From contig CALWRJ010000007.1 of NCBI GenBank assembly GCA_944383915.1, forward strand, positions 1-62,653: 62,653 nucleotides of DNA, read 5' to 3'. This DNA is from an uncultured Clostridia bacterium (lineage in GTDB: Bacteria; Bacillota; Clostridia; Christensenellales; UBA1242). Shown piece after piece: positions 1 through 62,653 of the stretch (its first letter is position 1; every line of letters begins with the position of its first letter). Made by a program: the position numbers and the translations under genes. A model generated the notes under the pieces. It had not been told where the DNA came from, searched no databases, and worked only from the letters and a program-made list of their open reading frames with translations.

Positions 1-202
1 ATCAAGCGTAATTGTTAAAAGTGCAACAATATATAATACTTTAAATGAATTAAATGCTTGTGGAAATTTAATTACGAATGCAACTAAAATTAAAGTTTTA
101 AAAAATATAGTTGATAATACGGCAAACATAAATGAATTTTTAAACACTAATGGTGGTTACACGAGAACCGAAGACGGAAATTACTACGTGTTTACTAAGT
201 AA
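1..202 (+). CDS. C-terminal part of an unknown protein (5' end outside window)
   Basis: An open frame enters at the left edge (first full codon at base 2) and runs 66 codons to a TAA at 200-202. The visible part is Asn/Thr/Ile-rich and ends in a short aromatic tail (GNYYVFTK). I do not recognise a family. Codon use is AT-rich but compatible with coding. No terminator follows directly on this strand; the next hairpin (299-326) has its T-run on the opposite strand. It may be the tail of a longer surface or repeat protein, but nothing visible proves that. Confidence 0.5.
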   Translation, partial: SSVIVKSATIYNTLNELNACGNLITNATKIKVLKNIVDNTANINEFLNTNGGYTRTEDGNYYVFTK

Positions 203-298
203 TTTACAAACAAATATCCATAAATATTTTAAAATATACACAGGAAAAGAAAGAAATAGTAAATGTATTTGCAATTTTAAAGTAAATCTAGCATAAAA

Positions 299-326
299 AT
301 AGCCAAGAGTTTTTACTCCTGGCTAT
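299..326 (-). terminator. Rho-independent terminator of the 331-699 gene
   Basis: Twelve-base inverted repeat (ATAGCCAAGAGT / ACTCCTGGCTAT, one mismatch) with a 4-base loop. On the minus strand it is followed by ATTTTTATG, giving the U-run just after the 331-699 stop codon. Confidence 0.8.
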
Positions 327-330
327 TAGT

Positions 331-699
331 TTAGTTATTATTTGGTATATAAATTTTGTCTGCGACTTTAACTGCTTTATATGTAGTGCCATTTATGTTT
401 TGTTTTGCATATTCTGGCTTGCCATCGGCAGTTGCTCGCAAGATTAGGTTTTCATTGTCTATTTCTGGTTTTTCTATATTCATATCTATTATTTGTTCTT
501 CTTTTGATACTTCAACGATTTGTATTCCTTTGTTTACAAGATAGGAACTAAATTGCCACAGTTTTTCAAATTTTCCATTTGAGTCAATGATAAAACTAAA
601 ATCATCTTGTGGATAATATGCTGTTATTCTATAAAACTGGTTATTATTCGTAATTTTTACTCCTTCAAATTTAATTTTTAATATTGGATGCAACATCAT
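331..699 (-). CDS. Hypothetical protein, 122 aa
   Basis: A 122-residue protein with no signal peptide or membrane segment and no family I recognise. The N-terminal half is beta-like with alternating aromatic residues (YRITAYY, FSFII, LWQF); the C-terminal part contains LILRATADGKPEYAKQ. The start is an ATG-ATG pair preceded by a weak AAGGGC ribosome site. It lies about 50 bases downstream of the truncated PcfJ-like gene on the same strand and ends at a good terminator, so the two probably form one transcript. The setting (PcfJ relative, IS200) suggests accessory DNA, but function is unknown. Confidence 0.6.
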   Translation of the reverse strand: MMLHPILKIKFEGVKITNNNQFYRITAYYPQDDFSFIIDSNGKFEKLWQFSSYLVNKGIQIVEVSKEEQIIDMNIEKPEIDNENLILRATADGKPEYAKQNINGTTYKAVKVADKIYIPNNN

Positions 700-750
700 G
701 TTGCCCTTTTATATTGCAATTTGCCTTAACTTTCTATTGGCGTAAGGTAG

Positions 751-1575
751 CTATTTTTTGTTTACAAAGTTTAAAATTTCATCACTTGGTTTAGTGTCGT
801 GTTCACCATAGCATTGCAAGATTTTATGTGTTTTTATCGAATATTCAAGAGTCACAAGTGGAGTGTTTGGCGATAATCTATTGCGTATAAAAAATATCAA
901 ACTTTCTTCTCGTGCAAACTTTTGGTCATAATTCATTCTGCCTACACAATGATTTAATTGTTCACCTTCATACACTAATTGTTGTGGACTTTTTGCAATT
1001 ATGCAAACATAATCTTCTTTAACAACAAGTCTTTCAAGAGATATATATTTTTGAGCAACTTTTGAAAAGGTTTCATAGAGTGCTTTTCTTTCTTGTTCAT
1101 CTCTTTCGGCTTTTGCTGTGTGATATTGGTCTATTCGTATATCGTGCCATTTTTTAAAGTCTTTTGGGTAACGGTTTTTATCTATTGTCATATCAATTCC
1201 AAGATATTGACACGCATTCATATAATCTTCATAAGAGTAGCCGTCTGTGTTTTGCCTTATAAGATACTTTAAAAACTTGTCTTTTTCATTATGTTTCAAA
1301 AAAGTTTTCAAATTTTGAAAATTGTTTCCCTTAGCAAAATATTTTTTAAACTTCTCAAAATTATAGACTTCTTCAATATCTTTGTTTTGTTTATATGCAT
1401 TGATTATTGAAGAAATATAATATCCAGAACTTGCTTTATCTTTATTTTTGTATAGCCACTTGCAAAAGTTTTTATCTTTTTCGCAAAGTCTCAAAATTTG
1501 AATACTTGTTGCAAGATTGCTCATTCCTGCTTTAACAAGCAATTCGCATTTAAGATATTTTTCATAGAATTTCAA
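751..1575 (-). pseudogene. PcfJ-like protein, N-terminally truncated by an IS200-type element
   Basis: The C-terminal third carries the PcfJ-family signature: LVYEGEQLNHCVG around residues 200-212, then an aromatic and charged run, IRNRLSPNTPLVTLEYS and a Gln-x-x-Gly segment. PcfJ-like proteins occur on conjugative elements and phages; their activity is not established. The reading frame has no ATG or ribosome site at its 5' end: the apparent start is a TTG at 1573-1575, and the frame stays open upstream straight into the right-end hairpin of the IS element (1591-1676). The gene therefore looks cut at its 5' end by the insertion, and I see no upstream remainder beyond the element. It may be silent or expressed as a fragment. 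Confidence 0.65.
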
Positions 1576-1590
1576 ATAGTTTGCACTAGC

Positions 1591-1676
1591 TCCCTTAGGG
1601 CATTTTGCAGCATTGCCGTAAACGGCTGATGAAGTTCCGCCCCTTGCTCGGCTTTCACTAACTGCCCCTAAAGGGA
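1591..1676. repeat. Right-end hairpin of the IS200-type element
   Basis: Outer inverted repeat TCCCTTAGGGCA (1591-1602) with TGCCCCTAAAGGGA (1663-1676) encloses a GC-rich inner segment. Such subterminal structures mark ends of IS200/IS605-family elements, which carry no terminal inverted repeats. It lies downstream of the transposase remnant, as expected for the right end. Confidence 0.6.
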
Positions 1677-1681
1677 CTTTT

Positions 1682-2155
1682 TTATTTGTTCCATTTTACT
1701 GGCACACCCGTAAACGGGTCTATATACTCTTTCATTGTTAATTGTTCATAATTATAATATTCTTGCAATTAATTCCGTATGTTTTCTTGTATTACCTTCT
1801 TGTTTTTCCCTACCGTATCTACATAGTATCCTCTGCACCAAAAACTTCTTTATCCATACCTGTATTTTAAATTCGCATGTTTTTCAAATATCATTAAACT
1901 ACTTTTCCCCTTTAAGTACCCCATTACTTGAGCAACACTATATTTAGGTGGTATTGATAATTACATATGTATATGGTCTGGGCATGCTTCTGCTTCTATT
2001 ATTTCTATACCTTTATACTGGCATAACTTTCTTAGCATTACTCCGATATCTCTTTTGATTTTTCCATATATAACTTGTCTGCGATATTTTAGCGCAAATA
2101 CTTTTGTGTCTTGCAATTACATTTTGAATGTTAAACAATCTATGTCTAGTTTCAT
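1682..2155 (-). pseudogene. tnpA: IS200-type TnpA (Y1/HUH transposase) remnant
   Basis: Reading the minus strand from an ATG at 2155 gives a full-length (about 157 codons) IS200 TnpA interrupted by four in-frame TAA codons, with no frameshift. Recognisable segments are ALKYRRQVIYG, the catalytic HUH pair in EACPDHIHM, IPPKYSVAQVMGYLKGKSS, FWCRGYYVDTVG, and the helix VIQEYIRN carrying the presumed catalytic tyrosine. The stops fall after residue 12, after HIHM, after KYRYG, and right after the tyrosine helix (IRN-stop-LQEYY). Each could come from one base change in CAA, TTA or AAA. The protein cannot be made intact, so this copy is dead unless served in trans. Confidence 0.85.
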
Positions 2156-2160
2156 AGACA

Positions 2161-2272
2161 AAACCTCCTTATGGTATTGAGCAAAGCGGCGAAACTTCGC
2201 TCCTATTTTACCATAGGAGGTTTTGATTTTCAAAACTATAAGTTTTTTGGAACCACGGGCACAGCCCGTGGT
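2161..2272 (-). repeat. Left-end structures of the IS200-type element
   Basis: Two hairpins. CCTCCTTATGGTA (2165-2177) pairs with TACCATAGGAGG further right, so the transposase ribosome site is buried in a stem, a known self-limiting device of IS200. A second perfect hairpin, ACCACGGGC-aca-GCCCGTGGT, spans 2252-2272 near the likely left tip. Confidence 0.7.
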
Positions 2273-2292
2273 ATACGATTTATCAATAAAAA

Positions 2293-2320
2293 AGCATAGA
2301 GAAAATCAAAACTCTATGCT
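2293..2320 (-). terminator. Terminator downstream of tRNA-Ser
   Basis: Perfect 9-bp stem AGCATAGAG / CTCTATGCT followed on the minus strand by TTTTTTATT. It sits about 100 bases beyond the tRNA 3' end and also shields it from the IS element. Confidence 0.75.
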
Positions 2321-2421
2321 ATTTTTATGCTAAAAAATAAGGCAAAATTTGAATATTTTAAAAGTGCCTAAATCCCTTTAAAAAATGCACCAAAAGACAT
2401 TTGGTACGTTAAAAGAATTGA

Positions 2422-2511
2422 TGGCGGAGAGGGAGGGATTCGAACCCTCGATGCCCGTTAAGGCATACTGAATTTCGAGGCCAGCTCATTCAACCGCTCT
2501 GACACCTCTCC
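2422..2511 (-). tRNA. tRNA-Ser (CGA)
   Basis: On the minus strand the acceptor stem GGAGAGG (2511-2505) pairs with CCTCTCC, followed by discriminator G and an encoded CCA ending at 2422. The T arm carries GGGTTCGAATCCC, and a long variable arm (TGCC...GGCA) identifies a class II serine tRNA. The anticodon loop CTCGAAA gives anticodon CGA, reading UCG. The closing pair of the anticodon stem (C-T) is a mismatch. It stands alone and is followed by its own terminator. Confidence 0.92.
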
Positions 2512-2824
2512 GTAATGTTTTTATTTTATCAAAAAATTTAATTAAAGTCAATCGCAATCATAAAATTATTTTTAGATCAAAAAAAATTAAACTTGATACA
2601 ATATATACTTGATATTAAATATATTTTTGTTTTAAAGTTAATTTGAAAAATTACATAAAGTTATTAAAAAATTGTGCTTTTGATTATTTTTAATAGTTTT
2701 TTAAAAAATAGCTATTTTTTTCTATTTTTTGATGTTTTTTAGCGTTTTTTCATAAAAAATTGTACAAATTGATGGCAAAAGCATAGCATACTTCCCTATT
2801 TTTAAAATTATAATGTTATCAAGA
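2512..2824. other. AT-rich intergenic spacer
   Basis: Between tRNA-Ser and the ABC-F promoter. It is homopolymer-rich with many A and T runs. I see no ORF, hairpin or known RNA in it. It should contain the tRNA promoter, reading left. Confidence 0.5.
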
Positions 2825-2853
2825 TTGAAATTTGCGGATAAAAATGGTATAAT
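2825..2853 (+). promoter_or_regulatory. Sigma-A promoter of the ABC-F gene
   Basis: TTGAAA (2825-2830), 17-base spacer, TATAAT (2848-2853). Transcription would start near 2860, giving a leader of about 25 bases with GGAG before the ATG at 2886. There is no room for an attenuator. Confidence 0.8.
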
Positions 2854-2885
2854 TTATTAAATTAGAAGCAAAAAACGGAGAAAAA

Positions 2886-4427
2886 ATGCTAATTATTGAA
2901 AATTTGACGCACGGTTTTGAGGATAGGACACTTTACAAAAATGTGAATATAAAAATCAGCAAGGGTGACAAAATCGGGCTTGTTGGTGTAAATGGAAGCG
3001 GAAAAACGACCTTAATCAACATTTTAACAGGCGCAATCATTTGTGACGAAGGGCAACTTATTTGGGAAGGAAAATACAAAATTGGCTATCTCGACCAACA
3101 CGCAGAAATTGACGAAAACCAAACGATTTACGAATATTTAAAAGGCGCATTTGCCGATTTATTTGAAAAAGAACGCGAATACAACGCCATAAATGAGCGT
3201 TTTGCGACCGCGAAACCTGATGAATTTGAAAATTTGCTTGCCATTTCGACTCAAATTTTTGAATATCTCGATTCGCACGACTATTATTCGATTGATAGCA
3301 CGATAAAAAAGGTGGCAAGCGGGCTTGGAGTGGCAGATTTAGGTTACGACACCCCTATTTCGCGATTGAGTGGCGGACAGCGCGCAAAGGTAATTTTATG
3401 TAAACTTTTATTAGAAAAGCCAGATTTGCTGATTTTGGATGAGCCGACCAACCACCTAGACACCGCGCACATTGAGTGGCTGAGCAATTATTTGCGCGAC
3501 CTTGATGGTACTTTTCTCCTTGTTTCGCACGACACGCATTTTCTGGACGCCGTGTGCAATATTATTTGGAGTGTTGAAAATTTAAACATTGTTCGCTACA
3601 ACGGGAATTATACAAAGTACATAAAACTTCGTGGAGAAAAAGAGGCAACTATCGAGCGAATGATAGACAAGCAAGAAAAAAAGATTGAAAAGTTAAAAGA
3701 CTACATAGCGCGAAACAGTGCGCGTGCTTCTACCGCTCGGCAGGCGCAAAGCCGAAAAAAGCAACTTGAGCGTTTGGAAATAATCGAAAAACCAGAAACT
3801 CCGCCACAGCCAAAATACCGCTTCCGCTACTCGCCTATTAGTGCTGATGTGCTAATAAAAGCGATGAATTTGAGCATCGGCTACGCGTATCCCCTACTTG
3901 AAAACATCGAGTTTAACATTCGCAACGGCGAAAAAGTCCGCATCACAGGTTTCAACGGAATCGGCAAAACCACCCTACTCCGCACCATTTTAGGCGAAAT
4001 TCCCGCGCTAAAAGGAAGCATAAAAAAGCACCCGCTTTTGAAAATCGGCTATTTTGAGCAAAATCTCAAATGGGAGCACCCCGAACGCACGCCAATAGAC
4101 GAACTGCGAGATGAATTTCCAAAACTTGAAATCAAAGAACTTCGAAACGCGCTTGCGAAAGTGGGGCTTGCCGGAAAATACCAAATTCGCCCACTAAACA
4201 CTTTGAGTGGTGGCGAGCAAAGCAAAGTAAAACTTGCACAATTTACCCTAAAATCTTTCAATTTTTTAATATTAGACGAGCCGACAAACCACCTAGACTT
4301 AAATTCAAAACAAGCACTTGCAAAAGCGATAAACGAATACAAAGGCACGGTCATTTTTGTTAGCCACGAGCAAGATTTTGCTTCTTTAATTAATGCGCGC
4401 GAAATTGATTTAAAAAAGAACAAGTAA
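2886..4427 (+). CDS. ABC-F family ATPase (ribosome-associated)
   Basis: A 513-residue protein with two ABC ATPase domains and no membrane segment, as in the ABC-F (EttA/YbiT/YkpA) family of ribosome-acting ATPases. Domain 1: Walker A GVNGSGKTT at 34-42, signature LSGGQ at 161-165, Walker B LLILDEPTNHL at 181-191, switch SHD at 214-216. A charged linker (about 250-310) corresponds to the P-site tRNA interaction motif. Domain 2: Walker A GFNGIGKTT at 355-363, LSGGE at 440-444, LILDEPTNHL at 461-470, SHE near 493. All catalytic motifs are intact. Which ABC-F subgroup it belongs to (translation factor or antibiotic protection) cannot be told by eye; the short leader argues against drug-inducible attenuation. 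It is transcribed alone from a strong promoter. Confidence 0.9.
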   Translation: MLIIENLTHGFEDRTLYKNVNIKISKGDKIGLVGVNGSGKTTLINILTGAIICDEGQLIWEGKYKIGYLDQHAEIDENQTIYEYLKGAFADLFEKEREYNAINERFATAKPDEFENLLAISTQIFEYLDSHDYYSIDSTIKKVASGLGVADLGYDTPISRLSGGQRAKVILCKLLLEKPDLLILDEPTNHLDTAHIEWLSNYLRDLDGTFLLVSHDTHFLDAVCNIIWSVENLNIVRYNGNYTKYIKLRGEKEATIERMIDKQEKKIEKLKDYIARNSARASTARQAQSRKKQLERLEIIEKPETPPQPKYRFRYSPISADVLIKAMNLSIGYAYPLLENIEFNIRNGEKVRITGFNGIGKTTLLRTILGEIPALKGSIKKHPLLKIGYFEQNLKWEHPERTPIDELRDEFPKLEIKELRNALAKVGLAGKYQIRPLNTLSGGEQSKVKLAQFTLKSFNFLILDEPTNHLDLNSKQALAKAINEYKGTVIFVSHEQDFASLINAREIDLKKNK

Positions 4428-4435
4428 AAATAAAA

Positions 4436-4700
4436 TTAGGAATTAGGAATTTTGAATTTTGAATTATTGCTGGGTATATATGATTATTTTTAGATACTAA
4501 CTCCATAATTCCTAATTACTCATTCCTAATTACTAATTAATTTTAGCCTTAATTGCTAATTGCTAACTGCTAATTGCTAATTAACGCTTTACGTGGTAGA
4601 TTGCTAATTGCTAATTCTCGCAAGGAGCTAAAATTCCTAATTCAAAATTAAGCGAAGCCAACGGCAAAGCGTCAAGCCTTAATTTAAAATTAAGCGTAGC
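4436..4700. repeat. Heptamer composite repeat, copy A
   Basis: Between the convergent ABC-F and MORN-like genes. It contains runs of GGAATTA/TAATTCC and GCTAATT/AATTGCTAATT units, the conserved core TGCTGGGTATATA near 4469, and short linkers such as TTAAGCGAAGC. The same modules recur at six other sites in the window. Confidence 0.8.
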
Positions 4701-4701
4701 A

Positions 4702-4734
4702 AAAAATCGCAACTATATAAAAGTTGCGATTTTT
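4702..4734. terminator. Bidirectional terminator
   Basis: Stem AATCGCAACT / AAGTTGCGATT flanked by A-run and T-run, so it can stop transcripts from both sides (ABC-F on plus, MORN-like gene on minus). Confidence 0.8.
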
Positions 4735-4797
4735 GGTTTATTGTTAATTTTGCGGGTATGTGCTTAAAATTGACAGTATAATGCACAATTTTTTAGA

Positions 4798-6984
4798 TTA
4801 TCTAGCAAAAGAAGTGTTTTTGTTGTTTACTCTTTGTTGGTTTTCTAGCATACGGTCCAACTTTAAAAGACTGTCTGTAGTTATGATTCGCTCGCTATCA
4901 TTTCGAGTGTCTAGCAAAGTACCAGCAAATAGTTTTCCGCTAAAATGCTTTAAGCCCTCGGCATCGTATTCAGCAAGATAAACAAAAGGTCCGTTACTAT
5001 ACTCTATATCACCTTTTTGCATTTTGTATGTATCATTCTCAAGAACGAAACGCCCCGAGCGGACAAGACTTGATTTCTCTGAATTAAGAGCAATTTTTCC
5101 GTCATAAATAGTCCCGTCTTGCGTGCGAAGTAGATACGAACGGTCTGGCGCAGACTTGTGAAAATCGCCACTAATTAGTTCCGCCTTACGAGTTGTGTCA
5201 TCATAAAGAAAATTACCAATTCTTGATACACTATCAATTTTATCCCCGTCTTGCACTAAATTAAGCGCTTTCTGTACGCCAAAATACATAGGGAATTTAT
5301 GGTCGTCATATTGTTTTTGTAGTTTAAGAGAATAACAAGTATTTGTACCGTCATCAAATTTTATTGATTTCGTGTTAGAAATATCGCCTTCGATTAAAGC
5401 AAAATTTTTCTTTATAAAATCACCCGAGAAAACGCCTTTTAAAAAGTATTCGCCAGCAGTGTTGCCTTCCTCAAATTTTTGTGAAATAGTCCCAAAATAA
5501 GTTGCGTTTTTTGAAATATCCTTAAAATTTTCAAAGGTGTAGTGCGCACGGTCTTTTTCGCTTGATTCGTAATTTTGAAGGTTGTAAACAGTGATTTTGC
5601 CGTCTTTTTCGCGAGTATCTACCGTAATATGTTGCTTGCCGAAAAGAAATTTGCTTGCAATGGGTTCGCCTTTAGTTAAATCAATACTAAATGAGCCTTT
5701 TTTGAAGTCTCCGTATTTTTTGTAATTATTTTCGCCCATAACACGCACCCCGTGCAAATCTTCACACGGGTTAACAGTGTTGTGGCTTTCGTTTAGTAAA
5801 AATTTATCCGTGCGATTTGGCATTTTCACCGAAATTACACCACTACGAAAACGCAATTGTTCACGAATCGCGCTAGGCATATTAAAGTCGTGTGCTAATT
5901 GCTCTAACGAAAAATTACCCTTATAGGTTATGCTGTTTTTGTCATCTACAAAAACTCCGTCCACCAACTTTGCGTAAGTTTTTTTATCTATGTTTGCCTT
6001 TTTCTCTGTGAATTTATCATTTCCACCTTCAAAAATACCAATATCGGTACGCGCTTTTATTGTGCCTTTTGTAAAGCGATATTTTAGCGAATCACTGAGA
6101 TTGCCTGGCTTCATATCAAAATCGAAATAACCATTGAGGCGGTAATTTATATCGCCCGAGTTGTAATAAGCGAATCCGTAATAATTTGCAGGAAGTTTGC
6201 AAATTTCTGTTAAAGTCGTGCCCGCTGGCTGTTTTAAACTTGTTGTTTCATTAAATCTTAAATCTTTTTTCTGGCGTTCTAGATTTGGTAAAATTTTTTC
6301 TATTCGCTCTAAAAGTTTCGGGTCGACCTTATCTAGCATATCAAAATTAAGGTTAACGCGCGCGCCAAAGAATGTTTGCCCATCGCTCGTTTTAATTTTC
6401 GCAAGCCCATAGAGTTGTTCAGGCTTAAATTCGTGCGAAGTGAATTTTTTCTCGATGCCCGTTTTTGTACAGTCACCTAAATCAGCGACTTTAAAAACAC
6501 CAATATAAGCCGAGCCGTTTTTTTCAATAATTGTTCCGCTAATAATAGCCGAATCATTTCGTCTAGCACCATTTTGTAAAGTAATTTGAGTACGCGAAAG
6601 CACCTTGCCTTTTATAACAGTGCCAAATTTATCAGTTAGGTGAAACTCATCTACACTAGGCATCGTTCCAAAAGTGCCTTGTACAAAATCGCCATTTTGT
6701 AAGTTTAAAATACCCTTAATCATAAAATCATTTTCGAAAACACCCTTCATAGTCGAAGTCGCAGTCGTCATTGTGCCTTCGATAAATTCGCCTTTTTTCC
6801 AATAACCTTCTTGCACTATGTCCCCATCTTTCCCTGTATATACGGCTTCTCCCTTGCCATATGGTTGCATTAAAAACGCAATTTTGCGCATTTCGCCAGT
6901 ATATTTACCAGTACTAGCGTAGTCGCGCCCGAAATTCTTGTTTTTAATTGATGTTGTGCCGTTAATAATTTCTTTTTCCGCCAT
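4798..6984 (-). CDS. MORN-like repeat protein, 728 aa
   Basis: A cytoplasmic-looking protein (no signal peptide, no membrane segment) made almost wholly of short beta-hairpin units spaced about 20-40 residues apart, of the type YxGxFxxGxxIxGxxxxxDG, for example GDFVQGTFGT, SAYIGVFKV and GTIYDGKIAL. This resembles MORN repeats (PF02493), though units are more irregular and longer than classical 23-residue MORNs. The C-terminus ends in a charged helix. The start ATG has a strong AAGGAG site 8 bases upstream. MORN repeats serve as protein or lipid binding platforms; the role here is unknown. It is monocistronic, bounded by bidirectional terminators on its 3' and 5' sides. Confidence 0.6.
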   Translation of the reverse strand: MAEKEIINGTTSIKNKNFGRDYASTGKYTGEMRKIAFLMQPYGKGEAVYTGKDGDIVQEGYWKKGEFIEGTMTTATSTMKGVFENDFMIKGILNLQNGDFVQGTFGTMPSVDEFHLTDKFGTVIKGKVLSRTQITLQNGARRNDSAIISGTIIEKNGSAYIGVFKVADLGDCTKTGIEKKFTSHEFKPEQLYGLAKIKTSDGQTFFGARVNLNFDMLDKVDPKLLERIEKILPNLERQKKDLRFNETTSLKQPAGTTLTEICKLPANYYGFAYYNSGDINYRLNGYFDFDMKPGNLSDSLKYRFTKGTIKARTDIGIFEGGNDKFTEKKANIDKKTYAKLVDGVFVDDKNSITYKGNFSLEQLAHDFNMPSAIREQLRFRSGVISVKMPNRTDKFLLNESHNTVNPCEDLHGVRVMGENNYKKYGDFKKGSFSIDLTKGEPIASKFLFGKQHITVDTREKDGKITVYNLQNYESSEKDRAHYTFENFKDISKNATYFGTISQKFEEGNTAGEYFLKGVFSGDFIKKNFALIEGDISNTKSIKFDDGTNTCYSLKLQKQYDDHKFPMYFGVQKALNLVQDGDKIDSVSRIGNFLYDDTTRKAELISGDFHKSAPDRSYLLRTQDGTIYDGKIALNSEKSSLVRSGRFVLENDTYKMQKGDIEYSNGPFVYLAEYDAEGLKHFSGKLFAGTLLDTRNDSERIITTDSLLKLDRMLENQQRVNNKNTSFAR

Positions 6985-7089
6985 ATTACTTACTCCTTTG
7001 TACTTTTTCGATTATACCACATTAAGTACGAGTTAGCAAGGGGGCTTTTGTTTAAAAAAGACAAATTTTTTAAAAAATTTTTAAAATAC

Positions 7090-7133
7090 AAAAAGGAAAA
7101 GCCGTGTAAACTTTTACACGACTTTTCCTTTTT
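7090..7133. terminator. Bidirectional terminator after the 2211-aa surface protein gene
   Basis: Long near-perfect stem AAAAGGAAAAGCCGTGTAAA / TTTACACGACTTTTCCTTTT with A- and T-runs on the two flanks. Confidence 0.85.
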
Positions 7134-7195
7134 GAAGGCTTGTTTAATTACACCTAAAGTTTATGTAACTTTATTTACCAAGCAAACTTATTAAT

Positions 7196-10100
7196 TTAAG
7201 TTCTATTACCTGTAAATGGAGGAGTATAATCTTCACATTGGAAAAATGCATTTTCATCAATATAAGTTACTGTACTTGGAATTGTAAATTCGCCCGTTAC
7301 AATAGTTGGGATATTCTGGAATGCATATTCCTCTATGCGTTGTAAGCCTTCGTTTAGGATAAATGTTGCATTATGACAAGCCCTAAATACTCTATCCTCG
7401 AGTACTGCAAGTGTACCTGAAATATTTATTTCACTTGATAGATTGATACATAATTCAAATGCACTGCCACCCATTGTGGTTAAATTCGTTAAATCACTAA
7501 TGTTCGCGCTTTCAAGCGAGAATGCGCTCATAAACGCATATTCACCAATACTTGTTACCGTGCTAGGAATATTTATACTAGTTAAATTCATTGCAAATGA
7601 GAACATAGCCGCAGGAATGCTTGTCATATTGCTTGGAAGTGTAACATTTTCTACTGTCGTATTACCATAGAATACACCATTATAAATGTTTGTTTGTCCG
7701 CTAAGGTTAACGCTTGTCGATGTACCAACATAATCAATCAGCCATTTTTGTCCAGTATATTCAGAAGTGCCACCAAAGTTTACATACTCAAAGTCGCCCT
7801 CTGTTGTGATAGTTGTTGCAAAATCTGTTGAATCTCTTGAATGCAGTAATTCAACACCAGGACTATCAAACATAAACAACGTTGAACCTTCACTAGTTAC
7901 AGTATATGGTATAGCGGCTCTCACTAATTTATGAGCACCTTTGAAAGCATTTAAATCAAACATAACAGAAGTTCTTGATTCATATTCCCATAGAACTGTA
8001 GTAAGATTATCAGCATTTATAAATGCATATTCTTCAACGACATAAATATCGCTAGGAAGGTAAATCTCTTCAATATTTAAGTCAAACGCAAATGCTCGAG
8101 GCGCTATTTTTGTTATCTCATAACCTTGATTACCTGTTCCATTTCGCAAGTCAATAATATTTTGAGTGCCAGTATAACCTATCAAAATCGTATGATTAGC
8201 AATTTCAAAGGCATTAGTTCCAGATTTTACTTTCTTATCGGCTAGAACTATACCATTTGAAAGTCTAACAAGGTTATATTCAAATGAAGTGTCATATCTA
8301 CCAATTTCGACATTGTTAATTGAATATTCCATTTCTGAAGGGAACAATTGACTTGCCTGCAACGATTGTCCGTCAGTGTGTACAAATTTTAAGTTATAAC
8401 ACTGGTTGAATGGTTGAGGACCCAATTGTGTAAGAGTTGAAGGAATATAGAATTCGTAAATCTTTACACAGTTTTGGAATGCGTTTTCACCTAGATATGT
8501 TAAGTTATTATCTGTTATGATGTCTCCTAAATTGTATAGCGATATATCATCAGAGAATGCATAGTCTTCAATTCGTTGAATACTTGTAGGAACATTTATT
8601 GAACGCAAGTTAGTACAATATGCAAATGCCGACTGCCCAATAGTATTTAGAGTTGTTCCACTGCCGAATGTTACACCAGGCAACATATAACAGTTATAGA
8701 ATGCACTTTGTCCAATTGTCCCTATTGTCATATTAGAACCAAATACTACACTTGTTAGTCGTTTATTTCCATTAAATGCACTTTGACCAATAGTAGTTAA
8801 ATTGGTATTATTTGCAAATGAAATGCTTGTTAGTCCTATATCAAGGAAGGCAACATTTTCAATATTAGTAAGAGTGCTTGGGAAAGAAATTGTTCTAAGG
8901 CTTGAGCATTGTTGGAATGCTCCTTGTCCAATTGTTGTATAATTTCCGGTTATACTTGTGAGACTAGTACATTGAAAGAACATACCATCGCTTATACTTG
9001 TATTTACTATTGCGCTTTCCAAACTTGTACAAGTTGCAAATACATATGGTGCTATATTTGTAATATGTGATGGAACAGTAATACTTGTAAGCCCACTTCT
9101 CTGGAACGCTCTACTTCCAAGAGTTGTTAGTCTGCTTGGGAATTCAAATTGCGTCAATGAACTACAACTATCAAATGCATTAGCACCAATACTTATAACA
9201 TTTGAGCCACCATTTATAGTTGTTAATGAAGTACAATGATAGAATGATGATACACCTATAGATGTAATTGTGCTAGGCAATGTAATAGTACTAAAGTTTT
9301 TATTAGCAAAAGATATATTAGATACAGACGAACCACCTGTTTCCTCATTATAAATACCACCACGAATTGCTGTTACTCTATAAGTGTTTGGATCGCCACT
9401 TTCGTACAATTCTTGACTGACAACTAATCCGTTGCTAACAAAGGATTGTGGGCTTCCATCTGTATTTTGCGCTGGCGGAGTACGCGTTAAGTAAACATAC
9501 GCAGGTACATTAACACTATTTGGTAGTGTTATGGTATTATCATTATTAGCACCGATTGCTACAGTACCATCATCAAGTAACGTGTACGCAAAGTAAGCGT
9601 TGTCACTTGTACCCCATGCAGCTTTAAGCGTAATGTCGCCATGAGTCCCTGGGTTAATCATAATCAAATATTGGACAGATTGATCTTCACTACCTACCGT
9701 CTGCCATCCTATAAATACATAACCTAATCGTGTAATAGTGGCTCCGTAAACTCTTTGACTTTCGCTACTATACTGATAACTTGTTGGTAAACTATCCGTA
9801 TTCCCGACACTATCATTACCAGCATTGTAATCGTAGTAAATATTGTATGTTTCACCACGAGCGACTGCGGTAAATTCGTATTCACGCGCACCAATCGTAA
9901 ATTCGTATGGCGAAGCATTAGAAATTATATCACCATCAAGTTCCCAACCATTAAATAGGTAATAACTATCTACTGCAACGGTTAGTGTTACGCTTGCGCC
10001 GTATTTATAAGTATTTGCTCCTGATGTCGAAGTAATACCTTCGCCATTTGTAATTGATACACTATAACTATTACGCGTGTAGTAATAATTTACAACTGTT

Positions 10101-13100
10101 GAGCCGTCAGGTTCAAGGAATACTTCTTGTACAGATGGTGTTGTAAAGCCTTCGTAAGATTTAGTCGGAGCATTTACATTATCATTTGCGTATCCCGAAG
10201 CCTGTTCGCTTTCGAATAAGGTATACTCATCGTTTTCAAGATTTTGTTGATAGTGATTAATTGTATAATTCGTGCGCGCCGGTCCCCAAGTTGCCGTATA
10301 ACTGCGGTCACCTGTGCTTCCTTGCGTAATTTCGACTGTCAATGTCGCTTCACTTAGCCCCGTACCTGTCCAACCTAAAAATTCAAGTCCAAGGGCTGTC
10401 GGGTTGTTTAGCGTGAATGTCGCAGTTTCGACATTGTATTCAGTCGGGTTCGGAGTTGCAACACTTCCGCCAGCCAAGTCATACGAAATCGTGTACGAAA
10501 TCGGTGTACCAGTTGCAGACATTTCAATACTGCTTTGTGGCATTGTGAATGAAATTGTTGTGTTTGTCGGGCTAAACGCTACCGGGTTTCCGCTTGTCTG
10601 TTCCCAAGTACCAAAGTTATATCCGTTAAGAACATTAGCGTTTAATGTAACTGTTGCGCCCCAGTAGTATGATTCAGTAGAAATCGGTTGTACGCCGTGC
10701 GTTGTTACCGTTATGCTAAACTGTTGACGCGCATAACGAAGTACAACATTTGACGAACCATCAGCATTGATTACAACTTGTTCATCGGCAGGCGTAATAT
10801 ATCCAGGAATGTCAGGCGCTTCGTAAGTTACCGTGCTACCAGTAGTACCCACATCATTTGTTGTACTCGAAGGCGCACTAGGATAACTTCCGTTTTCGTC
10901 CATTAGATAGGTAAGAATTGTGTACGGCGTGTCATTGCGTGGAGTCCAAGTTGCAGTATATTCCCTATCGCCCGTGCTACCCGTTGGAATACGAACTGCG
11001 AATGTCGGCTCGTCTAATCCTGTACCTGTCCAACCAGCGAAGTCATATCCAGCACGAGTCGGGGTATCAAGCGAGAATGCTTGCGAAACAATGGTAAAGT
11101 CGTGATAATTAGTATCTAATACTGCATCATCGCCTAAATTGTAAGTAATTGAGTAAACTTCAAGTGTCCAATTTGCAGTATAATCGCGGTCGCCCGTGCT
11201 ACCCTGTGTAATCGTAACAACAGTTGTTGGCTGACCTCCACCTATTGACCACCCTGTAAACTCATAACCTAGGCGTGTCGGGTTGTTTAGTGTAAATGTA
11301 GCAGTTTCGACATTGTATTCTGTCGGGTTTGGAGTACCTGCATCAACTGTACCACCATTAAGGCTATACGAAATGTAGTAAGTAATCAAACTTGTAGTCA
11401 TTGTTAATTCGATATCGTCTGTCGGCATCACAAAGTTGATACTTGTACGACTACCGTCAAAGGTCACAGTCGTTCCTTCTGTCTGCACCCACTGTGCAAA
11501 ACTATATCCAGGGAGAGTGTTAGCAGTTAGCGAAACGGTGTCGCCCCAACGGTGCGATGTTACACTTTCATTCCCTACACCATTTCCTAAAATTGTTACA
11601 GTAAATTCAACTCTTGCGTATCTAACTTCGATAACTGTCGAGCCGTCAGCACTGATTGTAAAACTTTGAGCATTTGGAGTTATGTAAAATTCTCGGTCAA
11701 GCGGAGTATAAGTCGTCATTTCATCACTTGTGCCCGTGCCTGTTGTCGTTTCACTCGGTTGACGCGGATATGTTCCGTCAGTATTCATTAGATAAATTTC
11801 AACCGTGTAAACAGTATCCGTGTTTGGCGTCCAAGTTGCCCTAAATGTGCGATTACCCGTGCTACCCTGCGCGATATAATCTACACCAAGTTCGATGCTG
11901 TACTCGTTTAAAAGCACCCAACCAGCAAAAGTATATCCTACTTTTTCAGGCGCGCTCGGTCTTATTTCATCATTAATAGTATATGATGTTGGATAATATC
12001 CGTCTGCGCTAGGAGAACCAGTGTTGTAGTCGTAAGTTATCGCATAGTCTGCTGTTGTCCAATGCGCTGTTACCGTAGCACCGCCGATATGCTCTGTTGG
12101 ATTAAATCTATAATTAACTTGCGGTGTTTCATCACCTATTGACCACCCCGCAAACTCATAACCAGTTCTAGTCGGTATTTCAAGGTCAAACGGTGCCATT
12201 TCTACCGTATAAGTCGTTCGCGTTGGGTTAAATACAGCCCCAGCCCCTGCTTCGTAAATAATATTGTAAGTGTTAAGTTGCCAATGCGCTGTATAAATTC
12301 GGTCTCCGCTACTTCCTGTTGGAATTGTGATTGTTGGAGTTTGTCCTGCCAAATTAGTACCTGTCCAACCTACAAATGTGTACCCATCTCTAATAGGATT
12401 AACAATTGTAATCGGCTCACTTACTATTGTGTAATAATCTGGGTTCGGGTTTCCGTCTGTGTAATATCCACCAGCCAATTCAAGATTAATGCTATAACTT
12501 GTGTAACCGAAGTTTGCCGTGTATTCGCGGTTGCCCGTCATTCCCATAATAGTTACAACAACTTGTGGCGTCTCAAGTCCTGTACCTGTCCAGCCCAAAA
12601 ATTCCATACCGTCTATTACTGGGTTAACTAATGTAAAGGAATCAAGCACTGTATACGAATTCGGGTTGCTCTCCCCAACAGGATAAGAACCACCGCTCAA
12701 GTTTAGCGTCAAGGTGTATTCAATTATTGTATAACCAGCATATAATTGTATGTTATCTGCGGGCATTCTTTCAGTGCCGAATTTAAAGGATTCAAGTCCA
12801 CTAATATTAAGTCCGTTATCTCCTGTATCAGTTAAGAACCAGCCCACAAACATAAATCCAACTTTATTGGGGCGTGTTGGCGCATTAATAATAGTATCGT
12901 ACGGAATTTGCGCCGAATAATCGCCTCCACCCTTACCGTCATAATTTATAGTATAAATATTCGGTTCATATACGGCAACAAGAGTCAATGTCGAACCAGG
13001 AATTTGCGGGTCAAGTCCAAGTGCAAGCAAGCGGTCTTTATTTACGAGTTCGCCATCACTTAATTGTAGGCTACTATCGTGGCTACTTGTCCAACCTACA

Positions 13101-13831
13101 AAGTGGTAGCCCTCGCGGTTAAATCTATCGTCATTTAATGAAATTTGGTCAAAAGTCGTAATCGCGATTTCCGTTCCATATACATACTCAGTAATTTCGC
13201 TATAAATTATCTCATCGTCAACTGAATATTCTATGTAATATGTATTTGGCGTGTAAACTATATTGTAGGTGCGATTTTCATTAATCGTTGGTGTGAGATT
13301 TGTCCTTGTTGGGTCAAAGGTGTATCCATAGATATCTAGTACATAAGAATCAAGATTTGCGGTACTGCCTTCCATTGCGATTGCTTGTACACTTTCGGCA
13401 ATGTAGTTTCCTAACTGGTCAACATAGGCAATATTATATGATACCTGCACGCCGACCCATTCCCAAATGGCATATAGTGAAAAGTCATTTTGTTGAGAAA
13501 TAACATCATTGGACGCTACTATATCATTAGGCGAATCCGTTGTGCTCCAACCTTCAAACACATACCCACGGCGTTCAGCAGTTGGAAGCGTGCCGTAAAA
13601 ATCACCGTACTGCATATAGCGTATATAATAACCGAATTCATTAATGGTAAAACTAGCAGGATTTATGATTTGTCCGCCGTTTGGCTCCAAGCGCACTTGG
13701 TAGTAATTTTCGTTTGGATTGTTTTGCCCATCGTCATTTATAGAAAAAACTATAATTAAAGACGCAATAATTCCAACTAACAAAAAGAATAAAACTATAA
13801 GCGCAGTCGCTGTTTTTAATCTTTTATACAT
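7196..13831 (-). CDS. Giant surface protein with InlB-type B-repeats and BspA-like leucine-rich repeats, 2211 aa
   Basis: The N-terminus is a membrane anchor or uncleaved signal (hydrophobic residues 9-31). Residues of roughly 40-1470 hold about 14 Listeria-Bacteroides (Flg_new/InlB B) repeats, each with the GY-F-GW-T hallmark, such as GYTFVGWTGT, GYEFAGWSIG and GLEFLGWTGT; two or three units have QW or TW in place of GW. Residues of roughly 1530-2211 hold BspA-type LRR_5 repeats (IxSIGxxAFxxCxxLTxI). The protein stops abruptly after the last LRR (FTGNRT): there is no LPXTG, C-terminal membrane segment or sorting signal. Such proteins mediate adhesion or matrix contact in gut bacteria. The ribosome site GAGGTG precedes the ATG. 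It is a single-gene unit. Confidence 0.9.
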   Translation of the reverse strand: MYKRLKTATALIVLFFLLVGIIASLIIVFSINDDGQNNPNENYYQVRLEPNGGQIINPASFTINEFGYYIRYMQYGDFYGTLPTAERRGYVFEGWSTTDSPNDIVASNDVISQQNDFSLYAIWEWVGVQVSYNIAYVDQLGNYIAESVQAIAMEGSTANLDSYVLDIYGYTFDPTRTNLTPTINENRTYNIVYTPNTYYIEYSVDDEIIYSEITEYVYGTEIAITTFDQISLNDDRFNREGYHFVGWTSSHDSSLQLSDGELVNKDRLLALGLDPQIPGSTLTLVAVYEPNIYTINYDGKGGGDYSAQIPYDTIINAPTRPNKVGFMFVGWFLTDTGDNGLNISGLESFKFGTERMPADNIQLYAGYTIIEYTLTLNLSGGSYPVGESNPNSYTVLDSFTLVNPVIDGMEFLGWTGTGLETPQVVVTIMGMTGNREYTANFGYTSYSINLELAGGYYTDGNPNPDYYTIVSEPITIVNPIRDGYTFVGWTGTNLAGQTPTITIPTGSSGDRIYTAHWQLNTYNIIYEAGAGAVFNPTRTTYTVEMAPFDLEIPTRTGYEFAGWSIGDETPQVNYRFNPTEHIGGATVTAHWTTADYAITYDYNTGSPSADGYYPTSYTINDEIRPSAPEKVGYTFAGWVLLNEYSIELGVDYIAQGSTGNRTFRATWTPNTDTVYTVEIYLMNTDGTYPRQPSETTTGTGTSDEMTTYTPLDREFYITPNAQSFTISADGSTVIEVRYARVEFTVTILGNGVGNESVTSHRWGDTVSLTANTLPGYSFAQWVQTEGTTVTFDGSRTSINFVMPTDDIELTMTTSLITYYISYSLNGGTVDAGTPNPTEYNVETATFTLNNPTRLGYEFTGWSIGGGQPTTVVTITQGSTGDRDYTANWTLEVYSITYNLGDDAVLDTNYHDFTIVSQAFSLDTPTRAGYDFAGWTGTGLDEPTFAVRIPTGSTGDREYTATWTPRNDTPYTILTYLMDENGSYPSAPSSTTNDVGTTGSTVTYEAPDIPGYITPADEQVVINADGSSNVVLRYARQQFSITVTTHGVQPISTESYYWGATVTLNANVLNGYNFGTWEQTSGNPVAFSPTNTTISFTMPQSSIEMSATGTPISYTISYDLAGGSVATPNPTEYNVETATFTLNNPTALGLEFLGWTGTGLSEATLTVEITQGSTGDRSYTATWGPARTNYTINHYQQNLENDEYTLFESEQASGYANDNVNAPTKSYEGFTTPSVQEVFLEPDGSTVVNYYYTRNSYSVSITNGEGITSTSGANTYKYGASVTLTVAVDSYYLFNGWELDGDIISNASPYEFTIGAREYEFTAVARGETYNIYYDYNAGNDSVGNTDSLPTSYQYSSESQRVYGATITRLGYVFIGWQTVGSEDQSVQYLIMINPGTHGDITLKAAWGTSDNAYFAYTLLDDGTVAIGANNDNTITLPNSVNVPAYVYLTRTPPAQNTDGSPQSFVSNGLVVSQELYESGDPNTYRVTAIRGGIYNEETGGSSVSNISFANKNFSTITLPSTITSIGVSSFYHCTSLTTINGGSNVISIGANAFDSCSSLTQFEFPSRLTTLGSRAFQRSGLTSITVPSHITNIAPYVFATCTSLESAIVNTSISDGMFFQCTSLTSITGNYTTIGQGAFQQCSSLRTISFPSTLTNIENVAFLDIGLTSISFANNTNLTTIGQSAFNGNKRLTSVVFGSNMTIGTIGQSAFYNCYMLPGVTFGSGTTLNTIGQSAFAYCTNLRSINVPTSIQRIEDYAFSDDISLYNLGDIITDNNLTYLGENAFQNCVKIYEFYIPSTLTQLGPQPFNQCYNLKFVHTDGQSLQASQLFPSEMEYSINNVEIGRYDTSFEYNLVRLSNGIVLADKKVKSGTNAFEIANHTILIGYTGTQNIIDLRNGTGNQGYEITKIAPRAFAFDLNIEEIYLPSDIYVVEEYAFINADNLTTVLWEYESRTSVMFDLNAFKGAHKLVRAAIPYTVTSEGSTLFMFDSPGVELLHSRDSTDFATTITTEGDFEYVNFGGTSEYTGQKWLIDYVGTSTSVNLSGQTNIYNGVFYGNTTVENVTLPSNMTSIPAAMFSFAMNLTSINIPSTVTSIGEYAFMSAFSLESANISDLTNLTTMGGSAFELCINLSSEINISGTLAVLEDRVFRACHNATFILNEGLQRIEEYAFQNIPTIVTGEFTIPSTVTYIDENAFFQCEDYTPPFTGNRT

Positions 13832-14081
13832 ACATCACACCTCGTTAAACTATTTATAGTTTAGCAAAATTGTCTAAAATTATCAAATAAAAGTAAATAA
13901 AAAAATAAATAATCGAAAAATATTTTAAAAAATCGAAAAAAATAGTACTTATTTTTAATTAAATAACACTTTTTAAATAAATTTTTCTTATTTTTTTAAA
14001 ACAAAACAAAGCACAAAGTTTTACTAAAATAATAAAATAACTAAAAGTAAGTTCTTATAAAAGCAAATTAATTAAAAGAGA
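13832..14081. other. AT-rich divergent spacer
   Basis: Separates the leftward giant surface gene from rightward proS. It has long A/T runs and carries the promoters of both. No ORF or structured RNA is seen. Confidence 0.5.
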
Positions 14082-14110
14082 TTGCTTTTTATAATTCTAT
14101 ATGGTATAAT
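14082..14110 (+). promoter_or_regulatory. Promoter of proS
   Basis: TTGCTT (14082-14087), 17-base spacer, TATAAT (14105-14110). The leader is about 40 bases, with AAGGTG ahead of the ATG at 14155 and no T-box-like structure. Confidence 0.75.
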
Positions 14111-14154
14111 AAATTTATATTTTTCGCGTTCAAGCGAACGCACAAGGTGAAATT

Positions 14155-15600
14155 ATGGCAGAAAATGAATTTGTAAAAGAAATAGCGGATATAAAAAATG
14201 ATTTTCCGCAATGGTATACCGATGTAGTATTAAAAACAGGTATGGCAGACTATGGCCCAGTAAAAGGAACAATGGTAATATGTCCATATGGCTACGCAAT
14301 TTGGGAAAATATGCAACGCGAAATGGACGCACGCATTAAAGCAAATGGTGTAAACAACGCGTACTTCCCTGTCTTTATCCCTTATAGTTATCTTGAACGC
14401 GAAGCCGAGCATGTCGAAGGTTTTGCTCCTGAAGTTGCAGTCGTTACTTATGCAGGTGGCGAGGAGTTAGCCGAAAAAATAGTCGTTCGCCCAACGAGCG
14501 AAACAGTTATTTGTAATATGTTTTCAAAATGGGTGCACTCGTACCGCGACCTTCCTTTTAAGGTAAATCAATGGTGTAATGTTGTGCGTTGGGAAAAAAC
14601 AACGCGTCCTTTCTTGCGTACGAGTGAATTTTTGTGGCAAGAAGGACACACACTTCACGCGACACAAGAGGAAGCGCAGGAAATGACTCTAAAAATGCTC
14701 GAAGTATACCGTGAATTTTGTGAAAACGTGCTTGCAATTCCTATGTTTGTAGGGCGCAAGACGGAAAAAGAAAAATTTGCTGGTGCCGATGTTACTTATT
14801 CAATTGAAGCAATTATGCAAGACGGAAAGAGTTTGCAGTCAGGCACAAGCCACAATCTAGGGCAAAATTTTAGTAAGGCGTTTGATATTAAATTTTTGGA
14901 CAAAGACGGCACACACAAATATTGCTATCAAACAAGTTGGGGCACATCTACTCGTTTAATCGGTGCACTAATTATGACACACGGTGACCAACGCGGACTT
15001 GTGCTACCGCCAAAGGTTGCACCTATTCAAGTCGTAATTATACCAATACAAGCGCAAAAAGAAGGCGTAATGGATAAAGTACGCGAAATGGAAAAAGAAT
15101 TATGTGATGCTGGCATCCGCGTAAAAGTTGACGACACCGACCAAACGCCAGGCTGGAAGTTTAACGAATACGAGATGAAAGGCGTTCCCCTTCGTATTGA
15201 GTTCGGTCCAAAAGATTTGGAGCGCGGAAATTTAACTTACTTCCGCAGAGATAAAAACGAAAAAACAACGACTATGCTCAACGATATAGTAGCGAAAGTT
15301 AGCGAATTGTTAGACGACATTCAAAAAAATATGCTCGAAAAGGCAAAGAAATTTAAGGACGAACACACAGTTACTTGTCGCAATCGTGACGAAGTTATTT
15401 CTGCAATTGAGAAAGGAAACTTTGCACGCGCAATGTGGTGTGGCGACCGCGCTTGTGAGGAAAAATTTAAGGACGACACAACAATTACTATTCGCAATAT
15501 GCCCTTTAATCAAGAGCGTGTCGGCGATACTTGTGCTTGCTGTGGTAAAAAACTAGATGAAAACGAAGGCAAACTCGTCTTACTCGCAAAAGCATACTAA
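14155..15600 (+). CDS. proS: Prolyl-tRNA synthetase, archaeal/eukaryal-type (short form)
   Basis: Charges tRNA-Pro with proline in the cytoplasm. At 481 residues and without the large editing insertion between motifs 2 and 3, it is the archaeal/eukaryal-type ProRS found in some Bacillota and Mycoplasma. Class II features: motif 1 region (PYGYAIWENM), motif 2 (VVRWE...PFLRTSEFLWQEGHT), TSHNLGQNF substrate loop, and motif 3 (THGDQRGLVLPPKVAP). A C-terminal zinc-binding-like segment has Cys residues in MWCGDRACE and DTCACCGK and ends in KAY, typical of this form. The start has AAGGTG 7 bases upstream. It is monocistronic with its own promoter and a terminator 175 bases downstream. Confidence 0.93.
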   Translation: MAENEFVKEIADIKNDFPQWYTDVVLKTGMADYGPVKGTMVICPYGYAIWENMQREMDARIKANGVNNAYFPVFIPYSYLEREAEHVEGFAPEVAVVTYAGGEELAEKIVVRPTSETVICNMFSKWVHSYRDLPFKVNQWCNVVRWEKTTRPFLRTSEFLWQEGHTLHATQEEAQEMTLKMLEVYREFCENVLAIPMFVGRKTEKEKFAGADVTYSIEAIMQDGKSLQSGTSHNLGQNFSKAFDIKFLDKDGTHKYCYQTSWGTSTRLIGALIMTHGDQRGLVLPPKVAPIQVVIIPIQAQKEGVMDKVREMEKELCDAGIRVKVDDTDQTPGWKFNEYEMKGVPLRIEFGPKDLERGNLTYFRRDKNEKTTTMLNDIVAKVSELLDDIQKNMLEKAKKFKDEHTVTCRNRDEVISAIEKGNFARAMWCGDRACEEKFKDDTTITIRNMPFNQERVGDTCACCGKKLDENEGKLVLLAKAY

Positions 15601-15775
15601 ATAGATAAGTTGTTTTTTAGTAACAACCATAATCTACAAATTATAGAAAAAATAATTTTATTCTTTATCAAAAAATTATTTAGTCTTTTAAATAATTTGC
15701 CAATAATAAAAATTTGCTTTTTAAATATTAATTTAAAAAAATAAAAATTACTGATTTTAAAAATCTCACTTTACC

Positions 15776-15805
15776 AAAACTATCGCAAAACTGCGGTAGT
15801 TTTTT
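15776..15805 (+). terminator. Terminator downstream of proS
   Basis: Stem AAAACTATCGCA / TGCGGTAGTTTT (one G-T pair) followed by a run of T. It lies 175 bases after the proS stop; the DNA in between is featureless AT-rich sequence. Confidence 0.75.
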
Positions 15806-15839
15806 TATAAAAATTATATTATAAAATTATTAATATGTC

Positions 15840-15868
15840 TTGCGCATACTTAATTTTCGTGTTATAAT
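15840..15868 (+). promoter_or_regulatory. Promoter of the 15894-16785 unit
   Basis: TTGCGC (15840-15845), 17 bases, TATAAT (15863-15868). It is followed at 15883 by AAAGGT and an ATG at 15894. Confidence 0.7.
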
Positions 15869-15893
15869 GATGGAAAATACTTAAAGGTACAAG

Positions 15894-16076
15894 ATGATAA
15901 CTAAAAAAGATTCAAAAGGCGATATACTTAAAATTAAAAATTTGTCTAATAGAGAGTTGAAAAAAAGTTTGCTGAAAATAAGGCACTTTTAACCGTGCCG
16001 GAATTTTAAAGGAAGCAGACAGCAAAACAAACACCGCCGATAAAACTTTATTAAACGAAAACACAATTGAAAAATA
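15894..16076 (+). pseudogene. Small frameshifted ORF (about 60 aa)
   Basis: An ATG with promoter and ribosome site opens a lysine-rich frame (MITKKDSKGDILKIKNLSNR) that stops after 33 codons. A second frame continues immediately (NRAGILKEADSKTNTADK...) to a TAA at 16074-16076. Joining them needs a frame change within 15955-15990, which contains a run of seven A. It is either a decayed small gene, a programmed slip, or an assembly error in the A-run. Its stop is 22 bases before the next gene, so both share the promoter. Function unknown. Confidence 0.4.
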
Positions 16077-16098
16077 ACTAGTATAAAGGGAAAAAACT

Positions 16099-16785
16099 AT
16101 GAGTATTAAAGAAAAAATAAAAGAACACCAAGACAAAAAATTTAACGATAAACTCGCTCGCTACCAAAAATTAGACAATTTAGAAAAGTTGGACAGCATT
16201 TTAAGCGAAACATATCACAAAGTTAATTTTTATAAGGACGGGCACTATTCGTGGATAAATATTGACCCCCTACATCTAAATATGTCCCTTCCATACCTAA
16301 TCGTGCCTTTGGGGGTAATTGCGCAAGGCTTATATCTAAATTCTAAAAAAACACAACACGCGGTAGACTATCTCACCGCTCCTGAAAATTCGCAGATTTT
16401 ATCAAATCTATATGCTGAAACAAATTTAGACACGCCACAAAATATAGCCGAATTTTTAGTTAATACCGATTCGCAACTCGCTATAACTTCGGGCGTAAAT
16501 GAATATTTGTCTAATCTTTCTACAACTTACTATGGTTTAACTCTCGCCGCCACCCTATTAGGCGCAACTGCCATTTCTGCGTATGTGTACTTTAATGATA
16601 AAAATCAGCAAAAATCGACAAAAGAAAGCAAACTTGACCGCGCTCTTAAAGAGCAAAGCGTTCTCGAAGCACGCAGAAATGAATTATTGCAAAAATACAA
16701 CCTTTCTACTATAGACTATCCCCTTCCAAAGCCAAGTGAACAGAAAACAACTTATCCGCCAAAAGAATTGTACACAAGAAGGTAA
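16099..16785 (+). CDS. Hypothetical membrane protein, 228 aa, two transmembrane segments
   Basis: A charged N-terminal helix (1-50) is followed by a membrane segment around 73-90 (LPYLIVPLGVIAQGLYL), an approximately 55-residue loop, a second segment around 144-165 (LTLAATLLGATAISAYVYF), then a charged coiled-coil-like helix (EQSVLEARRNELLQKY) and a proline-rich tail. The ribosome site AAAGGG precedes the ATG. I do not recognise the family. Both ends are predicted on the same side, probably cytoplasmic. It follows a small broken ORF in the same transcript. Confidence 0.65.
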   Translation: MSIKEKIKEHQDKKFNDKLARYQKLDNLEKLDSILSETYHKVNFYKDGHYSWINIDPLHLNMSLPYLIVPLGVIAQGLYLNSKKTQHAVDYLTAPENSQILSNLYAETNLDTPQNIAEFLVNTDSQLAITSGVNEYLSNLSTTYYGLTLAATLLGATAISAYVYFNDKNQQKSTKESKLDRALKEQSVLEARRNELLQKYNLSTIDYPLPKPSEQKTTYPPKELYTRR

Positions 16786-16971
16786 AATACAAAAGTTAAT
16801 TTTAAAAAAACGACTTTTAATTACTGCGAATTTTTGCCTATTTTTACACTTTTAAATAAATATTATTTACTGGAAGCAAAGATTTTTACTTTCCTTTACG
16901 CTTTTAATAGCACTAATTTTAATACTTTTAAATTATCTTAGCAATATAGCAAATTTTGCTTTTTAAAAACG

Positions 16972-16998
16972 AAAAGACTATCATTTAGATAGTCTTTT
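16972..16998 (-). terminator. Terminator of the 17002-17607 gene
   Basis: AAAAGACTATC-atttaga-GATAGTCTTTT-type stem immediately after the stop codon, with T-run on the minus strand. Confidence 0.8.
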
Positions 16999-17001
16999 AC
17001 T

Positions 17002-17607
17002 TTATTTTATGCCAAATTTCCTGCGCACAATTTCCCAAGCCTCATTAAAAGGAACACCAGCCGTCAATAATTTATTTACTTCATCAGTCAAAGTACTCAT
17101 AATTTCTTGTTGTTCTGCTCTTTTCTTATCTTGTGGGCTGTCGCTCGTCATAGATATAGCCACTGACGCCATTAATTCGTCTAACGAATCGTGGGGCTCG
17201 GTAATAGCACCCGCAATACAAAACATATACCCTTTTTTAGAAACATAATATTGTGATAAAATTGCAGCGCCTGATATGTCCCAAACGCATTTTCTAATGT
17301 TTTGTGGTATCATATTTGTTTCGGATATAAGTTTAACATTAGGCATATATTTTAATACATTATCTCTACACAAATCTTGCCCCCTTTTGACATCGTCTAA
17401 TGTAGGATAAAATCCAGGGTCAAGATTTATTTGAATGTTTCTACCCGTAAATTTATTATCCCTTGTCTCCATAAAAACATATAGGTTTTGCTTTAGGTCT
17501 TGCTCGCTCATTTTAAAAAACTTAACCTTTCCTTCATCATTTAAAGTAACAAAATTTTCGTCATATAAATCAAAATAAATACCTAAATCTCTACAACTGT
17601 ACCTCAT
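17002..17607 (-). CDS. Hypothetical soluble protein, 201 aa
   Basis: No signal peptide, no membrane segment, no recognised family. The N-terminal part looks like an alpha/beta domain (YFDLYDENFVTLND, then KFTGRNIQINLDPG) and reads as a small binding domain. The C-terminal 40 residues form a charged helix followed by VNKLLTAGVPFNEAWEIVRRK, a segment like the C-terminal helices of small clostridial regulators. AAGGAG lies 7 bases ahead of the ATG, supporting the start. Monocistronic with its own terminator. Confidence 0.6.
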   Translation of the reverse strand: MRYSCRDLGIYFDLYDENFVTLNDEGKVKFFKMSEQDLKQNLYVFMETRDNKFTGRNIQINLDPGFYPTLDDVKRGQDLCRDNVLKYMPNVKLISETNMIPQNIRKCVWDISGAAILSQYYVSKKGYMFCIAGAITEPHDSLDELMASVAISMTSDSPQDKKRAEQQEIMSTLTDEVNKLLTAGVPFNEAWEIVRRKFGIK

Positions 17608-17772
17608 AATTTACTCCTTAAGTATATATAACTATAAAAAATTATAACAAAATACTATTTTTATTGCAACTTTTATTCATAAAAATAAAGAAATTATAAA
17701 TTTGGGGCAAATTTAAAATTAATTATATCAAAGAAAACAGTAAATAAAGATTGACTAAATACGCTTTTTTTG

Positions 17773-17801
17773 TTTACTTTTTTATTTAAATCTAATATAA
17801 T
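17773..17801 (+). promoter_or_regulatory. Promoter for a possibly leaderless transcript
   Basis: TTTACT (17773-17778), 17-base spacer, TATAAT (17796-17801). The start codon A is at 17808, where transcription itself should begin. An AAAGG lies only 2-3 bases from the ATG, too close for a normal Shine-Dalgarno site. Confidence 0.6.
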
Positions 17802-17807
17802 AAAGGT

Positions 17808-18311
17808 ATGAGTAAAAATGTTAGTATAAAAAGCGCGGTTAATCGCGCGTTCATTTGGGGATTAATTTCAGCAATTTTATTTGTGGTCGGCATTCCTATG
17901 ATAGTTTTTGGGGCAATGGAAAGTATTGTCTTAATGGTGTTTGGAATTGCGTTTGTCGTGTTTGGCTTTTATGGCTCGCCAATGATTTGGATAAATTATG
18001 CGAATTTGCGAAGTCTAAAAAGAGTTGTGGACGCGGTGAATGAGGAACACCTGTTAACAAATGCCGAAATTGCTAGTCAACTCCAAACAAGCGAAAAGGC
18101 AGTTAAAGCACAAATTTCAAAGGCAATACAAAAAAAGTATTTAGTTGGCTATTTGTATGACGGCGAAAAACTCACAATAAATGAAAAAACAGCGCCAAAG
18201 AAAAAGACAGTTGCCGCGCAAAACAAATGCGCAAATTGTGGCGGTACTCTTACTGAAACCGAAAACGGCTATATCTGTGATTACTGTGGCTCGCGGTTTA
18301 ATAAAGAATAA
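17808..18311 (+). CDS. Membrane protein with winged-helix-like and zinc-ribbon domains, 167 aa
   Basis: Two close membrane segments (about 13-33 and 38-57: FIWGLISAILFVVGIPMIV and MVFGIAFVVFGFY) precede a cytoplasmic region. Residues 78-115 (LLTNAEIASQLQTSEKAVKAQ) read like a winged-helix or PCI-like helical module. The C-terminus is a zinc ribbon: CANCGG at 142-147 and CDYCGSRF at 158-165. The same ribbon style occurs at the N-terminus of the 24246 gene. Function unknown; a membrane-tethered sensor or adaptor is an inference. It is followed at once by a strong terminator. Confidence 0.65.
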   Translation: MSKNVSIKSAVNRAFIWGLISAILFVVGIPMIVFGAMESIVLMVFGIAFVVFGFYGSPMIWINYANLRSLKRVVDAVNEEHLLTNAEIASQLQTSEKAVKAQISKAIQKKYLVGYLYDGEKLTINEKTAPKKKTVAAQNKCANCGGTLTETENGYICDYCGSRFNKE

Positions 18312-18347
18312 AAAAAGTGTTTCCTAGTAATTTAGGAAACACTTTTT
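18312..18347 (+). terminator. Terminator of the 17808 gene
   Basis: AAAAAGTGTTTCCTA / TTAGGAAACACTTTTT stem with T-run, starting right at the stop codon. Confidence 0.9.
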
Positions 18348-18348
18348 A

Positions 18349-18795
18349 AATTAGAAATTAGGAATTAGGAATTAGGAATTAAGGCTAAAATTAATTAGGA
18401 ATTAGAAATTAGGAATTAGGAATTAAGGTTGGGTATATTCAAAGGGTATTGTACTCGCCGTAGGCTTAATGAGCCAGCGGGGGCTCTATCCCCGCCGCTG
18501 TCCGCGTAGGACATAAATAATAATAATAATAATAATTAGCAATTAGCAGTTACGGCTGTACGCTTCGCCTATGGCTTCGCTTAATTTTGAATTAGGAATT
18601 TTGAATTTTGAATTATGGCAGGAAATATCAAAATTATTATTTTATACCCAGCAATAATTGCTAATTGCTCATTGCTAATTGCTAATTTGAGCGAAGCGAA
18701 TAAAATTCCTAATTGCTAATTGCTAATTAATTTTAGCCTTAACTGCTAATTGCTAATTGCTAATTGCTAATTAATTTTGAATTTGTTAAATTCAA
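18349..18795. repeat. Heptamer composite repeat, copy B (longest), with GC-rich hairpin module
   Basis: About 450 bases between convergent genes. It has GGAATTA runs at 18352-18425 and a TTGGGTATATTC core at 18429. A GC-rich module (18440-18515) contains a palindromic block GCGGGGGCTCTATCCCCGC, then a TAA trinucleotide run. GCTAATT runs follow, with a second core TATACCCAGCAATAATTGC at 18642 in inverted orientation. The linker GAGCGAAGCGAATAAAATT matches other copies. Confidence 0.85.
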
Positions 18796-18800
18796 AATTA

Positions 18801-18833
18801 AAAATTTCGCCTTAAACTAAAGCGAAATTTTTT
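18801..18833 (-). terminator. Terminator of the 18859 gene
   Basis: AAAATTTCGC / GCGAAATTTT stem with a 10-base loop, T-run on both flanks. Confidence 0.75.
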
Positions 18834-18858
18834 TAAATATTATATTATTTTAGATTTA

Positions 18859-19860
18859 TTAACCGCCGTTTTGGACTGTTGTTGTTTGGTAACTTCCGTC
18901 AAACACATTTTTAATTAAGTATGCAGACGAACTTGTGTTTGTGTAGATAACCGCACCAACATAACCACCAATTACTGAACCGTGGTTTTCGTTGTAGTAA
19001 AGGGCGCTTGTGTTTGCGCTACCTGTCGAAATTGCCACAACCCCAGCCACTTGTGCTGTAGACTGCCCTCTAATACCAGCATTATTTACACATCTTGAAA
19101 TTAATCCATTAGTAATAGAACCAGCAATCGCACCGACATATTGCGTACCAGCCAAAGTGCCTGTAACTGTACCGCTACGAATTGTTAAGTCTTTGATTAC
19201 TCCGCCATTAAGTTGATTTACAATTCCGCCAAGATAGGTTCCATTTCCGCTAACAGAAATAGAGTTTATCGAGTGTCCGTTACCGTCTAAAATACCAGCA
19301 AACGAAGCAAGTGGAGTTGTAACAGAAGTAATATCGTTTCTCAAAATGTACATAACATTTGTGCTAGTTGTGTCGGTAATTTCGCTAAGTTGCGAAATGT
19401 AGTGAACATTAGCGCTCGGTATAAACATAGGCACATATTCGCGAGCAGTTACATCACTACCTGTAGAGTAAGTGCGCACGCGGATAGTTTCGTCTCCTGA
19501 AACTTTTGTCGATGTGCTAGTTTGCACCCAATATCCAAACACATACCCTGCATCAGCGATAGCAGAAATTTCATAATAAGTGCCTTCGCTATCACTTAAT
19601 GCTTCATAATAAACTGTACCATTTCCATTTGTTCCCGATACAAAATCATTTGGTGTCGCGTTTGGACCTGGTGCGATGTACCCGCCGCTGTCCGATTCGA
19701 TAACATTAGCGTCAGCCTGTTGAGAATTGTCAAGTGCTAAATTAGTCTTTGGTGAAGTTTGTGGTATGCAGAACACACACACAAGCGCAACAATTAGGCA
19801 AAGGGCAATCACCGTACCCATTACAATGCCAAAACGCGCAGTTGCAAATCTACCTAACAT
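18859..19860 (-). CDS. Surface-anchored GLUG-repeat protein, 333 aa
   Basis: An N-terminal hydrophobic anchor (residues 12-32, IVMGTVIALCLIVALVCVF) is followed by an InlB-like unit (GYVFGYWVQTS) and a beta-rich region with GLUG-type motifs: AGILDGNGHSINSISV, LGGIVNQLNGGVIKDL, VGAIAGSITNGLISR and VAGVVAISTG. GLUG repeats form beta-helix-like extracellular segments of adhesins and peptidases. The protein ends TVQNGG without sorting signal. AGGAGG precedes the ATG. It is a small relative of the 1526-aa protein at 44726-49306; it may be a shortened paralogue. Confidence 0.75.
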   Translation of the reverse strand: MLGRFATARFGIVMGTVIALCLIVALVCVFCIPQTSPKTNLALDNSQQADANVIESDSGGYIAPGPNATPNDFVSGTNGNGTVYYEALSDSEGTYYEISAIADAGYVFGYWVQTSTSTKVSGDETIRVRTYSTGSDVTAREYVPMFIPSANVHYISQLSEITDTTSTNVMYILRNDITSVTTPLASFAGILDGNGHSINSISVSGNGTYLGGIVNQLNGGVIKDLTIRSGTVTGTLAGTQYVGAIAGSITNGLISRCVNNAGIRGQSTAQVAGVVAISTGSANTSALYYNENHGSVIGGYVGAVIYTNTSSSAYLIKNVFDGSYQTTTVQNGG

Positions 19861-20237
19861 ACAGTCCTCCTAAAACTATAAGTTATTTTAAACAAATTTT
19901 GTTTAAATATGCGCAAATCTAAAATAAAGTAAGTACTATAAATTCCAGAAATCTCGAATGAAATTTGTGGAATAATTTAGACAGCCCTCGGCTTACATAC
20001 GGGGCTAAATATTCTTTAATAAAAGAATATCATTGTAATTTTATACTATCGCGTGTTAATTTGTCAAACAAATTAAATTAAATCTAACAAAATTTTCAAA
20101 ATTTAGCGAAAATTATCAAAAATTACTCTAAAAATGACTTTTTTTATTAAAAAAAGGATAAAATTAATACAAAAATTACATCAAGAAACAAAATATTTTA
20201 CTAAAAATTATAAATTGTAAAATTTGGCGCAATTTAT
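19861..20237. other. Divergent AT-rich spacer
   Basis: Between the GLUG protein gene (left) and the PPDK-like gene (right). The only structure seen is a short hairpin AGCCC...GGGCT at 19983-20006 on the GLUG-gene side, possibly in its leader. A TTGGAA / TATAAT pair at 20238-20267 serves the PPDK-like gene. Confidence 0.45.
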
Positions 20238-20267
20238 TTGGAATTTTGACTCGTTATTTGGTATAAT
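20238..20267 (+). promoter_or_regulatory. Promoter of the PPDK-like gene
   Basis: TTGGAA (20238-20243), 18-base spacer, TATAAT (20262-20267). AGAGGT at 20287 is the ribosome site for the ATG at 20298. Confidence 0.6.
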
Positions 20268-20297
20268 AATGTTAGAATTGATAAAAGAGGTAAGATA

Positions 20298-22898
20298 ATG
20301 GCAAAAAAATATGTATTTGATTTTACCGAAGGTGGTGTCGGTGATGTTGCACTTTTAGGAATTAAAGGAGGCAACCTTGCCGAAATGACTCAAATGGGTT
20401 TGCCCGTTCCTGTTGGTTTTAATATTACTACTGAAGGCTGTTTAAAATTAATCGGAGCAAACGGCGACTTCCCTACCGAACTTTTAGAGCAAATTTGGCG
20501 CGGGGTAAAGAAAATCGAGCGCGAAGTTAATCTAAACTTTGGCGATGCGGACAAGCCACTTTTATTTAGTATGCGCACGGGAGCAAGCACAAAGGTTAAA
20601 GGTCTTGCTAAAACGGTATTAAACATCGGTATCAATGACGAAATCGCCTCGCACATTATAAAATCTACGCGCAATTTGGTGTTTGGCTGGGATTTATACT
20701 GCCGATTTATTCACGACTACTGCATAATTGTTGCTGGTATCGACTCAAACGAAATTAGAGAAGCCGAAAATAAAATTCGCATAGACAATGCAGGTATTCC
20801 CGAACCTGAAATGCTCCAAAAGATAATTTCGCAGTATAAGAAAATTTACAGAAAATACAAAAAGACCGCCTTCCCGCAAGATGTTAAGACGCAATTAATC
20901 GAGTCAATAAAGGCAGGGCTATTAAGTTGGAACAGTGAGCAAGCCATCACCTACCGCCGAATGAACAATATTGACGACAATCTCGGTTGTGCTGTTTCAG
21001 TACAAGCAATGGTTTACGGTAATTACGATATGGAAAGCGGTGTCGGTGTTGCGCACACGCGCAATAATATAACTGGAGAAAATGAAATCGCTGGTGAATT
21101 TATCCGCAGGTCGCAAGATAAAAATATGCTCTCAAGCAAAGTAACCTATGATATGGCAGAACTTAAAAAAGAAAATCAGCCTATATATCTCGAACTAAAA
21201 AATTGCTGTCGCAAAATTGAGCACTTTTTCCAAGATATTATGACAATAGAATTTTGCTTGCAGTCAAACAAACTCTACATTATGCAAGTAGAAAAAGCAA
21301 AACGCACTCCCGAGGCATCAGTACGAAGCGCAATTGAAATGGCGAATGAGCACATTTTCAACCGCAAACTCGCTTTGCAAAGCGTAAAACCAAGCGGAAT
21401 AAGTGCTTTGCTACAACCAACCTTTGATTCGGAGCGCGAAAATTACGCAAGAGTGTTAGGCGAAGGCTTGTGCGCTTACCCAGGTTGTGCTAGCGGTGTC
21501 ATTGCCCTATCTAGTGCGATTGCACTTGAATATGCTGGCGAAGGCAAAAGCGTAATTTTGATTCGCGAAAGCACAAATTCAACTGATGCAGAAGGAATTG
21601 CCGCTTCAAGCGGATTAATCACTACAACTGGTGGTGCAACTTGTCACGCAAGTGTTACCGCGCGCAAAAAGGCTTTGCCTTGTATAACGAGTTGCAAGCG
21701 CCTAATTATTAATGAAAACACTCATACAATTAAACTTGGCGGAATGAACTATCACGAAGGCGACATAATAAGTTTTGACGCAACGCGCGGAGTAGTGTTC
21801 GGCGAGATGCTTCCTGTAACCGAACCAAAACTAAAAGGAAACCTCGGCACTCTTATTGATTGGGCGCGCCCTAGTGCGAATATGCCGATTTATGCCGATG
21901 CCGAAACTCCACAAAAAGTTAAACGCGCATATGACCTCGGCGCAATAGGAATTGGGCTTGTGCGTACTGAAAATATGTTTTTCACCGCAGAACGCCTTCT
22001 TGCAATGCGTAAATTTTTGCTCGCACCAGATAAAAAATTGAAAGAAAATGCCCTAAAAACCATGTTAAAAGGACACACTGCCGACTTTGTTGCACTATTT
22101 AGCGCTGTTGGAGATAAAGTTGTAAATGTTCGCCTTATGGACCCGCCTTTCCACAAGTTTTTACCAAATTCACAAAACACCTTGCGTGCGATTGCTCGTG
22201 ATTTAGGACTAAATTATGAAAGTATCCGCGAATCTGCCGATTCCCTACTTCAATCAAGTCCACAACTCGGCATTCGTGGTGCAAGATTATTAATATTATA
22301 CCCTGAACTTATCGAAATGCAGGTAACCGCTGTAATTAACGCGATTATCGAAGTGCGCCGTAGGACAAAACGCACACCAAAAGTTAACTTTGTTGTCCCG
22401 CTTGTTTCGATTATCCCTGAATTTGAAGCCATTTTTAGAATGATAAAGCGCACTGTTAAAAATTTGCAAGACAAAATCAAGTGGAATTTTGAGTACCAAA
22501 TTGGTTGTATGCTTGAGACTCCTAGGTCTTGTTTAATTGCGGGCAAACTTGCCGAGCGCGCCGACTTCTTGTGCTTTGGTACAACTGATTTAACGCAGTT
22601 TACCTTCGGTTATAGCCGTGACGACAGCACAAAATTCTTGCGCGAGTATTATGCGGAAAACTTAATTTTTAGTGACCCATTCTTTACAATCGACCAAAAC
22701 GGAGTATTTGAACTAATGCAAACGGCAGTAAACGCAGTTAGGGCGGTAAAACCTAAAATGCAAATTTGGTTAATGGGCAACACCGCCACCGATTCTACTT
22801 CCCTACGCCTTGCTCGCACCTTAGGAATAAACGCAATAAGTATTGCTCCAAACAAAGTCCCTGCTTGCATACTCGCCCAAGCCCAAACGAAAGAATGA
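20298..22898 (+). CDS. Pyruvate, phosphate dikinase-like protein with altered C-terminal active site
   Basis: 866 residues, the length of bacterial PPDK, with all three domains. The ATP-grasp domain has KGGNLAEM (23-30), SMRTGAS...TVLNIGIND (91-114), VSVQAMVYGN and GVGVAHTRN. The phosphohistidine domain has TTTGGATCHASVTAR with His450 at the swivelling His position. The TIM-barrel domain has LVRTENMFF, VRLMDPPFHKFLP, MLETPRS and FGTTDLTQFTFGYSRDD. Two pyruvate-site residues are changed. The usual Asn of GTNDLTQ is Thr763, and the CGEHGGDP catalytic-Cys block reads MGNTATDS (826-833), so the proton-donating Cys is Met. The first half-reaction (His phosphorylation) looks possible; pyruvate/PEP interconversion by the standard mechanism does not. 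It may be a repurposed paralogue. Monocistronic. Confidence 0.85.
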   Translation: MAKKYVFDFTEGGVGDVALLGIKGGNLAEMTQMGLPVPVGFNITTEGCLKLIGANGDFPTELLEQIWRGVKKIEREVNLNFGDADKPLLFSMRTGASTKVKGLAKTVLNIGINDEIASHIIKSTRNLVFGWDLYCRFIHDYCIIVAGIDSNEIREAENKIRIDNAGIPEPEMLQKIISQYKKIYRKYKKTAFPQDVKTQLIESIKAGLLSWNSEQAITYRRMNNIDDNLGCAVSVQAMVYGNYDMESGVGVAHTRNNITGENEIAGEFIRRSQDKNMLSSKVTYDMAELKKENQPIYLELKNCCRKIEHFFQDIMTIEFCLQSNKLYIMQVEKAKRTPEASVRSAIEMANEHIFNRKLALQSVKPSGISALLQPTFDSERENYARVLGEGLCAYPGCASGVIALSSAIALEYAGEGKSVILIRESTNSTDAEGIAASSGLITTTGGATCHASVTARKKALPCITSCKRLIINENTHTIKLGGMNYHEGDIISFDATRGVVFGEMLPVTEPKLKGNLGTLIDWARPSANMPIYADAETPQKVKRAYDLGAIGIGLVRTENMFFTAERLLAMRKFLLAPDKKLKENALKTMLKGHTADFVALFSAVGDKVVNVRLMDPPFHKFLPNSQNTLRAIARDLGLNYESIRESADSLLQSSPQLGIRGARLLILYPELIEMQVTAVINAIIEVRRRTKRTPKVNFVVPLVSIIPEFEAIFRMIKRTVKNLQDKIKWNFEYQIGCMLETPRSCLIAGKLAERADFLCFGTTDLTQFTFGYSRDDSTKFLREYYAENLIFSDPFFTIDQNGVFELMQTAVNAVRAVKPKMQIWLMGNTATDSTSLRLARTLGINAISIAPNKVPACILAQAQTKE

Positions 22899-22902
22899 AA
22901 AA

Positions 22903-23140
22903 TAATTAGGAATTAGAAATTAGGAATTAGGAGTTAAGGAGTTAAAATAAATAATATACCCAGCAATAATTCAAAATTCCTAATTCAAAGTTCAGCCGTG
23001 AGCCACTCACTTTGACAATATCTCTTACTTTCGGCTGGCTTTCCGTGTGCATTATTGCACACTTCAAGGCAAAATTGCGCTACGCGCATAGGCTTGCGCG
23101 CTAGCGCACAACAACTGCTAATTGCTAATTCTTGCGTAGC
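22903..23140. repeat. Heptamer composite repeat, copy C
   Basis: Between convergent genes. It contains GGAATTAG units, core TATACCCAGCAATAATTC at 22961, an inserted non-repeat module (22990-23070, AGCCG...CGGCT pair), GCGCTACGCGC palindromic linker, then GCTAATTGCTAATT. Confidence 0.8.
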
Positions 23141-23144
23141 AAGT

Positions 23145-23178
23145 AAAAAATACAACAGATTTTCCTGTTGTATTTTTA
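23145..23178. terminator. Bidirectional terminator
   Basis: AAAAATACAACAG / CTGTTGTATTTTT stem with 6-base loop; serves the leftward 24246 gene and, after the repeat, the PPDK-like gene. Confidence 0.85.
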
Positions 23179-23187
23179 AATTTTGTT

Positions 23188-24246
23188 TTATTTTTGTGCG
23201 CGGTCAATTATTCGAGTGTTGCGCTTTTCAAGATAATTTGGTAATCTTATGCCGATAATCAATACAATTATACCGATAATCGCGATGACGCCCAGCACAA
23301 TAATACTATTGAGCACGGTTAAATTGTTAAATTCAATAGACCTGTTGTCTTGCATATAGTATACACTAGTAATTCTATCGTAACCGTTTGGAATATTGCG
23401 GTCAGCCGAAACTCTATAACTTTCGTTTTCGTCAATTTCATCAATATTTATTTGTATTCGTCTAACTTGCTCTTGCGCGTTTGCAACCTCGATAACGATG
23501 GTTATATCCTCTACATCATCACCTGTTGAATTTCGAATTACGCCTGTTATATGAGCATTAGTGCCATTATCTTGCTTGATTGAGAAGTCATTTTCAAGAG
23601 TAAGATTTGATTTAGGAAGCATCATCATACAAAGCCCTGCAGCAATTCCTATAATTATAAAAATTACCCCAAGTAAAATTGTAAAAATAGAGTATCGATT
23701 TATGCGTTTATCACTAACAGGTTTTGAAATACGATAACGGCGTTTTAAGACATTCTTATCCATAAAATTAATGTCATCAGGAAAATCATACGGATAAAGG
23801 TTGCCTTTCACCCTTTTATAATAGTCTTGCATTATTTCAAACATTGTTGCACGGTCCTCAGGGCCAGCCACTCGCATCGCCTTTATATATGGCTCTTCAT
23901 AATAATGCGGATAAGCCATTGTTAAGTCCCCTGTGTACACTTTTACAAGTCCAAACCAACCGCGACAGTCCGCGGGATCTAAATCAACCGCCTTATTAAA
24001 TGCTTCCTCCGCCTTCTCCCACTCGTCTAGCGACAAGAAAGTTTCACCATTTTTGAGATAATCATCAATATCGCGCTCATTTGAATAAATATTTTTAGTT
24101 ATGTTTTGAATGTTATTGTTTACATATTGAATATTGTCTTGATTTTTCTCATATTTTGAGCCACAATAAGCGCAAATATATGTCCCGTCTGGCTGAATAG
24201 TCAAATCAGAACCACAATTTTTGCACTTCAATTCCACATGTTCCAT
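23188..24246 (-). CDS. Zinc-ribbon/TPR membrane protein, 352 aa
   Basis: The N-terminal zinc ribbon (CKNCGS ... CAYCGSKYEK, within the first 35 residues) is followed by a TPR-like pair (FLSLDEWEKAEEAFNKAVDL), a long soluble stretch, a membrane segment (SIFTILLGVIFIIIGIAAG), an approximately 90-residue beta-rich extracytoplasmic domain (IKQDNGTNAHITGVIRNSTG, resembling a FxLYD-type domain), and a second membrane segment near the C-terminus. I place the start at the ATG at 24246 because GGGGGAAG lies just upstream; a TTG 12 bases earlier would sit inside that ribosome site. Proteins of this layout are common in clostridia without known function. Confidence 0.7.
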   Translation of the reverse strand: MEHVELKCKNCGSDLTIQPDGTYICAYCGSKYEKNQDNIQYVNNNIQNITKNIYSNERDIDDYLKNGETFLSLDEWEKAEEAFNKAVDLDPADCRGWFGLVKVYTGDLTMAYPHYYEEPYIKAMRVAGPEDRATMFEIMQDYYKRVKGNLYPYDFPDDINFMDKNVLKRRYRISKPVSDKRINRYSIFTILLGVIFIIIGIAAGLCMMMLPKSNLTLENDFSIKQDNGTNAHITGVIRNSTGDDVEDITIVIEVANAQEQVRRIQINIDEIDENESYRVSADRNIPNGYDRITSVYYMQDNRSIEFNNLTVLNSIIVLGVIAIIGIIVLIIGIRLPNYLEKRNTRIIDRAQK

Positions 24247-24394
24247 AACTTCCCCCAAGTGTTTTCTTTTATTAGAATATCACAAAATACTTATTTTTGT
24301 AAATAAAAAAAGCACACTCTATTGTATTTTTTGAGATTTTTCAACAAAAAAACACCACAAAGTACGCTTTGCTACTTTGTGGAATTTTGAAATT

Positions 24395-24531
24395 AAAGAA
24401 GGTATTATCAAAATAAATAATATACCCAGCAATAACTGCTAATTGCTAATTGCTAATTGCTAATTTGAGCGTAGCGAGTAAAATTCCTAATTTGCGCTAC
24501 GCGCAAGCCTATGTGCGCTAGCGCACGCGCG
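24395..24531. repeat. Heptamer composite repeat, copy D
   Basis: Directly abuts the typA stop codon. It has core TATACCCAGCAATAACTGC (24421), four GCTAATT units, the linker GAGCGTAGCGAGTAAAATT, then GC palindromes GCGCTACGCGC and GTGCGCTAGCGCAC. No separate terminator for typA is visible, so the palindromes may serve as one. Confidence 0.8.
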
Positions 24532-26364
24532 TTAATTGTTGTTCTTTGCGCGGAAGTGTTCTTTTGCGCGTTTGTCGTGGTCGAGAATAATTTTACGCAA
24601 ACGGATACTTTGTGGAGTTACTTCGAGCAACTCGTCATCGTTTAAAAACTCGATCGCTTTTTCAAGGCTCATCTTTTTTGGTGGAATAAGACGAAGCGCG
24701 TCATCGGAAGCACACGAACGCATATTACTCAACTGTTTACGCTTGCAAACATTTACGACCAAATCCTCACCACGAGGGTTTTCACCAACAATCATACCGC
24801 CGTAAACTTTATCGCCAACGCTTACAAAAAGCGTTCCGCGTTCTTGCGCGTTTGCAAGTCCGTAACCGATACATTCGCCTGTTTCGTGAGCAACAAGCGC
24901 GCCACAACTACGGCGCTCGATATCGCCCTTATAGTAATCGTAACCATAATGTACGCTAGACATTACGCCTTCGCCCTTTGTATCTGTTAAAAATTCGGAC
25001 TTATATCCAAACAATCCGCGACTTGGAATCAAAAATTCAAGACGCGTACGCGAACCCTGTGGTTTCATTTCAACAAGTTCACCTTTGCGAATTCCCATTT
25101 TGGACATAATCGTACCCACACAATCATCAGGCACATCAACAACCAACTTATCAATAGGCTCCATTTTTTTGCCATTTTCATCATATTTAAATAAAACTTT
25201 TGGCATCGAAACTTGAAATTCGTATCCTTCACGGCGCATATTTTCAATTAAAATCGACAAGTGCATTTCACCGCGCCCACGCACCTTAAACGCGTCTGTC
25301 GAATCAGTGTCCTCAACTCTTAGCGAAAGGTCGCGCACGGTCTCACGATACAAACGGTCGCGCAAGTGCCTACTTGTAACAAACTTTCCTTCTTTTCCAG
25401 CAAAAGGACTGTCATTTACCATAAAAGTCATTTCAACGCTCGGCTCGCTGATTTTTACAAATTCGAGTGGCGCAACACTTTCATCACTACAAACAGTGTC
25501 CCCAATCATAATATCACCAAGCCCAGCCACGCACACGATATCGCCAGCAGAAACTTCGTTTACTTCGGCTTTTTTCATACCGTCAAAGACAAACAACTGT
25601 TGCACGCGCAAACGCTCGCGCTTGTTTTCATCGTGATAATTTTTTACAACTACGCTTTCGCCGACTTTGATTTTACCATTTTCAATTTTACCAACTGCAA
25701 GTTTGCCTAAAAAGTCATTGTGCTCGGTGTTACTAACCAACATCTGTAAAGGCGCATTTTCATCACCGCTCGGTGCTGGAATGTGATTTATAATTGTTTC
25801 AAAAAGCGGTTGCATATCAGCGCCTTGTTCATCGCGTTTTAAACTAGAAATACCAAGTCTTGCCGAAGCATAAACAACAGGACTTGCTAACTGGTCGTCA
25901 TTTGCGTTTAGGTCAAATAGAAGTTCGAGTACTTCGTCCTCAACTTCGGGAATACGCGCATCTGGGCGGTCAATTTTGTTGATAACAATTATAACTTTTA
26001 AATTAAGTGCCAACGCCTTGTCAAGCACAAAACGAGTTTGTGGCATTGTGCCTTCGAATGCATCAACTACAAGCAAAACGCCGTCCACCATTTTTAGCGC
26101 ACGCTCAACTTCGCCCCCAAAGTCCGTGTGCCCTGGAGTGTCGATAACATTAATTTTGTAATCTTTGTAGTGGATACTTGCGTTTTTTGCTAGTATTGTA
26201 ATACCGCGCTCACGCTCCAACGCGTTTGAGTCCATAACGCGATCACTAACTTCTTGATTAGCACGAAAAACGCCACCTTGCTTTAATAGTTCATTTACTA
26301 GACTCGTTTTACCGTGGTCAACGTGAGCAATTATTGCAATATTCCTAATTTTTTCTTTGTTCAT
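24532..26364 (-). CDS. typA: Ribosome-associated GTPase TypA/BipA
   Basis: A translational GTPase that binds the ribosome and helps assembly and stress adaptation. From the chosen start (610 aa) the G1 motif AHVDHGKT lies at 13-20, followed by the switch region [23 protein letters not shown] (G3) and NKIDRPDA (G4). Then come EF-G-like domains II, III ([18 protein letters not shown]) and V, and the TypA-specific C-terminal domain with [13 protein letters not shown] and the end region [11 protein letters not shown] start at the ATG at 26364 because GGGAAGGTAG precedes it; the frame extends 10 codons further without a ribosome site. Its leader carries a terminator-like hairpin. Confidence 0.95.
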
Positions 26365-26383
26365 TTTATCTACCTTCCCAATA

Positions 26384-26410
26384 AAAAACAACAAGAGCGT
26401 TTTACGCTCT
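26384..26410 (-). terminator. Terminator-like hairpin in the typA leader
   Basis: On the minus strand AGAGCG-taaa-CGCTCT is followed by TTGTTGTTTTTT. It lies 20 bases upstream of the typA start and starts about 3 bases after the predicted typA transcription start. It could end the mnmE transcript, stabilise the typA 5' end, or attenuate typA. Confidence 0.6.
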
Positions 26411-26419
26411 GTCTATAAG

Positions 26420-26449
26420 TTTATAAATTTATTTTATCACAACAAACAA
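26420..26449 (-). promoter_or_regulatory. Promoter of typA
   Basis: On the minus strand TTGTTT (26449-26444), 18-base spacer, TATAAA (26425-26420). It would start transcription near 26413. Confidence 0.5.
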
Positions 26450-26598
26450 CAATAATCAATACATTTTTAACCACAATTTAAACTTTTTAGCAAAATAATA
26501 TGTAAAACTCGCAAAAAAATCACCACTTTAAATAATATTTAAGTATTTCTACCTTTTTAAATAATGTTTTAGGCGTTTTCTACTATCAGCTAAATTTG

Positions 26599-27900
26599 CT
26601 ATTTCCCTAAACAAAAACGCGAGAAAATTTCACTAATTATATGCTCGTTTGCGGTCGTTCCCGTGATTTCGCCCAGTGCGTTCCAAGCCTGCATAAGAGT
26701 TACTGCTAGGCAGTCAAGGGGGGCAGTATTGCAACTCTCAATTGTGCTATATAGCGCTTCTTTTGCTCTACGCAAACACTCAATATGGCGAGTGTTAGTG
26801 AGCAAAATTTCATTGTTTACAAGTTCGCTATCGACTGTTTTATCAAAAATAATTTGTTTAAGTTTATCTATATTTTTGCCTGTTTTTGCGCTAACTACTA
26901 TATCAAAATTGCCTTTAATTTCACCTAAATCTGCCTTATTTTGTACAAATAGCACATTGTTGTTATCAATTTTAGGTAATTCAATTTCTTTATCGGTAAC
27001 AAATACAACTAAATCAGCACTTTTTATTTCATCGCGAGCGCGTGAAATGCCCACACTTTCGACCACATCTCCCGTTTCGCGAAGCCCAGCCGTATCCGTT
27101 ATGTTAAAGAGCATACCATTAAATTCGTAACTTTCGCTAATTGTATCACGAGTCGTGCCTGCTATATCGGTAACAATTGCGCGGTCGTAGCCAATAAGCG
27201 CGTTAAGAAGGCTACTTTTCCCAACATTCGTTTCACCAGCCAGCACGACTTTTACGCCATTTTTCACCTTAACACCTGTTGAAGCAGTGGCAAGCGCGCG
27301 GTCTATATCAAATGCTAGATGAGAACAAATTTCACTAACCTTATTTGCTGTAATATATTCGATATCGTGTTCGGGATAATCAAGCGCGACATTTACCTCG
27401 CAAATGCAATCAGTAAGGCTGTCTTGAATTTTAGACACAAAATCTCCTAATGCTCCGTGCATAAGGCGAGAACCAGCGCGAAGGGCGGTAAGGCTATTTG
27501 CGTTTATCATATCAATAATACCTTCGGCTTGGCTCATATCCATTCGCCCATTCAAAACTGCGCGTTTGCTAAATTCTCCACGCTCGGCAAGGCGCGCCCC
27601 ACATTCAATTAGCGCGTTGACAACTGCATTACTTAAATAATACCCGCCGTGAATTTGCAACTCTACAACATCTTCCCCTGTAAAACTCTTTGGCGCAGGA
27701 AAATAAAGCCCTATGCAGTCATCGGTAACCTTATTAAATGTAAGTTTTCCAAAAATCGCTTTTCGCGGTTCGGGAACACCTTTTTTAAAAGGCTCGAAAA
27801 TGCGTGAAGCGATTTCCAACGCCTTATCTCCGCTTATACGAACGATTGCGACTCCACCATTTCCAACAGGGGTGGCAACCGCACAAATAGTTTCAGCCAT
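26599..27900 (-). CDS. mnmE: tRNA modification GTPase MnmE
   Basis: Works with MnmG to build the 5-carboxymethylaminomethyl group on U34 of several tRNAs. 433 residues, slightly shorter than usual. It has the N-terminal folate-binding domain (ICAVATPVGNGGVAIVRISG), the helical domain with inserted G domain: G1 GETNVGKSS (222-230), G2 TDIAGTTRD (244-252), G3 DTAG (269-272), G4 NKAD, and the invariant C-terminal CLGK (430-433) whose Cys is needed for activity. It sits 23 kb from mnmG, whereas in most Bacillota it adjoins it. DnaA-box-like sequences lie upstream. It probably has its own promoter. Confidence 0.95.
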   Translation of the reverse strand: MAETICAVATPVGNGGVAIVRISGDKALEIASRIFEPFKKGVPEPRKAIFGKLTFNKVTDDCIGLYFPAPKSFTGEDVVELQIHGGYYLSNAVVNALIECGARLAERGEFSKRAVLNGRMDMSQAEGIIDMINANSLTALRAGSRLMHGALGDFVSKIQDSLTDCICEVNVALDYPEHDIEYITANKVSEICSHLAFDIDRALATASTGVKVKNGVKVVLAGETNVGKSSLLNALIGYDRAIVTDIAGTTRDTISESYEFNGMLFNITDTAGLRETGDVVESVGISRARDEIKSADLVVFVTDKEIELPKIDNNNVLFVQNKADLGEIKGNFDIVVSAKTGKNIDKLKQIIFDKTVDSELVNNEILLTNTRHIECLRRAKEALYSTIESCNTAPLDCLAVTLMQAWNALGEITGTTANEHIISEIFSRFCLGK

Positions 27901-28353
27901 TTTTTGCTCCTAATAATTTTAAAAAATTATACTAAATATTTTCGCATTTTTCAACAATATTATTAAAATTTTACCAAAAAACGAAAAGTTATCCACAAGA
28001 TTTTTGACTAAAATTTTTAGTTTTTTCACAAAAATTTCACTTAACCCCTAAAAAATAGCACTTTATCTACAGAATTAATCCACTTTCCCACACAAATGTG
28101 CATAATTTTTTAAAAGTGGTAATTATTTCTTGCGCTTGCTTATTATTAATTTTTTAAACACCAAAACAATAAAACAAAAATTAACACTAATTATTAACTA
28201 TAAAATCGCTATAATTTATTTGACAAAATAAAAGTGTTTTTTATAAAATAAATTTTACACTAAACACAAGTAGCAAAACTATGAAAGTGACGAAAATATG
28301 TAGATATTTTAGATAAATTACTAATAAAAAATTAGTAATATATTAAAAAGCAA
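27901..28353. other. AT-rich spacer upstream of mnmE with DnaA-box-like sites
   Basis: A perfect TTATCCACA at 27989-27997, TTATCTACA at 28063-28071 and TAATCCACT at 28077-28085. The rest is A/T-rich without ORFs. On the plus strand C far exceeds G. Confidence 0.55.
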
Positions 28354-28391
28354 CAAAAAAACACTGTTTTGTGTTTAAACAAGTACAGTGT
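28354..28391 (-). terminator. Terminator of the 28395 gene
   Basis: ACACTGT (28361-28367) / ACAGTGT (28385-28391) stem with a 17-base loop and a T-run on the minus strand, immediately after the stop codon. Confidence 0.7.
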
Positions 28392-28394
28392 TTT

Positions 28395-28835
28395 TTATTT
28401 TTGCTCGTTGTTTTTCTCCTCATCGGCTTTGCGCTCGTGGTAGTTTTTGTAACCGATTGAGTGGTTGTCGCCTTCGTCCCACTTTTTACCAGCGCTAGCA
28501 AATATTGTAATAATTATACCAACTGCAATAACGATTGCGATAATAGGTAAAACGATGCTGTCGTCTAGCGCAAGTGCAGATACAAGACAAAGTACCGCAC
28601 AAACTAAAAGTCCAATACCGAGCCAAACTTTAAGTTTTTTCATAGTTGTTGCGTTTGGCTGGAAACAGGCTTGAAGTATAACAATCAATCCTAGTCCACC
28701 GCACAACAAAAGCCCAGCCCAAGCAAGATTAAAGAATCCGAAAGTGTCCGGTACTATTATAGACAAAAGCCACAACACAACCGCCACTAATATTACAAGT
28801 GCACCAAGCAACTTGTATATGATATTTCTCCCCAT
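28395..28835 (-). CDS. Hypothetical membrane protein, 146 aa, four transmembrane segments
   Basis: Four hydrophobic segments (KLLGALVILVAVVLWLLSIIV; FNLAWAGLLLCGGLGLIVIL; VWLGIGLLVCAVLCLVSALAL; VLPIIAIVIAVGIIITIFAS), then a charged cytoplasmic tail ending KADEEKNNEQK. The chosen start is the ATG at 28835: AAGGAG lies 7 bases upstream and overlaps the in-frame upstream ATG at 28850. Family unknown. It is the last gene of a leftward series starting with the metallopeptidase at 30079. Confidence 0.7.
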   Translation of the reverse strand: MGRNIIYKLLGALVILVAVVLWLLSIIVPDTFGFFNLAWAGLLLCGGLGLIVILQACFQPNATTMKKLKVWLGIGLLVCAVLCLVSALALDDSIVLPIIAIVIAVGIIITIFASAGKKWDEGDNHSIGYKNYHERKADEEKNNEQK

Positions 28836-28931
28836 AGAATACTCCTTCATAAATTTTCTAATTATAGTATACTAAATAAATTTGATTATTTCAATAAAAT
28901 TGCGCTAATTCACTAAATTTCTTAAAAAAGT

Positions 28932-29351
28932 CTAGCGCAAAACGATGTTGTGCGAAACTGACGAAACTTTATCTCCTTCGGTAAGCACGATTGACGAAAA
29001 ATGTTTGTATTCGCGCACAACGCCACCAATTCGAATGTTGATTTTGTCCGTATTTTCGTCAGCCGAAAGAACGGTGTATTTCCCAGGTAGCAAATCAGAA
29101 TTTTTGCTAACCAAATACTCTTTTCCGCGCTCTAACAAGTGGTCGCCTTTTTTAAGGCTAACTTTTACTTTGCCCCTGTCATCAATAACATTTTCGCTTT
29201 TTGTGTAGCGCACGCCGTCAATAATGTCGACACCGTCAACGCGCTTATCACTATTTTTATTGTGCTTAACAACGGCTGAAATTATCCAGGCAAGCACAAC
29301 GATAACCAACACTGCACCCACGCAAATGAGTGCTATTTCACTCCATACCAT
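28932..29351 (-). CDS. Membrane-anchored small protein, 139 aa
   Basis: One N-terminal membrane segment (residues 5-26, EIALICVGAVLVIVVLAWIISAVV) and a beta-rich domain of about 95 residues beyond it (KVKVSLKKGDHLLERGKEYLV, then GKYTVLSADENTDKINIRIGG). The domain looks like a small SH3-like or phage-tail-like barrel, but I do not recognise a family. GGGAG precedes the ATG. It lies between the metallopeptidase and the four-TM protein genes on the same strand with short gaps, so the three may be cotranscribed. Confidence 0.6.
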   Translation of the reverse strand: MVWSEIALICVGAVLVIVVLAWIISAVVKHNKNSDKRVDGVDIIDGVRYTKSENVIDDRGKVKVSLKKGDHLLERGKEYLVSKNSDLLPGKYTVLSADENTDKINIRIGGVVREYKHFSSIVLTEGDKVSSVSHNIVLR

Positions 29352-29374
29352 ATTTTACTCCCTTTTATTAAATT

Positions 29375-30079
29375 TTATCTTTCGAGCATATTTTTATTAA
29401 AATTTTTGTTTTCTTTTTTACACTCTTGCTTATTCTCTAAATAACTATTTGTTTTAGCGACTAAATCAAAGGCATCTATTTTATGTGGCTCGCGCAAAAT
29501 TTTCAGCAAGTCCTCGTGTGAATTAGTTTCCATTAAATAGCCCATAATTTCGTAGGCATAAGCGTATGAATACTTAACTCTATAAAATTTTCTCACTAAA
29601 TCTTGCGGGCTACAATCTATTTTTCGATTTAAATCGTACTTCGTTTGTCCCGCAAGTTGTGTGGCAATGCCTTCCATTAATAATGCTGGCATATTATTTT
29701 TATCTAGTAAAATTTCCTCGTGGCAGGCGTGCACAAATTCGTGCAAGAGTACTTTTTTATAATCATCTAATGTTGTGTCCTCGTGTTGTGGTGCGTTTTT
29801 ATATAGGTCAAAATTTAAAATGTGGATATCACCATTTTTTACCGTTGCAACATTCCAGCCTTGATATCTCTCTGGGTATTTACCATTCTCCGTTCGCAAA
29901 TTTATAAAATCTTGCAAGTTGTTATATAGTATTATCTCCACTTTTTTAGGCAACTTTTTTAACCCAAAAAAGCCCATAATTCTCCCCTGCTCATTTGCAA
30001 GGCTATTTAATATATCCTTTGCGAACGGCTCATCTTTTTCATTAAACTCTATATTAAAAACATCATTCTCTATATGCAT
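29375..30079 (-). CDS. Gluzincin-type zinc metallopeptidase, 234 aa
   Basis: A catalytic zinc motif HEFVH (in VLLHEFVHACHEE, near residue 126) is followed about 20 residues later by ALLMEGIATQLAGQ, giving the third ligand Glu of the gluzincin (peptidase MA-like) fold. The N-terminal part (MGFFGLKKLPKKVEIILYN) matches the beta-sheet region of this family. There is no signal peptide, so it appears cytoplasmic. AAGGTGA sits 8 bases ahead of the ATG. Substrate unknown. It heads a probable three-gene unit with two membrane proteins downstream, which could be partners, though this is inference. Confidence 0.75.
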   Translation of the reverse strand: MHIENDVFNIEFNEKDEPFAKDILNSLANEQGRIMGFFGLKKLPKKVEIILYNNLQDFINLRTENGKYPERYQGWNVATVKNGDIHILNFDLYKNAPQHEDTTLDDYKKVLLHEFVHACHEEILLDKNNMPALLMEGIATQLAGQTKYDLNRKIDCSPQDLVRKFYRVKYSYAYAYEIMGYLMETNSHEDLLKILREPHKIDAFDLVAKTNSYLENKQECKKENKNFNKNMLER

Positions 30080-30223
30080 TAATAATTCACCTTAATTTAA
30101 AAACAACAACATAGACAACTTATAAAAAATTTAACAAAATAACTTTTATTTAAATACTTCGTTGTTGCTTTTTTAACACTTTATAAAGTTATAAAAACTT
30201 GTTTTTGTTAAATATTTCTACCT

Positions 30224-31321
30224 TTAAGTCAAAAAGGACAAAATAGCAATTCCTGCCACGATGGCTATACAAAATAGAACGGTAAAAAAGACTTTCCACG
30301 CAGACACAGGCGTTTTCCCTGTAATTCGTCCGCTTTCGCCATTTATGTAAAAGTTGTATAACTTATTTCTATAAGTATAATGCCCTACATAAACAGGCAC
30401 AAGTATGTACTTGTATTTTTGTTTTAAATATGCCGTCTTAACATTTAAATATGATTTAACATCGTAGTCATATTTAGACAAAATTTTCTGCTCAATTCGT
30501 TTAGCCATCAAATCTTTGCATTCGTCCCAACACTGTGCGCCCGATTTATTGTATGTACTTGCTGAGTACCCGCGCAAATAATCAGTCTTGTACTTCGGCG
30601 CGTCATTTGTCTTAAAAGGCTCAATTGCCCTAATATTATCTAGACTAATATTAGACGAGGCCTGCACGATGAAATCGTCAAATTTTATCTCTTGTCTACC
30701 GCTAACATCAAAATATCGAGTATGCACTGTGGTAACAGGTCTACCGTTAATAATTGTTGTCGTTGTGTAGTTTTTACCTAGTCGCCCCGAATAAGTGTTG
30801 TCTGTGTCCGCGTCAAAGGTAAATACAGGGTTGTATACACCGTGAATATTTTCAGGGGTAGCACTTTTTTTAAAATCGCGCGGAGCATAAAACTTGCGTT
30901 TCGCCCAATTTAGAGCAATCGTACTCGCCTTTTCCTTATCCACTCTAAAAGTAACTACACCATGTGGTTTTAAGCCAGGCAACTCTTCCGTTTTTACAAT
31001 ATTACTCGTACCACAAAAAGGACAAGTCATAGCCACTTCTTGATTGTCTAGTATCTCTTTTGCGCCACAACTTTTGCATTGATACACTTCGGCATCACTC
31101 CAAACTGTCGCGTCTTTTAAAAGTTCGCTCAACTCATTTTCTGTAACAGTGCCATCTTGCGAAATTTCAAAAAACGAATCACAATATAAGCAGTGCATTT
31201 TTTGAGTTTTTGCGTCAAATTCGGCTTCACCGCCACAGTTTGGGCATTTATAAGTCGTTGTGCCTATTTTGTCATCACTATATAATTTTTCATTTAATTC
31301 GTCTTGAGTTGTTTCGCTCAT
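30224..31321 (-). CDS. YdjG/TFIIB-type zinc-ribbon membrane protein, 365 aa
   Basis: Two N-terminal zinc ribbons: CPNCGG ... CLYCDS (residues 25-49) and CKSCGA ... CPFCGT (about 81-105). A large beta-rich middle domain (HGVYNPVFTFDADTDNTY; TTTIINGRPVTTVHTRYF) follows, then a C-terminal segment YILVPVYVGHYTYRNKLYNF and a single membrane helix (VFFTVLFCIAIVAGIAILSFL). This layout matches the zinc-ribbon partner of SPFH proteins exemplified by B. subtilis YdjG. Its start overlaps the stop of the SPFH gene (ATGA), so the two are translationally coupled and probably form a membrane complex sensing envelope stress. Confidence 0.8.
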   Translation of the reverse strand: MSETTQDELNEKLYSDDKIGTTTYKCPNCGGEAEFDAKTQKMHCLYCDSFFEISQDGTVTENELSELLKDATVWSDAEVYQCKSCGAKEILDNQEVAMTCPFCGTSNIVKTEELPGLKPHGVVTFRVDKEKASTIALNWAKRKFYAPRDFKKSATPENIHGVYNPVFTFDADTDNTYSGRLGKNYTTTTIINGRPVTTVHTRYFDVSGRQEIKFDDFIVQASSNISLDNIRAIEPFKTNDAPKYKTDYLRGYSASTYNKSGAQCWDECKDLMAKRIEQKILSKYDYDVKSYLNVKTAYLKQKYKYILVPVYVGHYTYRNKLYNFYINGESGRITGKTPVSAWKVFFTVLFCIAIVAGIAILSFLT

Positions 31322-32352
31322 TTCAATTTACTCCCACATTCAGGGCAGAATTTCGCATTAGCTTTAACTTCCGTTCCGCAATTTGGACAAGTTGGCTTTA
31401 AATTTTGCCCGCATTCTGGGCAGAATTTAGGGTTGCCGTGTAGTACCGCACCGCACGCAGGACAAGTCTTGTTTACCGCACCACCTTGCTGGTTTTGATT
31501 TTGCATTTGTTGAGTCATATTGTTAGAAAACATATTTCCTAACCCCATACCCATGCCTAATCCCATACCAGCGCCCATAGTCGAGCCTGCCATACCAGGA
31601 TTTTTAGCCGCTTCTTTCATTGCAGCGAGCGTTTCCATTTGCGTGTAAACATCCATATTGTTACGCATCATTCCAAGGCTTGTGTTTTTATCTAACGCTT
31701 TTTCGAGTTCCTCTGGAAGTGAGAAAGACTCAAACACAAAGTTTGTAAGTTGCAAACCAATATCCTTAAAGTCTTGCGCAACTTTGCCCTCAACCATTCT
31801 TGATAACTCTTGCAAGTTTGCCGCCATATCAAGTACAGGAATCTTGCTCTCGCCGATTGCGTCAGAAATTCCGCTAATCACCATACTACGCAAGTAGTCT
31901 GTTATTTGGCTAGAATCAAATGTTGGGTTCGTTCCGCTCAAATTTTGCATAAATACATATGCATCATCAACCTTAAACGAATAATTACCAAATCCGCGAA
32001 TACGCACTGCGCCATAATCTTTATCGCGTACTAAAATTGGATTAACCGTTCCCCATTTTTGATTTGTAAATTGCTTCATATTTACAAAATAAATGTCCGA
32101 TTTAAAAGGTGTTTCAAAGCCGTACTTCCATGACATTAATTTTGTAAGCACAGGCAAGTTGTCGGTATCAAGTTTGTAGTACCCAGGTAAAAACACATCG
32201 GCAAGTCGCCCTTTGTCGACAAAAACTACATTTTGGCTTTCACGAACGGTGAGCGCCGAACCTTTGTTTACTTGGTCTTTATTGATTGGATACTTCCAAA
32301 CAATCAAATTGCTTTCAGTGTCTGTCCACTCGATATTTTTTAAAATCCCCAT
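31318..32352 (-). CDS. SPFH-domain protein with C-terminal zinc ribbons (YdjI-like)
   Basis: An SPFH/virion-core-type domain (residues about 20-235, e.g. SNLIVWKYP, VFVDKGRLADVFLPGYY, GFGNYSFKVDD, FESFSLPEELEKALDK) is followed by a Met/Gly-rich linker (GAGMGLGMGMGLGNMF) and two zinc ribbons (CPACGA ... CPECGQ; CPNCGT ... CPECGS). In B. subtilis, YdjI belongs to a complex recruiting the phage-shock protein PspA to the membrane. No membrane helix is seen, consistent with peripheral attachment. I start at the ATG at 32352 (AAAGGAG upstream); the open frame extends 20 codons further without a ribosome site. Overlaps the next gene by 4 bases. Confidence 0.85.
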   Translation of the reverse strand: MGILKNIEWTDTESNLIVWKYPINKDQVNKGSALTVRESQNVVFVDKGRLADVFLPGYYKLDTDNLPVLTKLMSWKYGFETPFKSDIYFVNMKQFTNQKWGTVNPILVRDKDYGAVRIRGFGNYSFKVDDAYVFMQNLSGTNPTFDSSQITDYLRSMVISGISDAIGESKIPVLDMAANLQELSRMVEGKVAQDFKDIGLQLTNFVFESFSLPEELEKALDKNTSLGMMRNNMDVYTQMETLAAMKEAAKNPGMAGSTMGAGMGLGMGMGLGNMFSNNMTQQMQNQNQQGGAVNKTCPACGAVLHGNPKFCPECGQNLKPTCPNCGTEVKANAKFCPECGSKLK

Positions 32353-32454
32353 AGTTTCTCCTTTATTTATAGATTTTAAGTTTATTATAACATATTTATA
32401 TATTAAACTCAACTAATTCACAAAGTTTTGTCATTTTTCATACAAAGCATTATA

Positions 32455-32815
32455 ACAAATTAAGAATTAGAAATTAGGAATTAGGAATTTTACTCGCTGA
32501 CGCTCCAATTTTGAATTTTGAATTTTTAATTTTGAATTACGGACAAAATTTCTTGCTACTTATACTTATTTAATTTAACTCCGCTTTTAGAAATTTTGAA
32601 TTACCTAAATTTATTTTCTCATAAAAATGTGTACTTTGAGAGTTTTACTTTCTTTACTATAATTTTATAGTAATTAGAAATTAGGAATTTTACTCGCTTT
32701 GCGAGAATTAGCAATTAGCAGTTAAGGAAGGTATTTCCTAAAAATTAATTAGGTATTTCTGCTTTAATTCAAAATTCAAAATTCAAAATTCCTAATTCGA
32801 GCGCAAGCCCGCTCG
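32455..32815. repeat. Heptamer composite repeat, copy E (two blocks)
   Basis: Blocks at 32455-32545 and 32665-32815 in a divergent gap. They carry GGAATTAG runs, the linker AATTTTACTCGCT twice (inverse of the linker in copies B and D), GAATTTTGAATTTTGAATTT, and a final GAGCGCAAGCCCGCTCGC-type GC palindrome at 32797-32825. The TATACCCAGC core is missing here. Confidence 0.7.
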
Positions 32816-32832
32816 CTTGCGCTCGTACCCTC

Positions 32833-32861
32833 TTTACAAAAGAAAAATTTTGTGATAAAAT
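32833..32861 (+). promoter_or_regulatory. Promoter of the 32917 gene
   Basis: TTTACA (32833-32838), 17 bases, TAAAAT (32856-32861). The transcript would start near 32868 with a small hairpin GACCG...CGGTC at 32870-32889 in the leader. Confidence 0.65.
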
Positions 32862-32916
32862 AATAAGAATGACCGCCTCTTTTTCGGTCTTATTAAAAGT
32901 AAAAGTAGGTAATTTT

Positions 32917-33618
32917 ATGGCAGAAATAAGTATGTTTGAAGTTGCACACGAAAACACTAACGAATGTGCAGAACAATTAATTATACAAAAAAAGCAAATG
33001 AGCGACCAATTAGGTTTTACTGCAAGACAAGTAATTAAAAACGCGAAAATGGAAATTGCTTTTGCAAAAATTGAAGGCATCAGCGAGGATAGGCTTTCAC
33101 CTATTGCACAGCGTTTACTTTTAGAACCTGAATTGTCCCCAGACGATGTTGTTATTAATATTAGGCTTGCTTACTCACTACCGCAAAAAATCGATGTAAA
33201 AGATGATGAATACACTGACGAATTATTTGGTGCGACTATGGAAGGCTACCAAGAAAAAGACGGAATATTCTTTAAGGTAGTAAACGAATTTAGCAAGGAA
33301 AAAACTTTTATGGAAATTGATGATGACGAACCAACACAAGAACAAACCATAACACCAGAGCAAAAAGTCGAGCAAGAACAAGAAATAGAGCCAACACCAG
33401 AAGTGCAAAAGAAAAAACATTCAAACAAGCGCCGAGAACCATTCTTAAAGCAGGAAATTGTTATTCCTGATGCTTGCACAGTTGTTGAGTACTTCTTGCG
33501 CCCAACCGAAAACGAGCAAAAGGCATATGACAAGGCGCGCAAAGCCAGAGCGGAAGGCGAGCAAAAAATAAAAGTTTTACAAAAAACAATAAGTAAAGAT
33601 GACGAATTAACAAGATAA
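32917..33618 (+). CDS. Hypothetical protein, 233 aa, with acidic Gln/Glu-rich linker
   Basis: A helical N-terminal domain of about 130 residues (NECAEQLIIQKKQMSDQLGF; AKIEGISEDRLSPIAQRLLL; SPDDVVINIRLAYSLP) is joined by a disordered Gln/Glu/Pro linker (EQEQEIEPTPEVQKKKHSNK) to a C-terminal charged helix. I start at the ATG at 32917 (MAEISMF), which has AGGT upstream; an in-frame ATG at 32869 would be at or next to the mRNA start and inside the leader hairpin. No family recognised. Monocistronic with its own promoter and terminator. Confidence 0.6.
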   Translation: MAEISMFEVAHENTNECAEQLIIQKKQMSDQLGFTARQVIKNAKMEIAFAKIEGISEDRLSPIAQRLLLEPELSPDDVVINIRLAYSLPQKIDVKDDEYTDELFGATMEGYQEKDGIFFKVVNEFSKEKTFMEIDDDEPTQEQTITPEQKVEQEQEIEPTPEVQKKKHSNKRREPFLKQEIVIPDACTVVEYFLRPTENEQKAYDKARKARAEGEQKIKVLQKTISKDDELTR

Positions 33619-33623
33619 AAAGC

Positions 33624-33654
33624 AAACTAATCAAAATGATTAGTTTTGTTTTTT
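33624..33654 (+). terminator. Terminator of the 32917 gene
   Basis: AAACTAATCA / TGATTAGTTT stem, 3-base loop, then TTGTTTTTT. Confidence 0.85.
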
Positions 33655-33689
33655 GTAACACACAAATTTTGCAAAGTGCCTTTTTTATA

Positions 33690-33718
33690 TTGATTTTTCT
33701 GCAAAAAAAATGTATAGT
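33690..33718 (+). promoter_or_regulatory. Promoter of argS
   Basis: TTGATT (33690-33695), 17 bases, TATAGT (33713-33718); an overlapping TATAAT lies at 33719-33724. AAAGGT precedes the ATG at 33751. Confidence 0.55.
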
Positions 33719-33750
33719 TATAATTATTAATTATCAAAAGGTATCAAAAT

Positions 33751-35430
33751 ATGGAAATTTTATTTGATTACATTAGCGAATTACTTTCTAAAAGCGGAAT
33801 TTTGCCGAAAGACGAAATTCGCTCCAATCTCGAAGTGCCAAATGATGTATCTAACGGTGATGTTGCGTTACCGTGTTTTAAGTTTGCCAAAATCTTAAAA
33901 AATTCGCCTGTAAACATAGCAGATAGTCTTGCTAGTGGCATTGCAGACGAAAATATTTTAAGTATAAAAAATGTAAATGGCTTTTTAAATTTTACCTTTA
34001 AGCCTGAATTTTTGGCTCGCACACTTTTATCTAACGCACGACTAAATCAAGACGAAATCGCAAAAAATAATGGTATGCAAGATAAAACTATACTCATCGA
34101 GCACACAAGCATAAACCCAAATGCAAGCCCACACATTGGACGCGCGCGCAACGCCTTAATTGCCGATTGCATCGTGCGAGTTTTCCGCTTTTTAGGGTGG
34201 AAAACTGATGTTCATTATTATGTAAATGATGCTGGCAAACAAATTGCAATGCTTGCTTATGCCACAAAAGATATGGAAAGTTTCACTTTTGACGACTTGC
34301 TCCAAATTTATATTGATATAAACGCAAAAGCAAAAGACAACCCAGAAATTGAAGCCGAAGTATTTGATTTACTTGAAAAGTTTGAGAAAAACGAGCCTAG
34401 TACGGTTGCGATTTTTGAGCGCATCGTTTCGACTTGTATAAAAGGGCAAACCGCCATTTTTGCCGAATTAAATATAAAGTGGGACCACTTCGATTACGAA
34501 TCACAATATATCCACAACCACACGACCGAAAAAGTCCTTTCGCTATTAAAAAAATCACCGCGCTTTTTTGTAGACAAAGACAATAGATGCGTCCTAGACC
34601 AACACGGCGAAAATATTGGTATTGAAAACCCAATGCTCGTGCTTACGCGAAACAATGAAACGAGCCTTTACACGCTCCGCGATATTTGTTATTCAATAGA
34701 TAAGGCGAACGCGCACACCGACCGCAATTTGCTAGTTCTCGGCGAGGACCAAAAAGTGTACTTCCAGCAAATCGCTTGCGCCCTTCGTACGCTTGGTTAC
34801 ACCCCACCTGAAGTTGTCCACTACTCCTTTGTGCTCCTTCCAGACGGAAAAATGAGTACGCGTAGCGGAAATGTCGTTTTGCTTGCCGATTTTATGAAAG
34901 AAATGGTTGAAAAAGCAGACAAAGCCATTATCGAGCGCACGGGAAATAGCGACACCGAAAAAGCAAAAATTATTGGTTACGGTGCGCTAAAATATTCCAT
35001 TTTAAAGTGTAGTCCAGAAAAAAATGTTTTGTTTGATATGCAAAACGCACTAAACTTTAACGGTGATTCTAGCCTTTATGCGCAATACAATTTCGCGCGT
35101 ATTAAATCAATTTTAAGTAAAACAAATTTAGACTATCAAAATGCAGATTATTCACTTTTAACCACGCCCGAGGAATGCGCCCTAATTAAAGAAATCGCGC
35201 GTTTTGAAAGTGTAGTTATTGCAACTTACAACGCACTAAACCCTAGCATTTTAGCAAATTATGTGTATACGCTTACGACAAAATTTAGCCAATTTTACAC
35301 AAACCACAGCATTTTAAATATTGATGACAAAAACTTAACCAAAGCCCGCCTTGCCCTAATCGATAAAACCGCAAAAGCAATAAAGCAAACACTATATTTA
35401 CTCGGTATCGACACAGTGGAAAGCATTTAG
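33751..35430 (+). CDS. argS: Arginyl-tRNA synthetase
   Basis: Charges tRNA-Arg. 559 residues, normal length. The N-terminal Add-1 domain (FDYISELLSKSG ... FAKILKNSPVNIADSLA) is followed by the class I signature HIGR at 128-131 in INPNASPHIGRARNALIADC, where HIGH is commoner. Then come YVNDAGKQ, the DGKMSTRSGNVV block with KMSTR at 367-371, and the C-terminal DALR anticodon-binding domain (SLYAQYNFARIKSIL ... FSQFYTNHSIL). Short loop deletions make it rather divergent from B. subtilis ArgRS. Ends at a repeat and a shared terminator facing the convergent SDR gene. Confidence 0.93.
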   Translation: MEILFDYISELLSKSGILPKDEIRSNLEVPNDVSNGDVALPCFKFAKILKNSPVNIADSLASGIADENILSIKNVNGFLNFTFKPEFLARTLLSNARLNQDEIAKNNGMQDKTILIEHTSINPNASPHIGRARNALIADCIVRVFRFLGWKTDVHYYVNDAGKQIAMLAYATKDMESFTFDDLLQIYIDINAKAKDNPEIEAEVFDLLEKFEKNEPSTVAIFERIVSTCIKGQTAIFAELNIKWDHFDYESQYIHNHTTEKVLSLLKKSPRFFVDKDNRCVLDQHGENIGIENPMLVLTRNNETSLYTLRDICYSIDKANAHTDRNLLVLGEDQKVYFQQIACALRTLGYTPPEVVHYSFVLLPDGKMSTRSGNVVLLADFMKEMVEKADKAIIERTGNSDTEKAKIIGYGALKYSILKCSPEKNVLFDMQNALNFNGDSSLYAQYNFARIKSILSKTNLDYQNADYSLLTTPEECALIKEIARFESVVIATYNALNPSILANYVYTLTTKFSQFYTNHSILNIDDKNLTKARLALIDKTAKAIKQTLYLLGIDTVESI

Positions 35431-35439
35431 TTCGCTCAG

Positions 35440-35515
35440 CCTTTCGGCTTCGCTAATTGCTAATTGCTAATTCATACTATGCGTGGTTGATTCCTTTTCT
35501 CGCGAAGCGAATATA
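35440..35515. repeat. Heptamer composite repeat, copy F (short)
   Basis: In the convergent argS/SDR gap: GCTAATTGCTAATTGCTAATT (three units, 35453-35473) followed by a TACTATGCGTGGTTGATT segment and CTCGCGAAGCGAATA linker. A related GCTTTACGTGGTAGATTGC occurs in copy A. Confidence 0.65.
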
Positions 35516-35549
35516 CCACATTCCCACAAAAAATCGACACAATACAACA

Positions 35550-35576
35550 AAAAAGAAGCACTTAGTGCTTCTTTTT
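35550..35576. terminator. Bidirectional terminator between argS and the SDR gene
   Basis: AAAAGAAGCAC-tta-GTGCTTCTTTT perfect stem with flanking A and T runs. Confidence 0.85.
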
Positions 35577-35593
35577 CTCATTTTAAACATTTA

Positions 35594-37339
35594 TTATTCA
35601 ACATCGCGCAAATCGGCTTGCGTAATTCTCTTTAAGGCAACGCGGTTTTCGGCATCGAGAGCAAACTTGCTCGGCTCTTGCGGTTTTTTGTCTGCATAGA
35701 AAACGACATTTGCAGGCAAGTTTTCAGCAGTCGCTAAATAAACAACTGTTTCAATACCTTGCTCAATTGACTTACCCTTTCTGCTTTTCATTGCATTATA
35801 TGCTCTTTTAATACCGCTAGCATTTTTCGTATTCAAGCCAGTATTTACAGTGCCTGGGTCAACGCAGTACGCGTGCAAACCTTCTTGATTTGCGTTTTCG
35901 TGGTCATATTCGAGAGCAAACATTAAATCTGCCAACTTTGTTTGTTCATAAATTTTAGACACAAATTTACCCGAACGGTCGCGAAGTTGCTTCCAATTTA
36001 TTTTTTCGTGGTGCGATGCGTAAGTTGTCGTAAATGTGATTACGCGCGCATCAAGCGAACGGTCTAATAGGGGTTGTAATTCGCGAGTTAAGAGAACAGC
36101 AGATAAATAATTTGTCGCCCACATATATTCGCGATTTTCATAAGTTAATTGATAACTTTCGAGATTTGCACCCGCATTGTGAATTAAGACATCGATACAT
36201 TCGCGGTTTAGAGATTCAATTTTTTCCTTTATCTCGTCAGCTAAGACTTTTACCTGACTCATAAGGCTTAAATCAGCCACAAGGTAGTGTATATTAGCGT
36301 CTGGATACTCGTCTAATATCTCGCGAATAGCATCACGGCAAAGACTCGGCTTGCGTCCAATACCGATAACAATATGTCCAAGGCCAGCAAGACTTTTTGC
36401 AGTCGCAAGCCCCATACCCGAAGTAGCCCCTGTTACCACAACAACTTTGTTTGGCATAGGCGAAGCCTTTTTTGTCGAACGCGGTGCGCGTGTAACTTGC
36501 TCTTTCATAGGTGTACGCGGACGGCTTATATTCATTTTCATAAGTGGCGCATTTGATACAATAGGCGCAATTTCTTTCTTGCGCTCCAAAATATCTACGC
36601 TTGAATGTTTTGCAGGTTGCACGCGCTCTGTTTTATTGATTTTCGCAGAAATAATACCTTTTGTGGCAAGTTGCAACTTTTTATAACTCTCGCCTTTTTG
36701 TAATTCATCATCTTCGCTTTCAGCGTCACTTATAACTTGCTCGCTAGTATTTTGCGAATATTCATCACTATTTTCAATATCGGCTTGTGTGTCAGCGAAA
36801 TCGTAATTTTCTTGCTCGATATTTTCGGCTTGTGAAATCTCGTTAATAGGCTCAATATTTTCATTTTGAATAGCCGAATTTTCCGCAACGGGCACTACAT
36901 TTTCAACAATTTCACTTGAAACGGTGCTAGTAATTTGATTTTCGCTAGGAAGCGCTGGAATTTCAGCAAACTCGTTTTCTGTTTTTTGCTTTGCTGGTCT
37001 CCCGCGTTTTTTAGGCTCTTTAACTTCAACAGCACGCGCCGAATTTATCGGCGTACCGTCTTTTCTCGGTCTACCGCGCGGACGAACAACCGTTGGTTCT
37101 GGACGCTCCGAATTAATAGGAGTGCCGTCCTTTCTTGGTCTGCCACGCGGGCGCTTTTCTGCATTCTCAATAATAGGGCGCGTACGCGGTCTACCACGCG
37201 GACGAACTTCCTTTGGCTCTTTTTCGATACGCGGACGCCCACGCGGGCGTTTTTCAGCACTTTCAGTACTTGCCGTTTTGCGTTTTGTGTACGGAGTGGC
37301 AACTTTTTGTCTTACGCGACTTTTTCTCATTTGTTCCAT
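35594..37339 (-). CDS. AT-hook/short-chain dehydrogenase fusion protein, 581 aa
   Basis: Three regions in one frame. Residues 30-117 hold four RPRGRPR AT-hook cores (31-37, 46-52, 63-69, 86-92) and a fifth KKRGRPAK (110-117), which in eukaryotic HMGA and some bacterial proteins bind the minor groove of AT-rich DNA. Residues about 120-295 are acidic, Asn/Glu-rich, and likely disordered. Residues 297-560 form a complete SDR Rossmann domain: TGATSGMG (303-310), VADLS, HNAG (387-390), YEQTK (464-468, catalytic Tyr and Lys), CVDPGTVNTG. The usual catalytic Ser lies in a TTT stretch (437-439), and the domain resembles the retinol dehydrogenase/protochlorophyllide reductase branch. AGGGGGT precedes the ATG. 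Substrate and role unknown. Confidence 0.88.
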   Translation of the reverse strand: MEQMRKSRVRQKVATPYTKRKTASTESAEKRPRGRPRIEKEPKEVRPRGRPRTRPIIENAEKRPRGRPRKDGTPINSERPEPTVVRPRGRPRKDGTPINSARAVEVKEPKKRGRPAKQKTENEFAEIPALPSENQITSTVSSEIVENVVPVAENSAIQNENIEPINEISQAENIEQENYDFADTQADIENSDEYSQNTSEQVISDAESEDDELQKGESYKKLQLATKGIISAKINKTERVQPAKHSSVDILERKKEIAPIVSNAPLMKMNISRPRTPMKEQVTRAPRSTKKASPMPNKVVVVTGATSGMGLATAKSLAGLGHIVIGIGRKPSLCRDAIREILDEYPDANIHYLVADLSLMSQVKVLADEIKEKIESLNRECIDVLIHNAGANLESYQLTYENREYMWATNYLSAVLLTRELQPLLDRSLDARVITFTTTYASHHEKINWKQLRDRSGKFVSKIYEQTKLADLMFALEYDHENANQEGLHAYCVDPGTVNTGLNTKNASGIKRAYNAMKSRKGKSIEQGIETVVYLATAENLPANVVFYADKKPQEPSKFALDAENRVALKRITQADLRDVE

Positions 37340-37501
37340 AATTTACCCCCTTTTGCTCTTGCAAAAGATTTTTCTAAATATATTTTAGCAAATTAAAAAG
37401 TATTTGTCTAATTTTTTTGATATTTTTCACGATTTTTTTACATTTTTCATAAATTTTATAAAATTTAAAACAAAATCACTTAAAATTGCAATAAAATAAC
37501 T

Positions 37502-37533
37502 AAAAACTCACTAGTTTTGCCTAATGAGTTTTT
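37502..37533 (-). terminator. Terminator of the 37554 gene
   Basis: AAAAACTCA / TGAGTTTTT stem with a 14-base loop, T-run on minus strand, 20 bases after the stop. Confidence 0.75.
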
Positions 37534-37553
37534 AATTTTAGAGATAATTTATT

Positions 37554-40550
37554 TTATCCACCATATTTTAATTCGATATATTCAATAATAATTTGCGTTA
37601 AAGTGTATTCGTCTGGTATTTGCTCAATTCCGGGAATCTCGTCCGCGTCAAGTATACCTGCATTAATTAAAACTTGGATAGTAATATTTGACTCAATTTG
37701 TATTCCGTTTGGTTCGCTCAAATCACCGATTGTAAGCGTATCGTAGTTTGTAATAAGGTTAAATATTGCTGGTTTATTTGTACTTCCTATTATTGCAGAC
37801 AAATTTATATCATCGAGCGCATTACTCAAAGTCGTGCTTGCGTTATCGCCAAATAAATCACTTAACGAAATATCTACAACCGCACTAATTACAGGGTCCG
37901 TGCTTGTACTTATTTCAAACAAATCACCAAGCGTCCTATTATCCGCACAAAGCGCATTTTCTAGCGCCTGCCCAGCGCTTATTTCACCTTCTCCTAAAAG
38001 GTCGCGCATATATACGCCATTAATCATAGAAATTAAGCCAGAACTTTCCTCATTACTTAAAAATTCACCTAATGTCGTCCAGCCGTCACTTTCATTTCCT
38101 ATAATTGCATTGATAATTGCATCGCCTGGATTGGCACCTTCGGCAAATAAATCGCTCAGTTTTACATTTGAAACAAGCCCAACAAGTCCGTCACTACTTG
38201 CTATTTCAAACAAATCACCAAGCGTCCTATCGTCAGCACAAAGCGCGTTTTCAAGCGCTTGTCCCGCCGTTATCGTGCCTCTCCCTAAAAGGTCGCGCAT
38301 ATATACGCCGTTAATCATAGACATAATACCGCTATTTTCTTGATTATTTAAGAAATCGCCAAGAGTTGTCCAGCCGTCACTAGCATTTCCAATAATCGCA
38401 TTTATAATCGCATCGCCTGGGTTATCTCCAAAAAGCGCGCTCATTTCAACATTTTGTACATAACTCATAATGCCCGTATTTTCGTTAATTCCCAGCAAGT
38501 CGCCCAAAGTCTGTCCGTCACCGCTCAAAGCGTTTTCAATCACGCTTGATAAATCGTCCGAGCCGAAAAGTTCGCCAACGGTAATATTAAGAATTGAATT
38601 TACCATTTCATTATCACTTGCGGTAGAATTGAGCATTTCGCTTAAAGTCATATTGCTATTTTCAAGCGCGCTCATAATTGCGCCACTCGGGTCATCGCCT
38701 AATAAATCTGAAATCGCTACATCGCCGATTATTCCTAAAATTCCGTCATTTGAACCAATCAGCTCACCCAAAGTGCCAAAATTTTCTAAAAGTGTATCGA
38801 TTAAATCAGGGTCATCAGCAATTTCACGCAAGTTCATATCAGCAAGTCTAGCGAGCGCCGAAGGGTTGTTTTCGCTTCCAATAAGATTGAGAATAGTCGC
38901 ATTCGCGAGTTCGCTTTCAAAAGTGCTTGCAGTTGCATTACTTAAAGCCAACACATACGCTCCAACACTTTCAGTTAAATTCGGTGTCGTGCTGTTTAAT
39001 ATTTCACCGAGTGTAGAGCCGTCATTTGCTTGCAAAATTTCAAGTAGCGTCATTTCACTATATGCACTTAAATTTCCACTTGCAATTTGTTCACTTGATA
39101 AAATTTCATTTAAGGTAAGTCCGCTAATCACTACCCTTAAATCGCTTAAATAAGTGTCTAGCGGAATGTTTCGAAGCGCGCCACTTTCAAAAGTCGTACC
39201 TTCTCTAAATAGCGAACCTAGGGTAACAAAATCGCCAATGTAGACATTTTGGAGCGTGTCATTTATCGCAGTAGTTGGATCATTTAACATTTCGGTTACC
39301 GAAATTGACGCCAAAAAGTCGAGATTACTCATTTCCCCAAAATCAATTATTTTGCCAAGTGTAAAATTAGGGTAAACGGCATTCATTTTAGCAGTCAAAT
39401 TTTCCACCATATTCTCTCCGCTCAAATCTTGATAAGTCACATTTTGCAAAGCGTAGAGCAAGTGGTCAGCAGCAGGGCTAGTTTCGTCTGGCATAGTTGC
39501 TGGGATTTCAATAATTTGATTAAACGGCACCGTTTCTATATAATCAATCATATCAATTAATTTTGTCGCGTTAAATTCGTCCGTTTGCGTAAATTCTAAA
39601 TGAGTTAAATCTAACATCGCATTCAAAAACGCACCGTCAACACTATTTAGCAAGTCGTCAGTCGTAATTTGCGTAATCAATAAATTTCGCAAGCCCGCAT
39701 AAACATCTTGATTGTCGCCTTCTGGATAAGGCATAATTTCAAGTCCAACCGCGTTTACAATTTCTTGAACAGTTAAATTTTCAGAGCCGAAACGCTCGGG
39801 TAACTGTTCTAAAACTTGCGAAATTGTAAGTTCGCTCAAACTCTTTAAATCAGGGTTTTCGGCAGTGCCAACATTGTAATATTTATCAGTTAAGGCTGGG
39901 TAATCTAAATCGTTTAAAATATCAACCTGTGCAGTATTTAATATTTGCTGAACGGTTGTATTGTCATAAAAAACAGGTAGCACCGCCTCGACAAACTCAT
40001 TTAGATTATTTACAATATCTTGTATTCGATACTCCCGAACGGGCTTTGTTTCGTTCATAAAAGTAATGTTTGCCGTATAAATAGCGGTAAGCCCAATTTC
40101 CGTACCTGGAATAGTTGTCGGCAACTCAACACCAAAGTCCTCCTCAATCGTTTGTAGCGTTGCTTCGGTTATACTGTCTTTGTATTCAAGCCCGAGCGCA
40201 AGCAAATCTTTGAGCGCCTTATCTCTAATTTCGCCTTCGATTGGCAACTGTACACCTAGCAGACTTTCAATTTGATTTAGGGTAACATTATAGTAACAGT
40301 ATAAAAATGTACCTACCAAAGACACAATCAAAAAGAATAGGCAAAATAGAAAGCCCATAAAAAATGAGAAAACACCACCGCGTTTTTTTATCACGGTCTT
40401 TGTAACAATTTGCGTACCATCACTGTTTGTGTGTGTTGTTTCAGTAACGCCTTTCTTTTTCTTTGTTTTTGGCGTTTCCACCACTTCGGGCGAAACTGTA
40501 TTTTCTATTTTTTCAGAAATTATTTCGACATCGTCTTTTTTCTTTTTCAT
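37554..40550 (-). CDS. Large membrane-anchored helical-repeat protein, 998 aa
   Basis: A basic cytoplasmic N-terminus (1-57) leads into one membrane segment (59-87) and an approximately 910-residue extracytoplasmic region. That region consists of many short helical repeats built around xTLGDLLxI, LSDLFGxxP and AIxNAI-type motifs (TLGEILNST, TIGDLSEPN, TLSEMLNST, SDLLGDDPSGAIMSAL), about 20-45 residues apart. Two units of 97 residues near the C-terminus are nearly identical (NPGDAIINAII, GWTTLGDFL, MINGVYMRDLLG, AGQALENALCADDRTLGDLF), reflecting a 291-bp tandem duplication. No family recognised; Cys is rare. AGGTGG precedes the ATG. It may form an extended solenoid on the cell surface; function unknown. 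Confidence 0.75.
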   Translation of the reverse strand: MKKKKDDVEIISEKIENTVSPEVVETPKTKKKKGVTETTHTNSDGTQIVTKTVIKKRGGVFSFFMGFLFCLFFLIVSLVGTFLYCYYNVTLNQIESLLGVQLPIEGEIRDKALKDLLALGLEYKDSITEATLQTIEEDFGVELPTTIPGTEIGLTAIYTANITFMNETKPVREYRIQDIVNNLNEFVEAVLPVFYDNTTVQQILNTAQVDILNDLDYPALTDKYYNVGTAENPDLKSLSELTISQVLEQLPERFGSENLTVQEIVNAVGLEIMPYPEGDNQDVYAGLRNLLITQITTDDLLNSVDGAFLNAMLDLTHLEFTQTDEFNATKLIDMIDYIETVPFNQIIEIPATMPDETSPAADHLLYALQNVTYQDLSGENMVENLTAKMNAVYPNFTLGKIIDFGEMSNLDFLASISVTEMLNDPTTAINDTLQNVYIGDFVTLGSLFREGTTFESGALRNIPLDTYLSDLRVVISGLTLNEILSSEQIASGNLSAYSEMTLLEILQANDGSTLGEILNSTTPNLTESVGAYVLALSNATASTFESELANATILNLIGSENNPSALARLADMNLREIADDPDLIDTLLENFGTLGELIGSNDGILGIIGDVAISDLLGDDPSGAIMSALENSNMTLSEMLNSTASDNEMVNSILNITVGELFGSDDLSSVIENALSGDGQTLGDLLGINENTGIMSYVQNVEMSALFGDNPGDAIINAIIGNASDGWTTLGDFLNNQENSGIMSMINGVYMRDLLGRGTITAGQALENALCADDRTLGDLFEIASSDGLVGLVSNVKLSDLFAEGANPGDAIINAIIGNESDGWTTLGEFLSNEESSGLISMINGVYMRDLLGEGEISAGQALENALCADNRTLGDLFEISTSTDPVISAVVDISLSDLFGDNASTTLSNALDDINLSAIIGSTNKPAIFNLITNYDTLTIGDLSEPNGIQIESNITIQVLINAGILDADEIPGIEQIPDEYTLTQIIIEYIELKYGG
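37916..38400. repeat. 291-bp tandem duplication inside the 998-aa protein gene
   Basis: Matching stretches lie exactly 291 bases (97 codons) apart, for example CCAGCCGTCACT at 38079 and the matching CCAGCCGTCAC at 38370, and AAATCACCAAGCGTCCTAT near 37921 and 38212. Differences are few, so the duplication looks recent. Confidence 0.85.
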
Positions 40551-40845
40551 ATAACCACCTACGCGTAATTCTTATTTTTAATACAACGCATAACAACTAT
40601 ATAATATTATAACAAATATTCTAAAAAAATAGCAAATAATTATGTAAATTATTTAAAAATTCCTTAAATTTAGAAATTTTATTCTTTATTTTAAAAATAA
40701 TTCAAAATATTAACAAAAAATTGCATTAAAAATAAAGGGAATATTACAACAATGCTAGCCAAAATAAACTTAATTTTACAAAAATTTTTTAATTTAAAAA
40801 GTTATTTATATATAAAAAATTGATTAAAATTCTTTACATAAAAAC
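40551..40845. other. AT-rich spacer upstream of the 998-aa protein gene
   Basis: Holds the leftward promoter region of the 37554-40550 gene. It is nearly pure A/T with long A runs; no ORF, repeat or structured RNA is seen. Confidence 0.45.
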
Positions 40846-40869
40846 AAAAAAAGCCTGTTTAGGCTTTTT
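40846..40869 (-). terminator. Terminator overlapping the stop of the 40859 gene
   Basis: AAAAAGCCT-gttt-AGGCTTTTT; the stem overlaps the last codons of the small lysine-rich gene. Confidence 0.8.
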
Positions 40870-41116
40870 CATTCTTTGCGCTAGGTTTTTTAGGTGTTTT
40901 TTCTTTGTTAGTTGTTGCACTTTTTGTGCGATTCTTTTTAGGTGTCGTGGCTTTGTTATCGCTCTCGCCACTAGTATTTTTGCTACTTACATTTTCCTTA
41001 TTATTTTGTGCAACTAAATTGTTGCCTTCAATGTTTTCGCTACTTGTATTTTCCGCCTTTTTAAGTTCGTCAACTTGACTTGCTTCATTTTTTATTATTT
41101 GTTTCTTGTTCGTCAT
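40859..41116 (-). CDS. Small lysine-rich, disordered protein, 85 aa
   Basis: Composition is dominated by Lys, Asn, Ser, Thr and Glu with no hydrophobic core. The C-terminal third (TPKKNRTKSATTNKEKTPKK ...) has PKK/TPKK elements like those of bacterial histone H1-like nucleoid proteins. I start at the ATG at 41116; a TTG 15 bases upstream is in frame. No clear Shine-Dalgarno is visible for either, which lowers confidence in the start. It lies about 100 bases downstream of valS on the same strand and may be cotranscribed with it. DNA binding is only an inference from composition. Confidence 0.5.
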   Translation of the reverse strand: MTNKKQIIKNEASQVDELKKAENTSSENIEGNNLVAQNNKENVSSKNTSGESDNKATTPKKNRTKSATTNKEKTPKKPSAKNEKA

Positions 41117-41219
41117 TTGCGGGTATTGCAAGTTTGCGTTGTAATATTGAAATTTGCGATTAAGTCTAACGGCTCCATTTTAGATAAAAGATTACAAATA
41201 CAAACTTTTAAAAGCGGTT

Positions 41220-43619
41220 TTATTTTTCTATATCGACAGAAAAGTTGTTTGACTTGATAAACTCGACATCTTTAATATTACATACTGCTTTAATATCGTC
41301 TAGGCAAGACTTTATAAAGTCTAAGTTTCTATCGTCATCTTTAACGACAATTTTTGCGATTTCGTCTTTCATACTCATATTATTTTGCGATTTAAATTTT
41401 CTAACTTCCCCAACAATATCGCAAACTCTATATCCGCCAAAAACAACTGATGGCGCGTCACCCAAATCGAGATATTTACTCAAATGAATTGAGTCGCAAC
41501 CTTCAATTTTTGCATAATAATCTTGGTAAATTTCCTCGGTAATATGTGGCATATAGATTGAAAACATTTTTAGCATACCAAGCAACACCATACTTGACGC
41601 ATACTGCGCTGACTCTTTCGCTTTTTCGCCGTAAATCTCGGGTTTATAAAGCCTATTTTTCGCAATTTCAATGTAGTTATCGCAGAAATTCCAGAAAAGT
41701 TTTTCGAGTTCGTTTAGAGCAAGCCCCATTTCAAACTTTTCCAAATACTTTTTAAAATTCTTAAAAGTAATGCGGTATGTATCAATTATCCACTGGTCCA
41801 TAGGCAAAAGTTCGCACTTTTTAGGAGTGTACCCTTCCAAAAAGGACAATACAAAACGGCTTGCGTTCCACAATTTTTGCATAAGTTTAGAGCCGTTGTT
41901 AAACTCTTCCTCTTGGATAAACACATCTTTTCCAAGTGTTGCGTTACTTGCCCAATAACGAGTAACATCGGCAGAATATTTTTCAAACGCAACAAGTGGT
42001 GTAAGTTCTCCCTTCGAAGTTTTTGATTTAGAAAGTTTATCACCTGTCGCACTTAACCCCCAACCGCTTACCATAACATTATTCCACGGCAATTTTTTGT
42101 AGTGAAGCAACGATTTTGCAATGGTGTAAAAATCCCAAACTCGGATGTTGTCGTGCGCATTTGGACGCAAATCCATTGGCAAGTGTGCATCGTCTAGCCC
42201 TTTGTGAGTAAGGGTGTCTGCGCAGATTTGCGGAGTAAGTGAACTTGTCGCCCAAGTGTCCATAACATCAGTTTCAGGAATAAAAGACTTGCCGTAGCAG
42301 TGCGGACATTCGTGTTTTGGTTGTGTTACAGTTGGGTCAACAGGCAAGTCGTCAATATCGGCTAAAATTGTCGCGCCACAGTCCTTACAATACCACACAG
42401 GGAAAGGAATACCAAAAAATCTTTGACGACTTATACACCAATCCCATTTTAGCCCTTCTACCCAATTTAAAAAGCGCTTTTTTGTGTATTCGGGATACCA
42501 ATTAACCTCTTCGCCCGCTTTGTAAATCTCGTCTTTGTGCTCTAATAGTTTTATAAACCATTGAGGCTTTACCATAATTTCAATAGGAGTCGAGCATCTT
42601 TCGTGAGGCGAAACCGCGTGCGTAATAGGTTTTGTGTCGTAAAGCACGCCGATTTCTTTTAACTTTTCAATTATGTTTGCGCGCGCTTCCGTCACTTTTT
42701 GCCCTGCAAACTCGCCCGCAATTTCTGTCATACGCCCATTATGCCCAATACCTTCTAGCACTGGCAAATTAAATTCTTTTTGCCATTTTGCGTCCGCTTC
42801 GTCACCAAAAGTACAGCACATAACCGCCCCTGTTCCTTTTTCGCGGTCAACATCGGGGTTGGCTAAAATCGGCACTTCGACATTATATATAGGAGTTATT
42901 GCCTTTTTACCCACTAAATGCGCGCGTTTTTCGTCATCAGGGTGAACAAAAACACACACGCACGCACAAAGAAGTTCGGGGCGCGTTGTCGCGATTTGCA
43001 ACTTTTCGTCACTATCTAAAATGCCAAAATTTAAATAATTCATAGTGCTGTCCATTTCGACAGTTTCAATTTCACTTTGAGCAATCGCGGTGCGACATTC
43101 AGGACACCATAAAGTCGCAGAATTTCTGCGCTCGATTTCGCCAGCGTTATATAATTCTATAAAACTGCGTTGACTTATTGCCTGCGTACGCGGTGAAATA
43201 GACGAATACGCACTATCAAAGTCCGAACTATGCCCAGCACGAGTAAAAACATCGCGGTAAACATCTTTCATTTTTTCCGTAGTTTCAAGGCAAAGTTTAA
43301 TAAAATCAGAGCGATTCGTTTCGTTTAGGCGCACTTTTTGTTCTTTAATAACATAGCGCTCGGTTGGTAGTCCGTTGTCATCATATCCAAAAGGATAAAA
43401 AACAGATTTGCCTAACATCCTTTGGTGGCGCGCTATTACATCAGTTTGTGTATAACTAAAAACGTGCCCCAAATGAATTACCCCACTAATCGTTGGTGGT
43501 GGCGTGTCGATAGTAAACTTGCTTTCTGCGTTTTCGTCAAATTTGTAAGTATTGTGTTCGTGCCAATAATCTTGCCAATGCTTTTCGCGTGTCTTAAAAT
43601 CATATCTTTTTTCTAACAT
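41220..43619 (-). CDS. valS: Valyl-tRNA synthetase (short, archaeal/rickettsial-like type)
   Basis: Charges tRNA-Val. The class I HLGH sits at 49-52 within PPPTISGVIHLGHVFSYTQTD, followed by FGYDDNGLPTER, a GLPTER variant characteristic of the short ValRS type seen in archaea and Rickettsia rather than the usual bacterial GxDHAGIATQ form. The CP1 editing domain contains CPECRTAIAQSEIE and a zinc-like CKDCGA ... CPHCYGK pair. The signature KLSKSK occurs near residue 527 (GDKLSKSKTS). 799 residues; the long C-terminal coiled coil of common bacterial ValRS is missing. AAAGGACAG precedes the ATG. Confidence 0.93.
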   Translation of the reverse strand: MLEKRYDFKTREKHWQDYWHEHNTYKFDENAESKFTIDTPPPTISGVIHLGHVFSYTQTDVIARHQRMLGKSVFYPFGYDDNGLPTERYVIKEQKVRLNETNRSDFIKLCLETTEKMKDVYRDVFTRAGHSSDFDSAYSSISPRTQAISQRSFIELYNAGEIERRNSATLWCPECRTAIAQSEIETVEMDSTMNYLNFGILDSDEKLQIATTRPELLCACVCVFVHPDDEKRAHLVGKKAITPIYNVEVPILANPDVDREKGTGAVMCCTFGDEADAKWQKEFNLPVLEGIGHNGRMTEIAGEFAGQKVTEARANIIEKLKEIGVLYDTKPITHAVSPHERCSTPIEIMVKPQWFIKLLEHKDEIYKAGEEVNWYPEYTKKRFLNWVEGLKWDWCISRQRFFGIPFPVWYCKDCGATILADIDDLPVDPTVTQPKHECPHCYGKSFIPETDVMDTWATSSLTPQICADTLTHKGLDDAHLPMDLRPNAHDNIRVWDFYTIAKSLLHYKKLPWNNVMVSGWGLSATGDKLSKSKTSKGELTPLVAFEKYSADVTRYWASNATLGKDVFIQEEEFNNGSKLMQKLWNASRFVLSFLEGYTPKKCELLPMDQWIIDTYRITFKNFKKYLEKFEMGLALNELEKLFWNFCDNYIEIAKNRLYKPEIYGEKAKESAQYASSMVLLGMLKMFSIYMPHITEEIYQDYYAKIEGCDSIHLSKYLDLGDAPSVVFGGYRVCDIVGEVRKFKSQNNMSMKDEIAKIVVKDDDRNLDFIKSCLDDIKAVCNIKDVEFIKSNNFSVDIEK

Positions 43620-43773
43620 TTTTCTGTCCTTTAAAATAGTACTTTCTTTTGTTTTTAAATTTTTTTAAAAAATAATAAATATAATTAATTAAAAATAATT
43701 TTTTTGATTTTTTGATTAAAAAACCGAAAAACAATCAAAAATTATAAAATCCTAAAAATTAATTTAATATTAT

Positions 43774-44187
43774 TTAATCAATTCTTTGCGTATCTTTTTT
43801 AGGGTCAATTTCGTGCTTCCAAAGTGAGTGTAAATTGCAGTATGAGTACACACAAAGCGGAGTTATTCCACTTTCAAGTTTAAAGTTTGCCTCAGGCTCT
43901 TGTCCTGGTTGTAAATAACGAATTTGCCCACCCGTACTCGTTTCCAAATAAATCCATTGAATGTAGTGCTCTGGAGTCATAGGGTGTGGCACAACGCCTA
44001 CACTCACCCCAACATTTTTCCCTAATAATGCCACCACTGGCACATGTTTTTCACCTGAACCGTCTGTATTATTTGGAATCAACTCAAGCATAGGTTGACC
44101 ACAACAAACCACCGGTACACCGCTGTCCATTACCTTCATAACAATGTTGCCACAATATGGACAACGATAAAATTTAATATTAGTCAT
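43774..44187 (-). CDS. dfx: Desulfoferrodoxin (superoxide reductase)
   Basis: Reduces superoxide to peroxide without releasing oxygen, a defence typical of anaerobes. The N-terminal desulforedoxin-like iron site has Cys9, Cys12, Cys28 and Cys29 (CPYCGN ... VCCGQP). The catalytic non-haem iron centre has His ligands in GEKHVPVV (His48), VPHPMTPEHYIQWIYLET, and the Cys/His pair CNLHSLW. 137 residues, full length with both iron centres (class I). Start supported by AGAGGTG upstream. Monocistronic. Confidence 0.95.
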   Translation of the reverse strand: MTNIKFYRCPYCGNIVMKVMDSGVPVVCCGQPMLELIPNNTDGSGEKHVPVVALLGKNVGVSVGVVPHPMTPEHYIQWIYLETSTGGQIRYLQPGQEPEANFKLESGITPLCVYSYCNLHSLWKHEIDPKKDTQRID

Positions 44188-44410
44188 ATTTTACACCTCT
44201 TTTATTTTTAGATAATTAATTTTATCACTTTTAAGCGTCTTTGTCTAGTGTAAATCATAAAACTTTTATCTAATGCTCTTATTCATTGAAATTTTTGCAC
44301 TTAAAAATGATTTAATATAAAATTAATTTAAAATTTTACTTAAATTTTTTACTTCATTAAAAACACTATCCACCCCCGAATATTCGCTTTTAAGCAAGAA
44401 AAAGTCAAAT

Positions 44411-44438
44411 AAAAAACACATTAGGGAAAAACCTAATG
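44411..44438 (-). terminator. Terminator-like hairpin downstream of the 1526-aa gene
   Basis: CATTAGGG (44419-44426) / CCTAATG (44432-44438) with T-run TGTTTTTT on the minus strand. It lies 290 bases past the 44726 gene, beyond the repeat block. Confidence 0.65.
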
Positions 44439-44454
44439 CGCTTTTTACTTGCTT

Positions 44455-44725
44455 CGCAAGAAAAAATTCTTTTTACATTTTTAATTTATTGCAAAAATTT
44501 TTGCTGGTAGCAAAATCTTTTTGCAATTCCGCTACGCGCGGTACGGCGGGCCAGTCCCCGCGGACTCATTACGCCTTCGGCGAGTTCAATACTCTTTTAT
44601 TATACCCAGCCTTAACTGCTAATTGCTAGTTGCTAATTCGCGTGCAGCGCGTAAAATTCCTAATTACTAATTCCTAATTTCTAATTTGGAAGGTTTCCTT
44701 CCTTAACTGCTCATTGCTAATTTGA
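44455..44725. repeat. Heptamer composite repeat, copy G, with GC-rich module
   Basis: Abuts the stop of the 1526-aa gene. It has core TATACCCAGCCTTAACTGC at 44600, GCTAATT units, the linker GCGCGTAAAATTCCTAATT, and a GC-rich module (44526-44590, inverted relative to copy B) with matching GAGTATTGAACTCGCCG. Confidence 0.8.
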
Positions 44726-47700
44726 TTAAAACTCATCATCAAACGGATTTTCATTTCTTTGCTGTTCGGCATCTTGTATCCGTTCGATTTTAGCGCGCAA
44801 ATCTTTATCTTTTATCTTTTTAGGATTTACGGTAATTACTTTTTTACTTCGGCTCCCACGCACCAAAATCAAAACAAATAGTATTACGACAACAACGGCA
44901 ATAATAACAATCGCGATAATCATTCCCGTGCTTGTGTCGACAGGGTCTAGCGCTTCACCACTATCTACCCACCCAGCACAAAGCGTAATATCTGTATAAA
45001 TTGGAGATGCGAAGTCATATTCAGTCGGTGAATATTGCGGAGTCCCATCATCATCAGCCCCGATTACGCGATACCAATTACCCGTAAATGAAAGCCCTGA
45101 AATACTCATTCCATCATCTAATTCTGGCTGAGTTACTTGTTCCCCCTCCAAAACATAGACAGTACGCCACGGCGAATCGTCATTGTAAAGCCTTTTAAAG
45201 TAAACAGCGAATTGCCTTGACCAAATAGCGTAAACAGTTATAGTTTCTGCTGGCACAGGTGTATCATAACTAATTTCCTCGCTATTTTCCAAATCACTTG
45301 TCAAACTCCAATATTTAAAGCCATAACCTTGGTAACTTATAACATCTTGCGTAAAGTCCCCAACTGCTGAATAATTTTCGTTAAGATAATTATCAATTGC
45401 ATCAGCAAGAGGAACACCATAAAGGAGTGAAATAGTTAAAGTTGTGTATCCCTCTGTGTTATCGTCAGTATAGAACCTTCCACCATTAGCACGCAATTCT
45501 ATTTGATATCTCTCTCGGTCCCACATAATGTAGACCGTATAATTATGAGCAGGCATAAGGTTATTAAAGTTTGATGCATCTATTATTAGCCCGCCACTAT
45601 TTGCTTGTTCGCTAAATAAGTAACGCCCCATAGCATCGGTATCAATGCGGAATCCTTCACGCGTTGGCAATCTATCAAGCCCAAGACTTCTTAAAATCGT
45701 TAAAATATCTGTTTGATACTCTATATCTGGAATAATTAATTCGTCCGTACCGTCAGCAAAGCGCCCGCTATCTGCATTCAAAATTAAGTTAAACACGCGT
45801 TTTTGCCAAGTTACATAAATTTTTGTCGTGTCAACAATTAGCGAATTTTGGAAATCAAATTCGTCAACTAAATTAGCGTCAATATAATATCCGTCTACTT
45901 GATAACCAGCCCTATCTGCTTCAACATAATATAATAAGTTTGGAATCGAAGTTATAGAAGTCTCAAACTGTACACGGTCAGAATAAAGCGTGTGCTCCGT
46001 TCCGTCATTATCAATACTTACATACAAAACAGTTTGCCATAGACTTGTCCATTGCGCAAAAATCTGCACAACACCAAATTCATTTGTAAAATTGAAGGCA
46101 TATAAGCCTTGACTATTTGTATCAGTTACAGCATTTCCGCCTGTTTCTGCAGTAAACCAGCCCTTAAAGGCAAATTCACCCTCATCATAAACAAGTTGGC
46201 TCTCATACAACGACCAATCAACGCGCGTGCCATAAGTTACTTGAATCGTGCGAGGTACTCCAACAGCAAGCCCTGTAAAATTCATAGCAGTACCCGTAGT
46301 CGCATCGTAACCAGGATGTAGTTCAACTTCAATTTGCTTTGGCTCTTGATAACCATAAATATAAACAATTCCGTCAGTAAATACCGTGTTGCGTGGTATT
46401 ACATTATTCCAAACAGTATCGCGTGATATATCATCAGGAGTAAGTTCGGTAATAGACCACAACCACCCAAAATAATCATATCCGCTTGCTTGCGTGTATA
46501 CAAATTCAGTTAAAGTTACTTGTGCGTTCGGGTCAAGACTAAATACAATTTCACTAGGTAAGTCCATTCCTGTAAAGTTACTATCATCGGCGGTATATTC
46601 GACAAACTCTCCCGTAGTTGCGTCTTCAATAAAATATCTTACAGTATAAATTGCTTCTGTCCATACGCGCGAAATCACCATATTTTGCATTATAGGCTGG
46701 TCGTAAGACCATTCCGCATTGATAGTTTGCCCACTTTCGTATACCCAACTTCCAGTAAAGCCCGCTGGCACATTATATTCCGTTTCTGCCACAGGCTCAC
46801 TAATAAATTGTCCTTCTATAATATATTGAGTCGTACCTATCGCTTGCACTTCATCAGAGCGCATTGAACCATTCCAAGTAGGATATAAGTTTTGTTCATT
46901 GACAGTATGAATAATTACACTAGGATATGCTATTTGTGTAGCACCTACTGCCGTGCTAGTACTTTCAGGGAACACTCCAAGACTATTTGTACCACCACTT
47001 CTAAAGAATGACAAAACAGGATAATAATATGTATCGTTATCTACATTAGCAGGCGCAAAATACCAATCAGCATTTGCTCCACCGTCATAGAATGAGTAAA
47101 TACGCGAACTTTCATTTTCGGCAATTCCAGGCAATACCATAAAATAACTGTTAAAATCACGGTCAGCATATGAATAATTACCAACGGTCGAAATTCCGTT
47201 ATCATAATCTTGACTAGCATCGTTTACATAATTTGCAATACTTGTCGAATATCCAACATCGTTAAAGCCACGCAAATTAGTATTTGTTAAAATAGTACCT
47301 ATTAATCCACCACGATTTAAATTTGAACCTGTTAAAAATTCAACATCACCAAGGGATAAAACATAATTGATTGTAGCACTTTCAACACGCCCTGCTAAAC
47401 CACCGGCATACATCGAGCCCCAAACATTTCCATAATTTACACAGTTAGAAATCTCGACTGCGCCTGTAGCTGCTATGTATCCAGCAATACCACCCGAATA
47501 CACACCGCTTGTTACATTACCTATATTAAATGTTTGATTAATTATTCCGTCATTTACACGACCAATAATTCCACCAACATACGAAGTTATTGAAATGTTG
47601 TCAATAGCCCCAGCAACTGTTCCGGTATTGTATGCTCCAAAAATCGAACCAAAATTCCACCCAACAATTCCACCAACATTCGAAAGTCCACTAATACTTG

Positions 47701-49306
47701 CTGTATTTTTTATCGGTCCAACAACTGTACCAAAAGTGGCAAGTGACGGGTCACTACTCGTTTGATTTTGATTTGAAGTAATACTAAACATACTACTTGA
47801 CGAATTTATACCAGCAATTCCACCAGCGTTGCTTGCATCAATATTTCTGCCGATTTGTCCTAAATTTTGACTAGCAATAATACTACCGCGCCCAGTACCG
47901 CGCGCTTCATTTCCAACCGTACTGTTATCATCATTCAAGCCAACAATTCCACCAATTGAGTATGCGAGATAAGCGTTTTGGTCATCAATTCCGCCAACGA
48001 TTCCGTTATTTGTACAACTAACCACGCTTCCGCCATTTACACCAGCGATACCACCCATAAAGGTTACACCAGTCGCACTAGAATTTTCACTCGCGCTTGA
48101 TACAGCACTAGAATTAGTAAGGTTTTCTAGAACACCTTGATTAATACCAACAAGCCCACCGATAGAACCGCGCGAAGTTACAAGACTTCCTGTAGAATTA
48201 GCGCTAACGCCCATTTCATTAAATAAATTATCTCTTGTAATAGTTCCACTATTCAAACGCCCAACTAGTCCACCAACAACCGTTTCATACAAACTACTTG
48301 TTAAAATTGCGTTGCCTGGCAATTCGTCTACAATCTCAATATTACCCGCATTATAAACATTTGTGATTGTTCCATTCATTGAACGGCCCGCAATTCCACC
48401 AATAATACCAAAATATGCTTGAATTAAACCACCAGAGCGGTAACTTGTCGTAATCGAACCTTGATTTTCACCAACTAGCCCACCGAGCAATTGTGAATTT
48501 CCGCCTGGAACTACCGCACTTGAATAAATATTTGTATAAATTGGACGAGTGTAGTCTGTTGTGTCCGCAGCGGTTAAAGTCGTTGCAGAACCAAGGTATC
48601 CAACCAATCCACCTGCCGAGAAGTCATCTAAAAGCGTATCGTCAGTTGGAGCAAATTCAATCAAAGCGCCTTCAATATCGTTTTCAAATGATGTACTTGT
48701 TACTGTAATGTTTGCAAGGCTGTTTGCGTTGTAATATCCCGCTAGCACACCTGCATATCGCACATTTTCGTTCGCGAAAATTCCTGCACAGTCAAAAACA
48801 ATTTGATTTACCGCTTGATTTCCGCCAGCACCATTGTTTTCAACCCAGCCAAAAAGCCCAAGACTTCTAACAGTATCGCGACCACTAAGTTGCGTAGCAT
48901 CTATGTACATATTTTCTATTGTTACACGATTTCCCCAGAAAGTCCCTCTAAACATAGCGTTTTCGCTACCAATAGGTTCCCAGTAATGCCCACTTAAATC
49001 AATCGTAGTATTTGATGCAACTTGAAAATACACCCCAACATAATCTGTACCAGCATTGACACTTTGTGCCAAGTATGCAAGATTTTCCGCACTTGAAATA
49101 ATATAAGGGTCCATACTAGTACCTGTACCGCGCGACCAAATATCCGATTCGTCAACCTGTTCAGACCAAAGCCCCGAATACCCTTCCACATCAGCGTGCA
49201 CTTTTTTCTGCCCTACACTTCCCCACGAGCCTATTATTCCCGCGCATAAAACACCTAATAGAATAATGCCCAAGAAACTAATTGCAACATTTAGCACTTT
49301 TTGCAT
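44726..49306 (-). CDS. Large surface protein with GLUG and InlB-type repeats and C-terminal membrane anchor, 1526 aa
   Basis: The signal peptide (1-38, hydrophobic core FLGIILLGVLCAGIIG, likely cleavage near VHA-DV) is followed by a lead-in like many GLUG adhesins (GTGTSMDPYIISSAENLAYLA). There are then 13 GLUG motifs (GGLVGENQGSI, GGIAGRSMNGTI, GGIVGWNFGSI and so on) to about residue 690. Four or more InlB/Flg_new-like units follow (FKGWFTAETGG, FKYWSLTSDL). A C-terminal membrane helix (MIIAIVIIAVVVVILFVLIL) and a basic/acidic cytoplasmic tail end the protein. So it spans the membrane with the repeat region outside. GGGGTAA precedes the ATG. It is an adhesin-type protein; binding partner unknown. 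Confidence 0.9.
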   Translation of the reverse strand: MQKVLNVAISFLGIILLGVLCAGIIGSWGSVGQKKVHADVEGYSGLWSEQVDESDIWSRGTGTSMDPYIISSAENLAYLAQSVNAGTDYVGVYFQVASNTTIDLSGHYWEPIGSENAMFRGTFWGNRVTIENMYIDATQLSGRDTVRSLGLFGWVENNGAGGNQAVNQIVFDCAGIFANENVRYAGVLAGYYNANSLANITVTSTSFENDIEGALIEFAPTDDTLLDDFSAGGLVGYLGSATTLTAADTTDYTRPIYTNIYSSAVVPGGNSQLLGGLVGENQGSITTSYRSGGLIQAYFGIIGGIAGRSMNGTITNVYNAGNIEIVDELPGNAILTSSLYETVVGGLVGRLNSGTITRDNLFNEMGVSANSTGSLVTSRGSIGGLVGINQGVLENLTNSSAVSSASENSSATGVTFMGGIAGVNGGSVVSCTNNGIVGGIDDQNAYLAYSIGGIVGLNDDNSTVGNEARGTGRGSIIASQNLGQIGRNIDASNAGGIAGINSSSSMFSITSNQNQTSSDPSLATFGTVVGPIKNTASISGLSNVGGIVGWNFGSIFGAYNTGTVAGAIDNISITSYVGGIIGRVNDGIINQTFNIGNVTSGVYSGGIAGYIAATGAVEISNCVNYGNVWGSMYAGGLAGRVESATINYVLSLGDVEFLTGSNLNRGGLIGTILTNTNLRGFNDVGYSTSIANYVNDASQDYDNGISTVGNYSYADRDFNSYFMVLPGIAENESSRIYSFYDGGANADWYFAPANVDNDTYYYPVLSFFRSGGTNSLGVFPESTSTAVGATQIAYPSVIIHTVNEQNLYPTWNGSMRSDEVQAIGTTQYIIEGQFISEPVAETEYNVPAGFTGSWVYESGQTINAEWSYDQPIMQNMVISRVWTEAIYTVRYFIEDATTGEFVEYTADDSNFTGMDLPSEIVFSLDPNAQVTLTEFVYTQASGYDYFGWLWSITELTPDDISRDTVWNNVIPRNTVFTDGIVYIYGYQEPKQIEVELHPGYDATTGTAMNFTGLAVGVPRTIQVTYGTRVDWSLYESQLVYDEGEFAFKGWFTAETGGNAVTDTNSQGLYAFNFTNEFGVVQIFAQWTSLWQTVLYVSIDNDGTEHTLYSDRVQFETSITSIPNLLYYVEADRAGYQVDGYYIDANLVDEFDFQNSLIVDTTKIYVTWQKRVFNLILNADSGRFADGTDELIIPDIEYQTDILTILRSLGLDRLPTREGFRIDTDAMGRYLFSEQANSGGLIIDASNFNNLMPAHNYTVYIMWDRERYQIELRANGGRFYTDDNTEGYTTLTISLLYGVPLADAIDNYLNENYSAVGDFTQDVISYQGYGFKYWSLTSDLENSEEISYDTPVPAETITVYAIWSRQFAVYFKRLYNDDSPWRTVYVLEGEQVTQPELDDGMSISGLSFTGNWYRVIGADDDGTPQYSPTEYDFASPIYTDITLCAGWVDSGEALDPVDTSTGMIIAIVIIAVVVVILFVLILVRGSRSKKVITVNPKKIKDKDLRAKIERIQDAEQQRNENPFDDEF

Positions 49307-49551
49307 AATTTTTACCCCAATTTTTAAATATTTTTACGCATTTTTATATATTTATTCTATCATATATTATACTGCAAAACAAAACATTTATCGACATTTT
49401 TTGAATTTTTTTAAACTCCTAAAAAGAAATGCAAAATAAATGTTCGCTAAATTAACTTAATTACCTTAAAAATAAAAATCACTTATCGTAAAACTATTAA
49501 TATTACACAAATAATTGTTACAATCGCACGAAAAAGTATTTAAAATTAATC
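49307..49551. other. Divergent AT-rich spacer
   Basis: Between the leftward surface gene and the rightward 49607 gene. No ORF or structure is seen; it should hold the promoter of the surface gene. Confidence 0.4.
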
Positions 49552-49580
49552 TTGAAAAATTTTAGTTTATATGCTATAAT
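49552..49580 (+). promoter_or_regulatory. Promoter of the 49607 gene
   Basis: TTGAAA (49552-49557), 17 bases, TATAAT (49575-49580). Confidence 0.75.
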
Positions 49581-49606
49581 AAGAAAAATTTAAAAAGGTG
49601 CTACAA

Positions 49607-50137
49607 ATGAAAACAGCTACAGTACTTCCCTACTTTTTAGAAAAAGACAAAATTTATTGGTTTTCTGTACAAGAAGTTATAGAATATCAAGCCTTAGGAA
49701 AAACACATTTTTACATAAATAATTACGCATTGCCTTTTATATATAGCCCAAATGGAGCGAGCATAAGAATGCTACTTAGTGGCAATATTTATTCTACTAG
49801 TTATTTCCGTGATAAAAACCAAGACAATTTACTCAAAATTGCCGAATTTGAAAATATTCAAATAAAAAATTATCAAAATAGCAAAGTTAGTGTTCGCGAT
49901 TTTAATTTTTACGATAATGCTAAATTAGAGGGCTTAAACGAAATTTATGTAAATAAAAAAGATAGAATTTTGTCCAAGGCGCTAATCACTTCACCAGAAA
50001 ATAAAATATTTGTAAAAACAGAATTTTTACCGAAAATTGCTGAAATTTTCTCAAAAATAGAAAGAAAATTAATTTCCACTAATTTCGAACAACAAAATAA
50101 AGTTTCTCCAACTTTAAACAACATTCAAAAATTGTAA
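49607..50137 (+). CDS. Hypothetical protein, 176 aa
   Basis: Soluble, rich in Asn, Lys, Ile and Tyr; no signal peptide or membrane helix and no recognised family. The N-terminus (TVLPYFLEKDKIYWFSVQEV) and the middle (NLLKIAEFENIQIKNYQNSK) suggest a mixed alpha/beta fold. I start at the ATG at 49607 because AAGGTG lies 7 bases before it; a GTG at 49598 overlaps that site. It is the last gene before the origin region and points towards it. Confidence 0.6.
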   Translation: MKTATVLPYFLEKDKIYWFSVQEVIEYQALGKTHFYINNYALPFIYSPNGASIRMLLSGNIYSTSYFRDKNQDNLLKIAEFENIQIKNYQNSKVSVRDFNFYDNAKLEGLNEIYVNKKDRILSKALITSPENKIFVKTEFLPKIAEIFSKIERKLISTNFEQQNKVSPTLNNIQKL

Positions 50138-51270
50138 AATACAAAAAATTAACAAACCAAATTTGGTAAATATTTGTCAACTTTTAGAAAAACAAAATTT
50201 AATTTCAGACCTAAATTTAAATTTTAATCTAAATTAAGCGCGCGTATTTTAAACTACTAAATCATTTAAACACGCACTTTTATTTTTTAATAAAATTATA
50301 ATTGTTCAATTAACTCATACAAAATATAATTAAAAATATTTTAATAATATAAACATTTTTTATAACACATAATATCGCAAAATACAAAAAAACTATTGCA
50401 TAATACCTATGCATAGTACTTATTTTTTATTATTTTTTTGTCATTTTTTTTACATTTTTTTAATTTTTTTAAATAATTTTGATTTATTTTTATCATATTT
50501 TAATTTAATGTAAATTTAAATAAAAACATCATTTAAAACTCAATTAAATTTATTTTACACCTTCTTTAATACAATAAAAAATCTTATTAAAATTAATTTA
50601 AAATATTATAAATTTTTTATTTAATTTTCTTTCTTATTCCCTCTCTTTTCTCTACACACTTTTCCACATTTCCACTACTTTGTGGATAACTTTTTTATAA
50701 ATAAATAAAATTTAGCAAAATAATTTATGCTTTTTACTAACAACAAACTTGTGTAATAGTTTTTCTTTATTTTTTGTATATTTTAATAAATTTACAGTTA
50801 TTTTCTTTAATTTTTGTTATTTCTTATATTTAAAAAAACAAGAAAAAATTTTCTTATAAATTAACACATATTGTAATATTTTTTATTATTTTTTGTGAAA
50901 AAGTGGATAACTACTCTAACTTTTCCCTACTCTTTTTTATAAAACAACACTTATCTACATTATAAATTATTTTAGATAACTTATTCAATATATAATATAA
51001 TCAAATAAAATAATAGAATTTACTTAACTGCAAAAGCATAGTTTTTAACTAACACCAAAATTTTAATCAAATATTAACTATTCTTATTATTATAAACCAT
51101 TACAAAAAATATTATAAAATACTTTTATTTTTAGTAAGTAATTGCTTAAACATCAAATATTATAAAAAATATCGAAATTTTACAACATTTTTATACTTTT
51201 AACTTTTCAAGTCTATACTTTTATCTAAATTTATGATATAATAATTTTTATAATTTATGGAGAAAATAAA
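50138..51270. other. Gene-free, extremely AT-rich region upstream of mnmG with DnaA-box-like sites
   Basis: Over 1.1 kb with no credible ORF. DnaA-box-like sites: TTTTCCACA (50661-50669), a perfect inverted box TGTGGATAA (50681-50689), AGTGGATAA (50902-50910) and TTATCTACA (50951-50959). A TGCATAGTACT motif lies at 50410-50420. C exceeds G strongly on the plus strand. The mnmG -10 TATAAT lies at 51237-51242. It could be an origin sub-region or a DnaA-responsive mnmG control region. Confidence 0.6.
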
Positions 51271-53136
51271 ATGGAAACAAAAGAATATGATGTAATAGTT
51301 ATAGGAGCGGGACACGCTGGTTGTGAAGCAGCCTTAGCAAGTGCTAGAATGGGTCAAAAAACCCTTATAACAACATTAAATCTTGATAGTATAGGTTTTT
51401 TACCTTGTAATCCAAGTATTGGTGGCACAGCAAAAGGGCATTTAGTATTTGAAATTGATGCTCTAGGCGGGGAAATGGGAAATTGTGCCGATAAAGCAAC
51501 ATTGCATCGCCGAATGTTAAACAGTAGCAAAGGTCCCGCCGTTCACTCTTTACGAGTACAAGTCGACAAAGTTCGCTATCACGAAATAATGAAATCAACA
51601 CTAGAAAACGAACCAAATCTTACAATACTACAAGCAGAAGTTGCTGAAATTTTAACCCGCAATAATGAACTTTACGGAATAAAAACAGCAATGGGGGAGA
51701 AGTTTAAAGCAAAAGCCGTTGTAGTTTGTACTGGTGTTTATTTAAAAAGCCGAACACTAACAGGTAATTATATTCGTAACAGCGGACCAAATGGTTTTAC
51801 CAATGCAACAAAACTAACAGCAAGTTTAGTAAGTCTTGGACTTAAAATTTTACGCTTTAAAACTGGTACACCGATGAGAATTGATAGGCGCACAATAAAT
51901 TTCGATGCGCTAGACGAACAAAAAGGGGAGAATAGCCTACCATCTTTTAGCAAAAACACCAAGCGCCCACCAAAAAATATTTTATCTTGTTATATGGGAT
52001 ACACAAATGAGCGCACCCACGATATTATACGCGCTAACTTAAAATATAGCCCTTTATACCAAGGTGTTATAAAAGGCGTTGGACCTCGATATTGCCCTTC
52101 AATTGAGGATAAAATAGTTCGTTTTGCTGATAAAAATAGGCATCAATTTTTCCTTGAACCCGAGGCATTAAGCACAAACGAAGTATATGTTCAAGGCTTA
52201 TCTAGTAGTCTTCCATATCATGCTCAGATTGATTTTATTCACAGTATTAAGGGGCTAGAAAATGCTCATTTAATGCGATATGCTTATGCGATAGAATACG
52301 ATTGTATTGACGCGACAGATTTGGATTCAAGTCTACAATATAAACGACTACCAGGTCTATTTTTTGCTGGTCAAGTTAACGGGACAAGCGGTTATGAGGA
52401 GGCAGCAGCGCAGGGTATAATAGCAGGCATAAACGCAGTACAATATATTAAGCGCCTCCCTCCGCTAATTTTAAAAAGAAATGAAGCTTACATCGGTGTT
52501 TTGATTGACGATTTGGTTACAAAAGGCACAAATGAACCTTATCGTATGATGACTTCTAGAGCAGAATATCGACTTATATTAAGACAAGATAATGCTGATT
52601 TAAGACTTACGGAAAAAGGCTACAAAATAGGACTTGTTACCCGCAAAAATTATTTAAAACTATTAAAGAAAAGGCGAGATATTAGCAAAGGTGAAAAAAT
52701 TTTAAATACAATTTTATCACCAACTAAAGATTTACTACAATTCTTAAAAGAAAATAACGAACCAGAAATTAAAACTGGCATAACAATTCGTTCTTTATTA
52801 AAACGAAAATCTATTGATATATATAATTTTAATGAAAAATTTCATTATTTTAATGATTTTTCGCCAGAAATTTTAAAACAATTAAATATAATCGCGAAAT
52901 ATGAAGGATATATCAACATCCAAAATCAGCAAATAAACGAAGCATTATCCAATGAAAACACCATAATTCCTGCTGACATTGACTACACAAATCTAAAAGG
53001 ACTAAGAATAGAAGCACAACAAAAACTTCAAAAAATAAAACCACAAACTCTTGCCCAGGCAAGCAGAATAAGCGGAGTTTCACCAGCAGATATTAGTATA
53101 CTTACTATTTATCTAAAACGCTTAAAAAGGAGATAA
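51271..53136 (+). CDS. mnmG: tRNA uridine-5-carboxymethylaminomethyl synthesis enzyme MnmG (GidA)
   Basis: FAD-dependent partner of MnmE in wobble U34 modification. 621 residues, full length. The N-terminal Rossmann FAD motif VIVIGAGHAGCEAALASARMG lies at 9-29. Family blocks follow: PCNPSIGGTAKGHLVFEIDALGG in part, GPAVHSLRVQVDK, FKTGTPMRID, GPRYCPSIEDKIVRF, FLEPEALSTNEVYVQG, and YEEAAAQGIIAGINA. The C-terminal MnmE-binding helical domain ends in ASRISGVSPADISILTIYL. GGAG precedes the ATG. rsmG follows after 2 bases, the classic gidAB operon. Confidence 0.97.
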   Translation: METKEYDVIVIGAGHAGCEAALASARMGQKTLITTLNLDSIGFLPCNPSIGGTAKGHLVFEIDALGGEMGNCADKATLHRRMLNSSKGPAVHSLRVQVDKVRYHEIMKSTLENEPNLTILQAEVAEILTRNNELYGIKTAMGEKFKAKAVVVCTGVYLKSRTLTGNYIRNSGPNGFTNATKLTASLVSLGLKILRFKTGTPMRIDRRTINFDALDEQKGENSLPSFSKNTKRPPKNILSCYMGYTNERTHDIIRANLKYSPLYQGVIKGVGPRYCPSIEDKIVRFADKNRHQFFLEPEALSTNEVYVQGLSSSLPYHAQIDFIHSIKGLENAHLMRYAYAIEYDCIDATDLDSSLQYKRLPGLFFAGQVNGTSGYEEAAAQGIIAGINAVQYIKRLPPLILKRNEAYIGVLIDDLVTKGTNEPYRMMTSRAEYRLILRQDNADLRLTEKGYKIGLVTRKNYLKLLKKRRDISKGEKILNTILSPTKDLLQFLKENNEPEIKTGITIRSLLKRKSIDIYNFNEKFHYFNDFSPEILKQLNIIAKYEGYINIQNQQINEALSNENTIIPADIDYTNLKGLRIEAQQKLQKIKPQTLAQASRISGVSPADISILTIYLKRLKRR

Positions 53137-53138
53137 AA

Positions 53139-53852
53139 ATGGAGGATATAACATTAATTAAAGAACTATTTAAAAACAATGGTATTTTAATAAATGACGA
53201 ACAAGCAACGAAATTCGATAAATATTATCAATTTTTAATAGAATATAATAAAAATATTAACTTAACTTCAATAACTGAATATAATGAAGTAATAGTAAAA
53301 CATTTTGTTGATTGCGTTCTAAACTACAAGCATTATACTAAAAACGCAACAGTTTGTGACATTGGAACAGGCGCAGGTTTTCCTGGCGTACCATTAAAAA
53401 TTATGCGCCCAGATTTAAATATTACATTGGTTGACAGTTTAAATAAACGTATAGCATTCCTAAATAATTTAACAAAACTATTACAATTAGATAATTTAAC
53501 AGCAATTCACACACGAGCCCAAGAATTACAACAATTTGTTTCACATGAAACTTTTGATTATACAATAACAAGAGCTGTGGCTCCACTAAACGAACTTATA
53601 GAACTTTGTATTCCTTACACAAAAGTAAACGGAGAGCTTGTTGCTTTAAAATCATTAAAAATCAATGACGAAATACAAAATTCAAAAAACGCTTTCAATC
53701 AACTTAATTGTAAACTTGAGCGAATAGATAATTTTGTTTTAAAATTAAATAATACAGATTATAAAAGAAGTGTTGTTTATATATTAAAAACTGACATAAC
53801 TCCTAAGCAATTTCCCAGACCAAAAAATAAAATAAAAACAAACCCATTATAA
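53139..53852 (+). CDS. rsmG: 16S rRNA (guanine-N7)-methyltransferase RsmG (GidB)
   Basis: Methylates G527 (E. coli numbering) of 16S rRNA using S-adenosylmethionine. 237 residues. N-terminal helical part with YNKNINLTSITEYNEVIVKHFVDC; SAM motif VCDIGTGAGFPG at 72-83; then LVDSLNKRIAFLNNLTK and RAVAPLNELIELC, all typical of RsmG. AAGGAG lies within the end of mnmG, so translation is coupled. Ends at a strong terminator. Same order as in many bacteria (mnmG-rsmG-parA-parB), but here a long gene-free stretch separates rsmG from parA. Confidence 0.96.
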   Translation: MEDITLIKELFKNNGILINDEQATKFDKYYQFLIEYNKNINLTSITEYNEVIVKHFVDCVLNYKHYTKNATVCDIGTGAGFPGVPLKIMRPDLNITLVDSLNKRIAFLNNLTKLLQLDNLTAIHTRAQELQQFVSHETFDYTITRAVAPLNELIELCIPYTKVNGELVALKSLKINDEIQNSKNAFNQLNCKLERIDNFVLKLNNTDYKRSVVYILKTDITPKQFPRPKNKIKTNPL

Positions 53853-53863
53853 CAACACAGACT

Positions 53864-53897
53864 AAAACACAGGCAAACTGTGTTTTATTTTTTTATT
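53864..53897 (+). terminator. Terminator of mnmG-rsmG
   Basis: AAAACACAG-gcaaa-CTGTGTTTT stem followed by ATTTTTTTATT. Confidence 0.9.
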
Positions 53898-54259
53898 CAA
53901 ATTAAACATCTCGTTTTTTATATAAATTTACACTATATATATCATAATACAAAAATTTTTTATTAATAAAAAATAAAAAACCAAAACTCTAACATTAACA
54001 AATTTATATTCAATTATACAATAGACATATACAATTAACTTTTAAATCCTTATATAAACACACTTAAAAAATCTAATTTTATTAAAATAATTAATATTAT
54101 TATTAAAAATATATTTAAAACATAATTTTGTCTATACAAAAAAACAAATAACAATAATAAATTATAACACAACAAAACAAACTTCTTTTTTGAATTGATT
54201 TATATAATTATATACTAATAATTTAAGTAAATGTATAATAAAAAGGTATAATAAAGTTT

Positions 54260-54275
54260 TGTTTCATGTGAAACA
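54260..54275. promoter_or_regulatory. parS site 1
   Basis: TGTTTCATGTGAAACA, a perfect palindrome differing from the Bacillota consensus TGTTNCACGTGAAACA only at the centre. Confidence 0.9.
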
Positions 54276-54666
54276 AGATAAAATTTATATAATACATGCT
54301 TTATTAGTTTATTTAAATTTTTTTATTTATACTTGTATATTTAATTTAAAATATACAATTAATATTAATTACAGTACAATATTTAACTAATAAACCCCTG
54401 TAAACAATAAACTATTTAAACGGTATGAGTTTTTATCAAAAAACATTGAAAATTATACTAAAATATTTATAATAAATCTAACAATTATTCACCATAAATA
54501 TAAAAAACTTTTGTGTATTATTATATAGATTTTAAATGATTGTTTCAGTTGTTATAAAAAATTTCAAACAATAAAACACCATCAATATTATTGTATGTTC
54601 TGTTTTTTAATAAATTACTTGTTATATTAAATAATAATTATTATCATATATAAAAAGACAAAAGTA

Positions 54667-54682
54667 TGTTTCATGTGAAACA
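54667..54682. promoter_or_regulatory. parS site 2
   Basis: TGTTTCATGTGAAACA, identical to site 1. Confidence 0.9.
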
Positions 54683-54772
54683 TTAATCAAATTAACACAC
54701 GTTCTTTATTATTAAACAATAATATATATAAAATTATTAGTATTAAAAAGTATGTTAGTAATTGTTTCACAT

Positions 54773-54788
54773 GGAACAAATCTTTAGC
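54773..54788. promoter_or_regulatory. parS site 3 (degenerate)
   Basis: TGTTTCACATGGAACA, departing from a perfect palindrome at the TGG/TGA position; spaced 106 bases from site 2. Confidence 0.75.
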
Positions 54789-54863
54789 ATAAGAAAACTT
54801 CAGGTTATACGTCATACATAATACAGCCAATAAGTAGCCACGTAATACAAAGTATAAACAATT

Positions 54864-54879
54864 TGTTTCATGTGAAACT
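54864..54879. promoter_or_regulatory. parS site 4
   Basis: TGTTTCATGTGAAACT, one mismatch at the last base. Confidence 0.85.
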
Positions 54880-54908
54880 TCTTATTTTAATATAAATTAT
54901 AAGTTTTT

Positions 54909-55095
54909 AGTACTATGCAATATATTATGTACTATACCATGTATTAGTTGATGTACTATCTATGCCATACCATGCGATGTATTATGCAATGAATAAGTTA
55001 ATGTATTATGTAATGTATTATGCAACCAATTATTGAGATATTTTAATAATATGTGGCATGTTTTATATATTATGCGATGTATTAGTGCTAAGTAT
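54909..55095. repeat. Cluster of degenerate TAYTATGYA repeats upstream of parA
   Basis: Starts with AGTACTATGCAA and continues with TATTATGTA, TACTATACCATG, TGTACTATC, GATGTATTATGCAATG, AATGTATTATGTAATG, TATTATGCAACC and TATTATGCGATG. Spacing is irregular (about 10-40 bases). Confidence 0.7.
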
Positions 55096-55266
55096 TTAAA
55101 AAGTAATATATTCATTGAAAATTATTTAAACGATAGCAATATTTACTATGTAATACGTAATAAATTATACAACAGCTATTAATAATAAAAACTAGCAAAA
55201 AAATGATGATTTTTTATTAAATAATACAATTTTTTATAAGATAATCAATAAAATTATATTATTTGT

Positions 55267-55295
55267 TTGCTATATTTTATGGTTTATGATATAAT
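55267..55295 (+). promoter_or_regulatory. Promoter of parA-parB
   Basis: TTGCTA (55267-55272), 17 bases, TATAAT (55290-55295); AGGGGGA follows as ribosome site for the ATG at 55317. Confidence 0.75.
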
Positions 55296-55316
55296 GGAAA
55301 ACAAGGGGGAAAAGTT

Positions 55317-56138
55317 ATGACTAAAGTAATAGCATTTGCAAATCAAAAGGGTGGGGTTGGTAAAACGACAACATGTGTAAATCTTGCCACATATTTAGCA
55401 GCCTATGGGAAAAAAGTATTAATTATTGATTTAGACCCGCAAGGTAATGCGACTACCGGTGTTGGTATTGATAAAACAAAAGATATGCAAACGTTTTTTG
55501 ATGTTATAGAAGGTGAGGCTGAATTATCTGAAATTATTCTACCTACCCAAATTCGTAATCTGTTTATTGCTCCAAGTAGTGTAGATTTAGCTGGAGCGGA
55601 AGTAAGTCTAGTTCAAAGAGATGCTCGTGAGAGAGTATTAAAACTGCAACTTGAAAATATAAAAGCTAATTATGATTATATAATGATAGATTGTCCACCT
55701 TCACTCGGTTTAATAACAGTTAATGCTTTGACGGCAACGAACAGTGTAATTATACCGATTCAATGTGAGTTTTATGCTTTGGAAGGATTAAGTCAATTAA
55801 TGAATACGGTAAAACTTATTAAACAATATTACAATCCAGATATTGATATTGAAGGCGTAATACTTACTATGAAGGATAGTCGAAGTAATTTAGTAAATCA
55901 GGTAGCTAAAGAAATAAAACAATTTTTTGGCAAAAAAGTTTACGATACAGTAATACCACGAAATGTAAGACTTGCTGAAGCCCCGAGCCATGGTTTGCCA
56001 ATTTATTTGTATGATAATAAAAGTACCGGTGGGATTGCTTATAATGAGTTGGCGCGTGAATTTTTGAGACGCAATAAAGATAGCGGTGCGCTTATGGATA
56101 AAAGAAAACTTTATAAGGGAGATTTAGATAATGAGTAA
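55317..56138 (+). CDS. parA: Chromosome partitioning ATPase ParA (Soj)
   Basis: Deviant Walker ATPase that binds nucleoid DNA as an ATP dimer and, with ParB, moves the origin; in B. subtilis Soj also controls DnaA. 273 residues, the short chromosomal form without an N-terminal HTH. Deviant Walker A KGGVGKTT at 11-18 (preceded by FANQ), switch DLDPQGNAT near 38-46, Walker B MIDCPPSLGL near 122-131, and the DNA-binding basic region near the C-terminus (AREFLRRNKDSG). Overlaps parB by 8 bases. Confidence 0.97.
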   Translation: MTKVIAFANQKGGVGKTTTCVNLATYLAAYGKKVLIIDLDPQGNATTGVGIDKTKDMQTFFDVIEGEAELSEIILPTQIRNLFIAPSSVDLAGAEVSLVQRDARERVLKLQLENIKANYDYIMIDCPPSLGLITVNALTATNSVIIPIQCEFYALEGLSQLMNTVKLIKQYYNPDIDIEGVILTMKDSRSNLVNQVAKEIKQFFGKKVYDTVIPRNVRLAEAPSHGLPIYLYDNKSTGGIAYNELAREFLRRNKDSGALMDKRKLYKGDLDNE

Positions 56139-57213
56139 AGCCTTAGGTAGGGGGTTAAGTTCTTTATTTGCTATCTATGAAGATGAACCTAAAAAAGAAC
56201 AGAAAAAAGAACCTAAAATAGTTGAAAAAACTATTAAAACAGATCAAAAACCAGAGGAATTAGTAGATCAAAAACTAAAAAATGATATTTTGGCCAACGC
56301 TGACAATCTATTAGAAAAATATAAAAACAAAAAAACTGAAACTATTGAACCTGAAAACGCGTCTTTTCTTAAAGAAAAAGAACAATTAGAACAAAAAATT
56401 AAAACAGTTAGTCAGGAAATGTTTCCTAATTCAAGCACAGCTCGACAAATACCTTTAAATAGATTAACACCGAATACAGATCAGCCTAGGAAAACTTTTG
56501 ATCAAGAAGCTTTAAAAGAGTTAGCTCAATCAATAAAAGAACATGGTGTGATTCAACCAATAATAGCAGTACCGCGCGGTGAAAATTATGTTATAATAGC
56601 AGGTGAGCGCAGGTACCGCGCTAGCAAATTGGCAGGCTTAAAGACAGTTCCTGTTATTGTTCGAGACTATACAGAACAAGAAATGCGTGAAATAGCGCTT
56701 ATAGAAAATTTGCAACGCGAGGATTTGAACCCAATCGAAACAGCAATTGCTATTAAACAATTGATAGATTTATATGGTTTCACACAAGAGGAAATTGCAC
56801 AAAAATTAGGTAAAAGTAGGCCTGTAATAGCAAATATTTTAAGGTTACTTACACTCGAACCAGAAGTTTTAACACTGGTTGAAAAAGGGAAATTGCAACC
56901 TGGTATTGCTCGTGCAATTATAACACTTCCAAGAGATGAACAAATAAGTATGGCAAAAAAGGCAAGCGATGGGAAAATGACTGCTCGAGATGTTGAGCAG
57001 GCTGTACAAGAAATTTTGCGACCTGAAACTGTAAAAATGAAAAAACAGAATACCTTAAGCCTTGAGTTAATCTCTATGCGTGATGATATGCAAAAAATAT
57101 TCGGCACAAAAGTTACAATTTTAGGAAATAACAAAAAAGGTCGTATCTATTTTGATTATTACAATCAAGATGATTTAGATAGAATTTATACTTTAGTTAA
57201 TAAATTGAAGTAA
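56131..57213 (+). CDS. parB: Chromosome partitioning protein ParB (Spo0J)
   Basis: CTP-dependent sliding clamp that loads at parS and spreads to organise the origin. 360 residues, longer than Spo0J because of a charged extension (about residues 20-100) between the ParA-activating N-terminus (SKALGRGLSSLFA) and the core. The core has the CTP-binding region TDQPRKTFDQEALKELAQSI with GERRYRA, the parS-binding HTH (FTQEEIAQKLGKSRPVIANIL), and the C-terminal dimerisation domain. Four parS sites lie 1.3-1.9 kb upstream. Coupled to parA by overlapping start. Confidence 0.96.
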   Translation: MSKALGRGLSSLFAIYEDEPKKEQKKEPKIVEKTIKTDQKPEELVDQKLKNDILANADNLLEKYKNKKTETIEPENASFLKEKEQLEQKIKTVSQEMFPNSSTARQIPLNRLTPNTDQPRKTFDQEALKELAQSIKEHGVIQPIIAVPRGENYVIIAGERRYRASKLAGLKTVPVIVRDYTEQEMREIALIENLQREDLNPIETAIAIKQLIDLYGFTQEEIAQKLGKSRPVIANILRLLTLEPEVLTLVEKGKLQPGIARAIITLPRDEQISMAKKASDGKMTARDVEQAVQEILRPETVKMKKQNTLSLELISMRDDMQKIFGTKVTILGNNKKGRIYFDYYNQDDLDRIYTLVNKLK

Positions 57214-57437
57214 ATTTATCAAAAATTTGATAAAAATTTCAATTTTTGACCTCATTTAAAATGCGATGAGAGCCGAGATTTTTATTTTAAATGAATAGTA
57301 ACTCATTCAAAAACGGACTAAAAATCGCTTCAATTTGTGATTTTTTTGCCAAAAATACTATAAAAACCATTAATTTAAATAAATTTTTGATGATAATTAT
57401 AAAAAGTTTAAACTAAAAAATATTATAAGGAGCGAAA
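57214..57437. other. parB-yidC spacer with inverted repeat
   Basis: Contains ATTTAAAAT (57254) and ATTTTAAAT (57284) as a spaced inverted repeat around GCGATGAGAGCCGAGA. No U-run follows, so it is not a clear terminator. AAGGAGCG precedes yidC. Confidence 0.35.
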
Positions 57438-58652
57438 ATGTTAGCTAGTTGGACAACAGACATGTGGTCGCCAATTATAAATCTATTTAGCTTTATACCG
57501 AGCTATGGATTTATGATTATAGTTTTCACAATATGTCTAAAATTAATATTAAGCCCGCTTGACTTTTGGCAAAAGAAAGTTAGCCGTGCAAGCATGCTTA
57601 AGCAACAAAAATTACAACCAGAAATTGCGAAACTACAAAAGAGATATGGTAACAATAAACAATTGTTAAATCAAAAAACAATGGAATTGTATAAGCGTGA
57701 AAATTATAATGTTGTAGGCTCATGTCTAAGTATGCTACTTAACTTAGCGATCACATTGTTTATATTTATTACATTATTTACTGGCTTAATAGGAATTTCG
57801 CAAGACAAAACATATAACCAATATTTACAGATCGAATCAGCTTATTACGAAACATTTAATACACAATTTAGAAATGAATATAATTTAAGCGCACAAGAAA
57901 ACAATGCAGATATAACACAAAAATTAAACGAATTAATTAGCGCTAATATTGAAACAGCGCGCCAGGAATTGATAGCTTCCGGAGTAACCGAACCAACTCA
58001 AGAACAAATTGAAACACACGCTCGTGAACTAGCATTTGCCGATGAGAATCTTGCGCTTATTATAAGTAATTCTCAAGATTCAGCGCTTGAAAGATATGAG
58101 GAAATAAAAGATTCGTGGCTGTGGGTTGATAATATTTGGCGACCAGATACATATGTTGCAGGTTTCCCAGATTTCGAAGCGTTTAGAAATATGTCTAATT
58201 TACAAAGTCGCCATGATGAAAATTCCGATCGTTATAATGAAATAGAGCAAAATTTTAATATAATTACTTCAAAAATACAAGATGCGTATCCAAGCTGGAA
58301 TGGTTACTTTATATTAGTTGTACTTGCTGGTGCTGTAACATTCTTATCCTTTATGGTTACTGAAATGACAACAAGCAAAAAGAAAAAAGATAAAAAAGAA
58401 GTTATCCAGCAAAATATGCAACAAAAACAAACTAATCAAGCTGCTAGCGCTGGTAAAATTTTAAAATTTGTTATGCCAATAATTATGATTATATTTACTA
58501 TTTCATACTCAGCCGCTTTTGCGCTTTATATCGTTATGAACTCGCTTATGAGTTTGATAATTTCTTTAATTTCACTTAAAATAATAGAAAAATTAGAAAA
58601 AAATAAAGAAAATAAAGAAAAAGAAACAAAAAAAGTCTCTTATAGCAGATAA
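57438..58652 (+). CDS. yidC: Membrane insertase YidC/Oxa1 with a large extracytoplasmic insertion
   Basis: Inserts and folds membrane proteins with or without SecYEG. The first core helix (GFMIIVFTICLKLILSPLDFW) is followed by the cytoplasmic hairpin (QQKLQPEIAKLQKRYGNNKQ). The second core helix contains GSCLSMLLNLAITLFIFIT. Then, instead of the usual short loop, about 160 hydrophilic residues (roughly 125-285, rich in Gln/Glu/Asn) precede the helix WNGYFILVVLAGAVTFLSFMV and the final helix pair (KFVMPIIMIIFTISYSAAFAL, IVMNSLMSLIISLISL). The basic tail suits ribosome contact. No lipobox signal peptide is visible at the N-terminus. 404 residues against about 260 in B. subtilis. Confidence 0.9.
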   Translation: MLASWTTDMWSPIINLFSFIPSYGFMIIVFTICLKLILSPLDFWQKKVSRASMLKQQKLQPEIAKLQKRYGNNKQLLNQKTMELYKRENYNVVGSCLSMLLNLAITLFIFITLFTGLIGISQDKTYNQYLQIESAYYETFNTQFRNEYNLSAQENNADITQKLNELISANIETARQELIASGVTEPTQEQIETHARELAFADENLALIISNSQDSALERYEEIKDSWLWVDNIWRPDTYVAGFPDFEAFRNMSNLQSRHDENSDRYNEIEQNFNIITSKIQDAYPSWNGYFILVVLAGAVTFLSFMVTEMTTSKKKKDKKEVIQQNMQQKQTNQAASAGKILKFVMPIIMIIFTISYSAAFALYIVMNSLMSLIISLISLKIIEKLEKNKENKEKETKKVSYSR

Positions 58653-58653
58653 A

Positions 58654-58680
58654 AACAACTTTTTTAAGTTGTTTTTTTAT
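58654..58680 (+). terminator. Terminator of yidC
   Basis: AACAACTT-tttt-AAGTTGTT stem then TTTTTATTTATTT, right after the stop. Confidence 0.85.
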
Positions 58681-58708
58681 TTATTTATCTAAAAAACATA
58701 TTTAAAAA

Positions 58709-58731
58709 GTACTATGCAAGAGTACTATGCA
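58709..58731. repeat. Two direct copies of AGTACTATGCA
   Basis: AGTACTATGCA at 58709-58719 and 58721-58731, offset 12 bases, in the convergent yidC/yidD gap. Confidence 0.7.
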
Positions 58732-58805
58732 TTGTTTTAATATAAAACTATTTTTATAAACCAAAAATATTATTTTACTACTATTAAATATTAAATTATA
58801 AATAA

Positions 58806-58834
58806 AAAAGCACCGCTTATAATGGTGTTTTAAA
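58806..58834 (-). terminator. Terminator of rpmH-rnpA-yidD
   Basis: AAAACACC / GGTGCTTTT stem on the minus strand with a T-run, just past the yidD stop. Confidence 0.7.
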
Positions 58835-58838
58835 ATTA

Positions 58839-59114
58839 TTATATTAAGTATTTAATATTAGTTTTTAAATTGTCAGGAACAGGGTCAAGTCCGCCTTTTA
58901 CACTAGGACGACAGCGAAAAATTCTTTTTACTCCCAAAATTCCACCTTTTATTAGACCAAACCGTTGAATAGCAATTATCGTATATGTTGAGCAAGTCGG
59001 TTCATATATACAGCAATCAGGTAAAACTAAACTCAGGGTATACTTATAACAATAAATTAAACCAATACATATATATTTAAATGGTGCAAATAAAATAGAA
59101 GTAAATTTATTCAT
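58839..59114 (-). CDS. yidD: Membrane protein insertion efficiency factor YidD
   Basis: Small membrane-associated protein that assists YidC. 91 residues with the conserved Cys/Pro pattern CCIYEPTCSTYTIIAI, GGILGVKRIFRCRPSVKGGLDPVP. The N-terminal amphipathic helix (FAPFKYICIGLIYCYKYTLS) is present. Overlaps rnpA by 8 bases, as usual. Normally followed by yidC on the same strand; here yidC is on the opposite strand, converging on it. Confidence 0.95.
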   Translation of the reverse strand: MNKFTSILFAPFKYICIGLIYCYKYTLSLVLPDCCIYEPTCSTYTIIAIQRFGLIKGGILGVKRIFRCRPSVKGGLDPVPDNLKTNIKYLI

Positions 59115-59445
59115 CTAAAATTTTGCCTTTTTTGAATAATTTTTTGATTCGCTCTTGAATATCATTAAAATCTTTATCCACAATCTCAGGCTTTACAGAA
59201 ATAATTAAGCTCTTATATGTGATTTTATTAGTGTATTGCGATAATATTGCACGAAGCCTACGCTTAATTTTATTTCTAACAACGGCATTTCCAACTTTAT
59301 TACTTACGCTTATACCAAATCTTGCGTTTTTGAATCTACTTTTGACATAAAATAAAGTTAAGTCATCACAAAAATAGCGCTCGCCTTTTCTGTAAATATA
59401 AGCAAAATCTTTGCGCTTTTTTAATCTATTTTTATTTTTTAACAT
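59107..59445 (-). CDS. rnpA: Ribonuclease P protein component RnpA
   Basis: Basic protein that partners RNase P RNA in tRNA 5' processing. 112 residues. N-terminal LKNKNRLKKRKDFAYIYRKG, the signature VSNKVGNAVVRNKIKRRLR, and the central beta strands (DLTLFYVKS, ISVKPEI) are all present. Second gene of the rpmH operon; the gap to rpmH carries a palindrome (59474-59497). No RNase P RNA is seen in this window. Confidence 0.96.
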   Translation of the reverse strand: MLKNKNRLKKRKDFAYIYRKGERYFCDDLTLFYVKSRFKNARFGISVSNKVGNAVVRNKIKRRLRAILSQYTNKITYKSLIISVKPEIVDKDFNDIQERIKKLFKKGKILDE

Positions 59446-59473
59446 AAAATTACCCTTTTTTAATTAAAAATAA

Positions 59474-59497
59474 GGTACTATGCATGTGCATAGTACT
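59474..59497. repeat. Palindromic pair of the AGTACTATGCA motif between rpmH and rnpA
   Basis: GGTACTATGCA (59474-59484) and TGCATAGTACT (59487-59497) face each other across 2 bases, forming a hairpin in the operon transcript. Confidence 0.75.
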
Positions 59498-59501
59498 ATA
59501 A

Positions 59502-59639
59502 TTAAGCTCTTACTAATTCTTTGCGACCACGATTGCGGCGGCGTTTTAAAACTTTACGACCACTTGTTGTTTTCATGCGTTGACGAAAACCATGCACTTT
59601 GCTACGCTGGCGTTTTTTAGGTTGATATGTTCTTTTCAT
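59502..59639 (-). CDS. rpmH: Ribosomal protein L34 (RpmH)
   Basis: A 45-codon gene. On the minus strand from the ATG at 59639 it reads [20 protein letters not shown], then [20 protein letters not shown] and ELVRA, a textbook L34. GGAGG lies 6 bases before the ATG. It has a near-consensus promoter and heads the rpmH-rnpA-yidD operon, which normally flanks oriC. Confidence 0.98.
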
Positions 59640-59675
59640 TGCTTCCTCCAAAATGTATTAATAATTAGTAAAATT

Positions 59676-59704
59676 AGTATAACAAAAAACGAATCGATTG
59701 TCAA
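59676..59704 (-). promoter_or_regulatory. Strong promoter of rpmH-rnpA-yidD
   Basis: Minus strand TTGACA (59704-59699), 17-base spacer, TATACT (59681-59676). A perfect -35, the best promoter in the window. Confidence 0.9.
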
Positions 59705-59939
59705 GTGTAAAATCGATATTAATAAAAGTTGATTTATCTAACAAGATATATTCCTAATAGCCAGAAAGAGTTTAGAACTAATTGATAATAAAAATTAAAG
59801 CAAATGATTTTGAAATTTTTTAAATTTAGTTTATAATAATATAAAACTAAATTTAATTTAACCGAGCAATAAAAACTATATGAATTCCAACATTCCTTTA
59901 TTAATTTTTTGATTTTAGAAAAATAATAATTATTTTTAA

Positions 59940-61200
59940 AATGCCTTAAATAAAGGGAAAAGTACTTTTTTCAACTTTTAGCAAGAAAATAAGAAAGTCG
60001 TACGTTTTCCACAAAAAACTTGTAGTTTTCCACTGGTTATCCACGAAAAAAATTGGTTTTCCACAAAGATATCCACATAAAAATTTGAATAATAACTTTA
60101 ACGTTTTTGGCTTAAAATAAGGAAAAATACTTATGAAGGTCTTGAAGTTATCCACTTTTCCACAGTGCTTATTAATATTACAGCTTCTTAATAAAAATAA
60201 ATAAAATAATAAATTATTTTTTTATCATTCTAGGATTGCTGGATAAAAGGAAAGTGATGGCTTAAAGTTGTGGGGAAGTTTTGTTTATTAATAGTGTTAT
60301 CCACTTTTCCATAATACTGTGGAAAACTTTTGAATATAATTATAAGGTGTACTAATAACAATGTATCTTTTGTCGAATTTTGTAATAATAGTTTTTGGCT
60401 TAAAATAAAGGAAAACGCGTATTTTATGAACAAATGTTTTGTTCGACATGCACAAAAATAAAAAAAGTTGTGTAACATCGTTGACAAAATTTTTTGCGTA
60501 TGAGATAATTAAAAACGCTCAGGGCAACTGTTGCGAAATTGTTGCTGGCTAGTTTTTGTTATCATAAAAGAGCAAAAAGCCTTTAGTAAAGCCTGATTTA
60601 CGGTTTTTTAAAAGTTTGATTTAAAAAATTTAAGTACTGATTTCTAGGTTTAAAGGTTTGATTGAGATTAAAATTATTCTATTTTTAGAAAATTTTTTAG
60701 TCTGTTTTATTACATAGTTTTTTAGTAAATAATTCCTTACACCTTCTTTGGTAAAAAAGATTGACCGTAGAATCAAGCTATCGCAAATTTTAAAGTGTTA
60801 CTTTTAAAGTTGTTTGATATGGCTGAAAAGTATTCTTGTATAAACCTTTAATAAGGTACGGTTTTGTTTACTGAATTATGTTTAGCATTTTAATGTTGTA
60901 TTTTCATTTTATAAAGAGATTGTAAAATTTGTAGGTAAGTGATAAAAAATCGATACTATCCTGCGTATTTTTGCAACATTATATTTATTTTGTTTCATTT
61001 AGTACACGAGTTTTAGACGACTTTTGATAGATTTGTTTTGCGAAACACAAATAACAAAAATGGTTGCGCTTATTTTAATAGTTTTTTTTTAATGCTGTTT
61101 TGTTTTAAGTAGTTATATGCAATATTTTTTGTTTATAAAAGTTTTCCACTGTGGATAACTTTTTGTGGATAAAAAAGTTGCATAAATTACTTTATAGATT
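59940..61200. other. Candidate oriC: dense DnaA-box cluster
   Basis: DnaA-box-like 9-mers read directly: TTTTCCACA (60005, 60057, 60156), TTTTCCACT (60026, 61142), TTATCCACG (60037), ATATCCACA (60069), TTATCCACT (60148, 60297), TGTGGAAAA (60318), and two perfect inverted boxes TGTGGATAA (61150-61158, 61164-61172). This density next to rpmH is the classic Bacillota origin context. dnaA is not adjacent. Two minus-strand ORFs here are artefacts of low stop density. Confidence 0.75.
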
Positions 61201-61680
61201 TCAGTAATTTTTATGTGCTTAAATTTTTATTATACATTTTATTTGTATTTTTTTTATATAATAAAATAAAGTGAAGTTATTAATTATTTGTTGAATAGTT
61301 GATAACTTTTTATTTTATGTAAATTATCGATAAAAATTATTAATATTTTTTATTTTATTTAACATAACAAATAGTTAGTAAGTATTTAATATTTTTAATT
61401 TTTTTATATCCATATCCTGTGTAAAATTTAATCTCAATAAGTTTTTTTTATTATTAATTTTTTATTATTTTATTATAACTAAAAGTTATAAACTTGTAGA
61501 ATATTTTTCTATTAATTTAAATTATTTTTTTAGAATTTATACATTTTTTGAATAAAAAAAATCACAATATTTTATTAGGATATTATGATTTATTTGAGCA
61601 TTATTTATTATAGTTAAATATTTTTTTAAATACTGTTTTATATTTAAAAATCACCTAAATTAATTATATTTTAATTATTA
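61195..61680. other. Very AT-rich segment beside the DnaA boxes (possible unwinding region)
   Basis: About 480 bases with few G or C, starting right after the two perfect boxes at 61150-61172. The box-then-AT-rich order matches DNA unwinding elements. I do not see a clean DnaA-trio series. Confidence 0.5.
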
Positions 61681-61689
61681 AAAAAGGTA

Positions 61690-61890
61690 ATTGGGATAGA
61701 AGAAGGTGAAGGAGGCTTGTGAAATAGATAAATTTATTAGAAGCAGGATAAGGAATGGAGATATTTTGAAAAATTATGCTCGTTTTTGCTAGTAAAATAA
61801 AGCATTTTACTGGGGCAAAATAAAAACTCGCAGAATCAAAATTGATCCATTCCCCTTATGCGACAAACGGGATACCCGTTTTCGTTATTT
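61690..61890 (+). other. Structured, G-rich intergenic segment (possible RNA)
   Basis: GATAAGGAATGGA (about 61747) can pair with TCCATTCCCCTTAT (61846), enclosing a second stem TTTTGCTAGTAAAA / TTTTACTGGGGCAAAA near 61784-61822. A small hairpin AAACGGG-ata-CCCGTTT at 61865-61881 follows. It precedes the small gene at 61922. No known RNA family recognised. Confidence 0.4.
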
Positions 61891-61921
61891 ATCAAGAATT
61901 TAACAAACAAAAGGAGTGAAA

Positions 61922-62116
61922 ATGAAGAAAATAAAATATGCAAAAAACATACAGAGTATAAATCTTAAAACTAATAAAGAAAGAAAAGGACAAACAAGAT
62001 TTTATCCGTCAGTGACCAAAAGTGTGGGCGAAACTTTAAGCAATTACTTAATTGATTACATTAAAAAAGGTGGAGATATAAATAATCTCACACCAGATAA
62101 TGTTTTTAAGAAATGA
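61922..62116 (+). CDS. Hypothetical protein, 64 aa
   Basis: A short basic protein starting MKKIKYAKNIQSINLKTNKE, with an amphipathic helix VGETLSNYLIDYIKKGGDIN in the second half. AAAGGAG sits 6-7 bases before the ATG at 61922; a GTG two codons earlier overlaps that site. No family recognised. It occupies the side of the box cluster where dnaA would be expected but shares nothing with DnaA. The stop lies 4 bases from the convergent 62120 gene end. Confidence 0.6.
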   Translation: MKKIKYAKNIQSINLKTNKERKGQTRFYPSVTKSVGETLSNYLIDYIKKGGDINNLTPDNVFKK

Positions 62117-62119
62117 ATA

Positions 62120-62647
62120 TTAATTTATTTTATTGATAATTACATAGTGATTATTATTCTCTACTTGATAAAAACATTTTTCATATAAAAATTTGTTTAA
62201 AATAGATTTCCCTAGTGGAGAATTGTCTGAAATAATATTATTGTCGATATTATGATTTGGTAAAATCTCTTCGACATAATCAATTCGTTTCCATGGTTTT
62301 CCAGAAAATATTGGTCTATATTGTGTATTTTGAGTAGTTATCTTTAAGTTTAATATTTCAACATCGTCAATAATAATTTCAATTAGATCATTTATTTTAA
62401 CTTTAGGTAAGTTATGTTTGTTCAATAATAGTTTTTTCAAATTATAGTATTTTTTTATAGCATCTTTTTTATTTCTTATTATATCAGGACTTGATAAAAT
62501 CATATGATATTCTTTATTTTTTCTATCTACAGCATAACAATAATTTTGTTCTATTTTAATTATTTTGTAAACTTCCCCATAAACATTATTTCCTTGAATC
62601 CACACTTTGTAAAATATATTGTTTTTTTCTAACTGACTATTGTTCAT
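62120..62647 (-). CDS. Protein with GreA/GreB C-terminal-like domain, 175 aa
   Basis: The C-terminal part resembles the FKBP-like domain of GreA/GreB: KINDLIEIIIDDVEILNLKI, YVEEILPNHNI, and especially IISDNSPLGKSILNKFLYEK ending in HYVIINKIN, which matches the S-x-x-SPLGKALLGK region. The N-terminal about 90 residues (NIFYKVWIQGNNVYGEVYKI; DAIKKYYNLKKLLLNK) do not look like the GreA coiled coil. It may be an RNA-polymerase-binding protein of the Gre superfamily without transcript-cleavage function; this is tentative. The ATG lies 7 bases from the window edge, so the ribosome site is cut off. Confidence 0.5.
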   Translation of the reverse strand: MNNSQLEKNNIFYKVWIQGNNVYGEVYKIIKIEQNYCYAVDRKNKEYHMILSSPDIIRNKKDAIKKYYNLKKLLLNKHNLPKVKINDLIEIIIDDVEILNLKITTQNTQYRPIFSGKPWKRIDYVEEILPNHNIDNNIISDNSPLGKSILNKFLYEKCFYQVENNNHYVIINKIN

Positions 62648-62653
62648 ATTAAT

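Follow-up and report, generated by a model that had tools for sequence, protein, structure and literature searches.

An AT-hook array joined to a short-chain dehydrogenase fold in one genus of Christensenellales: a candidate DNA-bound cofactor sensor or scaffold

Background

A single gene of an uncultured Clostridia bacterium joins an array of AT-hooks to a complete short-chain dehydrogenase (SDR) domain, raising the question of whether its product is an enzyme kept on DNA only incidentally or a chromosome protein built upon an enzyme fold. We address this question using the 62,653-nucleotide stretch of DNA that carries the gene (hereafter the window), together with related loci from the same genus, a sister genus (g16), the family and the order. 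Should the SDR part prove to bind NADP(H) and the tail DNA, the protein would couple the chromosome directly and physically to the state of the cofactor; we know of no link of this kind in bacteria.

Results

Gene structure and the AT-hook array

The hook-SDR frame runs on the minus strand from an ATG at 37339 to a stop at 35594, 581 codons with no internal stop. Its parts and flanking signals are:

35594..37339, minus strand: complete gene for AT-hook array, acidic linker and SDR domain, 581 aa (open frame, Pfam)
36989..37249, minus strand: residues 31-117, the AT-hook array, made up of four RPRGRPR copies and a single KKRGRPAK
36635..36985, minus strand: acidic linker, residues 119-235, charge -21, predicted disordered, with a low-confidence helix at 217-236
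36461..36634, minus strand: second linker, basic, residues 236-293 (alignment)
35597..36457, minus strand: SDR domain, residues 295-581 (Pfam, structure model, alignment), with TGATSGMG at 303-310, R329 after beta 2, N410, Y464 and K468, and T439 occupying the catalytic-Ser column
37346..37350, minus strand: Shine-Dalgarno-like GGGGG before the ATG
37382..37410, minus strand: promoter-like site, TAGACA-17-TAAAAT, TG preceding the second hexamer (consensus match only)
37498..37537, minus strand: terminator-like hairpin between the upstream gene and the hook-SDR gene (consensus match only)

The first-pass annotation had described five hook cores, an acidic linker and a full SDR domain in one uninterrupted frame with a ribosome site, and each of these elements is borne out. 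RGRP cores begin at residues 33, 48, 65 and 88 (each inside RPRGRPR) and at 112 (KKRGRPAK), five in all; when the protein was shuffled 5000 times, the average was 0.011 cores and no shuffle had more than 1. The Pfam AT_hook model spans only 13 positions and the protein scores right at its cut-off of 17.4 bits, falling below it in the protein scan (17.0) and above it in a genome scan of the hook-SDR with its neighbours (17.8). Net charge alternates along the chain: +25 over residues 1-118, -21 over 119-235, +9 over 236-293 and -2 over the SDR part. A structure model built from an 11-row alignment (mean pLDDT 57.8, pTM 0.49) gives pLDDT below 50 for nearly all of residues 1-286, as in a disordered stretch for the hook region. 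The N-terminal half thus has the composition of an HMGA-like tail, with several RGRP cores in basic flanks adjoining an acidic segment that is predicted to be disordered.

Recent slippage of a DNA repeat was considered as the source of the hooks and rejected, as the copies within one gene differ in codons; in most copies the amino acids of the core are kept and the codons are different. In pairwise comparisons, dS was undefined in 17 of 27 region-by-pair cells and 1.5 or more in the remainder. The promoter-like site is to be read with caution, as such consensus sites occur in the window no more often than in shuffled sequence.

Distribution of the fusion

All ten genomes of the genus that were examined encode the fusion, with 4-6 RGRP cores per protein. 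Hooks, linker and SDR lie in one open frame in nine of them and also in the tenth, G005; the search marked stops in G005 and in the g16 genome G105, and these are upstream of the start codon. The arrangement that would have undone the first-pass reading, two parts encoded separately and broken by a frameshift where they meet, was seen in none of the ten. Because ten different genomes share the architecture, a frameshift, chimera or assembly artefact is rejected as its origin. Across nine pairs, identity is 49-78% in the hook region, 28-60% in the linker and 66-85% in the SDR domain. Conservation in the linkers is low except at short motifs; in the basic linker PAKH (242-245), NIS (270-272) and P277 are invariant among nine aligned genus proteins.

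The AT-richness of the genome, offered earlier in support of minor-groove binding, turns out to be weak support because two relatives with loci of 43-44% GC (L049 and L047) still carry five RGRP cores each, plus one IGRP core. Hook number does not track GC content in the few genomes compared.

A family search with the nine-row alignment returned matches at E 1e-20 in 17 of 298 genomes: the ten of the genus, two of g16 (G084 and G105) and five that are much weaker (G109, G122, G161, G175, G201) and have no hook cores. The g16 proteins, present in two of the three genomes of that genus that were searched, join the same SDR to a shorter basic, lysine-rich tail, which in G084 includes a single TRGRPKK core and in G105 no core at all. 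The third g16 genome, G024, gave no match, an absence that says little because its copy of the upstream gene is itself cut off by a contig end. The 12 tailed SDRs (ten of the genus, two of g16) form one clade with support of 100/99 in a tree computed without rows L018, L057 and L199-L219. In an order search the SDR matched at E 1e-25 in 17 of 395 genomes, the window genome included; the other frames listed there are 248-390 aa long, and none of the 17 that were read carries a GRP[RK] core. One scan of viral contigs, of limited reach, yielded no relative among 28 pattern matches.

Two members of this wider set deserve separate mention. The SDR of G109 (L046) is a distant one with a lysine-rich start of about 60 residues; it has no hook core, keeps the catalytic Ser and falls outside the tailed clade, so a lysine-rich start, as read from its sequence, is not exclusive to that clade. 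The protein of G003 (L055:7980-9506, plus strand) is the most diverged of the tailed SDRs, with a five-residue insertion. Its SDR domain may simply be decaying, since its NAG and PG motifs have been lost on a long branch. In this genome the pair of hook-SDR and membrane-protein genes lies beside parA, parB, yidC and rnpA.

RG-rich basic segments can bind RNA, and the lysine-rich tail of G105, with its lack of hook cores, would suit a protein whose tail holds RNA or other polyanions rather than AT-rich DNA, making the whole an RNA-linked SDR. Cores such as PKRPRGRPRK, close to the HMGA consensus TPKRPRGRPKK in the available excerpt of PMC11354804, and the acidic stretch that follows the hooks as in HMGA2 and CarD, fit that idea poorly, and we consider it distinctly unlikely.

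The SDR domain and its catalytic site

Pfam adh_short covers residues 298-507 at E 1.1e-20, and the TGATSGMG, HNAG and YEQTK motifs reported earlier are all present. This part of the structure model is confident, with block means mostly of 80-93 (lower at about 391-410, 451-460 and 491-530). The domain has the Rossmann fold with TGxxxGxG, and all 12 tailed SDRs retain GxxxGxG, the alpha-4 Asn, and the Tyr and Lys of YxxxK, as expected of the SDR superfamily.

The classical Asn-Ser-Tyr-Lys tetrad is incomplete. The window protein has Thr439 in the Ser column, as the first-pass annotation had noticed, and its relatives are variable there: across the 12 tailed proteins the column reads T, S, R, R, K, S, N, S, N, K, D, N. 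Ser is thus kept in 3 of 12 tailed SDRs versus 39 of 39 others. The frames of these other SDRs were picked by BLAST, with L200, L208, L215 and L217 excluded as duplicates of loci already included; the 39 rows are not independent, several coming from one genome. A one-residue insertion in 7 of the 12 makes the assignment of the column uncertain. The NAG motif is altered in 5 of 12. Such variation at the Ser position suggests that selection is not maintaining ordinary reductase chemistry, and the earlier label of 'redox enzyme' is doubtful, Ser being kept in only those three.

One feature complicates this conclusion. A Thr immediately precedes the Ser column (Thr438 here) in 11 of the 12 tailed SDRs, and with such conservation it could, judging from the alignment, take the place of Ser. 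The protein might then be an active NADPH-dependent reductase merely held on DNA, with a tail that places or concentrates the enzyme and chemistry running through Tyr464, Lys468 and Thr438. The constancy of Asn, Tyr and Lys favors this reading, as do the nearest folds to the SDR model, which are enzymes, with LPOR the nearest of all (structure comparison with VIA-align; 20-24% identity to LPOR structures). It sits less easily with the drift of the Ser column and the altered NAG motifs, and the only neighbour found to be constant encodes a membrane protein rather than a metabolic enzyme; on balance an active reductase is doubtful. Membership in the LPOR family itself is not indicated: the LPOR equivalog TIGR01289 is absent among the best 25 of 148 NCBIfam matches for the window protein, and two sister-genus proteins score 52.6 and 52.1 bits against its cut-off of 331.35.

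AT-hook arrays in the family

AT_hook matches above cut-off occur in 162 of 298 family genomes versus 0 of 14 control genomes in a search limited to E 0.05; at E 10, 7 of the 14 controls have matches, none of them above cut-off. With the limit of E 0.003 used for the class search, which the window genome misses, 87 of the 298 family genomes are matched, and 5 of 391 class genomes, two of those five from the family.

Fusion partners were read at 90 loci (L066-L155), which are the best-scoring listed places rather than a random sample and repeat some genomes. Frames with at least two hooks number 77, grouped by single-linkage BLAST with hooks masked: 67 fall in one membrane-protein cluster, 3 are the SDR of the genus, 3 form a cluster with L115, which has NifU_N, 1 is a Peptidase_M41 (FtsH-like) protein and 3 are singletons, two of them fragments and the third L103. 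AT-hook arrays in this family thus occur on several unrelated proteins and are not special to the hook-SDR, which in the window genome is the sole frame with more than one AT_hook match.

A subset of 60 loci comprises 44 complete array frames, 7 incomplete ones and 9 loci without a two-hook frame. At least two, mostly three, membrane segments are predicted in 42 of the 44 complete frames, with the hooks in the C-terminal half. Members of the membrane cluster (e.g. L118, L123, L117, L099) have 2-11 hooks in that half and, by eye, a coiled-coil-like middle; these are possible membrane-nucleoid tethers to judge by their predicted layout, arguably more striking than the hook-SDR. The homologue of the membrane-cluster protein in the window genus has no hook core at 5 loci, two of which are ended by the locus edge.

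The smaller groups are varied. L115:2283-4358 (plus strand), L077 and L097 encode an IscU-like NifU_N domain followed by an AT-hook array, with 9-12 hooks in the three frames (of these, the Pfam scan covered L115). L066:1243-2757 (minus strand) is an FtsH-like protease (Peptidase_M41) with three C-terminal AT-hooks. L103:2-1744 (minus strand) is a membrane protein with six N-terminal AT-hooks that looks like a signal peptidase by eye and matches AT_hook alone in Pfam.

The upstream membrane protein

The one constant neighbour of the tailed SDR lies directly upstream:

37554..40550, minus strand: conserved upstream neighbour, 998-aa protein (frames, membrane prediction)

A single transmembrane segment is predicted close to its N terminus, followed by a long region that appears repeat-like by eye, and it matched nothing in Pfam or NCBIfam. 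All 12 genomes with a tailed SDR have a homologue directly upstream and co-directional (in G005 the contig end cuts off the N-terminal part of this homologue). The intergenic gap is 22-88 bp in 8 of the 12 and 212-386 bp in the other 4; in the window it is 214 bp and holds the terminator-like hairpin and the promoter-like site. Of 148 family genomes searched, 19 match the upstream gene, and they belong to 3 of 42 genera: the window genus, g16 and g2. At the g2 loci that include the downstream flank (5 of 8), no frame tagged as SDR by a simple motif follows it. A parA gene is on the hook-SDR contig in 5 of the 10 genus genomes, approximately 3-21 kb away, and on a different contig in the other five.

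This linkage could mean that the main role of the hook-SDR is to tether envelope to nucleoid by docking on the cytoplasmic N terminus of the membrane protein. The constant, often close adjacency would be explained, as would the proximity of parA, and the other genera of the family carry their hook arrays mostly on membrane proteins, the homologue of which shows no hook core at the 5 loci read in this genus. The longer gaps in 4 genomes argue against it, as do the terminator-like and promoter-like sites that separate the two genes in the window and the g2 loci in which the upstream protein lacks an adjacent SDR frame. As a main role we regard tethering as improbable.

On the other flank, the window encodes a 249-aa protein (32869-33618, plus strand) with no Pfam match above cut-off; in three relatives (L047, L049, L053) a homologue of it is found on the far side of the hook-SDR.

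Discussion

Our preferred interpretation, to which we give about even chances, is that the hook-SDR is a DNA-bound, NADP(H)-binding sensor or scaffold with an SDR fold and not a classical dehydrogenase. The basic hook tail would hold the protein on the nucleoid, its most likely location because the tail has the make-up of those of HMGA and CarD. The Rossmann domain retains the residues for NADP(H), which it most likely still binds for that reason, and appears to have been freed from the classical Ser-Tyr-Lys reductase site. The protein is probably oligomeric, in which case several hook arrays per oligomer could bridge DNA, and the state of the cofactor might tune that bridging; the single-pass membrane neighbour would be its likeliest partner. 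The NAD(P)H-sensing nucleoid factor proposed in the first-pass annotation gains some support from the drift of the catalytic Ser with the cofactor residues kept; DNA binding, cofactor binding and sensing are themselves inferred.

Several observations temper the sensor or scaffold interpretation. Tyr and Lys are kept in all 12 tailed SDRs, which is unexpected for a purely structural domain; the Thr before the Ser column could be catalytic in its place; the hook region is less conserved overall than the SDR domain; and the protein with the nearest fold, LPOR, is catalytically active.

A broader proposal, unlikely as a whole, would make hook arrays, in this family of gut Clostridia with small genomes, a portable module that joins different parts of the cell to the chromosome. 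Here the module would sit, in the window genus, on an NADP(H)-binding SDR pseudoenzyme made beside an envelope protein, and the resulting redox sensor on the nucleoid would tie the organisation of the chromosome to the state of the envelope and of the cofactor.

A reductase-fold protein with a DNA-gripping tail and a drifted Ser suggests a chromosome-seated cofactor binder rather than an ordinary enzyme, and the genomes span tail-less SDRs, a lysine tail, a single hook and 4-6 hooks, a natural gradation in which the passage from enzyme to chromosome protein can be traced. Because a single family of bacteria bears HMGA-like arrays on several proteins unrelated to one another, a general use of such tails is testable.

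Comparison with known systems

Rossmann proteins are already known as regulators: NmrA, HSCARG and CtBP respond to NAD(P) and act via partner transcription factors. To our knowledge none of these has an AT-hook array, unlike the hook-SDR, among whose 7 Pfam matches (up to E 1) there is no NmrA profile. Nor do we know of a hook tail in the LPOR or PRK06197/PRK05854 families, and NCBIfam scores for these subfamilies are far below their cut-offs (105.3 versus 282). HMGA proteins, which are eukaryotic, have no folded enzyme domain that we know of, again unlike the hook-SDR. WhiB7 combines an iron-sulphur redox link with a single hook, on a domain unrelated to SDR.

AT-hooks themselves are also known from bacteria, in CarD and WhiB7, the latter described in the excerpt of PMC11354804 as binding DNA through its hook. 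HMGA and the hook-SDR are alike, as far as the excerpts show, in having several PKRPRGRPKK-like hooks and an acidic region in a disordered stretch; HMGA2 has an acidic region with its AT-hooks (PMC4482583, excerpt), and the HMGA hook consensus is the one cited above. In the literature searched, most subscription papers lying outside it, we found no HMGA-like array combined with an SDR, and no paper linking AT-hook motifs to membranes in Firmicutes, which is weak evidence of absence; on that footing the hook-SDR appears to be a new architecture. Its closest bacterial precedent is CarD of Myxococcus xanthus, in which an intrinsically unfolded HMGA-like region is composed of an acidic segment and four RGRP AT-hooks (PMC4374960, excerpt). 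Both proteins are bacterial and pair an acidic segment with RGRP hooks, but CarD bears its hooks C-terminally on an RNA-polymerase-binding domain, whereas the hook-SDR bears them N-terminally on an SDR, with CarD_CdnL_TRCF absent from its 7 Pfam matches up to E 1.
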